Shown here: in pieces, positions 1-64,000 of the stretch
How the letters are laid out: each line of letters opens with the position of its first letter
Position numbering within the stretch: position 1 is the first letter of the stretch
Origin: Methylomonas sp. UP202
GTDB taxonomy: Bacteria; Pseudomonadota; Gammaproteobacteria; Methylococcales; Methylomonadaceae
Reading direction: 5' to 3'
Assembly (NCBI RefSeq): GCF_029910655.1
Contig: NZ_CP123897.1
Coordinates: forward strand, 3,213,547 to 3,277,546
DNA: 64,000 nucleotides
Position numbers and translations under genes: made by a program
The notes under the pieces: model-generated
Told to the model about the DNA's origin: nothing
Databases searched by the model: none
What the model saw: only the letters and a program-made list of their open reading frames with translations

Positions 1-1
1 G

Positions 2-1507
2 ACCGTTTATAGAGTCGGCTCGATTTCCAAGTTGTTTACCGATACCTTGGTGATGCAATTGGCCGAGCAAGGCAAACTGGATATCGACCAAGCTCTACAG
101 CGTTATTTGCCGAACTTTTCGATCAATTCGCGGTTCGCCGATACCGCCGCGATCACGCCGCGCAACATCATGAGCCATCATTCCGGATTGCCCGGCGACA
201 TCGTCAACGGCATGTGGACGCAACACCCTCGGCCGTTCGGACAATTGGTCGAGCAACTCAAATCCGAATACGTCAGCAACCCGGCCAACACGGTATTTTC
301 GTATTCCAATCTCGGCGTGACCTTGCTGGGCACGATGCTGGAAACGGTCAGCGCCACGCCGTTCAGCGTCTATGCCGATCGGCAATTACTCAAACCGCTG
401 GGCATGCGCACCGCTCGATTCGCGCCGGGACTCGAAGGCGAACTGGCGTCGAAATCCTACCGGTTCGGCGACGAAAAACCCGAAGCGCCGCTACGCGACA
501 TGCCGGCAGGCGGCTTGAATGCTAGTGTGTTGGACCTGAGCCGCTTCATGACGATGGTGTTTGCCGGCGGCGCGTCCGACGGCCGCCAGCTATTGAAACC
601 GCAAACCGTCGCGGCCATGCTGAAACCGCAAAACGCCGATGTGCCGCTCGATGCCGGCCTAAAGGTCGGTCTGGGCTGGATGTTGCGGGACAACTTAAAC
701 ATCGGGCCGATTGCCGAACACGGCGGCGCGACGCTGTACCAATTCAGCCTGTTGAGCTTGGCTACCGACCACAAAATCGGCGTCGTCGTGCTCAGCAACT
801 CGCCCAACCAAGCCTTGCAGAAGATCAACAACGCCGCGCTGAAACTGGCGGTCGCGATCAAAACCGGCCAAGCCTTCCGCGAAACCGAAACACCGGCTAT
901 CGAAACCCGCGCGCCAAACGCGGCCGAACAAAGCCAATTCGGCGGCCACTACGCGACGATGTTGGGCTACGTCGATGCCGCGAATACCGGTGACGGCATT
1001 TCCGCCGATTTGAACGGCAACTCGTTGGACATCGTGGTCCGCCCGGACGGCAAATTCGGTATTCGCTATTGGCTGCTGGGCTTTATTCCGATCCAACCGG
1101 AGGAACTGGCCGAGGTCGGTCTGTCGCTGAATGAGATTGCCGGCCGCCGGGTGCTGTTGGCTCATACAGAAGGCCAGACTGTTCCAATCGGCGAAAAAAT
1201 CGTCCCGACCGCGATACCGGCGGCTTGGCGGCGGCGCTTGGGCGACTACCGCATCGTCAATCTAGCCGACGGCGAAGCGATCGTTCCGGAGCGCTGCGCC
1301 TTGCGGGAACGCAACGGTTTTCTGGTGTTGGAATACGGGCTACCCAGCTTCGACATTGAAAAACAGACTTGGGCGCTCAAACCCATCGACGACGAGCAGG
1401 CCATTACCCACGGTCTGGGCCGCGGCATGGGCGACACCCTGCGCGTCGTCAAAATGGATGGCCGGGAGCTGATCGCCTATTCCGGCTATTTGTTGCAAAA
1501 GCAATAA
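2..1507 (+). CDS. Serine beta-lactamase-like hydrolase, 5' partial
   Basis: Class C beta-lactamase/penicillin-binding-protein fold (Beta-lactamase family, PF00144), cut by the window edge. The reading frame is open from the second base. Its first residues, T-V-Y-R-V-G-S-I-S-K, contain the SxxK nucleophile motif just upstream of the first usable TTG, so the real start lies outside the window. A Y-S-N motif (in FSYSNLGV) and an H-G-G motif (in EHGGATLY), the third box equivalent to KTG, follow at normal spacing. After the catalytic domain comes a C-terminal domain of about 190 residues that I do not recognise. Members include esterases, D-aminopeptidases and peptidases; the substrate cannot be told. 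The upstream signal peptide, if any, is not visible. Confidence 0.85.
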   Translation, partial: TVYRVGSISKLFTDTLVMQLAEQGKLDIDQALQRYLPNFSINSRFADTAAITPRNIMSHHSGLPGDIVNGMWTQHPRPFGQLVEQLKSEYVSNPANTVFSYSNLGVTLLGTMLETVSATPFSVYADRQLLKPLGMRTARFAPGLEGELASKSYRFGDEKPEAPLRDMPAGGLNASVLDLSRFMTMVFAGGASDGRQLLKPQTVAAMLKPQNADVPLDAGLKVGLGWMLRDNLNIGPIAEHGGATLYQFSLLSLATDHKIGVVVLSNSPNQALQKINNAALKLAVAIKTGQAFRETETPAIETRAPNAAEQSQFGGHYATMLGYVDAANTGDGISADLNGNSLDIVVRPDGKFGIRYWLLGFIPIQPEELAEVGLSLNEIAGRRVLLAHTEGQTVPIGEKIVPTAIPAAWRRRLGDYRIVNLADGEAIVPERCALRERNGFLVLEYGLPSFDIEKQTWALKPIDDEQAITHGLGRGMGDTLRVVKMDGRELIAYSGYLLQKQ

Positions 1508-1566
1508 TCAGGCGCCGGCGGGCGCTAGAAAAACCGGATTGCGGTATCGCTATACCGAGGGCTATA

Positions 1567-1597
1567 GTGAATCCGCGCGACTGAGTCGCGGATTCAC
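1567..1597. terminator. Hairpin between convergent genes
   Basis: An 11-bp perfect stem (GTGAATCCGCG pairing with CGCGGATTCAC) around a 9-nt loop lies between the end of the beta-lactamase-like gene and the convergent zinc-ribbon gene. No T tract follows on either strand, so it is either a weak bidirectional terminator or a dispersed palindrome. Confidence 0.35.
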
Positions 1598-1712
1598 TGA
1601 TTGCTGGCGCATCCATTCCTGTTAAGCGCCAAAAGCCGATCGTTTTGGAGTGAAACCGGCCTAAAGCTAGCCCAACGCGCCAAGCAACACCCAACATGCA
1701 GCGGAGATCGTC

Positions 1713-1844
1713 ATGAAAATTCTAAAGCCAGCCAAGCGCATCGACTCACAACCGAGACTTACAAGCATTGACGGCACTTGGATTCCGGAAATCGTGTTCT
1801 TTAGCTTATTTCTGATCGATTGGTACTTGGGTTTTCCGATTTGA
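1713..1844 (+). CDS. Possible 43-aa small protein
   Basis: A short open frame with a good ribosome-binding site (GGAG, 7 nt before the ATG). It encodes a basic N-terminus followed by a hydrophobic, aromatic-rich C-terminus (ends F-F-S-L-F-L-I-D-W-Y-L-G-F-P-I). It overlaps the 3' end of the opposing zinc-ribbon gene by 44 nt. No family recognised. The ribosome-binding site is the main support; the length allows chance occurrence. Confidence 0.25.
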   Translation: MKILKPAKRIDSQPRLTSIDGTWIPEIVFFSLFLIDWYLGFPI

Positions 1845-2250
1845 ACGACGGAGGCGGCGGCGTATCCACCGCGCCCGCCAACTGGTCGATCATCTCGCCA
1901 AACCGACTTAAGGCATCGTTGCCGCCTTGAAGATCGTGTAACAGACACAGAGTCGCGCGCGCCTCCGGCCAACGCTGCTGGCCCAATTGTTCATAAAGCG
2001 CCCGGTACAGCTGCCGGATCAAAAAACCGTGCAACAGTTTGGCCGGCGGCGTTTGCTTAAAACTCAACGAACGTAACAGCGCCGGCACCGCGATGGCCGG
2101 CCGGCCGGCCGCGAGACTTTGCATAGCGACGCTCAACCATTGTTCGGCCAAGCTTTCGCAACCCAGGATTTGCCGTAATTCGACGCCGCAACGCGGGCAC
2201 GCCGAGGCCGTTCCGAGCCGGGCATTGCAGGCCGGACAGCGCTGTATCAC
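1801..2250 (-). CDS. Zinc-ribbon protein of the Hsp70 cassette
   Basis: 149 residues. A GTG start overlaps the TGA of the upstream Hsp70 gene (GTGA), which implies translational coupling; a longer upstream frame exists but would run inside hsp70. The N-terminus carries a four-cysteine zinc ribbon (CPAC ... CPRC at about residues 4-22). The rest is predicted mostly helical with leucine- and alanine-rich segments, and the tail is low in complexity with a run of prolines. The function is unknown. Position as the last gene of the Hsp70/GrpE/J/TPR operon suggests a cofactor or client adaptor of that chaperone. This is inference from context only. Confidence 0.7.
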   Translation of the reverse strand: MIQRCPACNARLGTASACPRCGVELRQILGCESLAEQWLSVAMQSLAAGRPAIAVPALLRSLSFKQTPPAKLLHGFLIRQLYRALYEQLGQQRWPEARATLCLLHDLQGGNDALSRFGEMIDQLAGAVDTPPPPSFKSENPSTNRSEIS

Positions 2251-3983
2251 GATTCCAGGTAGTAGATGATGTCGTTCAAACGTTCGACCGGCTCGCGCAG
2301 CCCGGCCTCGTCGCCGTTTTCCAGACAAGTCGAGATGGCTTCGATCAGATCGACCATGTCTTCCTTGTCTTCGGCGGAGACGGTGTCGAACAAGGCTTCG
2401 GCTTTCTTGATGACTTGCCGCGCGGCGGCCACGGCCGGGCTGTCGACGGTCCGTTCAGTTTCACCGGCGGCTTCGCCGAACAAGCCATCGATACGCTGTT
2501 TGGCGCTGCCCAGTTCGCCGCTATCGAAGCGGGAGATCGCATTGTTGATCGTGATGGCTTTTTCCTTGCCGGAGGCTTTCTCCCGCGCCGAAACATGCAA
2601 GATGCCGTTCAAATCCAGGTCCAGCGTCAAGGTGATGACGTTGCCGGCCGGCACGTCCAACAAACCTTCGACCAAAAACTCACCTATTTCGACGTTGTTC
2701 AGCGCATCCGGGTCCTCGCCTTGAAAAATCCGCACGTTCACTTCGCGCTGATTGTCGTGATAGGTCTCGAAAGCTTCGGACTTGCGCACCGGCAACACGC
2801 TGTTTTTATGTACGATGGGCACGTACTGATACGGATAGGGCATGCCGTCCAGATAGCCGACCGCACAAGTGCCGAAGCTGTACGGCGTCACGTCGACCAA
2901 GACCGTACCGATGTTCTCGCCGTTAATCATCGCCGCCTGCATTGCCGCCCCCATCGCCACGCACAGGTCGGGATCGACTTCGCCATGCGGCTCGAAACCG
3001 AATTCGTCGAACAAACGCTCGCGGATGCACGGCGTGCGCGTCGAGCCGCCGACCAGGATGATTTCGTCTATATCCGAGGCGATCAATTTGGCGCCCTTCA
3101 GCGCGATGTGGGTCGCGTCCAGCGTGGCGTTGATGTGGTCGGCGATCAGCTCTTCGTATTCCGCACGCGCCAATTCCATCGTCAAATGCAGCGGCGTGCC
3201 TTGGCGCTCCAGCAAATATTCTTCCTCTATCGTCGCAAACGGCTCGTCGGACAAGCGCAGTTTCGCCTGCTCCGCCGCCCGGCTGATACGCGCCATCGCC
3301 TTGCCGTGCGGCTCGACTTCGATGCCGAATTGCTCGCGGATATTCGCCAGGATGCGATCGACGATCAGTTGGTCGAAATCGTCGCCGCCCAGGTGATTGT
3401 CGCCATGGCTGGCCAGCACCTCGACGACACCGCTCTGCACGTTGACCACCGACACGTCGAAGGTGCCGCCGCCCAAGTCGTACACCAGCATACGCTTGGC
3501 GTCGAGCTGGCCGGCACCGTAAACCAGCGCGGCGGCGGTCGGCTCGTTGATCATCCGCACCACCTCCAGCCCTGCGATTTCCCCGGCTTCGCGGGTCGCC
3601 TGACGCTGGGCGTCGGAAAAATAGGCCGGTACGGTAATCACCGCCTTGGCTATAGGCCGGCCGACATAGGCTTCGGCAATCGCCTTCAAGCGTTTCAGGA
3701 TGATCGCGGAGATTTCCTGCGGCGTGTAAGCCTGACCGGCCATCGTGACTCGCGCGTCCTGACCCATCAAGCGCTTGATCGACTTGACCGTTCGTTCCGG
3801 ATATATCAGGTATTGATTGCGGGCGCTGGCGCCGACCAATATCTCGCCGTTACCGTCTAGCCCGACGAAAGATGGCAAAATCTTGCTGCCGTTGTCGGCG
3901 ATCACGGTGACCTTGCCGTTTTCGACAATCGCCACTTCCGAGTTCGTGGTCCCTAGATCGATGCCGATGATGATGTCGTTCAT
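2247..3983 (-). CDS. Hsp70-family chaperone (second DnaK-like)
   Basis: A 578-residue Hsp70, shorter than housekeeping DnaK (about 638) because the C-terminal lid is reduced; it ends without an EEVD-type tail. The ATPase domain is intact: phosphate-1 loop IDLGTTNS near residues 8-15, INEPTAAALVYG, and DLGGGTFDVSV for phosphate 2. A recognisable beta substrate-binding domain follows from about residue 380. It sits 17 nt after a GrpE-like gene in an operon with a degenerate J protein and a TPR protein. This indicates a specialised chaperone machine rather than the general dnaKJ locus. The substrate is unknown. Paralogues of this type (HscC-like and other Hsp70s) are often dedicated to a few clients. 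Confidence 0.9.
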   Translation of the reverse strand: MNDIIIGIDLGTTNSEVAIVENGKVTVIADNGSKILPSFVGLDGNGEILVGASARNQYLIYPERTVKSIKRLMGQDARVTMAGQAYTPQEISAIILKRLKAIAEAYVGRPIAKAVITVPAYFSDAQRQATREAGEIAGLEVVRMINEPTAAALVYGAGQLDAKRMLVYDLGGGTFDVSVVNVQSGVVEVLASHGDNHLGGDDFDQLIVDRILANIREQFGIEVEPHGKAMARISRAAEQAKLRLSDEPFATIEEEYLLERQGTPLHLTMELARAEYEELIADHINATLDATHIALKGAKLIASDIDEIILVGGSTRTPCIRERLFDEFGFEPHGEVDPDLCVAMGAAMQAAMINGENIGTVLVDVTPYSFGTCAVGYLDGMPYPYQYVPIVHKNSVLPVRKSEAFETYHDNQREVNVRIFQGEDPDALNNVEIGEFLVEGLLDVPAGNVITLTLDLDLNGILHVSAREKASGKEKAITINNAISRFDSGELGSAKQRIDGLFGEAAGETERTVDSPAVAAARQVIKKAEALFDTVSAEDKEDMVDLIEAISTCLENGDEAGLREPVERLNDIIYYLES

Positions 3984-4000
3984 ATGTGTTCCCTGAATGC

Positions 4001-4651
4001 TTAAAGTTTATTGACTTTGACTTCCGCCAATCGCAACACTTGATCTTCGAGTAAAAATCCCTTGCGCAGCTCTTCGAGCACGACGGCGTTTTCCAGCGCC
4101 GGATCGGCGCCGATCGCGACCGTCGTCATGGTCCGCGCGTCGAAGGGCTGGCCGACGCAATCGATCGCAAACACCCGCCGGCGCTGCAGCATTTGTTCCA
4201 GACGCTTCAGCGTAATTTCCTGGCCTTCGCCAACGCTGGCGATGAAACCTACGTCCTGTTTTTTGGAATGCCGGAACAAACCATCGACCGGCCGATAGTT
4301 CTGCAAAGCCCGATGGCCGGCATCGAGCCGGTCGTAAATATCCAGCCATTCCAGTAACATCGCTCGCTCAACCCCACGGCGTTGTTGTTCTAGGCGTTCG
4401 TTGGCTTTCGCCAGTTCGTCCGCCAGGGCTCGATTGTCGGCCTTCAGGGTTACGACGGCATCGCTCAAGCTGTCCAGCGTGGCTTTGAATTGCCGCGACT
4501 CGGCCTTGACTTCGGTTTTCAGGCCGGCCAAATCGCTGAATAAGGCGGTCAAATCCGGTTGGTCGATTGCGGTCAGGTGAGCGAAGTCGGTTTCTTGAAG
4601 ATACTGATGCAAGGCTGCCAGCAATTCGTCTTGCGGGGTTTCTGTCGTCAT
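4001..4651 (-). CDS. GrpE-like nucleotide exchange factor
   Basis: 216 residues. The N-terminal half is a long predicted coiled coil (heptads around residues 50-95). It is followed by a GrpE head-like region with a G-Q-P-F-D-A segment and a C-terminal VLRLAEVKV that matches the end of GrpE. GrpE normally opens the Hsp70 nucleotide-binding domain to release ADP. This copy is divergent and lies directly upstream of its Hsp70. Its ATG overlaps the stop of the preceding J-like gene by four bases, so the two are translationally coupled. The divergent sequence makes it a cassette-specific exchange factor rather than housekeeping grpE. Confidence 0.8.
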   Translation of the reverse strand: MTTETPQDELLAALHQYLQETDFAHLTAIDQPDLTALFSDLAGLKTEVKAESRQFKATLDSLSDAVVTLKADNRALADELAKANERLEQQRRGVERAMLLEWLDIYDRLDAGHRALQNYRPVDGLFRHSKKQDVGFIASVGEGQEITLKRLEQMLQRRRVFAIDCVGQPFDARTMTTVAIGADPALENAVVLEELRKGFLLEDQVLRLAEVKVNKL

Positions 4652-4983
4652 GATGGCGTTTTAGTCAATTCAGCGAGCGATTTTTCGATGGACAGCGTGC
4701 TCAATAGTTTTAAGAAATCGTCCGTAGCCATAGTCCCGCCAATGCGCGGTTGGCCGAAGGCTTGCATCGGTAACGCGTCGAAATCGACATGCGGCACATG
4801 AAACAAGGCGTGGCGCAAGCGGCAGTCTTGGTCCTTAATCGCTTCGAAAGCCTCTTGAATTTCACGAAAGCGCGCGGCATCGCGGTCGGGCGGATTGTCC
4901 TTGACCCTTTGCAAATAGGCTTGTTTGATGTCGGCGTCGCTGGCCTGTTCGGGCACGCCGAGAATGCTATACGGTGAAATCAT
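4648..4983 (-). CDS. J-like protein lacking HPD
   Basis: 111 residues with an N-terminal J-domain pattern: Y-S-I-L-G-V, then D-I-K-Q-A-Y-L, then F-R-E-I-Q-E-A-F. The His-Pro-Asp tripeptide that triggers Hsp70 ATPase is replaced by Pro-Pro-Asp at residues 31-33. There is no G/F region or zinc-finger domain. HPD-less J proteins usually act as scaffolds or regulators rather than ATPase stimulators. The gene lies between the TPR gene (6 nt upstream) and the GrpE-like gene (overlapping). How this Hsp70 is stimulated is therefore an open question; a separate full DnaJ may serve it. Confidence 0.75.
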   Translation of the reverse strand: MISPYSILGVPEQASDADIKQAYLQRVKDNPPDRDAARFREIQEAFEAIKDQDCRLRHALFHVPHVDFDALPMQAFGQPRIGGTMATDDFLKLLSTLSIEKSLAELTKTPS

Positions 4984-4989
4984 CGGTAC

Positions 4990-7485
4990 TCAATTGAAAG
5001 GCAGCGAATACTGCGGAGAATCGTGAATGAAGCGAGCAACGATGTCGTCGAAACCGACGCCGATCTCGATTTTCAGTTCCTCGGCGGCGGCGAATATCGT
5101 CACACACCATAGGAAGTCTTGATTCATGAACAAGATCGCCAGGCTTTGCTCATCGCGGCCGTTACCGTATTGACGCATGATTTGGGCGACGAACTGCTCG
5201 GGACCGCGCTTGCGCACCAGCTCCTCGATTTTCTTTTCGATACGCTTGAACACGGCATCTGGAACGTGGCCGAACAAATCTTCTATCGGATCGTCGCTAA
5301 GCGGCGGCCGGTCGAAATCCTCAATATCATCCGCCGACGGCAATAGCTCGACGCCCCCGCTGGCCCGTTCGAGCAGGCGCTCGATCATCGCGGCGATCTT
5401 ATGGTCACCTGCCGCCCGCGCATCGTCCAACGCGGTATTCAAGCGGTATACGCTCATGAAATCCAGGTGGCTGGCATCGCCTTGGCATTCGGCCAGCGTC
5501 CGGTAATATAGCCAGGCCGGCTTAGGCCAACGGGCATGGCCCGCCTTGGCAGCGTGCTTCAATAGTTCGTAATGGCCGATCGTCTCCAAAGACTGGCACC
5601 AAGCCAATAATTCCGCTTCATGTTCCAACAACCATTCCAGCGACTTTTTCAGCGGCGCCTTGATTTTATCCAGAACCTTGAACAACAAGGTGTTGTCGTC
5701 CAATTGCTCGTCGTAATAGCCTATCGACGCGATCAAGCGCTGCAATTGCGGGGCGGACAGCAGATAGTCCTTTAGAGGGGGCAGCGCGCGGCTAAGCGCC
5801 TGCGTCGGCAGTTCCAACAAACCGGCTTCGATTTGCGCTTGAAAATGCATGTTGATCGGATCGTCATGCAGACTTGCCAAGGTATCGACGATGCGTTGCA
5901 AGCCCTGGGTTTTGTCTTCGGCAACCCACAAATAAAAACCGCGCAACAAATCGGCCTGGCGGCGCAGGCTTTTATCGATGGTCAATTGTTCGGCCGCTTG
6001 AATTTCCTTCTCCACCAAATGAAACTTCTCGGTTTTGATCAAACGACGGGCATGGGCCAAGTGATTGGCAAACAATAGCTGTTTAGCCAAGGTATTGACC
6101 GGATCGATCTTCAGCAAGGCTTTGGCATAGGCTGCGGCCTTTTTGAAGGCTTTTCTGGCTGCGGCGGATTTGGCCGCCCGCACCAGTAAATCGGTATCGG
6201 CCGGAAAACGTTGCAGACCGCGTTCCAGCCAGTGCGCGTACTGAGCCGGGTCCGGCCGGTGTTCCTGATAAATCGTCAGAAGGTTCAGGTAGCTTTGTCG
6301 GTCGTCGGGATCGTATACCAAGCTGTCGGCCAACATGGCCGCCGCTTCGCCGGGATAGGCCTTGTCGGCCATGTGCCTGAGGATCAACGCGACTTTGCGG
6401 TCATTGGCCGGCCGGTCTTTTTTTAGAATATCGATGCAGCGGTCCCAGAAAAAGCCGGCGTCGTAGTCGTTTCCGGCTTGTTCGTGCAATAAGGCTTGCA
6501 AACGGTTTTCCTCGAACGAATCCTTGCCGGCAAAATGCTTGAAGTAGTCCTTCTCGCCGCCCGGATACTCGGCCAGCGCTCCCAGGCAATAGGCTTGCGC
6601 GGCATCGTCGCCGAATACGTCGCGATATTGCAGGACCAGATTGAAGCGCGCCTTGGCGTCGGGCTGGCCGTTGAGTTTGACCAGCGCTTCCAATAATTGG
6701 CTCTGGCGGGCATTAAGACCTTTGGCCTGAGCAACGATGCGGCGTTGATTGTGCTCCAGCGCCGACACGCTGGCGACGAAATCCGCGCCAGATTGCCGAT
6801 ACGCCACACAAGCCTTAACCAGCGCTTGATAAGGCGATTCGTCGGGAATTTTGGCTAACAGGGCCGAAGCTGGTTCGAAATCCGCGCCCTCCAGCAGTTG
6901 CGCTTTCAGCAAGCTGCGCAAATCGCGAAACGCCGAACGAAACGGCAATGGTTTCAAGGCCTGCTCGCAGCCCTCTCGCTCGCCGTTGCTATACGCCGCC
7001 AGCGCTTCGCTGACCCATTGCCAATGCTTGAGCAATGCGCAATCGTGGGGCAAATGCGGCACCAGCTCCGTATCCCCGGAGACCAGCAGCATCCCCAGAT
7101 ATGCCGAAAGCACCGGAAACTCTTCGTCCAACTGCCGAGCGTTCAACCCATCCAATAGGGCGTAGGCCTTGCGCTGGTTTTTGCCGGCCAACAGCCACAA
7201 CACATAAACGTCTTGCGCTTGCGGCGGCGCGTCAGCATGGGCGGCATAATTTTCCCAAAGTACGCAAGCTTCCTTGAACATGGCCTTGGCCGCCATCCCC
7301 CAAGCCCGTTGCAAATAGCAATCGGCCAAATAGCGTTTGGTCTCGGCATCGCCCGACTGTTTCAACAACTCCTTGAACAGATCGCCGGCTTCCTTGTAGC
7401 GTCCCTCGGCATAGTGCGCCCTGGCTTTTTCCGACAGGGTCGACTCGGCAATCGCGGCGGAAATTTTCTGGATAATTTTTTTCAT
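4990..7485 (-). CDS. Large TPR-repeat protein of Hsp70 cassette
   Basis: 831 residues, helical throughout, with tetratricopeptide-like repeats (for example ARAHYAEGRYKEAGDLFKEL near the start and similar helix pairs through about residue 450). The ATG start was chosen over an in-frame TTG seven codons upstream; neither has a strong ribosome-binding site. It is the first gene of the chaperone cassette, so it may be the scaffold or client-recognition subunit. No signal peptide or transmembrane helix is evident, so it should be cytoplasmic. The C-terminal 200 residues do not show clear TPRs and I do not recognise them. Confidence 0.75.
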   Translation of the reverse strand: MKKIIQKISAAIAESTLSEKARAHYAEGRYKEAGDLFKELLKQSGDAETKRYLADCYLQRAWGMAAKAMFKEACVLWENYAAHADAPPQAQDVYVLWLLAGKNQRKAYALLDGLNARQLDEEFPVLSAYLGMLLVSGDTELVPHLPHDCALLKHWQWVSEALAAYSNGEREGCEQALKPLPFRSAFRDLRSLLKAQLLEGADFEPASALLAKIPDESPYQALVKACVAYRQSGADFVASVSALEHNQRRIVAQAKGLNARQSQLLEALVKLNGQPDAKARFNLVLQYRDVFGDDAAQAYCLGALAEYPGGEKDYFKHFAGKDSFEENRLQALLHEQAGNDYDAGFFWDRCIDILKKDRPANDRKVALILRHMADKAYPGEAAAMLADSLVYDPDDRQSYLNLLTIYQEHRPDPAQYAHWLERGLQRFPADTDLLVRAAKSAAARKAFKKAAAYAKALLKIDPVNTLAKQLLFANHLAHARRLIKTEKFHLVEKEIQAAEQLTIDKSLRRQADLLRGFYLWVAEDKTQGLQRIVDTLASLHDDPINMHFQAQIEAGLLELPTQALSRALPPLKDYLLSAPQLQRLIASIGYYDEQLDDNTLLFKVLDKIKAPLKKSLEWLLEHEAELLAWCQSLETIGHYELLKHAAKAGHARWPKPAWLYYRTLAECQGDASHLDFMSVYRLNTALDDARAAGDHKIAAMIERLLERASGGVELLPSADDIEDFDRPPLSDDPIEDLFGHVPDAVFKRIEKKIEELVRKRGPEQFVAQIMRQYGNGRDEQSLAILFMNQDFLWCVTIFAAAEELKIEIGVGFDDIVARFIHDSPQYSLPFN

Positions 7486-7676
7486 GGTGGCGCCGTCAAT
7501 GGCCAATACGTGAAGGGCCGCATTATAAAGCAGTTCAAACCCGGTCGACCGTTCGCGCGTTTTGCCGCACCGAAGCCTCCAACCCGGCGCGGCAAGAATC
7601 GCTCAGTCCCGATCGCCAACCGCCGACCGCGCGAGCGAACGCTTACTGCTCACGCGTGGCTGCCTCGGATCCCGCG

Positions 7677-9248
7677 TCAGACATTGACGTCGCGCAGATT
7701 CGCTTGATAGGTGCGCACCCGGTTGCGGCCTTCGGCTTTGGCGTAATACATCGCCAAATCCGCGCAATCCACCAAACGCTGCGCGTTGTCGGCATGGTCA
7801 GGGTAGATCGCCACGCCGATGCTGGCGGAAATTTCCAGCGTCAAACCGTCGATTTCGAACGGCACACTCATTTCATGGCGGATTTTTTCGGCGATCTCCA
7901 ACGCGTTCCGCTCGGTCTTGATCGCCGGCAGCAGCACGACGAACTCGTCGCCGCCGAGCCGGGCCGGCGAGTCCGACTTGCGCAGGCAACGGTAAAGCCG
8001 CTCGGCCACCGCTTTCAGCAACTGATCGCCAACGCCGTGGCCGTAGGTGTCGTTGACCGGTTTGAAGCGATCCAGATCGACAAACATCAGGGCCAGCCGG
8101 CTCCGCTCCCGTTCGGCGCTAGCAATGGCGTGCTGCACTCTATCGCGAAACAGCGAGCGATTCGGCAAACCGGTCAAAACGTCGTGATAGGCCAAATGCT
8201 GGTTTCTGTCCTCGGCGATCTTACGGTCTGTAATATCGTAAAACCAGATCAATAGCGCCGGCTTGCCCTGATATTCCACCGGAAAATACGACGCCAGCGT
8301 CCATTTAACCCAAGCGCTGCCCCGGGGGGCATGCAACTCCACCAGTTGATTGGTGACCTGTTCGCCATTGCCCAGACGCTCCAACACCGCCGCGTACGCA
8401 TCTGGACTAGCGTAATAACTGGCGGTAAACGCGCCGATAGCCCGCTCCGGAGAAGTATCGATCAATGAGGCGTAACTATTGTTGGCAAACATCACCCGAC
8501 CGTTGGCGGTGTCCTCGATGCAAGTCGCGACCGGACTGCTCTCCAGCATCTGCCGAAAGCGCTGCTCGTTGTCGGTCGCCTGCATCCGCAAGCGAAAGTT
8601 TTCCGCCAGCTGCCGACTCGATTGCCGGGAACTGGCTAACAGGAAAAACAGGAACAAGGTTTCCATCGCACTCATGCCCTGCGAAATGGCATCGCGCTGC
8701 ATTGCCAGAAACACGATTTGCGGCACCAACACCGTCAATAAAAATCCGACCACCGAAAAGCTATCGACCGCCAACGTGGCGGCGGCACCGGCGCATAAGC
8801 CGCCCAACGCGAAGGACACGTAAATTTCATGGCTGATGTCGCCAACCGGCGCCAGCAGCAAACCTCCGACGCCCCAGACCATACCGGCGGCGATAGTGCC
8901 GAACCGAAACCAGAACAACCAAGCTTCGACGCCGGCCGGGTCGATACCGGCATCGGGCCGGCGCCGCCACACCAACAGCAGCAAGGTTCTGGCCAGCAAC
9001 ACGGCGGCCAACACCGCAAACCAGTCGAACAACCGGGCATTGCGGATTTCCGTCGCCAATACCGCCGCCAATATGCAGGCCAGCAAACCGCTGATGGTCA
9101 GCGAGAACGGCAGATTCTCGAACAGCAATCTCACCCGTTCGCGTCGTTCGGCGGCAACGGCGGAACGCGATACACAGGTCGACGCCGACAGACTAGCCAT
9201 TGGCAAGTCCGCGCCGTTCCCCCCCCATGGCTGACTGCGCTTATCCAC
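7677..9248 (-). CDS. Membrane PAS-GGDEF diguanylate cyclase
   Basis: 523 residues. About five hydrophobic segments (residues 48-205) form a membrane sensor module. A PAS domain follows (about 225-345), then a GGDEF domain (about 350-515). The active site is intact (R-L-G-G-D-E-F, GGDEF at 432-436), and an RxxD inhibitory site (R-K-S-D) sits at the correct distance upstream. The enzyme should make cyclic di-GMP from GTP and be feedback-inhibited by product. There is no EAL domain. The GTG start has a strong AGGGGAG ribosome-binding site at 7 nt; an ATG sixteen codons later is the alternative. The gene appears monocistronic. Confidence 0.92.
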   Translation of the reverse strand: MDKRSQPWGGNGADLPMASLSASTCVSRSAVAAERRERVRLLFENLPFSLTISGLLACILAAVLATEIRNARLFDWFAVLAAVLLARTLLLLVWRRRPDAGIDPAGVEAWLFWFRFGTIAAGMVWGVGGLLLAPVGDISHEIYVSFALGGLCAGAAATLAVDSFSVVGFLLTVLVPQIVFLAMQRDAISQGMSAMETLFLFFLLASSRQSSRQLAENFRLRMQATDNEQRFRQMLESSPVATCIEDTANGRVMFANNSYASLIDTSPERAIGAFTASYYASPDAYAAVLERLGNGEQVTNQLVELHAPRGSAWVKWTLASYFPVEYQGKPALLIWFYDITDRKIAEDRNQHLAYHDVLTGLPNRSLFRDRVQHAIASAERERSRLALMFVDLDRFKPVNDTYGHGVGDQLLKAVAERLYRCLRKSDSPARLGGDEFVVLLPAIKTERNALEIAEKIRHEMSVPFEIDGLTLEISASIGVAIYPDHADNAQRLVDCADLAMYYAKAEGRNRVRTYQANLRDVNV

Positions 9249-9678
9249 GGTGACGCTCCCCTGAGTCTAATGCGGATACGAAGGTCTTGGTTCGAGCGCC
9301 GCCCCGCGACGCCGGGCCAATGGCCCGAAATCGACGATGGCGAGCCGCGGCGGTTAGTCTAGCTTGTTCACCCGGCGCGGACGCTCGGCATCCGCCCGGC
9401 TGATGACGTGGACCTACGGCGGAGCCGGCTCACGATCGGAACACGCTGGCTTAAGCCTCCAGCACGCTTTTTTCATGTCCGAGCGCTTTCGATCGCGGCT
9501 GAAGCCGTTCCTACGCCCAGCTATCCATTTTCCGCGACGAAAATCTTTTCATGACCGTTAGTTTGGTACAACTTGCCGGAATGTAAACGCCGCCGACCGG
9601 AAATGCGCCGGGGCGGCCTGAAACAACCGCCAATGCTGGGAAGGCCTCGCCGAGCCGCAAGGGCTCGAAGACCGAGGA
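9249..9678. other. Intergenic stretch without supported genes
   Basis: About 430 bases between the diguanylate cyclase start and the end of the next minus-strand gene. The open frames here are short and GC-rich with no recognisable product or ribosome-binding site. It should contain the cyclase promoter. I see no convincing terminator or repeat. Confidence 0.5.
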
Positions 9679-10293
9679 TCAACGCCGGCGAATCGTCAAA
9701 TCGCCGATCGTAACACCGATGTCGAAGCCGCGCCCCTTGCCGATCAGTGCCAACGAAATTTCGCCGCGAGTCAGAATTTGCCGGTCTATCGAATTGATAA
9801 AACCGAAATGGTTGCCCAACGAAATGTAGTTACCGTAGATTTCCTTGATGTCCTTGACGTCGGTGAAATGGCCTTCGCCTTCGATATCGGACTTACCGAT
9901 CGTAAAGCCGATGCTTTTAGAGGACAGCGCCACTTGCGCCTTCTGGCCGTTGCGGCAGGTGACTTCGCCCAGGCCGTCGTATTGCTTGTAGCCCAGCGAG
10001 AAGCCGGATAAATGGTAGGTCATGCTGCAGGTGCTGTATTTCTGCTTGCCGAACTGATCGGTAAAGCTGAAGGCCGGCGGGTTTGGGCTCGGCGTCGGCT
10101 CGGTTGGCGCTACCGGTGCCGGTGCGGCATCGGTGGCGGGCGTCTCGGCCGGTTCGGCAGCATCGGCCGGCTGGACTTGAGTGATCGGCGCTTGATCGAA
10201 CGGATGAGTAGTCAATTCGGCGCGGGCCGGTCCCGCTAACGGAGCGACGGCCGAAGCGGCGATGGCGAAAAACGTTAATTTGGCTGGTTTCAT
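9679..10293 (-). CDS. Secreted hypothetical protein
   Basis: 204 residues beginning MKPAKLTFFAIAASAVAPLA, a clear Sec signal peptide with probable cleavage after A-R-A. A proline/alanine/threonine-rich linker (about residues 35-75) precedes a beta-rich domain with many glycines. The ATG was chosen because AGGA lies just upstream; an in-frame start seven codons earlier lacks support. The domain carries two cysteines (S-T-C-S-M and V-T-C-R-N) that could form a disulfide. I do not recognise the family. It lies 75 nt after the sigma54 regulator on the same strand and may be its target or simply a neighbour. Confidence 0.7.
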   Translation of the reverse strand: MKPAKLTFFAIAASAVAPLAGPARAELTTHPFDQAPITQVQPADAAEPAETPATDAAPAPVAPTEPTPSPNPPAFSFTDQFGKQKYSTCSMTYHLSGFSLGYKQYDGLGEVTCRNGQKAQVALSSKSIGFTIGKSDIEGEGHFTDVKDIKEIYGNYISLGNHFGFINSIDRQILTRGEISLALIGKGRGFDIGVTIGDLTIRRR

Positions 10294-10368
10294 GATTCCT
10301 GTCGTACTGTGCAAAAGCGGCGCGCGTCGGCACCGAACCCTATTTCAACCCGCCAGACCGGCGAAAGT

Positions 10369-12234
<1,866 letters not shown>

Positions 12235-12423
12235 CGGCAATTTTGTAACGGAAACAACGGCCCATGTTACGCCGCCGCGACGGAATCCGCCAAATCCGAT
12301 GGCGGTTTGCTTGGGTTTCGACGTTGCCGTGCCCGGTAAGCAGCGGCGAACCGGCAAGCACCCAAAGCGGATTTCGGCTGGCCGGGTTTGTGAGTGCGGG
12401 TTAACGCCGATCGGATAGGCCTA

Positions 12424-12490
12424 GGCCAACGCCGTGCTCGGTAGCTAACCGGCGCGCGGTAGCGCGTCCGCGTTGAGCGCCGAGTTAGGC
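12424..12490 (-). repeat. attC-like integron recombination site 1
   Basis: Read on the minus strand the site opens with GCCTAAC (an R''-type box) and closes with GTTGGCC (near R'). Between them are imperfect inverted repeats: CGGCGCTC against GAGCACGGC, and CGGACGCGC against GCGCGCCGG. The upstream gene terminates inside it, encoding the N-A-D-A-L-P-R-A-G tail, which is a common feature of gene cassettes. Length is 67 bases. R' deviates from the GTTRRRY consensus at one base. Confidence 0.6.
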
Positions 12491-13017
12491 AATGCCAAAA
12501 ATAACCTATTGATTAGCGAAGATATCTCGAGCACAAATCCAAGCGTAATTCCCGGCGGTAAAATTGTTTGCTGATCAGGATGCGATGCGATGTTACGCAG
12601 GCTCCTAAGTGTGCCCCACTGTGCATACTCTACTTCTGACAAGACGTTGGCTTTTTGCAGATATGCAACCCTTTTTTGAAAGGTATTGACCGATTTGCTG
12701 GCTCCAATTTGTTTGCACTTTTCGGTGACGGCCGCTTCGGCAACGCGAGTTAACTGTTCGCAAGCCAAAGTGAAGAGCGGATAGAAAAAATAGCCATATA
12801 GCATAGACCCACGAGCCACTTCGAATAGCTTAACAATTTCAAATGGTACTGTTTCAGCAAGCTTAGGTTCAAGAATTGATAATGCCCAATCATCGCCCGA
12901 CATGATAGAAACCATGCCATTGTCTTTATTGCGCATTACCAAGTTACCCATTAATGGATCAGGATTCATCCAGTTCTCTACACTAAGATTTTTAAACCCA
13001 AGTTTCACTTCATCCAT
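12445..13017 (-). CDS. HEPN-like hypothetical protein in cassette
   Basis: 190 residues, mostly helical. R-N-I-A-S-H at 141-146 fits the RX4-6H motif of HEPN ribonucleases and of DUF4145-like proteins; the rest is not distinctive. The last dozen residues are encoded within the attC-like site, as in many integron cassettes. The start is preceded by GTTAGAAA, which could be a cassette boundary although no full attC is visible upstream of it. Composition is AT-richer than the flanking core genes. HEPN proteins act as toxins or abortive-infection nucleases, but HEPN helices are also found in non-nuclease proteins, so function is open. Confidence 0.6.
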   Translation of the reverse strand: MDEVKLGFKNLSVENWMNPDPLMGNLVMRNKDNGMVSIMSGDDWALSILEPKLAETVPFEIVKLFEVARGSMLYGYFFYPLFTLACEQLTRVAEAAVTEKCKQIGASKSVNTFQKRVAYLQKANVLSEVEYAQWGTLRSLRNIASHPDQQTILPPGITLGFVLEISSLINRLFLALPNSALNADALPRAG

Positions 13018-13027
13018 TTTCTAACGT

Positions 13028-13252
13028 TTATTTGTATTCTTGAGAGTAGATGCCACTACCGTATGAACTTGTATTGCATACTGGAGTACGCCCAAATAGA
13101 CCGTGAGAAGCTCTTTCACGTTCAATTGCAATTTCTGCTTCCTGTCTTCGCTTCTCAAGTGTAGCTTCACGACTTACGGCTAACTGGCGTTCAGCACATT
13201 GGATAAACTCTGGAGTGCCTTTTACATAACCAAGATTTTCACAATCCTTCAC
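13028..13252 (-). CDS. Small cysteine-containing hypothetical, possibly truncated
   Basis: 74 residues from a GTG, with an in-frame TAA five codons upstream. The pattern D-C-E-N-L-G ... G-T-P-E-F-I-Q-C-A-E resembles the mature part of small secreted lipoproteins, but there is no signal peptide. It may therefore be the 3' remnant of a longer gene. The middle is a charged helix rich in Glu and Arg. It ends 10 nt before the HEPN-like gene. No function can be given. Confidence 0.4.
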   Translation of the reverse strand: MKDCENLGYVKGTPEFIQCAERQLAVSREATLEKRRQEAEIAIERERASHGLFGRTPVCNTSSYGSGIYSQEYK

Positions 13253-13297
13253 TGCGAGTTGTGATTACAAGGAACAGCCACCCAAAATCGTAAGGCC

Positions 13298-13336
13298 GTA
13301 AGGCGTAACCAACGGGCATTGCGCCCTACGCGGGCT
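13298..13336. repeat. REP-like palindromic copy 1
   Basis: Shares CGTAAGGCG, AACGGGCATTGC and CCTACGCGGGCT blocks with the two copies that flank the nearby RAYT gene, with a three-base deletion. Probably a REP/BIME unit mobilised by that transposase. Confidence 0.6.
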
Positions 13337-13364
13337 CAATTGCTCATGAATCCTTACGGTTACC

Positions 13365-13943
13365 CTACATAGACTCTTTTAATGAATTCAGAATCATCGC
13401 TTCGATAGCTCCCGTTGATCGACAGTAATGGTACGTCGCGTTAACATGCCCGCCGGAAGTAGCCGGACTAACGGTGTAGCCGCCATAGGCGTTGGGCATT
13501 AGCGTTGCCGGGCTGGCATTAACATCATAGGCGGCCTGTTTTGTAATGCCAAAAGCAGTCTCCACGCTGACTTCCGAGCCGGAATTTAGCTTTTTCACCC
13601 TGACAACCACCTCGCCTAAATCCAGCGACCGATTTCTCAATGCGAAGCCGCAGTCCGCAACCTTAGAGTCATCGACATAGTTAGAAACAAAGATCGCGCC
13701 TTCCGTCTGGTCTTTATCAACGCGTACCTTCACATCCTTGGAACTAGGAACAGGAAGTTGTTTGAGCTTTTCCCAGGTTTCATCGTAGCTCCGATGAAAC
13801 TGTTGGGGTGATCGGAATGCGTATGTTTGCCTAGGGCCGGCACAAGCTGTTATCAGGCCACTCATTGCAACAAAGGCGTAAAGCCCGAACCTGCCCTGAA
13901 TTTTGATGAGACAGGCAGGCATATTTAATTCCATTTTAGGCAT
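13365..13943 (-). CDS. Putative lipoprotein
   Basis: 192 residues from the selected ATG; two other in-frame ATGs (3 and 7 codons on) and a longer upstream frame are possible, and none has a clear ribosome-binding site. The N-terminus has a hydrophobic segment ending in L-I-T-A-C-A-G, a lipobox with the acylated Cys at about residue 34, so the protein should be anchored to a membrane. The mature part has an alternating alpha/beta pattern and a late Tyr/Gly-rich stretch. The family is not recognised. It lies between REP copies inside the accessory region. Confidence 0.6.
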   Translation of the reverse strand: MPKMELNMPACLIKIQGRFGLYAFVAMSGLITACAGPRQTYAFRSPQQFHRSYDETWEKLKQLPVPSSKDVKVRVDKDQTEGAIFVSNYVDDSKVADCGFALRNRSLDLGEVVVRVKKLNSGSEVSVETAFGITKQAAYDVNASPATLMPNAYGGYTVSPATSGGHVNATYHYCRSTGAIEAMILNSLKESM

Positions 13944-13966
13944 TTCGTATAGGGGCTGTTGCCGTT

Positions 13967-14096
13967 TTATATGGTTAACCAAATAAAAGCGCACGCCAAA
14001 GCGACGAGGCTTTCAAAATTGCGTTTCAATTTGTCATATCGCGTCGCGATGGCTCTGAAATGTTTCAATCGCGCAAATACATTTTCAAGACCGTAA
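13967..14096 (-). mobile_element. IS5-family transposase 3' remnant
   Basis: Encodes only the C-terminal end of an IS5/IS427-type DDE transposase: E-N-V-F-A-R-L-K-H-F-R, then A-T-R-Y-D-K, then L-A-C-A-F-I-W-L. The catalytic domain is absent. Upstream the frame runs straight into a REP-like repeat, so the element was truncated before or by arrival of the RAYT/REP unit. Confidence 0.75.
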
Positions 14097-14122
14097 GGCG
14101 CAATAACCAACGGGCATTGCAC
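14092..14122. repeat. REP-like palindromic copy 2 (left of RAYT)
   Basis: Inverted counterpart of the copy on the other side of the RAYT gene: 28 of 31 bases match its reverse complement. Core blocks GCGCAATAACC and CGGGCATTG. Confidence 0.7.
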
Positions 14123-14135
14123 CGTATTAATTTTA

Positions 14136-14660
14136 TTATTGGAACTCATATAAATCGCCGTCGGTACCTGCCCAATTTAATGGATAAACGCCCCGTTTCA
14201 CCCAGCGGTGAAAGGTTGAATAGGGCCAATCTTTAACTTGTTTTACCCAGCCATGTTTCACCGGATTGAAGTGAATATAATTTAGATGCGCCTGAAAATC
14301 GGCTTCATCCCGTATCAGGTGTTCCCAATAGCGCCGCTGCCATATCCCGCGTTCGCCTCTCTTTATTCTCACCGCCGATCTCCGCTCGATTTTCGGCAAG
14401 GCTTTTGAAAATCCAATTTTTATTAAACGTAGCCGTGTAGCATAATCCGAATCGTTTGCCGGTAATTCTATAACGCAGTGCATATGTTCAGGTAAAACGA
14501 CCCAACCGTGAATTTCAAACGGATGGTTTGCTTTCACGATCTTGACCGATTCTCGTAGCGTTTGAACATGGCGAACCAACAAATCGCTGCCTTTCCTCTG
14601 TAACAAGTTGATAGTAAAGAAATAGGTTCCACCAGGATGCCAAATTCGACGGTAATCCAT
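14136..14660 (-). CDS. REP-associated tyrosine transposase (RAYT)
   Basis: 174 residues of the TnpA_REP/IS200-like Y1 transposase family. The HUH metal-binding motif appears as P-E-H-M-H-C, and the catalytic tyrosine lies in Y-I-H-F-N-P-V-K-H-G, a RAYT signature. R-R-Y-W-E-H-L-I-R-D is also typical. Such single-copy, domesticated transposases nick and move REP palindromes; inverted REP-like copies lie immediately on both sides here. The ATG start was preferred over a TTG nine codons upstream. The gene seems intact. Confidence 0.92.
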   Translation of the reverse strand: MDYRRIWHPGGTYFFTINLLQRKGSDLLVRHVQTLRESVKIVKANHPFEIHGWVVLPEHMHCVIELPANDSDYATRLRLIKIGFSKALPKIERRSAVRIKRGERGIWQRRYWEHLIRDEADFQAHLNYIHFNPVKHGWVKQVKDWPYSTFHRWVKRGVYPLNWAGTDGDLYEFQ

Positions 14661-14691
14661 TTCTTTATTATCAATTCTGTGTATCAAATGC

Positions 14692-14729
14692 GGCGCAATG
14701 CCCGCTGGTTATTGCGCCCTACGCGGGCT
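14692..14729. repeat. REP-like palindromic copy 3 (right of RAYT)
   Basis: Contains GCGCAATGCCCGCTGG, TTATTGCGCC and CTACGCGGGCT. Inverted relative to the left copy; adjoins an attC-type half site. Confidence 0.7.
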
Positions 14730-14746
14730 AACCTTATTCGTTAGGC
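14726..14746 (-). repeat. Possible truncated attC half-site
   Basis: On the minus strand GCCTAAC, an R''-type box 16 nt after the acuI-like stop, is followed by GAATAAG and GTTAGCC, then directly by a REP copy instead of the usual attC stem. It looks like a cassette site collapsed or interrupted by the REP/RAYT insertion. Confidence 0.35.
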
Positions 14747-14761
14747 GTAGCGGCATTGTGG

Positions 14762-15745
14762 CTAGCCGTTTACGTCCACGACCACACGTCCCCGAACCTC
14801 ACCATTGAGAAGCTGCCCAGCGAGGGGCATCACTTCGCTCAGGCCGACTTCTTTGCTGATCGCGGTCAGCTTCGAGATATCGAGATCGCTCCCTAAGCGT
14901 CGCCATGCTTCCAGTCGCTCACGCCGGGGACACATCACGCTGTCTATGCCTGCCAGCGTCACGCCACGCAGGATGAATGGCGCGACGGTGGCCGGAAAAT
15001 CCATGCCGCCCGCCAGCCCACAGGCCGTGACGACGCCTCGGTATTTGGTGGTCGCGCAGACATTCGCGAGCGTGTGGCTGCCCACAACATCCACCGCACC
15101 GGCCCATCGCTCCTTGCCCAGGGGTTTGCCGGGTGCCGCGAACATCGCCCGGTCCAGCACCTCCACCGCGCCCAAGCTCTTGAGGTAATCCGCTTCCGAT
15201 GGTCTGCCACTCACGGCGACGACATTGAAGCCAAGCCGACTCAGAATCGCCATGGCTATGCTCCCCACGCCGCCGGCCGCACCGGTCACGAGAATCTCTC
15301 CGTGTGCGGGGGTGACGCCGTACCGCTCCAGCGTCAGCACGCAAAGCATCGCGGTGTAACCTGCGGTGCCGATGGCCATCGCCTGTTGCGGCGTGAACTG
15401 TTCCGGCAGCGGCACGAGCCAGTTGCCGTTCATGCGCGCCTTCTGCGCGAGGCCGCCCCAGTGCGTTTCGCCTACTCCCCAGCCATTCAGAATCACCGCC
15501 TCGCCGGTTTTGTAATCGGGATGAGTCGAGTGCTCCACCGTCCCGGCCAGATCAATGCCGGGCACCATCGGAAACTTGCGTACCACCGGCCCCTTGCCCG
15601 TGATGGCCAGCGCATCCTTGTAGTTGAGTGTCGAATGGCTCACCCGCACCGTCACATCGCCCTCGGGCAATCCTGCTTCGTCGAGGTCGGTCAGAGAGGC
15701 GCGGTAGCCTGCTTCGTCTTTTTCGATCAAGATGCCTTTGAACAT
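14762..15745 (-). CDS. acuI: AcuI/YhdH-type quinone oxidoreductase
   Basis: 327 residues of the zinc-free medium-chain dehydrogenase/reductase superfamily. The nucleotide-binding motif [10 protein letters not shown] lies near residue 155, and L-N-Y-K-D-A-L-A near 45 is typical of the YhdH/AcuI branch. That branch reduces acryloyl-CoA to propionyl-CoA with NADPH and protects against acrylate toxicity; other members are generic quinone reductases. The gene starts 55 nt downstream of a good attC-like site, so it sits in gene-cassette position, which is unusual for a metabolic enzyme of this size. High GC relative to the neighbouring cassette genes suggests separate origins. Confidence 0.85.
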
Positions 15746-15794
15746 GGGTTTTGTGTTTCTTTGTTAAATGCTGGATGAACCGCCAGCTAGCGAC

Positions 15795-15863
15795 GCCTAA
15801 CGTAGAGGTCACCGGCGCTGCGCGGCTTTATCGCGCAGCGTCCGGTGGACCGCCGGGTTATGC
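15795..15863 (-). repeat. attC-like integron recombination site 2
   Basis: 69 bases. On the minus strand R'' is GCATAAC and R' is GTTAGGC (perfect GTTRRRY; six of seven positions pair between the boxes). The stem arms GTCCACCGGACGCTGCGCG and CGCGCAGCGCCGGTGAC are complementary except for extrahelical bases, with a short AT loop (ATAAAGC). This is the most convincing attC in the window. It lies 14 nt after the TIR gene stop. Confidence 0.75.
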
Positions 15864-15876
15864 CACATGTGTTCGC

Positions 15877-16743
15877 TCACCGCTTGTGGCGTGGCTTACT
15901 AAGGACGGAGGACATGTGCAGGTATGTTTCCTCGATTAGGTTGGGAGTATTCACAAGAATGTCACGCCCAGTGTCTTCGCCAAGCCGACGAACGCCAATT
16001 CGAACTGCGTAGCTCTCACGGGTCGATGGCCCCTTAAGTGTAAGACGGTGGATGCTCTCTCGCTCATCCGCAAGTAGAGGCTTCAACTCGGGAATTGACG
16101 CCAAATGTGCCTTCAGGATTTCGACTACATGCAACTTAGCCGCATCGACGCCCTTCTCCTTTTTGTTTGCCTCGAATACTTTTGTTGCGGCTGCGTTTGC
16201 GAGGATTTCGATATTGGTGAGGCAGGTAAAAGGCTGCTTGACGGGAATTTGTATGTAATTAAGGATGATGGCCAGGCTGCCGTTTACGTCGCCCCAGTCT
16301 ATTGACCAGTCTGTGTGAAAAGTGGGTTCAGTTATCCGAGCCAGCGATGGGTTTGTGACTTTGGCAACTCCTTCAACGAGTGAACGTAACCCAACGTCAA
16401 AGTCCGTCCGGAAGTCTGCGAAAACCTTACCCCGCGCAAACACCGGAACGTCACAATCTTCAAGCATGACCGGCAGCACAACAACTCGCTTCTCTTCCAA
16501 CTCGCGTAATAGGCCTGCGGATAGCTCCTTCTTGCACCATTCGGAGGCAGTGGACGACTTTGAAAGAATGACAAGTAGGGCGCTTGAGCCGTCGACCGCT
16601 TCCTGTACTTTTTCAACCAGCGAGTCGCCGACTGAAAGTTCCCAGCGGTCAAGCCAGACGTTGACGTTGCGACGGACAAGTTGAATTGCCAGTTTGTCTA
16701 CGAACGATTTGTCTTTGTGGGAGTAACTGATGAAGATCGGCAT
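15877..16743 (-). CDS. TIR-domain protein in integron cassette
   Basis: 288 residues. The N-terminal TIR domain (about 1-135) has F-I-S-Y-S-H-K-D at 4-11, W-L-D-R-W-E near 30-35, and S-E-W-C-K-K-E-L at 67-74, where the Glu is the expected NAD-cleaving residue. The remaining 150 residues are an unrecognised helical region that may sense or oligomerise. Bacterial TIR proteins commonly act in antiphage defence by depleting NAD+ or making cyclic-ADP-ribose signals. No partner gene (Thoeris SMODS-like sensor, Argonaute, CBASS cyclase) is adjacent. The gene is bounded by attC-like sites, so it may be a single-gene defence cassette. ATG start; ribosome-binding site weak. Confidence 0.88.
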   Translation of the reverse strand: MPIFISYSHKDKSFVDKLAIQLVRRNVNVWLDRWELSVGDSLVEKVQEAVDGSSALLVILSKSSTASEWCKKELSAGLLRELEEKRVVVLPVMLEDCDVPVFARGKVFADFRTDFDVGLRSLVEGVAKVTNPSLARITEPTFHTDWSIDWGDVNGSLAIILNYIQIPVKQPFTCLTNIEILANAAATKVFEANKKEKGVDAAKLHVVEILKAHLASIPELKPLLADERESIHRLTLKGPSTRESYAVRIGVRRLGEDTGRDILVNTPNLIEETYLHMSSVLSKPRHKR

Positions 16744-16778
16744 ATTCGGTTAGCTCGCGACGTGAGGTGTTCTATGGG

Positions 16779-16847
16779 GCATAACTAGTAATTAGATGGT
16801 TCCGTATATCTACCGAAAATGATCTTCGACGGACCACCTCGTTGATT
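16779..16847 (-). repeat. Weak attC-like site upstream of TIR gene
   Basis: On the minus strand the stem arms AGGTGGTCCGT and ACGGAACCATCT pair imperfectly, with an inner C-G-A-A/T-T-T-C-G pairing, and GTTATGC closes the site 36 nt before the TIR start. The opening box (AATCAAC) matches poorly. Position and 69-bp length fit an attC; the sequence is only suggestive. Confidence 0.35.
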
Positions 16848-17914
16848 CGCTGTGAATTTTCTCTTCCGTATATCACCTATCGCCGCTTGCTTGCCCGTTT
16901 ACCATCAAAGCGCGGCCATTGAATCAGTTTAGCCTGCAGACCGCAATAAGCTGCAATCAGCCATCCCGCGATGCCTATTTATCGGCATCGATGGCCTTTA
17001 GCGCGCGGCCGGCTTAACTGGCGCAATCAGCGCCGGAAAGCCGGCGGCTAAAACCCCGCTAACACCGAGTAACTTTCCGACTCACGTTTGGGTCAACCGT
17101 CTTAATCGGAGCGATTCCAAGCCCCCAAGCCAATGCCAACCGAAACGGTTGATCGTTATTCGACATGTCCTAATGCTAGCCAGGCTCTGAAAGCCCCAAC
17201 CTCCAATATCCGCGATGCGGCTACCGAAATCGCGCGGTAAAGTCCCCGAGCAATGGGATAGCGCCCCCAAACCTTTCCGGCGCGCGTTTCCAACGTAAGG
17301 GGCAAAGCGCTGCAAGCCGCTGCCGGCGTGGCTTGCAGCAATTCGGGTTTCACGGAACGGCTTAAGCACGTGTTTCCAGAGCGGAAACACGACACGGAAG
17401 TCTGGAAACACGTCACGGAACGCTGGAAGCACAACACGGAAGCGTGAAAGCACGTCACGGAACGCTGGAAGCACGACACGGAAGCGTGGAAGCACGTCAC
17501 GGAACGCTGGAAACACGACACGGAAGCGTGGAAGCACGTCACGGAACGCTGGAAACACGCGATTCCAAGACCGATGCGCGTCCATCGGTTTTCGGATGAT
17601 TAACCCGGCGCTTAAATACCGTTCGCCCTGCGCAAAGCAAGCCCCCTTCGGGCGCATGGCGTTACCGTGAAACAGTCGCTGTTTGACGCGATTTCTAGTT
17701 TGTTTGCCTTGTTGTAAGCAGTTGATTGTTGTAAGCATAAAAAGCTGTTTCATGAGCGCTTGTCGAAGGGTGCATCAGTGAACTTCGGCGAGCTCGGCCC
17801 GAACTGAATACTGCCCGCACAGCGCCGATTTCAAGCCCTCGGGCGGTCCGACCGGCTGCGATACGAGTCGGCGACCGCGGTCAGACTCGCTCGGCCGGCG
17901 ATGACCGGCTGGTA
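16848..17914. other. Gene-free region before the FlhG-like gene
   Basis: About one kilobase with no recognisable product on either strand apart from the embedded 42-bp minisatellite. It contains GC-rich palindromic stretches around 16960-17060. It probably separates the cassette region from the core chromosome. Confidence 0.5.
17383..17559. repeat. Tandem 21/42-bp minisatellite
   Basis: About eight consecutive 21-bp half-units alternate between GGAACGCTGGAAACACGACAC-like and GGAAGCGTGGAAGCACGTCAC-like forms, giving a 42-bp period. Because 21 is a multiple of three, every frame is open across it and repeats seven residues (minus strand: F-P-A-F-R-D-V-L-P-R-F-R-V-V). A 223-codon minus-strand frame spans it, but its flanks look non-coding and I do not accept it as a gene. 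Confidence 0.85.
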
Positions 17915-19447
17915 TCAGCCGTCGATAGGGCTTTGGCGGGCAATGGTTAGTTGCTGCTCTCGGGCGTGCTCGATGGCGGTCAACAATGCTTCGCGCCGCG
18001 AGGTGAGTTGCCGCATTTGCTGGGACAAGGAGGCGAATTCGGTTTGCAAGGCCTGTTCTTGACCAGCCATCGCCGCCAGCGCCTCGGCGGTGGATTCCAG
18101 CAACAACTCGCTTTGACTTTGGTAAGGCTTGTTGAAACGCGCTTGAAACGCCGCGCGCATGCGTATCGCCAACGCCTCGAAGCGTTCCTCGGTGAAGTCG
18201 TCGCGGCCTATCGTGGCGGATAGTTCCTGTTCAAGATCGATTACGTCGCTTGCGTGCGCCTGTCGGTAAGCGTCGCGCAATTGGCGAATCAGGCCGCGCA
18301 ATTGATCCTCGGCGCCGCCGGTTTGCGCAACCAGCCGGGCGGCGTTGCTTTCCAAGCCGAACATCGGCTCGCGGTAACGGGCGGTGTACAGCGCTTCCAG
18401 GGTCGTTACTAATTCGATCAAGCGGGGAGCGGCGTGGTTTTCGGTTTCCAGCCAGCGAAAAAACAGTTGCTTGAAGGCTTGCGGAAACTCGCCGTGGCGC
18501 TCGACGAATTCGGCGATGCCGCGCAATAAGGCCGCTTCGGCCTGTTCGCGATCGCCAAACTTGGGGTTGGAGGATTCGGCGGGCACAGCAAATCCGATCG
18601 CATCCGCCGGGACCTGGCTTTCCATCAAGGCCCCGCGCCAATAATCGCTTAATCCGGTTTGCGGCGACTCGCCACCGATACATTTGACGATGTTGTCGGC
18701 CAGCGCGGTCAGGCAGCGGCTGGCCGGCGACTGGCTGATGAGTTCGACAATGGGCGATTGCAGCGTCACCGAACGCGGCAGGTTTTCGTCGCGCGCGACG
18801 TAGCCGCCATAGTCCGCGCGCAAGCTCAGGTATTTTTCGACCACGGCGGCGAAGCGCCGATAGGTTTCCATCGCGGCGGCGTAGTCGGCGGCTTGATTGA
18901 CGATCACTTTCAACTGGCCGGGGTAATGCCTGGCGTTCAACAGTTTCAGTAGGGAAAAGGCATCGGTCAGCGAGGTCGGCTCGGCGGTGATCACCAAAAA
19001 CGCCGTTGGGGCGGCCTCGACGAATTGCAAGACAGGTTCGGCGACGCCAGCGGCGGAATCGATCAGAATGTAGTCGTACCGGCTTTCCAGGGCCGTCAAG
19101 GCGTCCAACAGCCTGCGCGCTTCGCCGGCGCCGAGATTCGCGCAGGCGGCGATGCCGGACGCCCCCGGCACCACGGCGATGCCGCCGGCGGTCGTGACGA
19201 CCACCTCGTTGATGGTTTTTTCGCCGCGCAGCACGTGTTCCAGCGTAAACTCGGGACGTAGGCCCAACAGAATATTGATGTTGGCAAGTCCGGTATCGGC
19301 ATCGAATATGCAGACCTTGGCGCCGCGCGACGCCATAGCCGCCGCGATGTTGGCGGTCAAACACGTCTTGCCCACGCCGCCCTTACCGCTGGTAAACGTC
19401 ATGACATGCGCCTGCCGCGCCGGCTCCGCGCGCGAGTATTCCACCAT
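17915..19447 (-). CDS. MinD/FlhG-like ATPase with long C-terminal extension
   Basis: 510 residues. The N-terminal 265 form a deviant Walker-A ParA/MinD ATPase: S-G-K-G-G-V-G-K-T at about 20-28, D-A-D-T-G-L-A-N-I-N, then D-Y-I-L-I-D-S-A-A-G. This variant is typical of FlhG/YlxH, which sets flagellar number, and of other MinD-like positioning proteins. The second half (about 270-510) is a predicted helical region with a coiled-coil end that ordinary FlhG lacks. No flagellar genes are adjacent, so the positioned cargo is unknown; exopolysaccharide, pilus or chemotaxis machinery are alternatives. The gene is monocistronic and bounded by tandem-repeat regions on both sides. Confidence 0.85.
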   Translation of the reverse strand: MVEYSRAEPARQAHVMTFTSGKGGVGKTCLTANIAAAMASRGAKVCIFDADTGLANINILLGLRPEFTLEHVLRGEKTINEVVVTTAGGIAVVPGASGIAACANLGAGEARRLLDALTALESRYDYILIDSAAGVAEPVLQFVEAAPTAFLVITAEPTSLTDAFSLLKLLNARHYPGQLKVIVNQAADYAAAMETYRRFAAVVEKYLSLRADYGGYVARDENLPRSVTLQSPIVELISQSPASRCLTALADNIVKCIGGESPQTGLSDYWRGALMESQVPADAIGFAVPAESSNPKFGDREQAEAALLRGIAEFVERHGEFPQAFKQLFFRWLETENHAAPRLIELVTTLEALYTARYREPMFGLESNAARLVAQTGGAEDQLRGLIRQLRDAYRQAHASDVIDLEQELSATIGRDDFTEERFEALAIRMRAAFQARFNKPYQSQSELLLESTAEALAAMAGQEQALQTEFASLSQQMRQLTSRREALLTAIEHAREQQLTIARQSPIDG

Positions 19448-19571
19448 GACTCACCCTTCCTTTCGTTGATAGAGATTAAACCGTTAAGGCCGATGAACAT
19501 TATGCCTAAATCGGTCGGGCGATGCCGTTAAGTTTGACGCTTGCTAACGTCCCCAAGCGGCACGAACCATC

Positions 19572-19846
19572 CGCCCCGCGCGGACTATCCGTCGGCTGAG
19601 CGGCACGAGTCGCCCACACACCGACTATCCGCTGGCTGAGCGGCGCGAGTCGGCCCCGCGCGGACTTTCCGTCGGCTGAGCACACGAGTCGGCCCCGCGC
19701 GGACTATCCGTCGGCAGAGCGGCACGAGTCGGCCACACACCGACTATCCGTTGGCTGAGCACACGAGTCGGCCCCGCGCGGACTATCCGCCGGCTGAGCG
19801 GCACGAGTCGGCCCCGCGCGGACTATCCGCCGGCTGAGCGGAGCCG
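19572..19846. repeat. Seven-copy 40-bp tandem repeat
   Basis: Seven direct copies with consensus built from CCCGCGCGGACTATCCG, TCGGCTGAGCGGC and ACGAGTCGG. Copies 2 and 5 share a CCACACACCGAC variant of the first block, so pairs were probably duplicated together. It occupies the leader region of the H4MPT gene pair. Copies are contiguous, without unique spacers. Confidence 0.85.
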
Positions 19847-19922
19847 AAGCCGAAGCCCCCTCTCAAACGGCAAAGCCGGCCGCTTCCAGTATAATAAGCG
19901 CCCCGCCACCGATACCTTAACC

Positions 19923-20459
19923 ATGACTACGCCGCGTCTCGCCTGGGCCATTACCGGTTCCGGACATTACATAGAAGAATGCCTGGAGTTTATTTTGACG
20001 CTGGATCATGTCGATCTGTATTTGAGCCAGGCCGGCGAGGAAGTGTTGAAAATGTACGGCATCAAACTCGACGACATCCGCGCCCGGATGCCGGTGTACC
20101 GCGACAAGGCCGCCTCCGCGCCGCCGGTCGGTCTGTTTTACAAGGGCGATTACCATACCTTCGTGATGGCGCCGACCACGTCCAACACCGTCGCCAAATG
20201 CGTGCTCGGCATCGCCGATTCGCTGGCGACCAATTTGTACGCCCAGGCCGGCAAGTGCCGGATTCCGAGCATTATCTATCCCTGCGATACCGCGCCGGAA
20301 ATCGAAACCACCGCGCCCGGCCACAAGAAATTCATGGTATATCCCAGGCCCATCGATTTGGAAGCCACCGACCGCTTGCGCCGCTTTCCCTACACCCAGG
20401 TCGTCGACGACGTGGAGCAATTGATCGTCGCGGTCAAGGCCAGACTGGCGGCGCTATGA
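19923..20459 (+). CDS. afpA: AfpA/DmrB-type flavoprotein (H4MPT metabolism)
   Basis: 178 residues of the flavoprotein (PF02441-like) fold: A-W-A-I-T-G-S-G-H-Y at the N-terminus for FMN phosphate binding, and A-P-T-T-S-N-T-V-A-K-C for the second flavin loop. This archaeal-type flavoprotein occurs in bacteria that use tetrahydromethanopterin. A homologue has been shown to be a dihydromethanopterin reductase (DmrB), the last step in making H4MPT, the C1 carrier of formaldehyde oxidation. It is the upstream partner of a DUF6513 gene, with ATGA overlap. The reductase assignment rests on family knowledge. This pair is the main evidence for methylotrophy in the window. Confidence 0.85.
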   Translation: MTTPRLAWAITGSGHYIEECLEFILTLDHVDLYLSQAGEEVLKMYGIKLDDIRARMPVYRDKAASAPPVGLFYKGDYHTFVMAPTTSNTVAKCVLGIADSLATNLYAQAGKCRIPSIIYPCDTAPEIETTAPGHKKFMVYPRPIDLEATDRLRRFPYTQVVDDVEQLIVAVKARLAAL

Positions 20460-21850
20460 GCGAAAAAATTCTGTTCATCACCGGCAAATTGGCGGAAAAG
20501 CAAGTCCGCCAAGTACTGGAAGCGATGCAGCCGGAATTTCAGTACAAGGTGCACGTGATGGGCGTCACCGTCGCGGCCTTGATTACCGTGGACATGATTA
20601 TCCGCCGCCTGCCGGACGCGCTGGGCGCCGACCGGGTGATACTGCCCGGCCGCTGCCGGGGCGACTTGGCGGTGCTGAGCCAGCACTTCGGCGTGCCGGT
20701 CGAGCGCGGCCCGGAGGAAATCAAGGATTTGCCGCAGCATTTCGGCATGGCCGCCCACCATTACGATTTGAGCAACTACCGCACCAAGATCTTCGCGGAG
20801 ATCGTCGATGCGCCGAACGTCGGTATCGAGGCGATCTTGCAACGCGCCGCCTATTACGTCGCCAACGGCGCCGACGTAATCGACATCGGCTGCCTGCCCG
20901 GCACGCCGTTCCCGCATTTGCGCGAGACCATCCAGACCTTGAAGCAGGCCGGCTACACGGTCAGCATCGATTCGCTGGAAGACGCCGATTTGCTGGCCGG
21001 CGCCGGGGCCGGCGCCGATTACATGCTGAGTTTGACCGAGCGCAGTTTGTGGATCGCCGACGAGGTGGCGGCCACGCCGATTTTGATTCCGCAAACCCAC
21101 GGCGACCTGAGCACGTTGGACAAAGCCATCGAAACGCTGCTAGCCAAGGGCCGCGCCTTCATCGTCGATCCGATTCTGGACCCGATCCATTTCGGCTTTA
21201 CCGAATCCGTGGTTCGCAATCACGCCTTCCGCCAACGCTATCCCGAGGTGGAGATGATGATGGGCGTCGGCAATTTGACCGAACTGACTCACGCCGACAC
21301 TTCCGGCATCAATGCGCTGTTGCTGGGCATTTGCTCGGAACTGGACATCGGCCACATCCTGGCCACCGAAGTCAGTAAGCACGCCTGCCGGGCGATCCGC
21401 GAGGCCGACCGGGCGCGGCGCATCATGTACGCCGCCAAGCAGCACAACACGCTGCCCAAGCACATTGCCCCCGACTTGCTGACCGTGCACGACACCGCGC
21501 CGTTTCTGAACAGCCGCGAGGAAATCGAGACGCTGGCCGGGCAAATCAAGGACCCGAGCTACCGGATTCAAGTCAGCGGCGAGGGTTTGCACGTGTTCAA
21601 TCGCGACGGCCTGCACACCGCGCTGGACCCGTTCGAGCTGTATCCGAAGCTCGGCGTCGAAGCCGACGGCGGCCATGCCTTTTATCTGGGTGTGGAACTG
21701 GCTCGCGCCGAAATCGCCTGGCAACTGGGCAAACGCTTCACCCAAGACCAGCCGCTGAATTGGGGCTGCGCCAGCCAGGCGGCGGAAACCACGGTCGATT
21801 TGCACACCTTTAAGCCGGCGGGAACGACGATGAAGCGGCACGAGGACTAA
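20456..21850 (+). CDS. DUF6513 / dihydropteroate synthase-like protein
   Basis: 464 residues, starting at the ATG that overlaps the stop of the flavoprotein gene; a longer frame exists but lies inside that gene. The N-terminal ~110 residues form an unrecognised domain, now called DUF6513. From about 120 onward the protein resembles the TIM barrel of dihydropteroate synthase (A-D-V-I-D-I-G-C-L-P-G, S-I-D-S-L, V-D-P-I-L-D-P-I). It occurs next to H4MPT biosynthesis genes in methylotrophs, and an equivalent fold is expected in the condensation steps of methanopterin synthesis. The exact reaction is not settled. The true folate enzyme, folP, is a separate gene in this window. Confidence 0.85.
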   Translation: MSEKILFITGKLAEKQVRQVLEAMQPEFQYKVHVMGVTVAALITVDMIIRRLPDALGADRVILPGRCRGDLAVLSQHFGVPVERGPEEIKDLPQHFGMAAHHYDLSNYRTKIFAEIVDAPNVGIEAILQRAAYYVANGADVIDIGCLPGTPFPHLRETIQTLKQAGYTVSIDSLEDADLLAGAGAGADYMLSLTERSLWIADEVAATPILIPQTHGDLSTLDKAIETLLAKGRAFIVDPILDPIHFGFTESVVRNHAFRQRYPEVEMMMGVGNLTELTHADTSGINALLLGICSELDIGHILATEVSKHACRAIREADRARRIMYAAKQHNTLPKHIAPDLLTVHDTAPFLNSREEIETLAGQIKDPSYRIQVSGEGLHVFNRDGLHTALDPFELYPKLGVEADGGHAFYLGVELARAEIAWQLGKRFTQDQPLNWGCASQAAETTVDLHTFKPAGTTMKRHED

Positions 21851-21889
21851 GCGGCCAACGCCCCGGCCAACGCCCGCGACGGGCGGGAT

Positions 21890-22290
21890 TTACAGTTTAA
21901 ATTTGGCCGCCAATTTGTCCAGCGATTGCGCTTCCGAGGCCAATTCCCTGGCATTCATCTCGGTTCGTTCGACCGTCACCGGCAAGGCTTGCGCGCCATG
22001 CGATACCGATTCGACGCGACCGGCCATTTTCCTGGTCGCGCTGGCTTGTTCCTTCAGCGCCATGTTGATGCTGTCGACGGACATCGTGACCTGGCTTTGA
22101 GATTCCACGATGTTCCGCACCGAATCGCCGGCGTTTTTCGACAGGCCACGTCGGAATCCACCCCCTTTCACGCCGTTTTCATCGCGGTGACGGCCGCTTG
22201 AGAGACTCGCCGAATTTTCTCCATCATCTGCCTAATCTCGGTACTGGATGAGCCGGTGCGCTCGGCCAATATGCTGACTTCGGCGGCCGT
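21890..22290 (-). pseudogene. Methyl-accepting chemotaxis protein remnant
   Basis: Only the C-terminal part of an MCP signalling domain survives. The upstream portion (A-A-E-V-S-I-L-A-E-R-T, then E-I-R-Q-M-M-E-K-I-R-R-V) is in one frame and ends at a stop after A-M-K-T-A. The downstream portion (N-I-V-E-S-Q-S-Q-V-T, then M-A-L-K-E-Q-A-S-A-T) continues in another frame. The hairpin tip, sensor and membrane helices are gone. Truncation plus a frameshift make a functional product very unlikely. Confidence 0.85.
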
Positions 22291-22401
22291 TGGCTACCCA
22301 AAATTGTTGACGTTCTTTTGCCGTCATGCTTTTTTTCCTGCGGTCTTGCATTCGGGCGAAATTTTCACTGATTTTGGCGGTTGCCGGTGAGGCCTGAATG
22401 G

Positions 22402-23061
22402 CTAACGATTGAATGCCGCCATATTAGTAAACCGCTTGAGCAGTTGCGGCAGCTGGGACATATCATCGAATACCGTATTGCCCGCGGTCCGATACGAATC
22501 GGCCACGCCGGTTCGTATAAAATGCAGCGGCGTCATGCCTGCGGCTACAGCAGCCATTACCCCCACTTCGCTATCTTCAATCACCACGCACCGGCTCGGT
22601 TCAAAGCCCATTGCACTGGCGGCATATTGGAATAGCCCTGGATCGGGTTTCCACGAACCGATCTCATAGGAACTGAATAGATTGTCACCAAGATAGGCAG
22701 CAAGACCGCTGACTGCCAAGGCTTGACGGATTTTCGGAAGCGGCCCGCTGGAGGCAATGCATTTCGGCGAATTCAGGGTTGCGAGCATTTCCAAAACGCC
22801 CGGCATGGGCTTCAAATCACACGCGAAGAGTGCCGCAACCCGCTGGCGATAGCGCTGTTCAAACGAATCCGGCAGCTTTAGGCCAAGACGGTGTTCAAGG
22901 TCAATCAGAATCGAACTTAGTTTTTGGCCGCGATAGCGCTCGATCAAGGTCTCCAGCGGATCATCCAACTGCGGAAGCAGGTCGAGAAAGGCTTGATTGC
23001 ACAGTCCTTCGCTGTCCACCAGTGTGCCGTCCAAATCGAAGATGACACAAATATTATTCAT
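22402..23061 (-). CDS. HAD phosphatase, beta-phosphoglucomutase/YieH-like
   Basis: 219 residues of the haloacid dehalogenase superfamily, subfamily I with an alpha-helical cap. Motif I F-D-L-D-G-T-L has both catalytic aspartates (9 and 11). S-S-G is motif II, Lys of G-S-W-K-P-D-P is motif III, and V-I-E-D-S-E-V-G motif IV. It resembles YieH (6-phosphogluconate phosphatase) and other sugar-phosphate phosphatases. The substrate cannot be read from sequence. A second HAD gene follows 90 nt upstream on the same strand, so the two may be transcribed together, but they are not close homologues. Confidence 0.85.
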   Translation of the reverse strand: MNNICVIFDLDGTLVDSEGLCNQAFLDLLPQLDDPLETLIERYRGQKLSSILIDLEHRLGLKLPDSFEQRYRQRVAALFACDLKPMPGVLEMLATLNSPKCIASSGPLPKIRQALAVSGLAAYLGDNLFSSYEIGSWKPDPGLFQYAASAMGFEPSRCVVIEDSEVGVMAAVAAGMTPLHFIRTGVADSYRTAGNTVFDDMSQLPQLLKRFTNMAAFNR

Positions 23062-23151
23062 CTACCGCATTGCCTACGCTTCGATACGCCATAGCTGGCC
23101 GGCTCCGGTCATTTGGTCTGAATTCCGATCTAACCGGTCACGGTTATCAGG

Positions 23152-23835
23152 TCATGCATTGGCTAACAACTCGCGCGGAAATTGCTCAAAACTCTCGATC
23201 ACGGTCGAGACCCCTTGGCAGGCGAGAAGCTTGTTGTGCGTTTCAAGCGGACCAAGACCGACGATATGGCCGATATTGGCGGCATGGGCGGATTGGAAAC
23301 CGGAAATGGCGTCCTCGACAACGATGCAATCGTACGGCGGCAAACCAATATTGGTTGCCGCCTTGGCATACATATCCGGCGCGGGTTTACCGGGACGAGC
23401 CCCGTCGTCGAAGACAAGCCGTGGCAGATCGAACCACTTATCCAGACCGAGGTGTTGGATGAAAAAATCCAGATTGGTTTTTTCGGAGGCTGTCGCGATG
23501 GTACGGGGTATACCTTTGCTAGAAACCAAGTCAAGCAGCGCTTCGGCACCGGGAGACAAAACAAACGTGTCGGGATTTTTTAAACATAAATCCCGATACA
23601 TTGACTCCTTGATTTGTATCAGCTCAAGCAGCTCTGCTTCTTGAAAGTTTCTGCCGCGGAGATAGCTCAAAATGTGACGATTGGTACGGCCATGCACATG
23701 GATTGAAAATTCGTCGTCGTTTAAAGGTGAGCCTCTAAGGCGTAGCGCCGTCGCTTGCCAGGCCTGAACGTGCAGCGGTGCATCCCAAAGCAAAACGCCG
23801 TTGAAATCAAAAATTATGCCTTTGTATTTCATCAT
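23152..23835 (-). CDS. HAD hydrolase with Asn in motif I
   Basis: 227 residues. It has a beta-phosphoglucomutase-like layout with cap domain and motif IV V-V-E-D-A-I-S-G-F. Motif I reads I-F-D-F-N-G-V-L: the second, acid/base aspartate is replaced by asparagine while the nucleophile is kept. Some HAD families with a changed second aspartate are not phosphatases, so a phosphotransfer, dehalogenase-type or non-catalytic role is possible. Tandem ATG codons mark the start; an upstream in-frame start adds ten residues without support. The gene precedes the other HAD gene. Confidence 0.8.
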   Translation of the reverse strand: MMKYKGIIFDFNGVLLWDAPLHVQAWQATALRLRGSPLNDDEFSIHVHGRTNRHILSYLRGRNFQEAELLELIQIKESMYRDLCLKNPDTFVLSPGAEALLDLVSSKGIPRTIATASEKTNLDFFIQHLGLDKWFDLPRLVFDDGARPGKPAPDMYAKAATNIGLPPYDCIVVEDAISGFQSAHAANIGHIVGLGPLETHNKLLACQGVSTVIESFEQFPRELLANA

Positions 23836-23950
23836 GATTACGGGTAGCGACACAGATTGAGGCACCGTACGGTTGGGCTAAATGATGGCCTACGGCTTAT
23901 CGCACCAACCCAATTTTTGGTAGGGGACATTGCCCTACTTGACGCCATTT

Positions 23951-24520
23951 TCAGAGCACCCCACCCAGCGATTCCTTGAGCGGTATGTCGGCGTTGCGTT
24001 TGTACCAGTCATTGAAACGCTGACGATAGGACTCAAACGGCTGATGCAGTTCTATACGCGGATCGTTGCTCAGAGCATAGGCCATGCCTTCGATTAGCCA
24101 CGGCTCGCCGGTTAGCAGTGCCAGGCTGCCGAAGTGGTCGGCCTGCCAATGATGGATGAGCTCATGCGCCACGTAGTGTTGTTGCCAACCGCGCGGCGCG
24201 ATGGCGATGGCGAAACTGCCCAAGGTGAATCCGGCCTGGTTCGATAGACCGAACGCAGACCGGCATGGCTCGGTGCGACAAAAGATGATCTTCGGCTCGC
24301 CGATAGACAAGCCCCATTGCGCGGCAAGATAAGTTTTCGAGTTGGAAAGTAGCGACTCCGCGGCCGTAAGCTGAGAAACATCGTCTATGCACAGGTTTTG
24401 TTCGTTGCAACGGACGCCGAATGCTTCCGGAATCAGCACCCGAACCGGTTTGAAAACAGCTAACGCCGAAATCGGCAACAGCAGCAGAATCGCCACAGCC
24501 CAACCAGTGAATTTCATCAA
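23951..24520 (-). CDS. Secreted zincin-like metalloprotease homologue
   Basis: 189 residues with an N-terminal signal peptide or membrane anchor (hydrophobic residues 5-20, A-L-A at the end). An H-E-L-I-H zinc motif (V-A-H-E-L-I-H-H-W) lies near residue 120, and a glutamate about 30 residues on, in L-I-E-G-M-A-Y, is placed like the third ligand of gluzincins. Four cysteines in the N-terminal half could form two disulfides. Proteolysis is inferred from the motif alone; no characterised family is recognised. Its start overlaps the end of the alkA remnant, so it is transcribed behind ada. Confidence 0.7.
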   Translation of the reverse strand: MMKFTGWAVAILLLLPISALAVFKPVRVLIPEAFGVRCNEQNLCIDDVSQLTAAESLLSNSKTYLAAQWGLSIGEPKIIFCRTEPCRSAFGLSNQAGFTLGSFAIAIAPRGWQQHYVAHELIHHWQADHFGSLALLTGEPWLIEGMAYALSNDPRIELHQPFESYRQRFNDWYKRNADIPLKESLGGVL

Positions 24521-24975
24521 CCTTCCTCCATGCCAGCTAACGCAAAGTACATGCGTGCCTCGTTATTGGTAACCGAATTTTGGCTCATTTTCCGACCGCC
24601 GACCGGAATAAGACCGTTATGCTGATAAAAATTGAAGTCCGCTCGAATTCCGGGCGCGGCGGCGTGCAAAGCTCGGTGCATGACCAACTCAACGGGCTGA
24701 TTTAATCCAGGCATTCGAGCTGCCAGTCCGGATAATTTGTCAACGTCCAATGAAGCCGACGTATGATCGATGCTCAGTTCTATTTCGGCGGCCATGGGTA
24801 AAAAACGGAGCGTCAAACAGGCCGGTGAACCGTGCCACACGATGCCCTTACGTAATTGGTTAGCTTCGACGATTTCGGCAACCGCCAAGGCATCACGAGC
24901 ATGGAAAGACAAAATATCCTGTAATCGGTAATTCGTAGGTAGCGGCAATGTGCAAGACAATACGCCGGCACTCAT
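24517..24975 (-). pseudogene. AlkA N-terminal fragment behind ada
   Basis: 152 residues. The first ~98 match the N-terminal domain of AlkA-type 3-methyladenine DNA glycosylases (L-P-L-P-T-N-Y-R-L-Q-D-I-L-S-F-H, then R-M/A-R-M-P-G-L-N-Q-P-V-E-type end). The catalytic helix-hairpin-helix domain with its aspartate is missing. The last 50 residues are unrelated and unrecognised. The start overlaps the stop of ada (ATGA), the usual ada-alkA operon arrangement. A deletion seems to have joined the alkA 5' end to another coding tail, so glycosylase activity is not expected. Confidence 0.6.
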
Positions 24976-26045
24976 GCTTCACTCTCCCGGCGTAACAGCT
25001 CAGCTTTGCGCTCCACCCCCCAACGATAACCGGACAAACCGCCATCCGAGCGAACGACTCGGTGACACGGAATTGCGACCGCCAAGGGATTAGCCGCACA
25101 GGCGCCGGCCACCGCGCGTACTGCCTTCGGTGCGCCTATGCGTTGAGCAATATCGGTGTAACTGACTTTCTCGCCGACTGGGATTTGCCGCAAAGCTTGC
25201 CAAACCCGCTGTTGAAATGCAGTACCTCGCATGTCCAGCGGTAAATCCAAGCCGATGGCAGGGGCTTCGACCAAACCGACCACTTTGGCAACCCATCGTT
25301 CGAATTCGTTGTCGCCGCCGATCAGTTCAGCCTGAGGGAAACGGTCTTGTAACTCTCGAGCCAGGCGGCCGGGATCATCGCCCAACGCAATGGCACAAAT
25401 TCCGATTTCGCTGGCCGCCACCAGAATAGAACCCAATGAGCATTCGCCCAATGCAAAGCGAATTCGGCTATTGGCACCGCCGGCACGGTAGTCGGATGGC
25501 GTCATACCTAATAGTTGCGGCGATTGCTCGTAAAAACGGCTGCTGGAATTGTAACCGGCATCATGGATGCCCGCAGTTACCGACTGACTTTTCGCCAGTT
25601 GACTCCGAACCCGGTTACCGCGCTGGGCTGCCGCATAGACTTTAGGTGTCAAGCCAGTGATGGCCTTAAAAATTCGATGAAAATGAAAGGTACTTAGTCC
25701 GGCGATAGCCGCCAACTCGGTAAGGCTAGGCTCGGTTTCGGCTGTTTCCAGCAAACGGCAGATTTCGGTCACTTTATCGGCGTGCTGTTCGCGCAAGGCA
25801 GGTTGATCCGGTTTACAACGCCGACAGGGGCGGAATCCAGCCGCTTCAGCTTCTTCTCGGCTGAGATAGAACTGCACATTTTCAGGTTTGGCGGTACGCG
25901 CCGGACAAGACGGTCGACAATAAATACCGGTAGTTTTGACCGAGTAGAAAAAGCGACCGTCGGCTGCCGGATCGCGGGCCAGCACGGCTCGCCAACGAGG
26001 ATCGTTTTCTGTTGGCAAAGCGTCGGTTTCAATCGGGTTCGGCAT
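24972..26045 (-). CDS. ada: Ada bifunctional methyltransferase/regulator
   Basis: 357 residues. The N-terminal zinc domain has Cys at about 43, 47, 74 and 77 (G-I-Y-C-R-P-S-C-P and C-R-R-C); the first accepts methyl groups from methylphosphotriesters. An AraC-type helix-turn-helix follows (about 90-185). The C-terminal O6-alkylguanine-DNA methyltransferase domain has active site I-P-C-H-R-V-V. It therefore repairs alkylated DNA and should activate the adaptive response when methylated. GGAG stands 6 nt before the ATG. It heads a short operon with the truncated alkA and the zincin-like gene. Confidence 0.95.
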   Translation of the reverse strand: MPNPIETDALPTENDPRWRAVLARDPAADGRFFYSVKTTGIYCRPSCPARTAKPENVQFYLSREEAEAAGFRPCRRCKPDQPALREQHADKVTEICRLLETAETEPSLTELAAIAGLSTFHFHRIFKAITGLTPKVYAAAQRGNRVRSQLAKSQSVTAGIHDAGYNSSSRFYEQSPQLLGMTPSDYRAGGANSRIRFALGECSLGSILVAASEIGICAIALGDDPGRLARELQDRFPQAELIGGDNEFERWVAKVVGLVEAPAIGLDLPLDMRGTAFQQRVWQALRQIPVGEKVSYTDIAQRIGAPKAVRAVAGACAANPLAVAIPCHRVVRSDGGLSGYRWGVERKAELLRRESEA

Positions 26046-26171
26046 GTCGGCTCCGGATTTCGTTCATTCACGCCGTTAATTTACCCAAATCACCGTGCTT
26101 GAACACTCCGAGTCTTGCTTTCAAATTCAAATTAGCTTGCTATCAAAACATCTGGAGCATTACTTAACCGT

Positions 26172-26417
26172 CTAAAGCGTTATGAGCTTTTGAAGATAGG
26201 TGCCGTACAGCAGGTTTTCGCCCAGACGAAACCCAATCAGACCTCGCCATTGCTGGTTGCGACGAAATCCGGCCAAATGATAGCCGGCTTGAGCTTGCCG
26301 CTGCACTTGAGCCACAAATGCCACCGCATCCGGCAAATGGGGACGAAGTATGCTCGTCAGTGGGTAAACCGCCACGATGTCATCGTTTTCAATAATCTCG
26401 TCTATAGATTGCATCAT
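26172..26417 (-). pseudogene. GNAT acetyltransferase N-terminal fragment
   Basis: 81 residues. V-Y-P-L-T-S-I-L-R-P-H, then V-A-Q-V-Q-R-Q-A, then L-I-G-F-R-L-G-E-N-L match the first half of small GNAT acetyltransferases of about 150 residues. The frame stops just where the acetyl-CoA binding motif should begin, and no continuation is found in other frames downstream. GGAG lies just upstream of the paired ATG codons, 10 nt after the preceding gene. It is probably a decayed gene left by a deletion between it and ada. Confidence 0.5.
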
Positions 26418-26427
26418 CGAGCTCCGC

Positions 26428-26862
26428 TTACTCGATTTCCGGCGGCGTTCTCGATGCAATCATCAACCGGTTCCAGGCGTTCATTTCGGCTACCGCAAGC
26501 GTCAGGTCGGATAATTCATGTTCACTGAATTGCGCTTTAGCCAGCCGATAGACGGATTCCGGTACCTCAGCGTCCCTTAACGCCGTGACGGCTTCCGCCC
26601 AAGCCAAAGCCGCAAGTTCCCGCTCGGAAAACACAGTGGCTTCCTTCCAGGCCGCCACCAGATGGACCTTGGTTATGGATATGCCGTTCTGTTGCGCCAA
26701 TGGCGCATGCATATTGATGCAATACGCGCAGCCGTTGATTTGCGAGATGCGCAGCCGTATCAGTTCGAGCAAGCCGTGATCGAGCCCGCAGCCCTGTACG
26801 TATTGATGCAAACCGTACATGGCCTGATAGCCGCTGGTTTGATAGCTGAAGCGTTGGGTCAT
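26428..26862 (-). CDS. AhpD-like / carboxymuconolactone decarboxylase family protein
   Basis: 144 residues, all-helical. The redox pair lies in N-G-C-A-Y-C-I-N-M-H (CxxC followed by His), as in AhpD alkylhydroperoxidases; A-W-A-E-A-V-T is also typical. Such proteins reduce peroxides or act as thiol-disulfide partners. It is transcribed divergently from a MocR/PdxR regulator whose start lies about 120 nt away, which is the usual place for the target of that regulator. The family often contains proteins of uncertain physiological substrate. Confidence 0.85.
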   Translation of the reverse strand: MTQRFSYQTSGYQAMYGLHQYVQGCGLDHGLLELIRLRISQINGCAYCINMHAPLAQQNGISITKVHLVAAWKEATVFSERELAALAWAEAVTALRDAEVPESVYRLAKAQFSEHELSDLTLAVAEMNAWNRLMIASRTPPEIE

Positions 26863-26893
26863 GAGCCACTCCTAATACTGTCGGTCACGTGAA

Positions 26894-26963
26894 ATTGGTG
26901 CTATTCTCGCCAATCGAATGGTTTAATAGAAATACCAATAAGTGAAAAAATAACCAGACCAAT
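26894..26963. promoter_or_regulatory. Possible MocR operator repeats
   Basis: One inverted (ATTGGT) and two direct (ACCAAT) hexamers lie in the divergent region between the AhpD-like gene and the MocR-type regulator. MocR/PdxR proteins bind direct and inverted repeats in exactly this position. The hexamers are short and could be chance. Confidence 0.3.
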
Positions 26964-26979
26964 TTATCGAAATAGAATC

Positions 26980-28446
26980 GTGAGATTAGCGGAACAGATT
27001 GAACTTTCCATTGCAGCGAAACCGGCGCAATGCTCGATCAAAGACTGGATTTACAGCGAGATTCGCTTGGCTATTTTGAGTGGCCGTTTGAAACCTAACG
27101 TCAGACTGCCCACTACCCGCGATTTTGCCAAACACTACGGGGTTTCCCGCAGCATGGTGGTTTTGGGCTATGAACAATTATTGGCGGAAGGCTATATTGC
27201 ATCCCGTACCGGCAAAGGTACGTTTGTCTCAGCCAAACTGCCGGATAGTTTGGATAGTGCACCCGCCCCACAAGACCGCGCCGCGGTTTCGGCAAAAGGC
27301 AGGCTATCGCAACTGGGTCAAGTACTGGCGGACAGCCCTTTTTTTTACGGTGCCGCCGAATCCGCTCCCGTTCCTTTCAAACCCAATCAACCGGATTTCG
27401 AGCACTTTCCGTTGAACATCTGGAACCGTATCGCCTCCAAACGTGCGAATGCCTTGCGTCCGCGCAGAATGGGTTACGCTGATCCGACCGGCTATCATCC
27501 GTTACGCGCTTCGATTGCAGAACATTTACGATATACGCAGCGCATTAGCTGCACACCGGAGCAAGTGATCATCACCCACAGCGCCCAGCAAACCCTGGAT
27601 TTGTGCGCACGCTTGCTGCTCGATCCCGGCGATACGGTATGGATGGAGGACCCCGGCTATCCCGGCGCGAAAACCTTGTTTGCCGCCGTCGGCGCACGGG
27701 TGCATGCCGTACCGATTGATTCGAACGGGATGGATATCGAAGCGGCAATTCAAAACGCCGCACACGCCAAACTGGCCTACGTGACTTCCGCCCACCAATC
27801 TCCAATTGGCCCAGCACTAAGTCTCGAACGCCGAATCGCGCTGCTAAAGTGGGCGGAACGCCATCAAACGACGATACTCGAAGACGATTACGACGGCGAA
27901 TTCCGCTTCCACGGTACTCCGATGGCACCCATCAAAAGTCTTGATGCCAGCGATCGGGTAATTTATATGGGCACGTTCAGCAAACTGTTGTTTCCGAGTA
28001 TCCGTTTGGCTTATGCAGTGGTACCGAAGTGGCTGCAAACACCGTTTGCGTCGGCGATGAGCCTGACCTGCCGCCACGTCGGGCTGGAAGCCCAAGCGGT
28101 GCTGAGCGAATTTATTGCCGAAGGCCACTACGCCAGACATTTGCGACGGATGAAGATGGTCTACCAGGAACGCGCCGAAACGTTTATTACCGCCTGCGAT
28201 AACCAGTTGAAAGGCCTACTCGACGTTTGCCCGATTTCCACCGGACTCGATGCCTGCGCATACCTGCCGGAAGGGTTCGACGACGTCGAGGTAACCCAGC
28301 GCTTAAAACAAGGTGGCATTGAAGCACGGCCGCTATCGTTTTACGGCATCGAACGTAAGCCGCCCAGCGGTTTGGTTTTGGGTTTCTCGGCGTTCAGACC
28401 GGAGCAGATTGTCAGTGGAGTCAGCCGGATAAGCGAAATTCTATGA
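26980..28446 (+). CDS. MocR/PdxR-type GntR regulator
   Basis: 488 residues from a GTG. A GntR winged helix (about 20-90) has R-L-P-T-T-R-D-F-A and G-Y-E-Q-L-L-A-E-G-Y. A linker joins it to a fold-type I aminotransferase domain with E-D-D-Y-D-G-E-F-R and G-T-F-S-K-L-L-F, where the lysine should bind PLP. Such regulators sense PLP or an amino compound and control adjacent genes. PdxR proteins control vitamin B6 synthesis, but no pdx genes are here. The probable target is the divergent AhpD-like gene and the GNAT remnant downstream of it. Confidence 0.9.
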   Translation: MRLAEQIELSIAAKPAQCSIKDWIYSEIRLAILSGRLKPNVRLPTTRDFAKHYGVSRSMVVLGYEQLLAEGYIASRTGKGTFVSAKLPDSLDSAPAPQDRAAVSAKGRLSQLGQVLADSPFFYGAAESAPVPFKPNQPDFEHFPLNIWNRIASKRANALRPRRMGYADPTGYHPLRASIAEHLRYTQRISCTPEQVIITHSAQQTLDLCARLLLDPGDTVWMEDPGYPGAKTLFAAVGARVHAVPIDSNGMDIEAAIQNAAHAKLAYVTSAHQSPIGPALSLERRIALLKWAERHQTTILEDDYDGEFRFHGTPMAPIKSLDASDRVIYMGTFSKLLFPSIRLAYAVVPKWLQTPFASAMSLTCRHVGLEAQAVLSEFIAEGHYARHLRRMKMVYQERAETFITACDNQLKGLLDVCPISTGLDACAYLPEGFDDVEVTQRLKQGGIEARPLSFYGIERKPPSGLVLGFSAFRPEQIVSGVSRISEIL

Positions 28447-28589
28447 CATGCTTTGAAATTGACTGAAGACTGAACTATTCGCCGAAGCAAAATTGGCTAA
28501 ACCAATGCTTGCTTAAAATCACTAACAGCAGCGTCAATTACAAACTTGCCAAGGCCTATCGCGCAAGCTATCGGCGGCTAATTGCCGCG

Positions 28590-29723
28590 TCATGGCGACG
28601 AACGTCGTTGAACGGTACGCAACACGAGGATGTTTCCAAAGGTCCTTAAGCCCACCACCTCCTGCAGCACCAATCCGCTCTGATCGAACAGGCGCCGCCA
28701 TTCCGCCAGCGTCCGTTCCCGACCGCGCGTGTTGACGAACATTTGCAGGTCGAACGTGGCCGTGGCGATGTCGGTCCGGCTGTCCGGCATCAGCAGTTCC
28801 ATCACGGCGATGGTCGCGTCACAGTCTGCGGCGGCGCTCGCCACGTTGGATAAAGCGGCGATGCAAGTGGCATCATCGAAGCCATGCAGCACGGCGCTCA
28901 ACAGGTAAATGTCCTTGCCGCTTTGCGCCTTGGGCACGGATTGCAGCAGGTCGCAGGCTACGAAGCGCATGCGTTGCAGTGCGGCGCCCTCGCCCTGGTC
29001 TTTCCAGAACTGCGCCGCGCCTTGGATGACTTGTTCGCGGTCGGCCACCAGCGCCTTGAGATGCGGATGGCGCTTGAGGATGGCCAGCGATTTTGCGCCC
29101 TTGGAGCCGCCGACGTCGACGATGCGCTCGAAGCGCGACCAATCGAAATCGGTAACAAAGCTGTCGCCGGCCAAGGCTTCCACACTATCCATCGCTTGCG
29201 AGAACAGCTTATCGAATTCGGGCTTGCCGTCCATATACGAGTAAAACGCCTGCCGGTGCGCCGATTCGAACGGCACGCCGCCGCTACGAACGCCCTGCTC
29301 CAATTGCTCGAACCACGGCCGGCCCATTTCCGGCGAGTTATGCATCAGCACCATCGCCCGAACGCTGTGGGGATGATCCGGGCACAGGCAGGACGAAAGC
29401 TGGTTGTTGCGGAAACGACGCGGCGAGACTTCCTCGAACACGCCCATCGCCGCCAGCATGCGCAGCAAGCGGTAGAGCGCATCGGCGTCGGCGGCAACGC
29501 GTTCGGCCAGGGTTTCGGCGCTAGCGTCGCCATCGGCCAGCGCGCCGGCGATATCTAGTCGCGCGGCGACATACAACGCCCGCGATTGCCAATAGGCCGA
29601 ACCGATCTGGATCAGGCGGAACGGCGGCGGCACGAGTTTGTTGGGCAGGTTTTGTAGCCAGGCGCCGAATCGGGCGAGTTTGGCGAAGCGGCGCACCGCT
29701 CCGGTGTTCTTTTGCAATCTCAT
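28590..29723 (-). CDS. O-methyltransferase (dimerisation-domain type)
   Basis: 377 residues. An N-terminal winged-helix dimerisation domain (about 30-125) precedes a class I SAM-dependent methyltransferase domain with motif I I-V-D-V-G-G-S-K-G and D-L-L-Q-S-V-P. This is the layout of plant-type and polyketide O-methyltransferases and of CrtF-like hydroxyneurosporene methyltransferases. The small-molecule substrate is unknown. A TetR-family gene lies immediately upstream with one base between the stop and this ATG, so the two form an operon and the regulator probably controls this enzyme. Confidence 0.85.
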   Translation of the reverse strand: MRLQKNTGAVRRFAKLARFGAWLQNLPNKLVPPPFRLIQIGSAYWQSRALYVAARLDIAGALADGDASAETLAERVAADADALYRLLRMLAAMGVFEEVSPRRFRNNQLSSCLCPDHPHSVRAMVLMHNSPEMGRPWFEQLEQGVRSGGVPFESAHRQAFYSYMDGKPEFDKLFSQAMDSVEALAGDSFVTDFDWSRFERIVDVGGSKGAKSLAILKRHPHLKALVADREQVIQGAAQFWKDQGEGAALQRMRFVACDLLQSVPKAQSGKDIYLLSAVLHGFDDATCIAALSNVASAAADCDATIAVMELLMPDSRTDIATATFDLQMFVNTRGRERTLAEWRRLFDQSGLVLQEVVGLRTFGNILVLRTVQRRSSP

Positions 29724-29724
29724 G

Positions 29725-30336
29725 TCACGCTCCTGCTTGTGCGGCGACCATGCCCGCCGCCAGCAGTTTGCCGTTGAAAGCGGCGAGTTCGTTGAGGAAG
29801 GCTTCGTCCATCTGCCCGCCCATCTGTTCCTCGAAGATGTCTTTCAGCAGCATCGGCATCATCGCAAGGCTGACGAAAGCCATCCGCGCCACGTCGGGAT
29901 TGAGCGCCCGATCGACCTGCCCGGCTGTCTTGAGCTGTTCCAGCCGCCTTGCACCGCCGCTACGACCACGTTCCAACAATTGCAGGATAAAACGCCGGCC
30001 CGGCCCGTGGTTGAGGGCCAGCACCTTGAGGATGAGCTTGGGAAACTCGGGATGCTTGCGCATCGTGTCGTAATAGAAGCGCAGATAATCGGCGAAACCG
30101 CCGGCCTGGGTTAGCGTATCGCTGTCGAGCATGTCCAAGAGAGGCTTGAGCGTCTCGCGGATCATTTCTTCGTAGAGGCCTTCCTTATTGCCGAAGTAAT
30201 AGCGAATCATCGAGATATTGACGCCCGCCTGGTCGGCAATCGCTCGGGTGGTAACCTTGTGGTATTCGTCGGCAAGAAAACAGTCCAGCGCCGCCTTGAG
30301 CAGCCGCGCATAAACCGGGTCGCGAATATCGTTCAT
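29725..30336 (-). CDS. TetR/AcrR-family repressor
   Basis: 203 residues. The N-terminal helix-turn-helix matches TetR (T-T-R-A-I-A-D-Q-A-G-V-N, then I-R-Y-Y-F-G-N-K-E-G-L-Y). The C-terminal ligand domain is divergent. The ATG was picked because AGGAGA precedes it at about 9 nt. Co-transcribed with the O-methyltransferase downstream; it probably represses its own operon and is released by a hydrophobic ligand. The ligand is unknown. Confidence 0.9.
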   Translation of the reverse strand: MNDIRDPVYARLLKAALDCFLADEYHKVTTRAIADQAGVNISMIRYYFGNKEGLYEEMIRETLKPLLDMLDSDTLTQAGGFADYLRFYYDTMRKHPEFPKLILKVLALNHGPGRRFILQLLERGRSGGARRLEQLKTAGQVDRALNPDVARMAFVSLAMMPMLLKDIFEEQMGGQMDEAFLNELAAFNGKLLAAGMVAAQAGA

Positions 30337-30447
30337 CGTAAATCTCCTGCAAACCATGACGGCGGCAGGTTAGCACCGGCGGCACAACCGCCCTAGCAGT
30401 TTTGCCAATCAAGATGCGGGGTTTGATTGAACGGTAGCCGTTCGCAA

Positions 30448-31023
30448 TCAGCGCAACAAGCGCACCCCAAGCAACATGCCGCCCACGGCAAAGGTGAAAA
30501 TCCCAACGATAGACACGTACACGGAAATCATAGGCCCCAGCGCATACACCACGGCGCCAACGAAAATCAATGCCGCCGCCGGCTTGGGATAGAGTGCCGA
30601 ACGGTAGATAGCCAGGCAAAACAGCACGATGCCGATCAACATCGTCGCGGAACCCGAGTTTCTAAACACCAACACCGCCGGATCGTTTTTGATGACGGCG
30701 TCGCGTAACAGAAAGGCGGTTTCCGGATAGCGGGCGATGACGGGGTAAAGAAACAGCTCCCAAGTCACCTTGCAGGCTTGCAACAAATAAGCCGCCTCGA
30801 CGAACAGAAAACCCACGGCACCCTGCATGCCGGCCGTGTCGCGCATCCTGGCATAAACCGCATAAAACCCCACCAACAAGGCTAACACGCCGGCAAAGGC
30901 AACCAGCGCTAAAGGCACCCAGCCTGGACTGCGCACGACCTCGGCATAGTCGAAAGCCCCCGTCCCTAACGGTAACAAGATTGGGAACAAGACCGCATAG
31001 GCGCTGAGCAATAAAGATCCCAC
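30448..31023 (-). CDS. Multi-pass membrane protein, hypothetical
   Basis: About 191 residues from a GTG, with five to six hydrophobic segments. The frame stays open and hydrophobic-compatible upstream (a stretch reading L-E-K-L-G-G-I-A-I-I-V) to near 31098, but has no ATG/GTG/TTG there. The true start is uncertain, and a CTG start is conceivable. No conserved motif was found. The gene is isolated between the TetR gene and the AT-rich three-gene operon. Confidence 0.6.
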   Translation of the reverse strand: MGSLLLSAYAVLFPILLPLGTGAFDYAEVVRSPGWVPLALVAFAGVLALLVGFYAVYARMRDTAGMQGAVGFLFVEAAYLLQACKVTWELFLYPVIARYPETAFLLRDAVIKNDPAVLVFRNSGSATMLIGIVLFCLAIYRSALYPKPAAALIFVGAVVYALGPMISVYVSIVGIFTFAVGGMLLGVRLLR

Positions 31024-31372
31024 GATGATGGCGATGCCGCCGAGTTTTTCGAGAATGTGCAGTTCCTCTCTCTGTTTCGATTGATGGAGGGCCAGTCATT
31101 CCGGTCAGACCACGGCAATGAAGATTCGGACAAGTCTTGCAATATTTCAAGACCTGACCCCATTGACCATTGATTCATGGATTCCATCAGGACAGGGGCC
31201 AATGAAAGCCTCAACAACAAGGCCGGATATATAGGAGCAATATTCTTTTTGTCACGAGCGAATTTTTCTTGCAATACGGGGTAGGCCATATATGACCCTA
31301 TTGATTCGCTAACAATGTAACCTGACCCTTTTTTTGGTTATCTACTCTACCCGTTTTCTCAACGATTTCCCT
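31024..31372. other. Intergenic stretch downstream of three-gene operon
   Basis: About 350 bases without a supported gene beyond the possible 5' extension of the membrane protein. Twice it carries a short C-T-G-A-C-C-C motif (near 31154 and 31322). A T-run near 31328 lies on the wrong strand for a terminator of the operon. Confidence 0.4.
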
Positions 31373-32512
31373 TTATTTAGTATCTCGCTCTGAAAGTAAT
31401 AGTTCGTACTTTTCTTCAATTAATGAACGAACCGCTTTATTAATAGAAGTTGTAACCATTTTTTTAGCATCCGAGTTTGCGGTATTTTTGTAAGTTGTTT
31501 TTATAGGATCAAAAATCAACTCGGATGAAGCAATATTTTTTTTGCTACGTTCTGAATGGCTAAATGAAAAACTAATGTGACATTCGCCGGAATTAGTTCC
31601 TTCTGTGAATGGGAACGTCACGTCAATACGTAGAATATGGTAGTATCTGTAATATTGTTCATCACTAATCAGAAAAATATCATTAAGACGTTCCCCATCA
31701 ATCTTCAATCGTCTTACTGCCTGATTCATCCAAGCGATTTGTGGGTCATCAGGCAACGGAAGCATGTCGTTATCAAGACTTATCTCAATATCATTAACTG
31801 TTCCAGGTGAAAGGCATTTAGGGAAACCAGCGGTAAGCCGCTTAAAGAACCTAACTCTTTCTTCGTTAGTAAAAGAATCAAATGTAATTTGTTGTGGTTT
31901 TGTATCAGATACTAGTTTTAAATCACTTAATATTTTTGCAATACGAGAATTTATTTTCTTATTAACAGCTTCAATTCCTTTTGACGAATGGGTTGACGAG
32001 CGGTCTAGCTTCAGTGAATTGCCTTGCTGTTCAATTGTTACTTCCCCGTTAAAAACTAACTCTCTTTGTAAAAAATCCTGACTAAAATCTTCGCGTTTAA
32101 TTGAGTAAGATATAGTTATTTTTTTACCTTCTACAACAATTGTTGGCTCAGTAACAAACGTTTCGTTTCCATTTTTTGAAAGCATCTGGAAATCTTCTGT
32201 CAATAATGACTTTTTAAGCGGGCTAATCCAATCTAAGTTTTCTCCTGTAAGTTCTAAACTCAAAAGAGGCTTAACTTTTGGTCGCGATTCCCGATTAAAA
32301 TTATTCTCAATTAACTTTAAAAATTCATCCGGGGTAAGCAGTGTTGCGGATAATAAAGGGACAGTAATTTCTTTATCATTATTCCCTACAAATATGCCTT
32401 TTTCTTTGAGCACACCATACACTTCACTATCCGAGATGTGGTTGCTATTTAGTAATCGACGAAGCTCATTGCCATGAGCAATGCTTGAATATATATTAAA
32501 TTCCGAACTCAT
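31373..32512 (-). CDS. Unknown protein C of AT-rich three-gene operon
   Basis: 379 residues, mixed alpha/beta, with no signal peptide or membrane helix. I recognise no family. Its ATG overlaps the stop of the PD-(D/E)XK-like gene by four bases, so it is translationally coupled and should act with it. Notable stretches are N-E-E-R-V-R-F-F-K-R-L near the middle and Y-Y-R-Y-Y-H-I-L-R-I-D followed by an S-F-S-F-S-H-S strand. The base composition is much AT-richer than the flanking genes, a sign of transfer. A partner role in a nuclease-based defence complex is one hypothesis; the two-protein GAPS4 antiphage system has a comparable nuclease-plus-partner make-up, but homology is untested. Confidence 0.7.
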   Translation of the reverse strand: MSSEFNIYSSIAHGNELRRLLNSNHISDSEVYGVLKEKGIFVGNNDKEITVPLLSATLLTPDEFLKLIENNFNRESRPKVKPLLSLELTGENLDWISPLKKSLLTEDFQMLSKNGNETFVTEPTIVVEGKKITISYSIKREDFSQDFLQRELVFNGEVTIEQQGNSLKLDRSSTHSSKGIEAVNKKINSRIAKILSDLKLVSDTKPQQITFDSFTNEERVRFFKRLTAGFPKCLSPGTVNDIEISLDNDMLPLPDDPQIAWMNQAVRRLKIDGERLNDIFLISDEQYYRYYHILRIDVTFPFTEGTNSGECHISFSFSHSERSKKNIASSELIFDPIKTTYKNTANSDAKKMVTTSINKAVRSLIEEKYELLLSERDTK

Positions 32513-33492
32513 TTTGTTCCCTCATCAAGAAAATCTAATATTGAGCGCTCAAAACAAAAGGGGGTTATAACTTCTTTTCGACGATTGAAAACAAGGCGTG
32601 CTTGTTGCGCATCGTTTTCATGCTGCGCAGGATTGTAATCAGGCATTCCTATACTTATGAGCGGAATCGATTCTGATGTGAAATGTAAGGCGTAGGCGAT
32701 TAGTCTTTTATAAGCATCAACACTAAAAGCCTGATTGGCGTAGATGATTAACTCTTTTACACTTTTGTCTGTGTTGCGAATATATGCAAAAATAATATCA
32801 GCAGAGATTAATTCTAATGGAATTATTTCTCCGACTCTGCTTTCATTAACACCCATTGATGTTCCAATTGGAGGATAAAAAAATTCAACATTGCGTGTAA
32901 CTGCGCAAGAAGTTAAATCTTCAGAATTATCTTTTTTTGAACGACGCTTTAAATCATCAACGACTTTTAGTAAAAAAGATGCTCGGGCATTGTCTATAAG
33001 GTAAACAGGTACGTCATTAGATTGTTCGAGCTGGCTATTAGCTAAGTCTGATTTGATGTTCTGTTCAATATTATCCTTATCATTTTGCAACCATACCAAT
33101 AAACCAGAATGATGTTTGTATCGTTTTGCTCCAAACGAATTGGTTACCTCTATTAGTTTTGGGTCATGCCTTGCACACTCAATGATTTCATGCAACTCCT
33201 TCAAATGAGATTTGAAACTAGTTTTTAGTGCCGCGTTTTGTGGATATCTATCAATATTGTTTTTTACCGAAATATGTACAATTTCGGTATGGTCATCATG
33301 AAACGGATTGTGGTACATGAAAAACTGATCTTCTTCATGTGTTGCTCTCTGATTTCCACTTTCAGTTAAGTGCGTCGGTGTGTTGCATTTGATAGTTAGG
33401 TTGTGAATTGATAGTTTCCATCCAATCATTTGTAAAAGAGAGGAAGCTAATTGTTCACCAATTTTTCCTGACTCATTTGATTTTCCACCCAT
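32509..33492 (-). CDS. PD-(D/E)XK nuclease-like protein
   Basis: 327 residues. The first ~80 look like a restriction-endonuclease-like core: G-E-Q-L-A-S-S-L-L (Glu 13 in the first helix), then acidic E-E-D-Q-F-F-M near 53-59, then a beta strand I-V-H-I-S-V-K-N with Lys 77 in the position of the PD-(D/E)XK lysine (a serine occupies the D/E position). The rest is unrecognised, with a late helical region. It lies 2 nt after the NdpA-like gene and overlaps the next, so the three form one operon. Nuclease activity is inferred from a weak pattern; a structure prediction would settle it. Confidence 0.65.
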   Translation of the reverse strand: MGGKSNESGKIGEQLASSLLQMIGWKLSIHNLTIKCNTPTHLTESGNQRATHEEDQFFMYHNPFHDDHTEIVHISVKNNIDRYPQNAALKTSFKSHLKELHEIIECARHDPKLIEVTNSFGAKRYKHHSGLLVWLQNDKDNIEQNIKSDLANSQLEQSNDVPVYLIDNARASFLLKVVDDLKRRSKKDNSEDLTSCAVTRNVEFFYPPIGTSMGVNESRVGEIIPLELISADIIFAYIRNTDKSVKELIIYANQAFSVDAYKRLIAYALHFTSESIPLISIGMPDYNPAQHENDAQQARLVFNRRKEVITPFCFERSILDFLDEGTK

Positions 33493-33494
33493 AA

Positions 33495-34505
33495 CTAATT
33501 TCCCATAATTTCGATAGCTATTGTGGCAACAAGTCCATTCTCTGTGTTTTGAATATCTATTTTTGATATGCTGGAGTTAGCTGACGTAACCAAAGTTATT
33601 CCTTCCGCAATTCGGGTCTGTTTAGTTACGTTTTTTGTGTATCTTGCAAAAGTTGGGCTATCTAGCTGCAAATTATCGGCGAGATCAAATCCGCTTTTTC
33701 CTTGGAGATTGCCCAGTATTTCACCAAATGCATCTTCATCTACATAATCGGCTGAAATTTCTTTAATAGTCCCTAACGAAATTGTTTCAGATTCTTCTAT
33801 ACTTTTAGATACTCGGTTTCCAAGTTCAAGAGCGGCATTAGGGTCAGATATTTTTGATGATATTGCTTTCAATAAAGCCCCCCCGATTTTTGCACAAGCT
33901 TTAGGCGTACTTTGTGGGGTGATTTTTAAGAACGATTCCATCCAATATTTTGTTTTTTGGCTTAATGAATCTATAGCAAACACTCGATTATCAGTTGACA
34001 GAACAAGAGCCCCTCTCTGCATTTTTTCAAGCGAAATACCCGTCCGCTCTATAAGCTGGAATGCACCTGAATTATCGTCTACATCAAGATAACTATCTTT
34101 CGTTTCAATCCGATAGATTCCCAGAGCATCACACGTTACGCCATCAACAATAAGACCTGTAAAAAAAATGATGATTAGTTCCCCACTAGATATTTTTGGG
34201 TGAGTAGATGCACTATATAAGTGTTTCGCAATATTTTGAGATTGTTCGCTAAAACTTGAAGGCTCTGCAAAAACTTGGTTTGTGAAATGATAAACCGCAT
34301 TCAATCCTATATCAGATTCATGATAAAAACCGTAAATATCATTACTTCTTACAAGTGGCGTAAGATAGTAACGAAGGAAAGTATCATCAATGTCTTTAGT
34401 TCTTTTTACCTCTTGATTTGAAAGCGAGTATCCCTCCTCCCTGATTCTATTTCCTACCCGGTGAACAATAATCTTTGCAATTTCTGCTGAGCTTATATCA
34501 ATCAT
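33495..34505 (-). CDS. NdpA/YejK-like nucleoid-associated protein
   Basis: 336 residues, close to the 335 of E. coli YejK. The layout resembles the 37-kDa nucleoid-associated family (PF04245): an N-terminal region with R-Y-Y-L-T-P-L, a central Y-L-D-V-D-D-strand, and a C-terminal half containing K-A-C-A-K-I-G-G-A-L-L-K. Similarity is low, so the call is tentative. The ATG was chosen over a GTG three codons upstream for its better spacing from the GTGGA ribosome-binding site. It is the promoter-proximal gene of the AT-rich operon. Housekeeping yejK binds double-stranded DNA; here a DNA-sensing subunit of a defence system is possible. Confidence 0.6.
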   Translation of the reverse strand: MIDISSAEIAKIIVHRVGNRIREEGYSLSNQEVKRTKDIDDTFLRYYLTPLVRSNDIYGFYHESDIGLNAVYHFTNQVFAEPSSFSEQSQNIAKHLYSASTHPKISSGELIIIFFTGLIVDGVTCDALGIYRIETKDSYLDVDDNSGAFQLIERTGISLEKMQRGALVLSTDNRVFAIDSLSQKTKYWMESFLKITPQSTPKACAKIGGALLKAISSKISDPNAALELGNRVSKSIEESETISLGTIKEISADYVDEDAFGEILGNLQGKSGFDLADNLQLDSPTFARYTKNVTKQTRIAEGITLVTSANSSISKIDIQNTENGLVATIAIEIMGN

Positions 34506-34540
34506 ATTTTCCACTCTTTTGCGATAAAGTTATATCGCGA

Positions 34541-34568
34541 ATTATAACTATCTGGGTAAAGCAATCAA
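34541..34568 (-). promoter_or_regulatory. Sigma70 promoter of three-gene operon
   Basis: On the minus strand a perfect -10 TATAAT and a -35 TTGATT are separated by 16 bases, about 35 bases before the ATG of the NdpA-like gene. It is the clearest promoter in the window. Confidence 0.7.
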
Positions 34569-34639
34569 CGGGCTCAGGTCTTGCAAAATAACATTGCCAT
34601 CCCGCGTAAGCCGACAGGCGATTTTCCGAATGATAGGGC

Positions 34640-34749
34640 CGTAGGATGCGGTAAACAACGTGCACCGCATCGTTCACGATTGGTGCGGCTAGAAAACTCA
34701 CCACACCCTACGCCTGCTTTTGGCTGGACATTTGCCATAGGCACTTTGT
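34640..34749. repeat. Direct repeat, left copy, flanking relBE
   Basis: About 110 bases sharing CGTAGGATG, ACCGCATCGTTC, GATTGGTGCGG, ACTCACCACACC and CTGCTTTTGGCTGGACATTT with the copy beyond the toxin-antitoxin genes. A third, shorter relative occurs between sufC and sufB. Confidence 0.85.
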
Positions 34750-34779
34750 TTCGGCTTTCAAAATAAGATAGTGGGGCGA

Positions 34780-35052
34780 TTAATGCTTGTCTCGATAAAT
34801 CTCTTTTCGATGCCCCAATTCGACGAGCAAAACGATTAATTCGTCGTCTTGAATCTGGCAAATCAAACGGTAGTCGCCAACCCGATAGCGCCAGTAGTCG
34901 GACAATTTGCCTTGCAAGGCTTTGCCGTTAATGCGCGGATTATCTTGTTCGGCTAACTGATCGAGAAAGGCTTTGATTCTGTCGCGGACCGGTTTGTCCA
35001 GCTTGTTGATGGCTTTGGCGGCGCCCGTCTTAAGCCTAATGCTCCATGGCAT
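34780..35052 (-). CDS. relE: RelE-type toxin
   Basis: 90 residues with the ParE/RelE fold: K-A-I-N-K-L-D-K-P-V-R-D-R-I, then W-R-Y-R-V-G-D-Y-R-L-I-C and a final V-L-L-V-E-L-G-H-R-K-E-I-Y. This is the mRNA-cleaving RelE subgroup, which cuts codons at the ribosomal A site. It overlaps the upstream antitoxin gene by 17 nt, the usual coupling. The pair is bracketed by ~110-bp direct repeats, which suggests it arrived as a unit. Confidence 0.92.
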   Translation of the reverse strand: MPWSIRLKTGAAKAINKLDKPVRDRIKAFLDQLAEQDNPRINGKALQGKLSDYWRYRVGDYRLICQIQDDELIVLLVELGHRKEIYRDKH

Positions 35053-35263
35053 TGAGTTGCTGCTCCCATTCCGCCAAGCTGATCGTATTGTCCTTACCGC
35101 TCGTCAATTCCGCTAACGCCGCATCGGCGGCAGCCACATCCGCCAAGTCTTCGAGGTAATCACTAAGGAGATTTTTGATCAGTTGTGCAGGGCTAACGTG
35201 TTCCTGCTCGGACAATTGGCGGAGCAGGTTTGCCGTGTCGTCGTCGATATTGAGTGTCATCAT
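35036..35263 (-). CDS. relB: RelB/DinJ-like antitoxin
   Basis: 75 residues. The N-terminus is a ribbon-helix-helix-like segment (T-L-N-I-D-D-D-T-A-N-L-L), and the acidic C-terminus should wrap RelE. It overlaps the start of the toxin and presumably represses the operon. Confidence 0.85.
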   Translation of the reverse strand: MMTLNIDDDTANLLRQLSEQEHVSPAQLIKNLLSDYLEDLADVAAADAALAELTSGKDNTISLAEWEQQLNAMEH

Positions 35264-35290
35264 GTTGCTGCCTCTATTGTGATTTAGGGA

Positions 35291-35398
35291 CGTAGGATGT
35301 GCTGAACAGCGTGAAGCGCATCGTTCGCGATTGGTGCGGTTCGTAAACTCACCACACCGCCTGCTTTTGGCTGGACATTTGTCATAGGCATTGTTGTT
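35291..35398. repeat. Direct repeat, right copy, flanking relBE
   Basis: Partner of the copy on the far side of the toxin gene; roughly 85 percent identical by eye and in the same orientation. Confidence 0.85.
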
Positions 35399-35869
35399 CC
35401 GTCTGACGGATTTTGGCCGGTTTTGAGCCTACCGCCACGGCCCAATTCACCCAAGTTCACACAGATTCGTAACTATTCAGAGGCCGTTTGGGGGAAGGTG
35501 GTTACCAGTGGCGTCAAGTTCAGCGGTTACAGTCAATGTAAGCCGCTGGCTGAGCGGAGCCGAAGCCAGCGATTTCGCTTCGACTCCGCTCAGCGAACGG
35601 CATAGCTGACATCGAAGTGTTCACCCCCACTCCGTCGGGAGAGGGGGTTTTTACTTCGCGCTGAATAGTTACACAGATTCTAACTCTATTTTTACCTTTT
35701 TACCGAGCGCGGCGGCGACGCCAAGATGGTCAAGGTCAAACGGGTATCTTCTTCGTCCGGCAATCGATCTAAGCGAAGCCCTGCTGGTGTGCATTTTTTT
35801 GGCCATGGCCGTTTTATCCAGTTTGGACACCGACATGTCTTATAGCCAAGTATCGACCGCCGCATTAAT
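35399..35869. other. Gene-free repeat-rich region
   Basis: About 470 bases with no convincing gene. It holds the CTGAGCGGAG palindrome, a GAGAGGGGGTTTTT run near 35640 and two ACACAGATTC-A/T-AAC direct motifs (near 35459 and 35672). Short open frames show no recognisable product. Confidence 0.5.
35550..35593. repeat. Palindromic repeat (CTGAGCGGAG hairpin)
   Basis: Inverted repeat with arms CTGAGCGGAGCCGAAG and CGCTTCGACTCCGCTCAG. One arm also occurs at the end of the 40-bp tandem repeat (near 19837), so it is a dispersed REP-like palindrome. Confidence 0.6.
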
Positions 35870-36916
35870 TCACGACACGCGGCCAAAGCGGATATAGCGC
35901 CGTAGCGGCGAGCCGGCCGACCAGATGAAGGCTTCGGTGTAGTAGTGCATCAAGGCCAAATAGCCGACGATGCCCAAGGTGGCGGCTTTGTAGACCTGAG
36001 TGGAAAACAGCGTTTGCAAGATCAGGTTGACGGCGGCGTCGCCGTGGACCTGCAGCCAGTAAGTCAGCGCGAACGACAACAGCGGCAGCACCGCGACGGC
36101 CGGCAGCCGGCAAGCTTCGGTCAGGCGAAACAGCGCATTCTGCGGGTGGCCGGCGTGGCGGTTAACGTCGTGGGTCGCGTAAAAACTGTAGGCGGTGATG
36201 TCATGCACTAAGCGCGGCATCAGAATCGCCAAAAAGTAATATTGCTGGCTGTACACAAACCAACTGGCAACGACCAACAAGGTGTTGGCCCACAGAAAAT
36301 ACCAGCCCAAGCGGCTGGCGACATAACGCTGGCAGATCCAAGTCGCCGCCAGCAACGCGGCCGTCAACGCCGTGGCGATTTGCAGTATCAACGCCGCCTG
36401 CTCCGGCGCCAGGCTGTTCTTCATGAAAATACCGATGTAGGTGAAGATGCCGGCCGTCACGCTGAGCCACAATTGCAGATAAAACGCCCAAACCGGCAAG
36501 CGGCACACGGCCTTGGCGATGCCGTGCTGTTGTTTCAACACGTGGTAGACGGTCCAGCAGGCGCTGATCAGATAGAGCACCCGGTAGGGTATGAACAAAC
36601 TGCCGACGCCGAAGAACAGCACGATGAAGGCGCTCATTCCCAACAGTTTGCGTTGGAAAGTTTTCAGATAATCGGCGTGGCTGACTAACAGCAGATTGCT
36701 GGCGACGATGTGCGGGGTGCCGAACAAGACTTGAAACAACAAAAAGTGGCTAGGGCTGCTGGGCAGCGCATCGCGCAAGGCGTGGTCGAACAGCCAGCTA
36801 TCCAGGCCGAGCGCGATCAGGCAGATCGGCACGATGCCGTACAGGCTCAATAAAAAACGGAAAGACACCGCCATGCCGGCGGATTGCCCGGAAACCGGAA
36901 GAGTCTGCGCTACCAT
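35870..36916 (-). CDS. Polytopic membrane protein with conserved-looking histidines
   Basis: 348 residues with about nine to ten membrane helices. Histidines fall at membrane edges in F-G-T-P-H-I-V, V-Y-H-V-L-K-Q-Q-H-G, R-L-V-H-D-I-T-A-Y-S-F-Y-A-T-H-D-V-N and M-H-Y-Y-T-E. That arrangement recalls membrane diiron or Brp/Blh-type carotenoid-cleaving proteins, but I cannot confirm homology. No neighbours on the same strand suggest a pathway. It could be an orphan membrane oxidoreductase; the call is descriptive. Confidence 0.75.
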   Translation of the reverse strand: MVAQTLPVSGQSAGMAVSFRFLLSLYGIVPICLIALGLDSWLFDHALRDALPSSPSHFLLFQVLFGTPHIVASNLLLVSHADYLKTFQRKLLGMSAFIVLFFGVGSLFIPYRVLYLISACWTVYHVLKQQHGIAKAVCRLPVWAFYLQLWLSVTAGIFTYIGIFMKNSLAPEQAALILQIATALTAALLAATWICQRYVASRLGWYFLWANTLLVVASWFVYSQQYYFLAILMPRLVHDITAYSFYATHDVNRHAGHPQNALFRLTEACRLPAVAVLPLLSFALTYWLQVHGDAAVNLILQTLFSTQVYKAATLGIVGYLALMHYYTEAFIWSAGSPLRRYIRFGRVS

Positions 36917-36987
36917 GTTGCCACCTGTCGTTATTGTTATCGGCGGCGGGTATTATCGCTATTTTGGGGACAGACTCCAATCCGGGT

Positions 36988-37911
36988 TTAGCGTGTCCCG
37001 CGCTTGCCCTGCAGGCCGCCACTATGCCAGACCACGACGTGTTGGCCGGTCTGAAAATACCCCGCTTGCAGTCTCTCGTAGACTGCGTACAACAATTTTC
37101 CGGTATAGATCGGCTCCAGCTCGATACCATGTCGGGCTTCGAACGCCGCGATAAACGCCAGCAGTTCCGGCGAGGTTCGAGCGAAGCCGCCGAAATGGTA
37201 ATCTAGCCACAGACGCCAACCACCGCTATCGGGCCGGCCTTGAACGGACAACAGTTCGCGGATGTCGCGGTACAAAAACTCGCCGCCTTTTAAGGCCGGT
37301 ACGCCGACAATCTCCACGCCGGGCACCACCGCGCCGACCGCGCCGGCCAACGTGGTGCCGGTGCCGCAAGCCAGTGCCAGTATGTCGTAAGGCGTATCGA
37401 TTTCCGCGACTGCTTCGGCCACGCCTTGCCAAGCCAACTCGCCGGCACCGCCTTCGGGGAGCCAATATTGCCCCGACTGCCTATCCGGCGGGTCGTGCCA
37501 TTCCCGATACGCGCGCAAGCCCCGGTATTCTTCGCGCGACACAAAGCGCAGTTCCATGCCCCATTCCAGCAAGTCAAGCAAGGTCGGATTCAGCCGCGCC
37601 GGACGCTCGCCGCGCACAAAGGCGGCGGTCTTCAGTCCCAACTCGCGGCCGGCATAGGCCAAGGCGTGCAAGTGGTTGGAATAGGCGCCGCCCATGCTGA
37701 CGATGGTTTCGGCGCCGCGCCGCAGGGCATCATTCAGCGGGTATTTGAGCTTGCGCCATTTGTTCCCGGATATCACCGGATGCAGCAAATCGTCGCGCTT
37801 GATCGACAACGACACGCCGCGCGCGCTCCAGGCCGGATCGTCGATCCGCTGTAACGGCGTCGGCGCGAATTGGTCGGCTAAGGCCCGCAAACGCGGGTGC
37901 AGTTCGTTCAA
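36988..37911 (-). CDS. D-cysteine desulfhydrase / ACC deaminase-like PLP enzyme
   Basis: 307 residues of the tryptophan synthase beta superfamily (fold type II). The PLP lysine lies in S-G-N-K-W-R-K-L, after S-I-K-R-D-D-L-L; M-G-G-A-Y-S-N-H and A-C-G-T-G-T-T are the substrate and phosphate loops. DcyD-type enzymes release pyruvate, sulfide and ammonia from D-cysteine; ACC deaminases open the cyclopropane ring. Sequence alone does not decide between them. The start overlaps the stop of folP (ATGA), so the two form an operon. Confidence 0.85.
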   Translation of the reverse strand: MNELHPRLRALADQFAPTPLQRIDDPAWSARGVSLSIKRDDLLHPVISGNKWRKLKYPLNDALRRGAETIVSMGGAYSNHLHALAYAGRELGLKTAAFVRGERPARLNPTLLDLLEWGMELRFVSREEYRGLRAYREWHDPPDRQSGQYWLPEGGAGELAWQGVAEAVAEIDTPYDILALACGTGTTLAGAVGAVVPGVEIVGVPALKGGEFLYRDIRELLSVQGRPDSGGWRLWLDYHFGGFARTSPELLAFIAAFEARHGIELEPIYTGKLLYAVYERLQAGYFQTGQHVVVWHSGGLQGKRGTR

Positions 37912-38726
37912 CGCGCTTGCTTAATCGCCCAAGCCACGTCCAATGCCTGCCGGTTGGCCTTGACGTCGTGGACTCTGAACAGTTGCACGCCGGCCATCAC
38001 GCCCAGCGCGGTCGTCACCGCGGTCGCCGTAACCAGATCGGCCGGTTGTTCGACATTGCAAATGCCGCCCATGAAGCGCTTACGGCTGGTGCCGAGCAGC
38101 ACCGGCCAGCCGAGCGCGACAAAACGGTCGAGGTGGGCCAGCAGCTCCAGATTGTCCTGTTTGCGCTTGCCGAAGCCGATGCCGGGGTCGATGGCGATGT
38201 TTTCGCGCGGAACGCCGGCCACCAGCGCCGCGTCGACGCGCTGCTTCAGGAAGGTCTCGACTTCGCCAACCACGTCCTGATAATGCGGCGCCTCCTGCAT
38301 CGTCTTGGGCGTGCCTTGCATGTGCATCAAGATGATCGACGCGCCGCGCTCGGCGGCCAGATCAAGCATACGCGGGTCGCCGAGTCCGCCGGATACGTCG
38401 TTGATCCACTCGGCGCCGGCGTCTAGCGCGGCGGCGGCGACCGGCGCGAGCATCGTATCGATGCTGATGGTTACCGGCCGGCCTAGCTTCACGATCGCGC
38501 TAATCGCCGGCACGACCCGGCGGATTTGTTCGTCGGCACTGACCGGTTCGGAACCGGGACGGGTGGATTCGCCGCCGATGTCGATGATGTCGGCGCCCTC
38601 TTCCAACATGGTTTCCGCTTGGCGGATCGCCGCCGCCAAGCCGGTAAATCGGCCGCCGTCGGAAAAACTATCGGGCGTGACATTGAGTATCCCCATCAAG
38701 CGGGGTTTGGCGTTAGCGTGAAACAT
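37908..38726 (-). CDS. folP: Dihydropteroate synthase
   Basis: 272 residues. It carries G-I-L-N-V-T-P-D-S-F-S-D-G-G, then D-I-G-G-E-S-T-R-P and the late S-R-K-R-F pterin/PABA site. It condenses 6-hydroxymethyl-dihydropterin diphosphate with p-aminobenzoate in folate synthesis and is the target of sulfonamides. The ATG is preferred to an in-frame GTG four codons upstream. Usual neighbours ftsH and glmM are not next to it here; instead it is coupled to the desulfhydrase-like gene. Distinct from the DUF6513 protein earlier in the window. Confidence 0.95.
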   Translation of the reverse strand: MFHANAKPRLMGILNVTPDSFSDGGRFTGLAAAIRQAETMLEEGADIIDIGGESTRPGSEPVSADEQIRRVVPAISAIVKLGRPVTISIDTMLAPVAAAALDAGAEWINDVSGGLGDPRMLDLAAERGASIILMHMQGTPKTMQEAPHYQDVVGEVETFLKQRVDAALVAGVPRENIAIDPGIGFGKRKQDNLELLAHLDRFVALGWPVLLGTSRKRFMGGICNVEQPADLVTATAVTTALGVMAGVQLFRVHDVKANRQALDVAWAIKQAR

Positions 38727-38840
38727 TGCGGCAGGCACTCCAGTCGGGCAAACGCATAGTTTAGCGCCGGGGAGCGGATTTTCGAAAAACGGGCGGGAAG
38801 TAGCTGGGAAAATACGACGGGGGGTCGAGCTAGGAAGGCG

Positions 38841-38873
38841 GACCGCTCCACCGACGGTGGAGCGGTCCGCCGC
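38841..38873. terminator. Strong 15-bp hairpin after the Nif11-domain gene
   Basis: Perfect arms GCGGACCGCTCCACC and GGTGGAGCGGTCCGC around a 3-nt loop, five bases after the stop of the Nif11-domain gene on the minus strand. There is no clean T tract, so it may terminate weakly or stabilise the mRNA end. Confidence 0.6.
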
Positions 38874-38878
38874 ACGGA

Positions 38879-39100
38879 TTAAGCCCGCAACAAGGCTTTT
38901 ACCAAACGCTCGGACAACTGATCTTCGGTAAATTGCGGTTCGTTGGGCGGGTACAACAAGACTTCGTCGATTTCAAAGCCGTATTCCTTACCCAATGCGA
39001 TCAATTCCTTAATCTTTAACGCGGCTTTTAATTTCTCGCCCAGTTCCGAATCGGCGCGGGCTTTTTCGGAAAACTCTTTTATCACTTTAATGGTCGTCAT
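38879..39100 (-). CDS. Nif11-domain small protein
   Basis: 73 residues starting MTTIKVIKEFSEKARADSEL, with GGAG at 6 nt. The sequence V-I-K-E-F-S-E-K, then L-G-E-K-L-K-A-A, then I-A-L-G-K-E-Y-G-F-E-I matches the Nif11 domain found as leader of RiPP precursors and in nitrogen-fixation-associated small proteins. No double-glycine cleavage site or Cys/Ser/Thr-rich core follows, and no LanM, radical-SAM or peptidase-ABC gene is nearby. A natural-product precursor role is therefore doubtful. Its regulation and role are unknown. Confidence 0.75.
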   Translation of the reverse strand: MTTIKVIKEFSEKARADSELGEKLKAALKIKELIALGKEYGFEIDEVLLYPPNEPQFTEDQLSERLVKALLRA

Positions 39101-39284
39101 GAATAACTCCGTAATGAATCTGACTTTGGATACTAATCCAAGCACCTATAAGCAAAAAAAAAGCCAACTTAATAGACTTGAATTGCTTAAGGTTTTTGTC
39201 CGTTCATCTCGGGGGCTTATCCGACAAAGTGAAATTTAACGACAATCTACAAAAGGTTTTGTCGTAAACACGACAATTGCAACG

Positions 39285-39767
39285 TCATTTGTCCAAACCG
39301 CGATAACCGCCGCTGTAATACAACAGCGGATCGCCCTGCCGACAAATCGCGCGCTCGACCTCACCGACCACGATCCAGTGGCTGCCGGCTTGTATTTGTT
39401 GAACGACGCGACATTCCAGCGACGCCAGAGACTCGCTGAGCAACGGTACCCCGGTTTGTCCGGCGACCCAAGGCACCGCCGCGAAGCGTTCGGCTTGGGT
39501 GGTATTGCCGGCAAACTGGTTTGAGACCACTTCCTGCTCGCGGGTCAGGATATTCACGCCGAAAAACCGACTTTCCAGCAAACCGTTGCCGGTATCGGTG
39601 CGTTGATTCAAACACACCAGGATTTGCGGCGGTTCCATCGAAACGCTGCTGAACGCGGTCGCGGTCATACCTTTAAGTTGGCCGCCGCGGTCGGCGGTGG
39701 TCACCACCGTGACGCCGCTGGCCCACAATTTCAGCGCGTCTTTAAACTGGCTGGCATCTACAGTCAT
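39285..39767 (-). CDS. Flavin reductase-like protein
   Basis: 160 residues of the flavin-reductase-like/HpaC family: G-V-T-V-V-T-T near 18-24, G-M-T-A-T-A-F-S-S-V-S for FMN phosphate binding, and H-W-I-V-V-G-E-V late. Members supply reduced FMN/FAD to two-component monooxygenases or act on their own with NAD(P)H. No oxygenase partner is adjacent. It begins 37 nt after lysS on the same strand and could be cotranscribed. Confidence 0.88.
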   Translation of the reverse strand: MTVDASQFKDALKLWASGVTVVTTADRGGQLKGMTATAFSSVSMEPPQILVCLNQRTDTGNGLLESRFFGVNILTREQEVVSNQFAGNTTQAERFAAVPWVAGQTGVPLLSESLASLECRVVQQIQAGSHWIVVGEVERAICRQGDPLLYYSGGYRGLDK

Positions 39768-39806
39768 AAATCTCTCTAAGTCAATTGGCGCGGGGATAGT
39801 CCCGCA

Positions 39807-41309
39807 TCAGTGTTTCGGACGCATGTGCGGGAATAACAGCACGTCGCGGATACTCGGCGAATTGGTAAACAACATCACCAGCCGATCGATGCCGATGCCC
39901 TCGCCGGCGGTCGGCGGCATGCCGTGTTCCAATGCGGTGATGTAATCGGCGTCGAAATGCATGGCTTCGTTGTCGCCGGCTTCTTTTTCCTCGACTTGCT
40001 TCTGAAAGCGTTCGGCTTGGTCTTCGGCGTCGTTCAACTCGGTGAAGCCGTTGGCGATTTCGCGGCCGCCGACGAAAAACTCGAAACGGTCGGTAACGTG
40101 CGGATCGCTGTCATTACGGCGCGCCAGCGGCGACACTTCGACCGGATAGGCGGTAATGAAGGTCGGATTCATCAAACGATGCTCGACGGTTTTTTCGAAA
40201 ATCTCGATTTGCACCTTGCCCAGGCCGTAACTGTCCTTGACCGGAATCTTCAGATTTTCCGCGACTTTCACGGCCGCTTCGCGGGTGCTCAGGTCAGCCA
40301 AGGTCAATTCGGGGTTGAAATGCAGGATGGATTCCAGCACCGTCATCCGCGCGAACGGCTGGCCGAAATCGTATCGATCGCCCTGGTATTCGATGATGCT
40401 GCTACCGACCACGTCTTCGGCAATGCCTTTCAGCAAGGCCTCGGTCAGATCCATCAAGTCGCCGTATTCGGCGTAGGCTTGGTAGAACTCCATCATCGTG
40501 AATTCCGGATTGTGCCGGGTCGAAAGGCCTTCGTTGCGGAAGTTGCGGTTGATCTCGAACACCCGCTCGAAACCGCCGACCACCAGCCGCTTTAGATATA
40601 GTTCCGGCGCGATGCGCAAATACAACTCCATGTCCAGCGCATTGTGGAAGGTGGTGAACGGCCGCGCCGTCGCACCGCCGGGAATCACTTGCATCATCGG
40701 CGTTTCCACTTCCAGGAAGTCGCGGGCGATCAAAAATTCACGGATGTAATTGACGATCTTCGAACGCATCAGGAAGGTCTTGCGGGTCTCGTCGCTCATG
40801 ATCAAATCCAAATATCGCTGGCGGTATTTGATCTCCTGATCGGCGATGCCGTGAAATTTTTCCGGTAACGGCCGCAACGCCTTGGTGAGCAGGCGAATGT
40901 CATCGACCTTGACGCTGAGTTCACCGGTCTTGGTTTTGAACAAGACCCCTTCGGCACCCAGGATGTCGCCAATGTCCCACTTCTTGAACTGATCGTTGTA
41001 AACGCCTTCCGGCAGATTGTCGCGCGCGACGTAGGCCTGGATTTGCCCGGACATGTCCTGCAAATGGCAGAAACTGGCCTTGCCCATGATGCGGCGGGTC
41101 ATCATCCGTCCGGCGATCTTGACCCGAATCGGCTCGGCCAGCAGCTCTTCCTCGGATTTATCGCCGTATTCGGCGAGCAATTCGCCGGCCACCACATTGC
41201 GGCGAAAATCGGTCGGAAAAGCAATACCTTCTTCTCGTAGCGCCGATAATTTCTCGCGGCGCTGTCTAATCTGTTCCTGTTCGTCGTGTTCGAGTTCTGA
41301 CATTTTCAA
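39807..41309 (-). CDS. lysS: Lysyl-tRNA synthetase (class II)
   Basis: 500 residues. An N-terminal OB-fold anticodon-binding domain (about 60-170) precedes the class II catalytic core: motif 2 [11 protein letters not shown] and motif 3 [10 protein letters not shown]. Length is standard. In gammaproteobacteria lysS usually follows prfB directly; here a toxin-antitoxin pair separates them, yet all four genes remain on one strand. The enzyme charges tRNA-Lys with lysine using ATP. Confidence 0.97.
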
Positions 41310-41340
41310 AAATACTAATTAAAAATAAATACGGTCGAAT

Positions 41341-41709
41341 TTAGCGACTTAAAGGCAACAATCTGACTCTTTCGCGTAATTCGTCCGCAACGATCAAAGC
41401 ACCGTTATCAAGCTCGGCGTTGAATCGGTTCAACAATTCCACAGCTCTCGGTCCGAGTACTTTGGGTGAAATATCTTGGGTGCGAATTTGAAATACGCTT
41501 GGCGCGACCGCACCGGTCAACGCCAACAACGCGCCAAAATCCAAATCGTGGGTAAATACCACGGCTGCGTTTTCCCTGGCCCAGTTAAATAGTTCGGCAT
41601 CCGGAGCATCCGCGGGACCAACCCTGGAACAGTGAAAGGCTTCGAATCCAGCCTCGTTTAGCACGCTTGTCCACGCCGGCGACAAATTCATGTCCAATAA
41701 TATTTTCAC
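41341..41709 (-). CDS. DUF5615 PIN-like toxin
   Basis: 122 residues with a PIN-like acidic set: K-I-L-L-D-M-N-L-S-P at the N-terminus and F-T-H-D-L-D-F-G near the middle. DUF5615 proteins are the predicted RNase component of pairs with DUF433 antitoxins. It overlaps the antitoxin stop by four bases. The pair sits between prfB and lysS. Confidence 0.85.
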   Translation of the reverse strand: MKILLDMNLSPAWTSVLNEAGFEAFHCSRVGPADAPDAELFNWARENAAVVFTHDLDFGALLALTGAVAPSVFQIRTQDISPKVLGPRAVELLNRFNAELDNGALIVADELRERVRLLPLSR

Positions 41710-41936
41710 GCGGCGTTCAAGGGTAACTCGAGTTCCTCCGCTCGCCAGGCAGCAAAACGTAAGGCTTCAGTAATATCCTCTGCTTCCAGATACGGGTACA
41801 ACTCCAATATCTGTTCGGTCGAATAGCCGCAGGCGACCAAACCCACCAGCATTCCGGCTGTCACTCTTAGACCGCGTAAACAGGGCTTGCCGCCCATCAC
41901 CGCAGGATCGAACGTTATCCGTTGCAAACCTTTCAT
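41706..41936 (-). CDS. DUF433 antitoxin
   Basis: 76 residues, typical DUF433: I-T-F-D-P-A-V-M-G-G-K-P-C-L-R-G, then Y-P-Y-L-E-A-E-D-I. The family carries a helix-turn-helix and neutralises DUF5615 toxins. It begins 26 nt after the prfB stop. Confidence 0.88.
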   Translation of the reverse strand: MKGLQRITFDPAVMGGKPCLRGLRVTAGMLVGLVACGYSTEQILELYPYLEAEDITEALRFAAWRAEELELPLNAA

Positions 41937-41962
41937 GTGACCTCCAACCGTTACAATCGAAT

Positions 41963-43060
41963 TTACAAGCCGCTTTTCAAGCTAGCTTCGATAAACTGAT
42001 CCAGCGCGCCGTCCAGAACCGCCTGGGTATTGCCGGTTTCGACATTGGTGCGCAGGTCCTTGATGCGGGATTGGTCCAGTACGTAAGACCGAATCTGGCT
42101 GCCCCAGCCGATGTCGGATTTGGAGTCTTCGATCGCCTGTAAACCTTCGTTGCGTTTCAGCATTTCCATCTCGTACAGCTTGGCTTTCAGCTGCTTCATC
42201 GCGGTGTCTTTGTTCTTGTGCTGCGAACGATCGCTTTGGCATTGGGTGACGATGCCGCTGGGGTTATGCGTAATCCTAACCGCCGATTCGGTCCGGTTGA
42301 CGTGCTGACCACCGGCGCCGCTAGCGCGGTACACGTCGATGCGCAAATCGGCTGGGTTGATGTCGATTTCGATGTCGTCGTCGATTTCCGGCGATACGAA
42401 CACCGACGCAAACGAGGTGTGGCGGCGGTTGCCGGAGTCGAACGGCGATTTGCGCACCAATCGATGCACGCCGGTTTCGGTGCGCAACCAGCCGAAGGCG
42501 TAAGGGCCTTCGAATTTGATCGTCGCGCTCTTGATGCCGGCCACGTCGCCCGGCGATTCTTCGATCAGTTCGGTCTTGAAGCCCTTGGCCTCGCCCCAGC
42601 GCAAATACATGCGTTCTATCATCGAGGCCCAATCCTGCGCCTCGGTGCCGCCGGAACCGGCCTGAATGTCCAAAAACGCGTTGTTCGGGTCCATTTCCCC
42701 GGCGAACATACGCTGGAATTCCAGACCGGCGACTTGTTTCTCGTAAGTTTCCAGATCGGTAGCGACGGTTTCGACGGTGTCTTCGTCGTTTTCCTCGACC
42801 GCCATCGCCAATAATTCTTCGGCGTCGTTCAGCCCTTGCTCCAGGTCCTTGATGGTATTGACGATGCCTTCCAGCATAGCCCTTTCCTTGCCCATCGCCT
42901 GCGCTTGCTCGGGCTTGTTCCAAATGGCCGGGTCTTCCAGTTCCCGCAATACTTCGACCAGCCGCTCGCTTTTGGTATCGAAATCCAGATAGGTTTTCAG
43001 CCCGGCGGTGCGTTCGCGCAAATCGGCAATCTTGTATTTGATAGGATTAATTTCTAGCAT
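41963..43060 (-). CDS. prfB: Peptide chain release factor 2, no frameshift site
   Basis: 365 residues. The catalytic G-G-Q loop is in S-G-A-G-G-Q-H-V-N, and the stop-codon recognition tripeptide S-P-F lies in [12 protein letters not shown]. It reads UGA and UAA. Unlike E. coli prfB, the segment L-K-T-Y-L-D-F-D is encoded in a single frame, so the autoregulatory UGA/+1 frameshift is absent. The start is the ATG inside a TTG-ATG pair. Confidence 0.95.
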
Positions 43061-43124
43061 CAACTATTAAAACCCTGACCGAAGCCTGGGGTCTCCGCGT
43101 TAAAAAACCGGTTATTGTAAACGA

Positions 43125-43913
43125 TTACGCCGCCGCGATGGCTTTGCGGTTTTTCAGACTCCAGACGATACACGCCACCCCGGCCAGCACAAACGGAATG
43201 CTCAACAGTTGACCGGTGGTGATAGCCCACGCGGTCTCGTACATCGCCTGCTCGGTTTTGAAATATTCCAATCCAAAGCGCACGCTGAACAACAGCGTCA
43301 AAAAGCAACCGAACGAGAAGCCTGGCTTGTCGGCATGCTTGCGATAAATCGTCAAACAGATCGCGTAAATCGCCAAATAGCAGGCCGCTTCGTAGAGTTG
43401 CACCGGATGCCTCGGCAGCGGATCGATCCGGCTGAACACCACTGCCCACGGCTGTTCGCTGGGCGTGCCGAGAATTTCCGAGTTAAAAAAATTGCCGATG
43501 CGGATTAGCGCGCCGGCCAATGCGGTCGGAATACTGACCCGATCCAGCAACCAAAAGAATCCGTCGCCGTAACGGCGCCGGTACAAGTACAAGGCCAATA
43601 TGATGCCCAGCGTCGCGCCGTGGCTAGCCAAACCGCCTTCCCAGATCGCCAGTATTTTCAATGGGTGCGACAAATAGTAGGCCGGGTCGTAAAGCAACGT
43701 GTGGCCCAACCTGGCCCCGAGTATCGTCGCGATCACCATGTACCACAGCAGCGTGTCCAGTTCTTCGACATTCTTACCCTCACGTTGGTACATCCACTGC
43801 ATCGTCAAGAAGCTGCCGACGAAGCCCATCGCAAACATCAGGCCGTACCAGCGAATTTTCACAAAGCCGATATCGAACAGAATCGGGTCGATATTCCAAA
43901 TCAAGTGGTGCAT
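43125..43913 (-). CDS. lgt: Prolipoprotein diacylglyceryl transferase
   Basis: 262 residues with seven membrane helices. The H-G-A/G-L signature appears as G-G-L-A-S-H-G-A, and G-A-L-I-R-I-G-N-F-F-N-S-E-I-L-G is the conserved catalytic loop. It transfers diacylglycerol from phosphatidylglycerol to the lipobox cysteine of lipoproteins in the inner membrane. It precedes prfB by 64 nt on the same strand. Confidence 0.96.
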   Translation of the reverse strand: MHHLIWNIDPILFDIGFVKIRWYGLMFAMGFVGSFLTMQWMYQREGKNVEELDTLLWYMVIATILGARLGHTLLYDPAYYLSHPLKILAIWEGGLASHGATLGIILALYLYRRRYGDGFFWLLDRVSIPTALAGALIRIGNFFNSEILGTPSEQPWAVVFSRIDPLPRHPVQLYEAACYLAIYAICLTIYRKHADKPGFSFGCFLTLLFSVRFGLEYFKTEQAMYETAWAITTGQLLSIPFVLAGVACIVWSLKNRKAIAAA

Positions 43914-44071
43914 GGCAAATCTAAAGGGAGTTTGAAACGGGCGAACAGGTTACAAGGTTAACCGCGGACGGGCAAACCGGTTTTGAAATTCAGACCGACA
44001 TCGCCAACACGGAAAGGGCAAAATCGCTCGAATATGCCACAATCGGCCACGATAGCTTAACGGAGCCCACC

Positions 44072-44707
44072 ATGCCGAAGCCCACCCTGCCCTGCCTTTT
44101 GCTGTTGCTGCTGCTGACCGGCTGCGCGTCGGAAAACTGCGACAACCAGGAATTAATCGGCATTCTGTCGCCGAATCAGAGCAGTGCCGGACTGCTAATG
44201 AACTACGCCAAAATTTCCGCCTGCCGGGCCGATACCGTTCAACTGAAAGCCGGTAGCGACGAAGAGAAAAAGTTAATCCTGATCTACGACCTGTATATCA
44301 AAGCCAGAAGCTACAAAGCTTGGAATTCGCTATTTTTCGGCTTATCCGTGACCGCTGCGATCGCGGTTTTCCTATGGCCGGCGCTGGGCGTGATGTTCAA
44401 GAGCCGGGAACAACACTGGCCCTGGCTGCAATCGCCGATCATGCAAACCACCGTGACCGGTATCGCAGCGCTGATGTTTGCGTTTTACAGCCAATATAAG
44501 ACCAAGCAAACCCAGACCGAGAATCTAATGCGGACGGCCACCTACTCCAGCATGGCCCTGGAACCGCTAAGCCGAAAAATTATCGGCGAGATGAGCTCGA
44601 TCGACGAAGGCTTTAACTTCAACAACGTGTTCGACCATCCGGATTCGAAGAGCAACACCGGTGAAAAAACCGAGCCGGCCGCGCCGCCGGTCAGTCCCGG
44701 CGGCTGA
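44072..44707 (+). CDS. Membrane lipoprotein, hypothetical
   Basis: 211 residues. The N-terminal signal has a lipobox L-L-T-G-C-A-S (Cys 18). Two membrane helices follow (about 90-112 and 130-145), unusual for a lipoprotein. The C-terminus is Pro/Gly-rich. GGAG precedes the ATG. Its 3' end overlaps the convergent Rieske gene by 17 nt. Family not recognised. Confidence 0.7.
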   Translation: MPKPTLPCLLLLLLLTGCASENCDNQELIGILSPNQSSAGLLMNYAKISACRADTVQLKAGSDEEKKLILIYDLYIKARSYKAWNSLFFGLSVTAAIAVFLWPALGVMFKSREQHWPWLQSPIMQTTVTGIAALMFAFYSQYKTKQTQTENLMRTATYSSMALEPLSRKIIGEMSSIDEGFNFNNVFDHPDSKSNTGEKTEPAAPPVSPGG

Positions 44708-45005
44708 CTTGCACCACGCCGCCGACTATCCTGACCGGGAAGGTCTCGACATCTTCGTAAGCCGGCGCGCATTTGACTTGGCCGGTCTTGACGCAAAATC
44801 GGGCACCGTGGCGAGGACAAACGATCTCGTCGCCGTCCAGCTCGCCGCTGGCGATTTCGGCTCCGTCGTGGGTACACACATCGGCAATCGCGTAAAACCG
44901 ACCGTCGATTTTAAAGACCGCCACGTCGTCGCCGTCGATATCGACCACCACATGCTCGCGGTCGGCCATCGCCGATTCCGCCACCACGTCTATCCATTCC
45001 GTCAT
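44691..45005 (-). CDS. Rieske [2Fe-2S] ferredoxin-like protein
   Basis: 104 residues with both Rieske ligand motifs: C-T-H in A-D-V-C-T-H-D-G and C-P-R-H in V-C-P-R-H-G-A-R-F, separated by about 17 residues. Such ferredoxin-like proteins end many SUF operons, where they may accept or carry clusters, and also serve dioxygenases. No oxygenase is nearby, so a role with the SUF genes just upstream is the better guess. The ATG is preceded by a GAG-rich ribosome-binding region. Confidence 0.9.
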   Translation of the reverse strand: MTEWIDVVAESAMADREHVVVDIDGDDVAVFKIDGRFYAIADVCTHDGAEIASGELDGDEIVCPRHGARFCVKTGQVKCAPAYEDVETFPVRIVGGVVQVSRRD

Positions 45006-45048
45006 CTCGAATCTCGCTGTTGGTGAAGATTGGTTACGCAAAACCGCA

Positions 45049-45816
45049 TCATTTCAAATAGACATCGTAACGCAGCAACTTACCCTGAAAACTTTGGCTC
45101 GGTTTGCCGCCCAACGGCTCGGCATGGTCCGGACTCTTGACGACGACCCGCTTGCCGGTTGCCGCCCATGCCGCATCGAACAAGGCTTGTCTATCCAGGT
45201 CGTCGCCCAAGATATCGCGCAGGATCGCCATGGATTTACGCGTGGCCGCGCTCTGCTTTTTCTTGGCTGGGAACATCGGATCGAGATAGATACAGTCCGG
45301 CGCTTCCGGAAGATCGGCCAGCAATGCGATCGCGTTGCCTATCAATAACGTCGGGGGCGAGAGTTCGCGCCGTCGCACCCAATCTTTTTGCGCCAGCCGC
45401 TCGAAGCCGTCCTGAATCAAGGCCGCCATCACCGGCGAACGCTCGATGCAAGTCACTTGATAACCCATCCGAAACAACGCCAAGCTATCTTGCGCCCAGC
45501 CACAGGTTGCGTCGATCACGTTAAGCGTTTTCTTGCCGACTGCCTGAGCCAGCAAGTCTTTTTTCGGAGCCGGATAGGAATGCTGCTCGCCGGGGCGCGG
45601 ATCGATCTCGACGGTCAGCCCGCCTTTTTTCAGAGTTTGTTTGTCCAGCAATTTCAAGCAGCCGTCGCGGATGGTTAAGAAATAATGGCAATTGTCGATT
45701 TGTGCTCTGTCGGCGTCCAGGGTGATCCCATTCAACACTGCGTTCAATTGGCATAATTTAAAATCAGCGATCTTTTCCCCGGTAAGTATCAAACCGAGCT
45801 TTTCCGATCCGATCAT
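45049..45816 (-). CDS. rsmJ: 16S rRNA m2G1516 methyltransferase
   Basis: 255 residues of the RsmJ/YhiQ family. D-A-T-C-G-W-A-Q-D-S-L-A is SAM motif I, and Y-L-D-P-M-F-P is the catalytic NPPY-like motif. K-K-K-Q-S-A is typical of the group. It methylates guanosine 1516 of 16S rRNA. It lies between the Rieske gene and a short unknown gene inside the SUF region, on the same strand. Confidence 0.92.
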   Translation of the reverse strand: MIGSEKLGLILTGEKIADFKLCQLNAVLNGITLDADRAQIDNCHYFLTIRDGCLKLLDKQTLKKGGLTVEIDPRPGEQHSYPAPKKDLLAQAVGKKTLNVIDATCGWAQDSLALFRMGYQVTCIERSPVMAALIQDGFERLAQKDWVRRRELSPPTLLIGNAIALLADLPEAPDCIYLDPMFPAKKKQSAATRKSMAILRDILGDDLDRQALFDAAWAATGKRVVVKSPDHAEPLGGKPSQSFQGKLLRYDVYLK

Positions 45817-45819
45817 AAA

Positions 45820-46215
45820 CTAAGGTGCAATATTCATTTCAATGACTATTGGCAAACGGGCACAATCGCAAGTAGGAGGCGCATGAATCGTCAGGTCGCG
45901 TATAGCGTGCGAAAAGCATGCCGCAGTGACAGTTTTTGGCTGGTAATCAACGTTTATGAATTTCCCAGCTAGATCAATATCCGCCACCAATGAAAAGCGT
46001 TCGGTACTAGCATTGGGTTGTTTTAAACATTCTTGCACGACTGGCCCCAGTGTTCCGATAGCTGGATAGAACGTTTCGTTTAAATAATGTCTTGCTGAAG
46101 GCCTAGCCTCCACCTCTTTCGCCAATACAACTCGTTCATCAAAAGACAGCACTTTGCCTTCTGCGAAAACTTTTGTCGTTATCAGCAAAGCAATAGAGCA
46201 GCGCAAAATTGACAT
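45820..46215 (-). CDS. Small secreted hypothetical protein
   Basis: 131 residues. The N-terminus M-S-I-L-R-C-S-I-A-L-L-I-T-T-K-V-F-A-E looks like a signal peptide. The remainder has four cysteines and a proline-rich end. No family recognised. It stands 6 nt after sufU and 3 nt before rsmJ, so it is co-transcribed with the SUF genes; any link to iron-sulfur assembly is unproven. Confidence 0.65.
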   Translation of the reverse strand: MSILRCSIALLITTKVFAEGKVLSFDERVVLAKEVEARPSARHYLNETFYPAIGTLGPVVQECLKQPNASTERFSLVADIDLAGKFINVDYQPKTVTAACFSHAIRDLTIHAPPTCDCARLPIVIEMNIAP

Positions 46216-46221
46216 CTAAAA

Positions 46222-46674
46222 CTATTCCGTCGAAACCGACTGGGCTTCGTTTTTCAGAGCGGCATCCAAGGTATGCCAAGCCAGCGTCGCGCATTTGACT
46301 CGGGCCGGGTATTCGCGCACGCCGGCCAGTACCGCCAACTTGCCGATCGCTTCCAGATTGACGTCTTCGGTCTTGCCGGTGGTCATTTCGTGGAATTGCT
46401 TGAACAAGGCTTCGGCCTCGTCTTCGGTCAAACCCTTGATGATTTCGGTCATCAGCGACACCGACGCGGTGGAGATCGCGCAACCGGAGCCTTGAAAACT
46501 GGCATCCTGAATCACATGGTCGTCAATCTTCAAGAACAAGGTCAACTTGTCGCCGCACAAAGGGTTAAAACCATCCACCCGCCGATTGGCCTCTTCCATG
46601 ATGCGGAAATTGCGCGGATTACGGTTGTGGTCGAATATGACCTCTTGGTATAGGTCGCGTAAGTCTTCAAACAT
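46222..46674 (-). CDS. sufU: SUF scaffold/zinc transfer protein SufU
   Basis: 150 residues of the IscU/SufU fold. Ligands are C40 and D42 (N-P-L-C-G-D), C65 (G-S-G-C-A-I) and C128 (V-K-C-A-T). The extra segment before the last Cys fits SufU rather than IscU. SufU accepts sulfur from SufS or exchanges zinc with it. Its ATG overlaps the sufS stop by one base, so translation is coupled. A longer frame upstream lies inside sufS and is rejected. Confidence 0.93.
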   Translation of the reverse strand: MFEDLRDLYQEVIFDHNRNPRNFRIMEEANRRVDGFNPLCGDKLTLFLKIDDHVIQDASFQGSGCAISTASVSLMTEIIKGLTEDEAEALFKQFHEMTTGKTEDVNLEAIGKLAVLAGVREYPARVKCATLAWHTLDAALKNEAQSVSTE

Positions 46675-47897
46675 TAGCCAAACACCTCTATTAAGGATTT
46701 GATGCCTTGCATCAATACGTCGATTTCTTGGCGGGTATTGTACATGGCGAACGAGGCGCGCGCCGTGGCCGGCACGCCGTAAAAGTCCATCACCGGCATC
46801 GCGCAATGATGACCCGCACGTATCGCAATGCCCAAACTGTCCAGCATGGTGCCGATGTCGTGAGGATGAATCCGATTCAGCGTGAACGATAAGATGCCGC
46901 CCTTGTGGGCCGCCTGACCGATGATGTTTAAACCCTTGATTTGTTGCGCCTGTTCGGTGGCATAAGCCAGCAGCTCGGCTTCGTAAGCCGCGATATTGGC
47001 AACGCCGACCGCCGCAACGTAATCAATGGCCGCCCCCAAACCAATGATTTCGGCGATGGCCGGCGTGCCGGCCTCGAACTTATGCGGCAAGCCGGCGTAA
47101 GTGGTTTTTTCGAAGGTGACGGTGCGTATCATATCCCCGCCGCCCTGGTACGGCGGCATCGCTTCCAGCAAGGCTTGCTTGCCGTACAGCACGCCGACGC
47201 CGGACGGGCCATAAAGCTTATGGCCGGAGAACACGTAAAAATCGCAGTCCAGCGCTTGCACATCCACCGCCATGTGCGGAATCGCCTGCGCGCCGTCGAG
47301 CAATACCGGAATGTTTCTGGCGTGGGCGGCGGCGATGATGTTTTCGACCGGATTGATCGTGCCCAGCGCATTGGACATTTGAGTAATCGCCACCAGCTTG
47401 GTCTTGGCGTTCAGCAACTTTTCGAATTCGTCGAACAGCAATTCGCCGGCTTGGTCCATCGGCGCGACTTTCAACACCGCGCCGATCTGCTCGTACAGCA
47501 TCTGCCAAGGCACGATATTGGCGTGATGCTCCATCGCGCTGATGACGATCTCGTCGCCGGCGTTCAATTGCGACTTGCCGTAACTTTGCGCGACCAAATT
47601 GATCGCTTCTGTCGCGCCGCGCACGAAGATAATCTCCTTGTCGCTTTTGGCGTTGATGAAGGCCCTGACTTTCTCCCGAGCACCTTCAAACTTATCCGTG
47701 GCTTTGACACTTAAGGTGTGCACGCCGCGATGGATGTTGGCGTATTCGCGACTATAGGTATGAACGATGGCATCGATCACCGCTTGCGGTTTTTGGCAAC
47801 TGGCGGCGTTGTCCAGATAAACCAAGGGCTTGTTGCGAATTTTCTCGCCGAGGATAGGAAAATCGGCGCGGACTTGTTCTACTGGAAATATGCTCAT
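46674..47897 (-). CDS. sufS: Cysteine desulfurase SufS
   Basis: 407 residues of fold-type I PLP enzymes. The PLP lysine is in F-S-G-H-K-L-Y-G-P, and the sulfur-carrying cysteine is in R-A-G-H-H-C-A-M-P. It takes sulfur from L-cysteine as persulfide and passes it on to SufU for cluster assembly. It normally follows sufD; here a convergent Uma2 gene lies between them, so sufS must have its own promoter or depend on read-through. Confidence 0.96.
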   Translation of the reverse strand: MSIFPVEQVRADFPILGEKIRNKPLVYLDNAASCQKPQAVIDAIVHTYSREYANIHRGVHTLSVKATDKFEGAREKVRAFINAKSDKEIIFVRGATEAINLVAQSYGKSQLNAGDEIVISAMEHHANIVPWQMLYEQIGAVLKVAPMDQAGELLFDEFEKLLNAKTKLVAITQMSNALGTINPVENIIAAAHARNIPVLLDGAQAIPHMAVDVQALDCDFYVFSGHKLYGPSGVGVLYGKQALLEAMPPYQGGGDMIRTVTFEKTTYAGLPHKFEAGTPAIAEIIGLGAAIDYVAAVGVANIAAYEAELLAYATEQAQQIKGLNIIGQAAHKGGILSFTLNRIHPHDIGTMLDSLGIAIRAGHHCAMPVMDFYGVPATARASFAMYNTRQEIDVLMQGIKSLIEVFG

Positions 47898-47978
47898 CGC
47901 TAACTGTTTGGTTTAATTGATTTCGTTATTACTACACACTAGAATCGAGCCGATCGATTCGCTAAATGGGATAAAACT

Positions 47979-48539
47979 ATGGTCGCCGTTTTTCCGCAAA
48001 AACACCTCACCGACATCGCCGAATGGCATCGCATGGGCGAAGCCGGCATTTTTCCGCCCGAAAGCCGACTGGAACTGATTGAAGGAGAAATTCTCACCAT
48101 GTCACCAATAGGGTTTAATCATGCCAGTCATGTCAGTCGCTTAACTCGCCATTTCATCCGATCACTGGATGACGGCGTATCGGTTCGCATACAAAGCCCC
48201 ATTCAATTGGGAGACTTGTCCGAACCGGAACCCGATCTGGTTCTGGTTAAACCCGATACCGACGACTACACCACCCGCCATCCCAACGCCGCCGACGTGC
48301 TCTTGCTGATAGAAGTCTCCGACAGCACACTGCGCTTCGACCGCACTCAAAAACTTCGCCTGTATGCCACCCACGGTATTACCGAATACTGGATCGTCAA
48401 CCTGATCGACCAGTGCCTGGAAGTGTATCGGCAACCGCAAGACGGCGACTATCTGAATCAATCCGTGCTGACAACCGCCGATAGCATCGACTTGGTGGCG
48501 TTACCGGCGCTTCGGGTATCGGTCGCGGCTATTTTATAA
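47979..48539 (+). CDS. Uma2-family PD-(D/E)XK protein
   Basis: 186 residues of the Uma2 (DUF820) family, which has a restriction-endonuclease-like fold. E-L-I-E-G-E-I-L supplies the first acidic residue, S-E-P-E-P-D-L-V-L-V the second, and L-L-I-E-V-S-D-S the E-x-K-like end (here E-V-S). It runs against the SUF genes and its 3' end overlaps sufD by six bases. The family is often repeated in methanotrophs and cyanobacteria and is thought to move. Function is unknown. Confidence 0.88.
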   Translation: MVAVFPQKHLTDIAEWHRMGEAGIFPPESRLELIEGEILTMSPIGFNHASHVSRLTRHFIRSLDDGVSVRIQSPIQLGDLSEPEPDLVLVKPDTDDYTTRHPNAADVLLLIEVSDSTLRFDRTQKLRLYATHGITEYWIVNLIDQCLEVYRQPQDGDYLNQSVLTTADSIDLVALPALRVSVAAIL

Positions 48540-49835
48540 ACTGATCGCCGGAAACCGCTGTAACAATTCTTTCAGCAACAAACCTCTCAACTCGGCATTT
48601 TCGACCTTATCGACCATCTCGTTGGCAAACGCAAAGGTCAAAATATTCCGCGCGGTTGCCTCATCGACACCACGCGATTGCAAATAGAACACCGACTTTT
48701 CCTCCAACTGGCCGACCGTCACGCCGTGCGAACACTTGACGTCGTCGTTGTAAATCTCCAACTGCGGTTTGGTATCCACCTCTGCATCCGCGGATAACAG
48801 CAGATTGCGATTATTCATCTCCGAATCGGTGTGTTGCGCGCCCTCGGCGACAATCACCCGGCCCTGAAACACGCCGCGCGCCCGGTTATCCAGCACGCCT
48901 TTGTAATATTCGCGGCTGATACCGTGCGGCTGCAAGTGGTTGATGCGGGTATGGTTGTCCAGATGCTGGCGGCCGCTGGCGACGAACAAGCCATTTAAAG
49001 TGCATTCCGAGGCTTTGTCCAAATCGCTGTGAATGTCGCTCCGCGCCAACAGGCTACCGAGCGCAAAGTTGTGGTGAACAAAGCGGCTGTCCGGCGCTTG
49101 TTTGACGTAAGTACCGCCAAAATGCCGGGCTTTTTCGGCTTCCAGTTGCACCTTGTACAGCGTCAAGCCGGCGTTGCGGCCTAGCAGACACTCGTTGACC
49201 GAGGCACTGAAATAACTGTCTACGCTGCCGACATAGGTTTCGATAAAAACGGCGTCCGCCTGGTCGTTAACGATGAACAGGTTGCGCGTCGCCGCCAGCG
49301 CATTGGCTTCGGTCACGACGTGCAGAATCTGCACCGGTTTGTCCAGCGTCTGCTTCGCCGCAACTTCAATCACGACGCCGTCGCCAAACCAGGCGTTATT
49401 GAACGCCACCAAGCTGTGCTCGGCGGTCGCCACCGCCTGACCCAATCTCCCTTCCAGGACCGCCGGGGTTTCGGTCAACAAGCGCGCGAGGCTGGACACG
49501 GTCACCGCGCCGGCATCGGCGTCGATGCGCGACAGATCCGCCGCGAAGCGACCGTTAACCAAGACCACGCTAATGGCATCATCCAGCCGATATTGATTCA
49601 ACCATACGACGTCGATCGCTTGGCCAGTCGTCGGCGCGAACACGGTTTTACTCAGCGCCGACAGGTCGGTATAGCGCCATTCTTCCTCGCGATGACCGGG
49701 AAAACCGCGTTCGCCGAACGCTTGCAAAGCCTCGCCGCGAAGCGTTTGCAACCACGGCAGATCCCGACCGGGCAAACTATCGGCCAAGGCCGGATAGGCC
49801 GTCAAATAAGGATCGTGGCTTGTTTTGCTCATCAT
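48534..49835 (-). CDS. sufD: SUF scaffold subunit SufD
   Basis: 433 residues. It has the SufB/SufD beta-helix with C-terminal R-G-V-F-Q-G, S-Y-F-S-A-S-V and the final C-S-H-G-V-T-V-G-Q-L. Forms the SufBC2D scaffold complex for assembling Fe-S clusters. The start is the first of two ATGs overlapping the sufC TGA (ATGATGA), so it is translated together with sufC. Confidence 0.95.
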   Translation of the reverse strand: MMSKTSHDPYLTAYPALADSLPGRDLPWLQTLRGEALQAFGERGFPGHREEEWRYTDLSALSKTVFAPTTGQAIDVVWLNQYRLDDAISVVLVNGRFAADLSRIDADAGAVTVSSLARLLTETPAVLEGRLGQAVATAEHSLVAFNNAWFGDGVVIEVAAKQTLDKPVQILHVVTEANALAATRNLFIVNDQADAVFIETYVGSVDSYFSASVNECLLGRNAGLTLYKVQLEAEKARHFGGTYVKQAPDSRFVHHNFALGSLLARSDIHSDLDKASECTLNGLFVASGRQHLDNHTRINHLQPHGISREYYKGVLDNRARGVFQGRVIVAEGAQHTDSEMNNRNLLLSADAEVDTKPQLEIYNDDVKCSHGVTVGQLEEKSVFYLQSRGVDEATARNILTFAFANEMVDKVENAELRGLLLKELLQRFPAISL

Positions 49836-50581
49836 GCCGCCTGCCCTTCCAGCCAACTGTAGCCTTTTTCTTCCAATTCCAGCGCCAGCTCCGGCCCGCC
49901 GGATTTAACGATCTTGCCGTCCGCCAGCACATGCACCACGTCGGGTTTAACGTAATCGAGCAAGCGTTGGTAGTGAGTAATCATCAGGAAGGAGCGCTCG
50001 GCGTTACGCAAGGAATTGACGCCTTCGGAGACGATACGCAGCGCGTCGATGTCCAAACCGGAATCGGTTTCATCGAGGATGCACAAATTCGGCTCCAGGA
50101 TCGCCGCCTGCAGGATTTCGTTACGTTTCTTCTCGCCGCCTGAAAAGCCTTCGTTGACCGCGCGATACAAGAACTTCTCGTCCATCTGCAGCAATTTGAC
50201 CTTACCTTTCACCAAAGTCAGAAAGTCCATCGCATCGACCTCCGGCAAGCCGCGATGCCTGCGCATCGCGTTCAGCGCCGCTTTGAGCAGATAAATATTG
50301 CTGACGCCGGGAATCTCGACCGGATATTGGAAGGCCAGAAACACCCCTTCGCGGGCACGAATTTCCGGGGCCATGTCCAGTAAATCCTTGCCGTTATAGG
50401 TCACGCTGCCGGCGGTCACTTCATACCCCGGCTTGCCGGACAGCACGTGCGACAAGGTACTCTTGCCGGCGCCGTTAGGGCCCATGACAGCATGGACTTC
50501 GCCTGGGTTTATATCCAGGGTCAAGCCTTTTAAAATAGGTTTGTCGTTGATGGTTACGTGGAGATTTTTGATGCTGAGCAT
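49832..50581 (-). CDS. sufC: SUF ATPase SufC
   Basis: 249 residues of the ABC ATPase family: Walker A G-P-N-G-A-G-K-S, signature F-S-G-G-E-K-K-R, Walker B L-C-I-L-D-E-T-D-S-G. SufC powers conformational change of SufB/SufD during assembly. The ATG is favoured over a GTG four codons upstream because AGGTGA lies 8 nt before it. Confidence 0.96.
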   Translation of the reverse strand: MLSIKNLHVTINDKPILKGLTLDINPGEVHAVMGPNGAGKSTLSHVLSGKPGYEVTAGSVTYNGKDLLDMAPEIRAREGVFLAFQYPVEIPGVSNIYLLKAALNAMRRHRGLPEVDAMDFLTLVKGKVKLLQMDEKFLYRAVNEGFSGGEKKRNEILQAAILEPNLCILDETDSGLDIDALRIVSEGVNSLRNAERSFLMITHYQRLLDYVKPDVVHVLADGKIVKSGGPELALELEEKGYSWLEGQAA

Positions 50582-50648
50582 ACGTTTAGTCACCTAAGTT
50601 TTTAAAGTGTAGGCTGGGTAGAACGGAGTGAAACCCAGCATTAAATCT

Positions 50649-50745
50649 TTGTTTTTGTGTCGCTATCACAACGGTGTTTTAACGTCGGGTCTCGGCCCGA
50701 CAGCCGAGACACTTTTCTTTGCTTGTCCAAAGAAAAGTATCCAAA
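50649..50745. repeat. Left terminal inverted repeat between sufC and sufB
   Basis: Contains TGTCGCTATC, GTTTTAACGTCGGG, TCGGCCCGACAGCCGAGA and GTATCCAAAAGAAA. The reverse complement occurs at the other end of the spacer. Confidence 0.8.
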
Positions 50746-51249
50746 AGAAACGACACCCGGACGCCGCTTGTTTCCTGCGCTCCTCGCTTTTGAACGGGGT
50801 TCCCGAAAGGGGCTCCCTACCCATTCGACAACGCGCCGCATCCATGCATCCCCCCTGCGGGCTGTTCCGCTCAAAAGCTCCGGTGTTCTGCGCGGCATAC
50901 GGGACCAAAGCCATCAGCCTCCAAAGCTCGTATCACGTAGGATGTGCTGAACGCAGTGAAGCGCATCGATCGCGAACGATGCGCCTCCTAACGTCGGCAG
51001 CATCCTACAAATTCATCCACATCCAACATCAAAAGCTATCTAACCACTTTTTTACCTCGTTCCCACGCGCTGCGTGGGAACGCCGGGCTTGGCCGCGCTG
51101 CGGCACAGCCACACCGTAACACGGTGCATCTGGATTCCCACGCAGCGCATGGGAAACAGTCCCAAATAATCTAACCACTTTCAATCAGCGACGGGTTTAC
51201 TCCCGTTATTCCGCCCCGAGCATCGCAGGATTAAGGCGGAATTCCGGGT

Positions 51250-51347
51250 GGCCTTTTCTTTGGATACTTACTTTTGGCCAAACAAAAGAAAGTATCTCGG
51301 CTGTCGGGCCGAGCCCCGACTTCAAAACACCCCGTCGCGATAGCGAC
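51250..51347. repeat. Right terminal inverted repeat between sufC and sufB
   Basis: Carries TTTCTTTGGATAC, TCTCGGCTGTCGGGCCGA, CCCCGACTTCAAAACACC and GATAGCGACA, the reverse complement of the left copy with small gaps. Confidence 0.8.
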
Positions 51348-51409
51348 ACCTTAAAATCAAAAGCCCCTCACCCTAGCCCTCTCCTGAGGGAGAGGGAACG
51401 AAAAACCTT

Positions 51410-52858
51410 TTAACCAACAGCTCCTTCAAGGCTAATCCCTAACAAAGCCTGTGCCTCAACCGCAAACTCCATCGGCAATTCCTTGAACACTTCCTTACAA
51501 AACCCATTCACAATCATCGATACCGCATCTTCGGCGGACAAACCGCGCTGCTGACAGAAGAACAATTGATCTTCGCTGATTTTGGATGTCGTAGCTTCAT
51601 GCTCGACCTGCGCGGTCGGCTGCTTTACCTCCACGTAAGGAAAGGTATGCGCGCCGCATTTATCGCCAACCAGCAACGAGTCGCACTGGGTGTGATTGCG
51701 GGCGTTCTCGGCGGATTTGGCGACTTTCACCAAGCCGCGATAGGTATTTTGCGCCCGACCGGCGGAAATCCCTTTCGACACAATGGTACTTCTAGTGTTT
51801 TTGCCGATGTGGATCATCTTGGTGCCGGTATCGGCCTGTTGTAGGTTGTTGGTCAAGGCCACCGAATAAAACTCGCCGACCGAATCGTCGCCCAACAACA
51901 CGCAGCTCGGGTATTTCCAGGTGATCGCCGAGCCGGTTTCGACCTGGGTCCACGATACCTTAGCATTGCGGCCACGGCACTCGGCTCGCTTGGTCACGAA
52001 GTTGTAGATGCCACCTTTGCCGTCTTTATCGCCCGGATACCAGTTTTGCACGGTGGAATATTTGATTTGTGCATTGTCCAGCGCGACCAATTCGACAACC
52101 GCCGCGTGCAGCTGATTTTCGTCTCGCATCGGCGCGGTACAGCCTTCCAAATACGACACGTGCGAGCCTTCGTCGGCGATGATCAAGGTTCTTTCGAATT
52201 GGCCGGTGTTGGCGGCATTGATCCGGAAATAGGTCGATAACTCCATCGGACAACGCACGCCTTTGGGAATGTAAACGAAAGACCCGTCGGTGAATACCGC
52301 TGAATTCAACGCGGCGAAAAAGTTGTCGCCGACCGGCACCACGGTACCGAGGTATTGCTTAACCAAGTCCGGATGTTCTTGCAACGCTTCGGAAATCGGG
52401 CAGAAAATCACGCCGGCGTCTTTCAACTTGCCTTTAAACGTGGTGGCAACCGATACGCTGTCAAACACGGCATCGACTGCGATGCCGGCCAGACGTTCTT
52501 GTTCGTCGAGCGGTATGCCGAGCTTTTTATAGGTATCCAACAATTCCGGGTCAACTTCGTCCAGAGACTTCGGTCCGGCCTTTTTGGACTTCGGCGCCGA
52601 GTAATAGCTGATGGCTTGATAATCGATAGGATCGATCTTGATCTGAGCCCAATCCGGCGCCGGCATGGTTTGCCAGTGGCGAAAGGCTTTCAAACGGTAT
52701 TCCAGCATGAATTCCGGTTCGTTCTTCACCTTGGACAGCCTGCGGATCACGTCTTCGTCGAGACCGGGCGGAAAGGTGTCGACCTCCAATTCAGTGACGA
52801 AGCCTTGCTTGTATTCCTGACTGATCAGTTGTTCGATTTCTTGGGCGGTTGCGGACAT
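51410..52858 (-). CDS. sufB: SUF scaffold subunit SufB
   Basis: 482 residues, standard length. [25 protein letters not shown] and [13 protein letters not shown] are SufB landmarks; the conserved Cys of P-S-C-V-L-L is present. It is the main subunit on which Fe-S clusters form. The ATG is chosen over a GTG two codons upstream. It is the first structural gene after the regulator (16 nt). Confidence 0.96.
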
Positions 52859-52874
52859 GGGCACTCTCGCTGAA

Positions 52875-53324
52875 TTAACGGAATAAACGACTCACGGGTA
52901 TCGTGACTTCTTCGGGCGGTTTGAACGGAACGATCATGTCGGCTAACGAAACCGACTCCAACGCTTGAGCGATCCGGTCGTTCAGCAGGTGCCACCTGCC
53001 TTGAATCCGACAACCGCTGGCTTGATCGCAACCTTTGTGAGAAACGGTACATTCGGTCAAGGCGATCGGCCCCTCCAAGGCACTGATGACGGTAGCCACC
53101 GAAATCCGTTCCGGCTCCCTGGCCAACGAATAGCCGCCTTTCGCACCTCGAACGGAAGCAAGTACGCCGGCCTTGGTTAATATCTTCAAGATTTTACTGA
53201 CCGTGGGCAGCGCAATCCCCGTGATCCTAGACAGCTCTAAGGCCACATGTACGCGGGATTGGTCCCGCGCGATCACGCTAAGTATCACGGTTGCGTAGTC
53301 GGTCAACTTACTAAGCTTCAACAT
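52875..53324 (-). CDS. SUF regulator of Rrf2 family
   Basis: 149 residues. A winged helix lies at the N-terminus (L-T-D-Y-A-T-V-I-L, then T-V-S-K-I-L-K-I-L). Three cysteines at about 92, 99 and 105 are placed as IscR/SUF-regulator cluster ligands. It should sense Fe-S status and repress the operon that it heads. A candidate operator lies upstream. Confidence 0.93.
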
Positions 53325-53337
53325 TCAAACCTCACAA

Positions 53338-53357
53338 TTGAGACCATTTTAGTCCAA
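53338..53357 (-). promoter_or_regulatory. Candidate SUF-regulator operator and promoter
   Basis: On the minus strand TTGGACTAAAATGGTCTCAA is an imperfect palindrome (TTGGAC against GTCTCAA) that includes a -10-like TAAAAT, with TTTACT 17 bases upstream as -35. A dyad over the -10 is what an autorepressing Rrf2 protein would bind. Not tested. Confidence 0.45.
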
Positions 53358-53812
53358 TTTATTTACCTAGTAAAGTACTTGGTTATTCACTTACCCCCGC
53401 TCCCCTCAACTTCGGCTAAAATGTGGCAGCGATCCGCGATCCAAGGAGAACCTGTTGGACTAGATAAGAGGAAAGCCCGATCTCATGCACTTGACTGGCT
53501 CATCAAGCCGATAACCAAACAATGTGAGCGACCTCTCCACCCACCGGCGCGCGACCAAGCAGAATGATTCGGGAAAAGCCGAGAAATGATTTTATAGACC
53601 GACTTAAAGACGTTAGGCTTATATCGCAAGCCGCTAGAATGGAAAATCAAAAAAGACCCGACGATTTTTTCTCCAACATTAAGTTTAATTTAAACCTCGG
53701 GAATACCCACCAAACTGTTACTACGATCTATCGAATAGATTGATAGCATACGAACCGTTAGTCGATTATCAGCAACTTCCACACCTGCAATCAATAAAAA
53801 GCACACCCCAAA
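53358..53812. other. Intergenic between SUF and polysaccharide loci
   Basis: About 450 bases, AT-rich toward the right. Short frames here (one of 106 codons spanning the sufR start) show no recognisable product. Probably holds the promoter of the polysaccharide flippase gene. Confidence 0.45.
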
Positions 53813-55291
53813 ATGACTCAACCAAAAGATCAAATCCGAAAAAACAGCATTTGGGTGGTAATTGGGAAATTTGCCGAACAAACCAGTCAGTTCTTATTCG
53901 GTATAATACTCGCTAGATTATTAACCCCGGAAGATTTTGGCCTGGTAGTTGCCATCCAAATCTTCACGGGACTGGCGGGATTCATATCAGGCGCTGGCAT
54001 GGGCGGCGCCCTAATCCAAGCAAAGCAAGTACATGCCGCCCATTTTCAAGTTGTATTTACAGTCCAATTGTTGATCTGCTGCGTCATCTATGCGTTATTC
54101 TACTATTCTGCTCCGTACTTGGCCGATTACATGCGGAATCCTATCTATACGGATCTAATTCGCGTATCCGCCTTGAGCTTCCTAACCAGACCATTCCTTA
54201 ATGTACCTAGATCGAAATTAATTAGGGACATGAAGTTTAATATAATAACCACAAATGCAATAATAAGCGGACTAGCAACCGGTATTGCCAGCATAACTTT
54301 TGCTCATTACAATCACGGCGTATGGAGCCTAATATGGGGCGGGCTGGTCGGCGCTATAACCATAATCCCCCTTACAATTTATTTTGCAAGACTCCCGTTG
54401 CGCATTAAATACGATTACCAAATAGCCAAAAATCTCGGCATAATGGGGGCGAAGTTTACCGCAAACGATATTTTAGTTTATCTACGCAATCAAGCTCCAA
54501 ATTTTATAATTGGAAAAACATTGGGCCCATATAGCGTCGGACTTTTTAACAAAGGCGAAAGCCTAAGCGCCTACCCATTTTCATTTATTGCCGCATCAGC
54601 ATACGATACAGTTTTCAGAGCATTATCCTCCTATCAAGACAACCTGGATAAAAGTAAATATATCTTCCTAAGGACCATAACTTTAGTCACAACTTACACC
54701 TTCCCATTTTATGTAGGCCTACTCTGGACATCGGAAGAATTTATAATAACCATTTTCGGCGAAAAATGGTTGCCGGCCGCCGCTCCACTCCAAATAATTT
54801 CAATATCCAGAATGTTCGCATGCATAGGAAACCCATCTGGAGCCGTTCTTGCAGCCCAAAATACACTCGGCGCTGAAATAATACTTCAATTTGTCAGTCT
54901 GCTTACAATCAGCGCAGGCTGTTGGTACGGAACAAAACAAGGCGATTTAACCATAATATCTTTAGCATTGTTACCTGGCATTGTTTTTATACACCTTACC
55001 GCTACATTAGTAGCTATGAATAAAATTCGAGTTTCATTACACAACCTACTGACAGCATTGAAACCCGCAATAATTTTAAATAGCTTATTATTTGTCGAAC
55101 TCGCCGTAACTGCATGGGCCCTGGATCGATACCAACCCAATTTGGAGATAAAATTACGGCTATTTTGTTTAGTAACATCCGGTAGCGCCTTTTACACTTT
55201 TTTGTTCCTAGCGCTACCTATCCAGTCGCTAAAATCGGAAGCGGAGAAATGGAAAGGGCTTTTGCGAATTAAAAAATATAAAACAGCATAA
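53813..55291 (+). CDS. Polysaccharide flippase (Wzx-like)
   Basis: 492 residues with 12-14 membrane helices. F-G-L-V-V-A-I-Q-I-F-T-G-L-A-G-F and the early G-K-F-A-E-Q-T-S-Q fit the lipopolysaccharide-biosynthesis/PST flippase family (PF13440). It would move lipid-linked glycans across the inner membrane. Composition is clearly AT-richer than the SUF region, as for other genes in this island. It is the first gene of the polysaccharide locus. Confidence 0.9.
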   Translation: MTQPKDQIRKNSIWVVIGKFAEQTSQFLFGIILARLLTPEDFGLVVAIQIFTGLAGFISGAGMGGALIQAKQVHAAHFQVVFTVQLLICCVIYALFYYSAPYLADYMRNPIYTDLIRVSALSFLTRPFLNVPRSKLIRDMKFNIITTNAIISGLATGIASITFAHYNHGVWSLIWGGLVGAITIIPLTIYFARLPLRIKYDYQIAKNLGIMGAKFTANDILVYLRNQAPNFIIGKTLGPYSVGLFNKGESLSAYPFSFIAASAYDTVFRALSSYQDNLDKSKYIFLRTITLVTTYTFPFYVGLLWTSEEFIITIFGEKWLPAAAPLQIISISRMFACIGNPSGAVLAAQNTLGAEIILQFVSLLTISAGCWYGTKQGDLTIISLALLPGIVFIHLTATLVAMNKIRVSLHNLLTALKPAIILNSLLFVELAVTAWALDRYQPNLEIKLRLFCLVTSGSAFYTFLFLALPIQSLKSEAEKWKGLLRIKKYKTA

Positions 55292-55360
55292 GAACTAAAA
55301 TTTAATATCCACCATTATGATAAAAAACCATAAAATCAACTCAGCAGAAGTACCAGTCGA

Positions 55361-56308
55361 TTATTTTTGATCACCTCGATCAAAAAAAACAATTAAATTG
55401 CGATACAAACCATACGGCAGTAAAGCGGGCAACATGTACTTTAAATCGGCAATACAAAAATAACCGGAAAATAACAACTTCCTAAACAAAGTTTGCGCGG
55501 TTATCAAATCTCGATCCCAAAAATTTTTATATGCTTGCCGCAACAATCTCCCCTTAGTAACATCAGCCACTCGTTCTTTCCCAATCTTATTAACAACATC
55601 CGGATGAGCACGTAAAAACTTCTGCTGAACATGCCAGTGATTTAGTGCGATTTTTAACCGATTCTTAGTAATCTGATCACCGTCATGGTGAAAATAATAG
55701 GCCAATACTTTCTCAACCCGATGAATAAGCCCCGGTATTGCTATGCGCAGCCACAAATCATAATCCATACACGACGTCAAGGATTCATCAAACCCCCCAA
55801 CTTGGTCAATAACAGGCTTACGAATCAAAGCAGCGTGAATCGGCCAAGGACAAGCAGTCAAAATCTCAAGAATTTTTTCCTTGCGTTCAAAATCATCCGG
55901 AATATAAGGTCGACAAAACTTGTCCTGCAACCCTAGATTTTGCCAACCACAGTAAACCAGCACGACATCGGGATTCGACACCAACTCCGCTACCATCACA
56001 CTTAAGAACTCCGCATCCCAACCATCATCAGCATCCAAAAAAGCCACAAATTCACCGCGCGCCAACTTTAATCCCACATTCCTCGCGGCACCAGCCCCTT
56101 GGTTAGCTTGCGTCACAACCGATATCGCTGGATAGTAGCCGGATAAACGGTTTAAAATTGCCAAACTTTCGTCGCGAGAACCATCGTCAACCACAATAAG
56201 CTCAAAACAAGAATAGGTTTGCTCGAATAAACGTGTAATTGTATTTTCAATATACTTTGCCGCATTGAAGCACGGCATAATTATTGATACAAGTGGATTA
56301 TCAGACAT
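55361..56308 (-). CDS. GT2 glycosyltransferase, reverse orientation
   Basis: 315 residues of glycosyltransferase family 2. N-terminal S-I-I-M-P-C-F-N-A-A-K-Y, then V-V-D-D-G-S-R-D-E-S, then the metal-binding F-L-D-A-D-D-G-W. Uses a nucleotide sugar to extend a glycan on the cytoplasmic face. It is the only minus-strand gene within the polysaccharide island, so it may have been inserted independently. Acceptor unknown. Confidence 0.92.
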   Translation of the reverse strand: MSDNPLVSIIMPCFNAAKYIENTITRLFEQTYSCFELIVVDDGSRDESLAILNRLSGYYPAISVVTQANQGAGAARNVGLKLARGEFVAFLDADDGWDAEFLSVMVAELVSNPDVVLVYCGWQNLGLQDKFCRPYIPDDFERKEKILEILTACPWPIHAALIRKPVIDQVGGFDESLTSCMDYDLWLRIAIPGLIHRVEKVLAYYFHHDGDQITKNRLKIALNHWHVQQKFLRAHPDVVNKIGKERVADVTKGRLLRQAYKNFWDRDLITAQTLFRKLLFSGYFCIADLKYMLPALLPYGLYRNLIVFFDRGDQK

Positions 56309-56521
56309 AACACCTCAAAATCATTAAAATCCTATACATCCAAAAATAAAATTTCATAAGAGCCAATATAAAAACATGAAGCATTCAATTAATTTTAGCA
56401 GACTTTTTAGAAGCATCGGCTCACGATAACTCAGCAGAGTTTCGGCATATTTCACAAGCATTCACATATTAATCACTAAAAATATGTTAAATATCGAAAA
56501 CCAATAAAAATATTAATCAAT

Positions 56522-57295
56522 ATGAGCCGATATCCTAGCCCCATCGTATTAATGTATCACGGAACACCGAAAGAGACACCTATCTCCCGGTATTCCTTAC
56601 AGGCTCGCCTGTTTAAAAAGCACATACAATACTTTAAAAAAAATGGCTGGCATACTGCGTTATTTAGAGATTTACTCGATATAAAATCGCTTCCAGAAAA
56701 GACAGTCATCCTAACATTTGACGACGGCTATCTCGATAATTACTTAGGAGCATATTTACCTTTGTTAGAAAACCAAATGAAGGCGACTTGGTTTATAGCG
56801 ACAAAACACATCTCCAACAGCGCAAACTGGCTACCTTTCCGATCGCCTCAAAACGACTTGCTGTCGCACGAACAAATTCTGGATATGCATCGCAACCAAA
56901 TGGAAATCGGCTCTCACACCTGCAGCCATAGAGAACTACCAAGCCTCCACCTAAACGCGCAAATCGACGAACTTATTCACTCGAAGAAACTGTTAGAAAC
57001 TTTGACAAATAGCTCGGTCACCAGCCTAGCCTACCCTTTCGGCCGTTATAACACTGATTCGCTGATCGCCGCGAGGGAGGCGGGATACAACTTGGCGTGT
57101 ACTACTCAGCCAGGATGGCTACATTTAGAGCCAAATCCGCTGTTAATTCGGAGAATTACCATTTTTTCCGGCGACGATGACAAGATTTTAGCGCGAAAAC
57201 TGTCTTTTGCCGATAATGATGTCTCTTGGCCGAAAGTGATGCGTTATTATTCCGACAGGCTCCTAGATCGACTCGGATTAGTAAAGTCCGAGTGA
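56522..57295 (+). CDS. Polysaccharide deacetylase (NodB-type)
   Basis: 257 residues of the CE4/polysaccharide deacetylase family. L-T-F-D-D-G-Y-L gives the catalytic aspartate pair, and S-H-T-C-S-H-R-E-L the zinc histidines; Y-P-F-G-R-Y follows. It should remove N- or O-acetyl groups from a glycan. No signal peptide is evident, so action may be cytoplasmic or at the membrane. Confidence 0.9.
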   Translation: MSRYPSPIVLMYHGTPKETPISRYSLQARLFKKHIQYFKKNGWHTALFRDLLDIKSLPEKTVILTFDDGYLDNYLGAYLPLLENQMKATWFIATKHISNSANWLPFRSPQNDLLSHEQILDMHRNQMEIGSHTCSHRELPSLHLNAQIDELIHSKKLLETLTNSSVTSLAYPFGRYNTDSLIAAREAGYNLACTTQPGWLHLEPNPLLIRRITIFSGDDDKILARKLSFADNDVSWPKVMRYYSDRLLDRLGLVKSE

Positions 57296-57525
57296 TTTTC
57301 CTTCTGCATTTCTGCAAATGAACCAGCGTCAGTGGCATCGGCAACCAATTAACAACCCATTGATTTTAAAGCCCATCGCGTCCAGGTAGGCGGTCAACCG
57401 CCGGATCATCTTTTAGTTTCATGGCGATAAAAATATTTTTTGTCTACACTCTCTACCGGAGTTGCTAAAGACCCAAAAGATATCCGTTACGAGCTTCCTT
57501 AAATCATTTTCGCTATGTCGAACAA

Positions 57526-58479
57526 ATGGATCCAAAACTAAAACTAACTTATGCCATGTGCAGCTACAATCGGGCCGATCGGCTTCGAAAATTAGTGGAT
57601 GCTATTCGGGAGCAAGAATGCCCTATCCCTTACGAAATTTTAGTCGTTAACAACAACAGTACCGACCACACCGAACTTGAACTAGCCGAATTGTCGACAA
57701 ACCCAGGAGCTACGCTTCGATGGGTTACCGAAACCGAACAAGGCATCGTCGCGGCCCGCAACCGCTGTTTAATTGAAGCGATGAGTTCTGACATAATGGT
57801 ATTTATCGACGATGATGAAATTCCATTACCCGGACTGCTATACGCTGCTACCGACGCCATCTGCAACGAAGGTGCTCAAGTTGCCGGAGGGAAAGTGGTG
57901 GTCGACTTCACTGGTCAACGACGGCCAAAATGGCTCGGAGACGAATTACTTGGCTTTCTCGCCGCCACTGATTACGGTGAAGCGCCGTTTTGGGTGACAA
58001 GCAAGGACACACCGTTATGGACTGCGAATATCGCATACGACATGAAAATATTCCGCGAAAATCCAGATCTACGGTTCGACAAGCGTTACGACAGGCAGGG
58101 AAAAGCAATCGGTGGCGGTGAAGATGTTATGATGTTCGGCCTCCTTCTGAATTCCGCTATGAAAATCCGCTACCGCCCAGATATGACGGTTCTACATTCC
58201 GTCGAACCTTGGCGGTTGAAGCCTAGCTACTTCCTAAAATTACATTTTAGCTCCGGCTTTAGAAGCGCCTATAATTGCGGAATTAAATATAAACGCAATT
58301 TTTTTGGAGTTCCTCTATTTCTATTTAGTCAGGCATTAAAATTATTTTTTTTGTGGCTAACTTTGGCATTAAAGAACCAAAAACTTGAATTAAGGAAATG
58401 CATGAATTTCACACATGCACTTGGGCAAATATGCGGTTACTTTAGTCGATGGAAAGAAAACCCAGACTATAGGATCTAA
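57526..58479 (+). CDS. GT2 glycosyltransferase
   Basis: 317 residues of GT2. It has M-C-S-Y-N-R-A-D-R-L, V-V-N-N-N-S-T-D-H-T and the DxD equivalent V-F-I-D-D-D-E-I-P. The C-terminal 70 residues contain a hydrophobic stretch (F-L-F-S-Q-A-L-K-L-F-F-L-W) that may tether it to the membrane. It precedes the ligase gene by 18 nt and is probably co-transcribed with it. Confidence 0.92.
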   Translation: MDPKLKLTYAMCSYNRADRLRKLVDAIREQECPIPYEILVVNNNSTDHTELELAELSTNPGATLRWVTETEQGIVAARNRCLIEAMSSDIMVFIDDDEIPLPGLLYAATDAICNEGAQVAGGKVVVDFTGQRRPKWLGDELLGFLAATDYGEAPFWVTSKDTPLWTANIAYDMKIFRENPDLRFDKRYDRQGKAIGGGEDVMMFGLLLNSAMKIRYRPDMTVLHSVEPWRLKPSYFLKLHFSSGFRSAYNCGIKYKRNFFGVPLFLFSQALKLFFLWLTLALKNQKLELRKCMNFTHALGQICGYFSRWKENPDYRI

Positions 58480-58497
58480 TCAACACACAGGCCTCAC

Positions 58498-59760
58498 GTG
58501 CGCGACATCGTTGTACTTATCTTTCTTTCAGGCTGCATTGTAGCCGCTATCAAACGGCCTTGGTGGGGCGTTTTGTCACTGGCGATTTTCAGTTACATGA
58601 ATCCTCATGCCTATGCTTGGGGCTTCGTGCGCACCTTACCGGTTTACATGATTTTATTTTTGGTTGTCGTAATCAGTACATTTACCACCAAAGATAAGCA
58701 ACCGATACCCAAAGACTGGAGAGTCACCGTCTTCTTCTTATTATGGGTGTATTTCATGTTTACGACGACTCAGTCGCCGCTTCAAGATATTGCTTGGTCC
58801 CGCTTCTGGTTTGTCACCAAAATATATATACCGTTTTACTTTACACTGACTCTAATCAACACAAGAACTAAATTGTACTACCTGATATCGACTATTGGTA
58901 TTTCTATTGGCATTGTAGCCGTCAAAGGAGGAATATTCGCGATAGCCAAAGGGTTTTCTCATCGAGTTTACGGTCCACCAGGTACTCAATTCGAAGACAA
59001 CAATCAATTCGCGATAGCAATGCTAATGGTTATTCCATTATTATTAATCTTTCGACGCGAACTCAAAAATGAATTATTGAAGAGAGTTACTTTATTTTCG
59101 GTACCGGTTATTTACGCGGCCGCTTTATCCTCTTGGTCTCGCGGCGCGTTATTGACAATGATTGCATTGACGTTCATCTTGATTTCAAACTCAGGACGGA
59201 AATATTTAACGATTCCACTGGTTTTCGTCGGGGTATTTTTCGTTAAGGATTATTTACCGGATGAATGGTTCGGACGTATGCATACCATGGAAAGCTATGA
59301 AGAAGATCAATCGGCCATGGGCCGCATCGTTGCCTGGACCGACGGCTGGAATTATGCGGTAAGTCATCCGTTTACCGGTTGCGGTTTTGAAGGGTGGAAG
59401 TTCGTGACCTTACGCGATTGGCACAGTTCTTACGTGGAAATCCTAGCCGAGCACGGTTTTGTGGCGTTTGGCTTGTGGTTCTCGCTGTTGGCTGGCTCGT
59501 TAGTCAACCTAACGCTGCTCATGCGAAAAACCAAAGGCATCCCGGAACTGGAATGGGTCGGATATTACTGTCTGATGCTTAGGGCATCTCTGATCTGCTA
59601 TATGATCGGAACTTTATTTTTAGGCTTGTCGTATTGGGATTTACTTTATCATTTAGTTTTCATTGCCGTGCTAATCAAAAAATTCGCTCTGGAGGAGCTG
59701 GCGCAAATATCCGCGACCAATTCGGGGCTTAAGAAACATAAACGAATCCCCGCTTACTAA
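58498..59760 (+). CDS. O-antigen ligase-like protein, exosortase-A type
   Basis: 420 residues, GTG start, about eleven membrane helices. M-R-D-I-V-V-L, then R-P-W-W-G-V-L, then F-S-Y-M-N-P-H at the N-terminus is characteristic of the putative O-glycosylation ligases found with exosortase A (TIGR03097). A periplasmic loop has G-F-E-G-W and R-D-W-H-S-S-Y, the Wzy_C-like segment. It would transfer or polymerise lipid-linked glycans in the periplasm. No exosortase lies in this window, so the rest of the system should be near. Confidence 0.88.
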   Translation: MRDIVVLIFLSGCIVAAIKRPWWGVLSLAIFSYMNPHAYAWGFVRTLPVYMILFLVVVISTFTTKDKQPIPKDWRVTVFFLLWVYFMFTTTQSPLQDIAWSRFWFVTKIYIPFYFTLTLINTRTKLYYLISTIGISIGIVAVKGGIFAIAKGFSHRVYGPPGTQFEDNNQFAIAMLMVIPLLLIFRRELKNELLKRVTLFSVPVIYAAALSSWSRGALLTMIALTFILISNSGRKYLTIPLVFVGVFFVKDYLPDEWFGRMHTMESYEEDQSAMGRIVAWTDGWNYAVSHPFTGCGFEGWKFVTLRDWHSSYVEILAEHGFVAFGLWFSLLAGSLVNLTLLMRKTKGIPELEWVGYYCLMLRASLICYMIGTLFLGLSYWDLLYHLVFIAVLIKKFALEELAQISATNSGLKKHKRIPAY

Positions 59761-59786
59761 ATTTAACTCGGCCGTAGCGCATTTTA

Positions 59787-61871
59787 ATGGAAACTGTCGC
59801 CCAGCTCCTCTACTCCGCTTGCCTTTCCTCGTTATTTGGCATGGTCGCTTTAATCAGCCAAACCTGGCACAACTATTCGCGAACCGGCCCTGGAATTCCG
59901 GAGGAAGTTGAACGGAAATTTCGCTGGCACATGGTTTATGCCGGTCTTCGCTTAGCCCTTTGGTGTTACGTGATATTTCTATTGACGGCGTTGCCGGGTC
60001 CTATATTCTGGCAAAGTTGCGCTTCACTATTGAATATCGAATTCAAAACCTCGACAGCATTTTTTTTCGGCTTATGCTCGAGTGCTCTTGTGATTGGATA
60101 TTTCTTTTGTTACCAATTATTATTTTCTCCAGGCGCGATTCAATTATCGTTTCAGTATCGTTTTTCCAGGCTATATGGACTGCACGACGCATTGACGCCT
60201 GCAATATTGAAATCAATCAAATTCGCTGGCATCTTCGTTTGGGTGACAATATCAGGCTTGAGCTTGTTTTCAGCGGCTCTTCCGGAAACCGTTTATATTT
60301 TCGCGATCAACCTTATATACGGTTGGTTAGCGATCAGTATTAGGGTCAAGGAACCCGCGCCGCTCGAATCCAAACCAAAATCACCGTCCTTCCCGAACAT
60401 TGTCATGATCGGTGCCGACACCTTGCGTTGCGACCGCCTTGGCGCTTATCGCTATCGCAGAAATCTGACACCGAATATCGACAAGTTGTGCGCCGACGGC
60501 GTGTTACTTGGAAACTGTATAACCCCGGTGGCTAGAACGGCGCCCAGTGTCGCGTCGTTGTTTTCGGGTTTATGGCCCTACCAACATGGCATTCGCGACA
60601 ACTACCCGTCCGCGGAGGAATGCCGGCTACCTCATCCAAGTTTAGTGCAATGCTTAAAAGCCCAAGGCTATTCGACCCTAGCGGTTTCCGACTGGGCCGG
60701 CGCGGACTTCGGGAAAATAGACTTCGGATTCGAAACCGTATCGTTGCCCGAAGATCAGTGGAATCTCAAGTTGTTGTTCAGACAAGGACCGTCCGTCATT
60801 CGCGGTTTTTTATCGTTGTTTACCAACAATTCACTGGGAAAAAAGTACCTGCCAGAGTTGTATTATCTGGCTGGTATGCCGCTGACCGGTAAGCTAGGCC
60901 GGGAATGCCGCCAATTTATTGCGTCGGCGGCGCGAGAGGAGCGCCCGTTTTTTCTGAATCTGTTTACCTCGACCACGCACGTTCCGTTTACCTGCGATTA
61001 CCCCTATTACAAGTTATTCACACCTGAGAATTACCGAGGCGAGTCGAAATTCATCATGACCAAACTCGCCACGCCTTGCGAAATCGTCGATAAACAGCAG
61101 AGAGGTTCGGATTATTTCGACGTACCGCAGATCATCAATCTCTACGACAGCTGCGTCAGACAATTCGACGACGAGGTCGGCAAAATCGTTGATTTTATCG
61201 AACAATCGGGTTTGTCCGAAAACACGCTGATTGTGATTTACAGCGACCACGGCGCCGATTTTTTCGAGACCGGCTGTTGGGGGCAAGGCAACACGCTGTT
61301 AGGCAAGGATCCAAGCGGCCGCATCCCGCTGGTCATGAAAGGCCCCGGCATGCCGAAAGGCGTCAAGTTCGAGCCGGTTTGCCGCGCCGTGGATGTGATG
61401 CCAACATTGCTTGGCTGGTTAAAGCTGGACGTTCCGGAACATTTGCCGGGCACCAACCTGATGCCCTACATTCTTGAAAACCGATCGCCCAATCTATACG
61501 CCTATCAGGAAACCGGAATTTGGCTCGGCAAGGTGCCGGGCCTGCATCCCGAGCAAATCCTTTACCCCAACATCGTCGAATTGTTGGACATCCCCGACCA
61601 GCAAGCCGGCACATTGGTCATCAACGCCAAGTATTATCCAACCGTGATCCAAGCGAAGAGCCGTTCGATACAAGACGAGCGCTGGAAATTGATTTGCATC
61701 GCGACCCACCGTGGCCCGGTGTACCAACTCTACGATTTGGAAACCGATGCCTATCGGGATGTAGCGTCGGAATTTCCCGAGATTTATGCCCGCCTGCAAG
61801 CACAGCTGGCGATTCATTTGAAAGCGGATCCATACTGGAATCCCGCTCCGACCACACCGTCGGCCGCTTAA
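59787..61871 (+). CDS. Membrane sulfatase-fold enzyme
   Basis: 694 residues. Five membrane helices (about 5-185) precede an alkaline-phosphatase-superfamily sulfatase domain. M-I-G-A-D-T-L-R holds the metal-binding Asp near 211. The nucleophile position is a threonine in V-A-R-T-A-P-S (about 251) rather than the formylglycine cysteine, and Y-S-D-H-G-A-D gives late ligands. Thr nucleophiles are typical of LtaS and EptA-type phosphoglycerol or phosphoethanolamine transferases, so a glycan or lipid modification role is likelier than sulfate hydrolysis. Confidence 0.85.
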   Translation: METVAQLLYSACLSSLFGMVALISQTWHNYSRTGPGIPEEVERKFRWHMVYAGLRLALWCYVIFLLTALPGPIFWQSCASLLNIEFKTSTAFFFGLCSSALVIGYFFCYQLLFSPGAIQLSFQYRFSRLYGLHDALTPAILKSIKFAGIFVWVTISGLSLFSAALPETVYIFAINLIYGWLAISIRVKEPAPLESKPKSPSFPNIVMIGADTLRCDRLGAYRYRRNLTPNIDKLCADGVLLGNCITPVARTAPSVASLFSGLWPYQHGIRDNYPSAEECRLPHPSLVQCLKAQGYSTLAVSDWAGADFGKIDFGFETVSLPEDQWNLKLLFRQGPSVIRGFLSLFTNNSLGKKYLPELYYLAGMPLTGKLGRECRQFIASAAREERPFFLNLFTSTTHVPFTCDYPYYKLFTPENYRGESKFIMTKLATPCEIVDKQQRGSDYFDVPQIINLYDSCVRQFDDEVGKIVDFIEQSGLSENTLIVIYSDHGADFFETGCWGQGNTLLGKDPSGRIPLVMKGPGMPKGVKFEPVCRAVDVMPTLLGWLKLDVPEHLPGTNLMPYILENRSPNLYAYQETGIWLGKVPGLHPEQILYPNIVELLDIPDQQAGTLVINAKYYPTVIQAKSRSIQDERWKLICIATHRGPVYQLYDLETDAYRDVASEFPEIYARLQAQLAIHLKADPYWNPAPTTPSAA

Positions 61872-62515
61872 GACAACAAATTCGCCAACAATTCGGCGAC
61901 CGCTAACCAATCGCGTGAGTCGCCGTCATGCGCCGCTTTCATGGTAGAAAGTGTTGCCGATTTAGCATTGGCGGCGGATTGCCGCTTGGCCACCGGACGC
62001 TTGTTCGCCAACATTCGACCTCCCGCCCGCTGCCACTCCAGCAAATGACTGATTTGACCGCCGTCCAGCCATACGCCGTGACTCGCGCAACGATCCACTA
62101 CGACGCCACTACGATAACCGTACAGTACCCGGTTCATCAACACTCGGCATACCGGACATTTTAAGTAACGGACGCGCGCGTCCGCCGAATAGCGCTCGCG
62201 GTTAATGCCGTCCAACCAAGCCCGATCGACAGCCAATGTCGATCCGGCCGTCCGCGCCAACAAAGTTTCGATTTCCCCCGGATCGAAAAACAAGCCATAA
62301 CAAGTCCCGCAGCGTTCGAGTTGCAAAACCTGTTCGCCTTCCAGTGCCACGGTTTGCAACGGGGTGTCGCACACCGGACAAATTCTCGAGGTCTGAGTCC
62401 CAATCGGGCTGAAATCATACTTGCCCGATAGATCGATATCATTGCGCACGCCGCAATACCGGCAAATCTGACTATTCGCCGCCAACGGCGCGGAACACGC
62501 GCTACATTTCGCCAT
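61868..62515 (-). CDS. Zinc-finger (zf-TFIIB-like) protein
   Basis: 215 residues. The N-terminus is a four-Cys zinc ribbon (C-S-A-C and C-R-Y-C). Two zf-TFIIB-like units follow: C-P-V-C with C-G-T-C-Y-G-L-F-F-D-P-G, and C-P-V-C with C-A-S-H-G-V-W-L-D-G-G. Convergent with, and overlapping by four bases, the sulfatase gene. Bacterial members of this family have no well-defined role. Confidence 0.85.
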   Translation of the reverse strand: MAKCSACSAPLAANSQICRYCGVRNDIDLSGKYDFSPIGTQTSRICPVCDTPLQTVALEGEQVLQLERCGTCYGLFFDPGEIETLLARTAGSTLAVDRAWLDGINRERYSADARVRYLKCPVCRVLMNRVLYGYRSGVVVDRCASHGVWLDGGQISHLLEWQRAGGRMLANKRPVAKRQSAANAKSATLSTMKAAHDGDSRDWLAVAELLANLLS

Positions 62516-62669
62516 TTTCGGTTCCCTATAAAGTCCGCTCCGACGTCATCGACCATGCCGCCACTTTTGAAAATAAAGTTCCACGCCCACCAAGCTTCCT
62601 TTCAGTACTGGCGCGGCATCGTGCAATTGCGTAACATTTTGGCAATTATGGCAAAGAACAGGAGTTCAC

Positions 62670-63215
62670 GTGGCAATCAGAACCTATCAATCCAGCAAAC
62701 CCAAGCTCGGCGAGCGTGTCCTGATCGACGAAACCGCCGTCGTCATCGGTAGCGTAGAATTGGGCGACGACGTTTCGGTCTGGCCAACCGCAGTCTTGCG
62801 CGGCGACGTGGAGAAAATTTGCATCGGTAATGCCAGCAATGTTCAAGACGGCTCCATCTTGCACGTGTCGCACGCTGGCGACTATTCGCCGAGCGGCTAT
62901 CCCCTAAGGATAGGCGAGTCCGTCACGATCGGTCATCGCGCGGTTATTCACGGTTGCACGATAGGCAATTATTGCCTGATCGGCATTGGCGCCATCGTCA
63001 TGGACGGGGCGGTGCTCGGCGACTACAGCATGCTGGGTGCCGGCGCGCTAGTGCCGCCGGGTAAAAAATTGGAAGGCGGATATCTGTACATCGGCGTACC
63101 CGCCAAGGCCGCTCGCGCGCTAACCGACGACGAGAAGATCTTTTTGGCCTACTCCGCGTCGCACTACGTCAAACTCAAAGATAGTTATCTGGACCGCAAA
63201 GCCACCCCGGAGTGA
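62670..63215 (+). CDS. Gamma-class carbonic anhydrase family protein
   Basis: 181 residues from GTG. A left-handed beta-helix has hexapeptide repeats (I-G-S-V-E-L, V-W-P-T-A-V). The zinc histidines lie in I-L-H-V-S-H and V-T-I-G-H-R-A-V-I-H-G-C; V-L-R-G-D is also conserved. It resembles YrdA/Cam-type proteins, some active as carbonic anhydrases and others not. Monocistronic and divergent from the zinc-finger gene. Confidence 0.9.
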   Translation: MAIRTYQSSKPKLGERVLIDETAVVIGSVELGDDVSVWPTAVLRGDVEKICIGNASNVQDGSILHVSHAGDYSPSGYPLRIGESVTIGHRAVIHGCTIGNYCLIGIGAIVMDGAVLGDYSMLGAGALVPPGKKLEGGYLYIGVPAKAARALTDDEKIFLAYSASHYVKLKDSYLDRKATPE

Positions 63216-63656
63216 TCGCGGTTTACACTCACGGCCCAAAACATGATTCGGCTAACCACCAGCCATTGACCGGCCGGTCGCAGGCCCCCTGGTCGTCCTG
63301 AATCGGCGGCCTACTCTTCGTCCTTGGATCGCACGCCCCGAAGCGACGACGCCCATTATTAATATTGAAACGATATTTGTTTGACAAGTCCGGCCGCTTG
63401 TTATATTGTTTCGATTCGCTACCAATAACGGACGCCGATCACGCGGTTTTTAAATTGTTGGTTGCGCGCGGCTCTTGCCCTCGGCCGCGCCCGACCTTCC
63501 GGCACGGATCCACCAACCATCCGGCCTATTCCTCTTGTCCGGCGTCCGCCGGTAGCGAAACCGGAAATCGAGTTCCCGGCCGAAGTTGGCCGACAACACC
63601 GGCTTCCATTCTTACTAGACCCGACTTCGGCCATCGCCGAAAATAAGAGGTAAACC
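63216..63656. other. Intergenic, no supported gene
   Basis: About 440 bases. A 93-codon TTG-started frame begins plausibly (K-R-Y-L-F-D-K-S-G-R-L-L) but degenerates into a Pro/Arg-rich shadow; I do not accept it. The region should hold the promoter of the following small-gene pair. Confidence 0.4.
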
Positions 63657-63842
63657 ATGAGTGAAGTACACCAAGAGAAAGATCATTTCGTACTGTATGT
63701 TGTCGTGACGGTCGTCGTGGTCGTCGGCGCGATATTGGCGGTCAAGCTGAACGAAAACGAAAAATTCGCCCCCATCAAGGACCAAATCAACGAGGAACAC
63801 CGTTTAATGAATATCCGCGTCATCGCCAACCGGGAGGACTGA
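63657..63842 (+). CDS. Small single-helix membrane protein
   Basis: 61 residues with one membrane helix (about 12-28, very valine-rich) and a charged C-terminal tail. AGAGG precedes the ATG. A secreted-protein gene starts 2 nt after its stop, so the two are an operon. Family not recognised. Confidence 0.65.
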   Translation: MSEVHQEKDHFVLYVVVTVVVVVGAILAVKLNENEKFAPIKDQINEEHRLMNIRVIANRED

Positions 63843-63844
63843 AC

Positions 63845-64000
63845 ATGCGCAAATTTCCGTTTGTGTTGAGTTTGCTGCTGACCATGTTGATCAACACACC
63901 GCTGCAAGCCACCGAATATATTTATCGCGACCTGATGGCCAATAGTCTGGCACCGGCGCATTGCGACGCCGAACCCAAGGCGCGCGACGCCGCGGCCAAA
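63845..64000 (+). CDS. Secreted protein, 3' partial
   Basis: The visible 52 residues start M-R-K-F-P-F-V-L-S-L-L-L-T-M-L, a signal peptide ending near L-Q-A. The mature part begins T-E-Y-I-Y-R-D-L-M-A-N. Cut by the window edge. Coupled to the small membrane protein. Function unknown. Confidence 0.7.
   Translation, partial: MRKFPFVLSLLLTMLINTPLQATEYIYRDLMANSLAPAHCDAEPKARDAAAK

Follow-up and report, generated by a model that had tools for sequence, protein, structure and literature searches.

Within the 64,000-nucleotide stretch of Methylomonas sp. UP202 DNA analyzed here (the window), three coupled genes on the minus strand (positions 31373 to 34514) raise the question of whether they form an undescribed defense system, as a preliminary description had proposed, or a variant of a known one. 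The genes are read in the order gene 1, gene 2, gene 3, with a gap of 2 nt between the first two and an overlap of 4 nt between the second and third, and the ORF coordinates therefore bear out the tight coupling that had been described. The operon is also AT-richer than both flanks, as had been noted, with a GC content of 35.8% compared with 55.9% and 57.0% in the 5 kb to its left and right, respectively, and 53.8% in the window as a whole. None of 1,218 sampled frames of 3,142 bases had a lower GC content, and the frames that came nearest overlap the operon itself. Gene 1 (33495 to 34505, minus strand) encodes 336 amino acids from an in-frame ATG at 34505, the equivalent start in most relatives, or 339 amino acids from a GTG at 34514. 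Genes 2 (32509 to 33492, minus strand) and 3 (31373 to 32512, minus strand) encode proteins of 327 and 379 amino acids.

Using the NCBIfam models, it was found that gene 2 encodes GapS4a (NF047933; E value of 3e-90, 302.5 bits against a cutoff of 270) and gene 3 encodes GapS4b (NF047934; 1.4e-106, 356.3 bits against a cutoff of 300), with neither gene matching any other model at E values up to 1. Because both exceed the curated cutoffs, the core of the operon is identified by sequence as the known antiphage system GAPS4. The relation to GAPS4 that the preliminary description had raised as a possibility is thus real, and the system as a whole can no longer be called undescribed, since genes 2 and 3 fall in named families. 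GAPS4 is described as a two-gene system, and the original work on it is reportedly that of Mahata et al. (Nat Microbiol, 2024). Here, gapS4a and gapS4b adjoin in the same order with their 4-nt overlap, whereas the operon differs from the two-gene loci of Escherichia coli, plasmids and several genomes in that the pair is preceded by a gene of the NA37 family. As the two-gene arrangement, absent here, may not be truly defining, the operon was filed as a GAPS4 variant.

Residues E13, D55, S75 and K77 of GapS4a (the latter two forming S75-x-K77) were invariant in all 29 aligned sequences. The order Glu, Asp, Lys recalls the PD-(D/E)XK pattern, yet Ser75 occupies the position where (D/E) is usual. 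Judged by this pattern, GapS4a is a nuclease candidate, likely of the PD-(D/E)XK kind, and the lysine that had been placed in the catalytic position of a nuclease-like second protein corresponds to the invariant K77. No nuclease family in Pfam was matched over 21 aligned members, as the single hit to RE_XamI (E value of 0.15, in 1 of 21) is at chance level. In PHROGs, GapS4a matched phrog_7059 (1.7e-11), a family of unknown function; comparison of GapS4a with phage records and a single-protein GapS4a scan of viral contigs returned no result. Structure prediction had been suggested as a check for each protein, and for GapS4b (mean pLDDT of 75.9) it gave no convincing match: the top PDB match, a kinetochore protein (E value of 6.1e-04, TM score of 0.23), and the top viral structure match (TM score of 0.31 to 0.35) were both set aside as uninformative. 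A sequence search of solved structures returned nothing usable for any of the three genes, and PADLOC (2023), likewise suggested, gave a single unconvincing match (0.017) across them.

Gene 1 matched the Pfam family NA37 (PF04245; E value of 4.8e-17, 62.8 bits against a cutoff of 24.6). Its AlphaFold2 model (mean pLDDT of 83.0) matched E. coli YejK (9be2; E value of 8.9e-07, probability of 1.00), the only PDB match under an E value of 0.001 among 161 matches with E values up to 10. The TM score of 0.44 and root mean square deviation of 12.0 indicate that the agreement with YejK is better in parts than over the whole. By this model, gene 1 is predicted to have a YejK-type fold; the proposed likeness of the first gene to NdpA/YejK is upheld by both the family match and the predicted structure. 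Gene 1 resembles E. coli YejK in family and predicted fold but differs from it in being encoded within a mobile defense-type cassette. The match in PHROGs was to phrog_1974 (8.2e-07), a family of unknown function. At E values of 0.01 or less, PF04245 matches 10 of the 15 members of the NA37 alignment (A10). A YejK domain is also reported among the validated systems of DefensePredictor (PMC13092281, section 5). NCBIfam holds a model for a nucleoid-associated anti-phage protein, DS1_1, with a companion model, DS1_2, and from these names we infer that the DefensePredictor system is DS-1. The operon and DS-1 share a YejK-type protein as a defense component, but the partner in DS-1 is DS1_2 and not GapS4a/b; NA37 of the window gave no match to DS1_1 at E values up to 10, and genes 2 and 3 matched only GapS4a and GapS4b.

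Loci were selected by GapS4a alone, with a scan of species genomes yielding at least 21 loci (a divergent locus, L087, was missed by the scan), and NA37 was sought by a profile search over the ORFs of each. In this set, chosen regardless of NA37, an NA37 gene was adjacent to the pair and on the same strand in 15 of the 21 loci. It lay directly upstream in 12 (L041 to L052), found in Methylobacter, Yersinia, Luteibacter, Atopomonas, Dechloromonas, Rouxiella, Photorhabdus and Pluralibacter. The hosts of the upstream type span seven proteobacterial families. In three others it lay directly downstream: L059 and L060 from Alistipes (Bacteroidota) and L061, on a contig labelled Mycoplasma. Two of these 15 loci are partial, as L061 begins inside gapS4a and L042 ends 259 bases after gapS4a. 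NA37 was not found in the remaining six loci (L053 to L058) within the flanks covered, with L058 ending inside gapS4a. Intergenic gaps, measured at 11 loci of the upstream type (L087 and 10 of the 12 above), ranged from -8 to +8 nt. Genome G677 (L026), which is not among the 21 loci of the scan, also shows the downstream order; its gapS4a is split over two frames.

No NA37 was found at two plasmid loci, where GAPS4 is two-gene, or in five GAPS4 records from IMG/VR, of which one begins at gapS4a (L031) and another ends inside gapS4b (L035). Two-gene GAPS4 was matched in 4 of 5,426 E. coli genomes, with NA37 absent beside the pair at both of the loci examined, and two upstream-type operons, used as DNA queries, returned nothing from E. 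coli genomes. A further genome, found by GapS4b (G770), carries no NA37 on its contig of 5,482 bases, where the sequence upstream of gapS4a is only 748 bases long.

In the converse search, the NA37 protein of the window matched 6 of 237 genomes of the family, and all six matches were at GAPS4 loci. GapS4a matched 8 of 200 family genomes; one weak match (G610; 19.7 bits, six stops in frame) was dropped as not a real GapS4a, leaving NA37 in six of seven, and these family counts are not independent of those from the 21 loci, as the samples overlap (L041 is G511, L042 is G639, L043 is G527 and L047 is G547). In the seventh genome (G625), gapS4a is cut short by an early stop in its frame, 138 bases before the end of the contig. 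A match in G005 (20.2 bits) was likewise rejected as not a real GapS4a. Genome G485, of the same species as the window, matched neither the GapS4a nor the NA37 family model. GapS4b was found in 2 of 369 genomes drawn from the class and in 1 of 398 drawn from the phylum, counts that include the genome of the window itself. Broken copies were observed for gapS4b in L021/L047 and, as two frames, in L057, and for gapS4a in L026 and G625.

Taken as a whole, the NA37 family has no fixed link to GAPS4. With PF04245, 20 genomes yielded 23 hits; 11 of these fell at GAPS4 loci, and the other 12, for the most part housekeeping YejK, lay in different settings. The Pfam model missed four GAPS4-linked NA37 genes found by the custom profile (G547, L044, L049 and L052). 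Among 14 control genomes, PF04245 was matched in one (E. coli) and the GapS4a and GapS4b models in none.

Trees were built from GapS4a (31 rows) and GapS4b (27 rows). In both, the upstream type forms one side of a branch (14 and 12 rows, respectively; support of 100/100 in each), as does the downstream type (four rows in each; 100/99 for GapS4a and 96/93 for GapS4b). Two-gene rows fill the remainder of both trees and none lies inside the upstream or downstream branch, the deep order being unsure because the branches are long. When 66 pairs of sequences from 12 loci were compared, NA37 distances correlated with those of GapS4a (r = 0.917) and of GapS4b (r = 0.947), uncorrected for shared ancestry. 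By these sequence comparisons, the three genes are steadily co-inherited, in two gene orders; the co-conservation of the triple that had been put forward as a check is borne out by the 15 of 21 loci, the one-branch trees and the six of six converse matches. In the NA37 tree, which omits L090, a branch with 100/100 support separates the tested YejK and DS-1-like rows of Proteobacteria from the GAPS4-linked NA37, gene 1 included, and from two NA37 proteins of Firmicutes that occur in other settings. Approximately unbiased (AU) tests on this tree rejected neither a single clade of the upstream type (P = 0.388) nor one of the upstream and downstream types together (P = 0.149), and recruitment of NA37 once or twice is thus compatible with the data.

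The three genes and approximately 54 bases upstream constitute a block common to Methylobacter (31373 to 34559, minus strand), sharing 91.3% DNA identity with L022. Beyond it, the sole DNA match to L022 was a short segment in another part of the window; the shared block ends near the ends of the operon. In 150-base steps, identity to L022 and L024 was 95 to 99% across NA37 and 75 to 96% across gapS4a/b, pointing to probable recombination inside the operon. The site itself was compared across related genomes, 22 of 37 of which gave matches; the loci compared in detail leave aside G566 as well as partial matches and second places. The block to the left extends to 30624 in G485 and to a point between 31061 and 31139 in six genomes of the same genus, while an element to the right, from near 35671, is common to G485, G481, G574 and G602. 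Between the two, G485 carries an AbiLi-like ATPase (1.7e-83) adjoining a 146-amino-acid ORF without a match, G481 a retron-type reverse transcriptase (RT_V, 4.8e-159), G574 a PDC-M55C-like protein (1.9e-59) and G602 ThsB-like TIR proteins (2.8e-33 and 3e-17), these PADLOC names denoting sequence matches only and not function. An AbiLi/AbiLii pair (4.6e-100 and 1.3e-21) is present in G460, which has the left block only, and other genes follow the shared left block in G584 and G530. Read from these comparisons, the operon occupies an exchange site that holds alternative defense-type cassettes in related genomes, in keeping with the defense context suggested earlier. Beside the operon lies a RelE/ParE-type toxin gene (34780 to 35052) with an adjacent 75-amino-acid ORF (35036 to 35263), taken as its partner solely from its position; the pair is flanked by imperfect direct repeats.

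Effects on topoisomerase activity have been reported for E. coli YejK and its homolog StaR (PMC10053502). Given these effects and the YejK domain in the validated defense set, we propose that NA37 acts at DNA together with GapS4a/b. We lean towards regarding the operon as a GAPS4 subtype of three genes, with NA37 probably one of its working components. The novelty lies in the regular presence of NA37 as the third gene in one lineage of GAPS4, the GapS4a/b core being already known. In the mechanism we propose, GapS4a would be the nuclease effector, working with GapS4b, and NA37 would bind DNA and help the complex find phage DNA, or be licensed on it, with phage DNA perhaps told from that of the host by its topology or replication state. 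As two-gene GAPS4 exists without NA37, the latter would modify target choice or activation in its lineage and not be indispensable to GAPS4 generally. No report linking NA37 with GAPS4 was recognized in the literature covered, which lay outside the original GAPS4 paper and most subscription journals.

NA37 might instead spare the cell until infection, by coating or remodeling host DNA or by restraining GapS4a/b. Such a role would suit a member of a nucleoid protein family whose gene comes first in the upstream type, a place that many antitoxin genes take in their operons, but NA37 is encoded last in the downstream type and two-gene GAPS4 does without it, and we consider this protective role unlikely. 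That NA37 is a free-standing defense or accessory gene, sharing the cassette and nothing more, is far harder to reconcile with the fixed adjacency in 15 of 21 loci, the absence of any two-gene system from the upstream and downstream branches, and the presence of all six family matches of the window's NA37 at GAPS4 loci. NA37 does occur with other partners (DS-1-like pairs in L088 and L089 and an unknown partner in L090) and among metabolic genes (L039 and L040), but we give this explanation very little credence.

Regulation of the operon's own transcription by NA37 would depend on the sequence upstream of gene 1, where a consensus scan identified a promoter-like site, TTGATT-16-TATAAT (34541 to 34568, minus strand; 10 of 12 positions). 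The preliminary description had assigned one strong promoter to all three genes. The -10 part of the site is kept in Methylobacter L022, but the -35 part is not, and promoter-like sites were no commoner than in shuffles (8 found against 11.9 expected); a shared strong promoter is therefore only plausible. Between the -10 box and the start codon of gene 1 lies a dyad, GCGATA-6-TATCGC (34521 to 34538, minus strand), which reads as a possible operator. In L022 it persists with a single base change in the spacer, and an NdpA2 protein is said to take part in the transcriptional control of a Pseudomonas element. However, the dyad is truncated in L024, although all three L024 frames are full length, and the last position, as in the downstream type, would be unusual for a regulator, making autoregulation improbable.

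Returning to the three-gene subtype with NA37 acting at DNA, a broader and distinctly speculative extension is that NA37/YejK serves as a plug-in sensor of DNA topology or replication state for unrelated defense systems. In GAPS4 there would have been at least one recruitment of such a protein, and perhaps two (for the upstream and the downstream type), with a separate one in DS-1, and the trigger would be the supercoiling or fork state of the invading DNA and not its sequence. If so, a housekeeping-type nucleoid protein family would have become a standing antiphage part across several bacterial families, and, taken with DS-1, this would suggest a recurring coupling of DNA topology or packing to immunity. 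GAPS4 with and without NA37 offers a natural comparison, and one genome, G705, carries both a two-gene GAPS4 (L053) and the divergent three-gene one (L087).

The three-gene GAPS4 operon of Methylomonas sp. UP202 lies at a chromosomal site of variable defense-type cassettes (window positions about 31139 to 35671), represented in related genomes by loci L028, L118, L119, L120, and L122. The cassettes at this site differ among the related genomes and include GAPS4, an AbiL-like type, a DUF262-type protein, a retron-type reverse transcriptase, and TIR proteins. Beside the operon, a RelE/ParE-type toxin gene (window 34780 to 35052) and an adjoining 75-amino-acid ORF lie between imperfect direct repeats, 74 and 42 nt long with 85 to 88% identity (window 34634 to 35399). 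Comparison of window positions 34580 to 37200 with the same-species genome yielded 57 matches and, as most fell inside 35284 to 35673, a dispersed repeat is present near these positions.

NA37 genes were also found with other partners. At L088 (80 to 1862; a genome from the same family as UP202) and L089 (4648 to 7062; a Pluralibacter metagenome-assembled genome), the NA37 gene is coupled to a gene whose product matches DS1_2, one of the two NCBIfam models of the DS-1 defense system, at 1.6e-8 and 5.1e-18, respectively, both under the model cut-off. These couples are distant DS-1-like pairs. A Dechloromonas genome carries, besides a three-gene GAPS4, an NA37 gene overlapping a 483-amino-acid gene (L090, 43 to 2512), for whose product Pfam and PADLOC gave no match and NCBIfam nothing better than 0.054; this couple is possibly another NA37-partner system.

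In Escherichia coli EH01-18-02, a two-gene GAPS4 (L085, 6001 to 8074) is housed in a prophage, with tail fiber assembly and tail sheath genes on either side. At L087 (genome G705), the gene directly upstream of the three-gene GAPS4 (2 to 4477) encodes a 1,491-amino-acid protein, one half of which resembles a RecQ helicase and the other a UvrD helicase. A second AT-richer stretch of the window (53813 to 58479) contains flippase-, glycosyltransferase-, and deacetylase-like ORFs (names assigned by eye).
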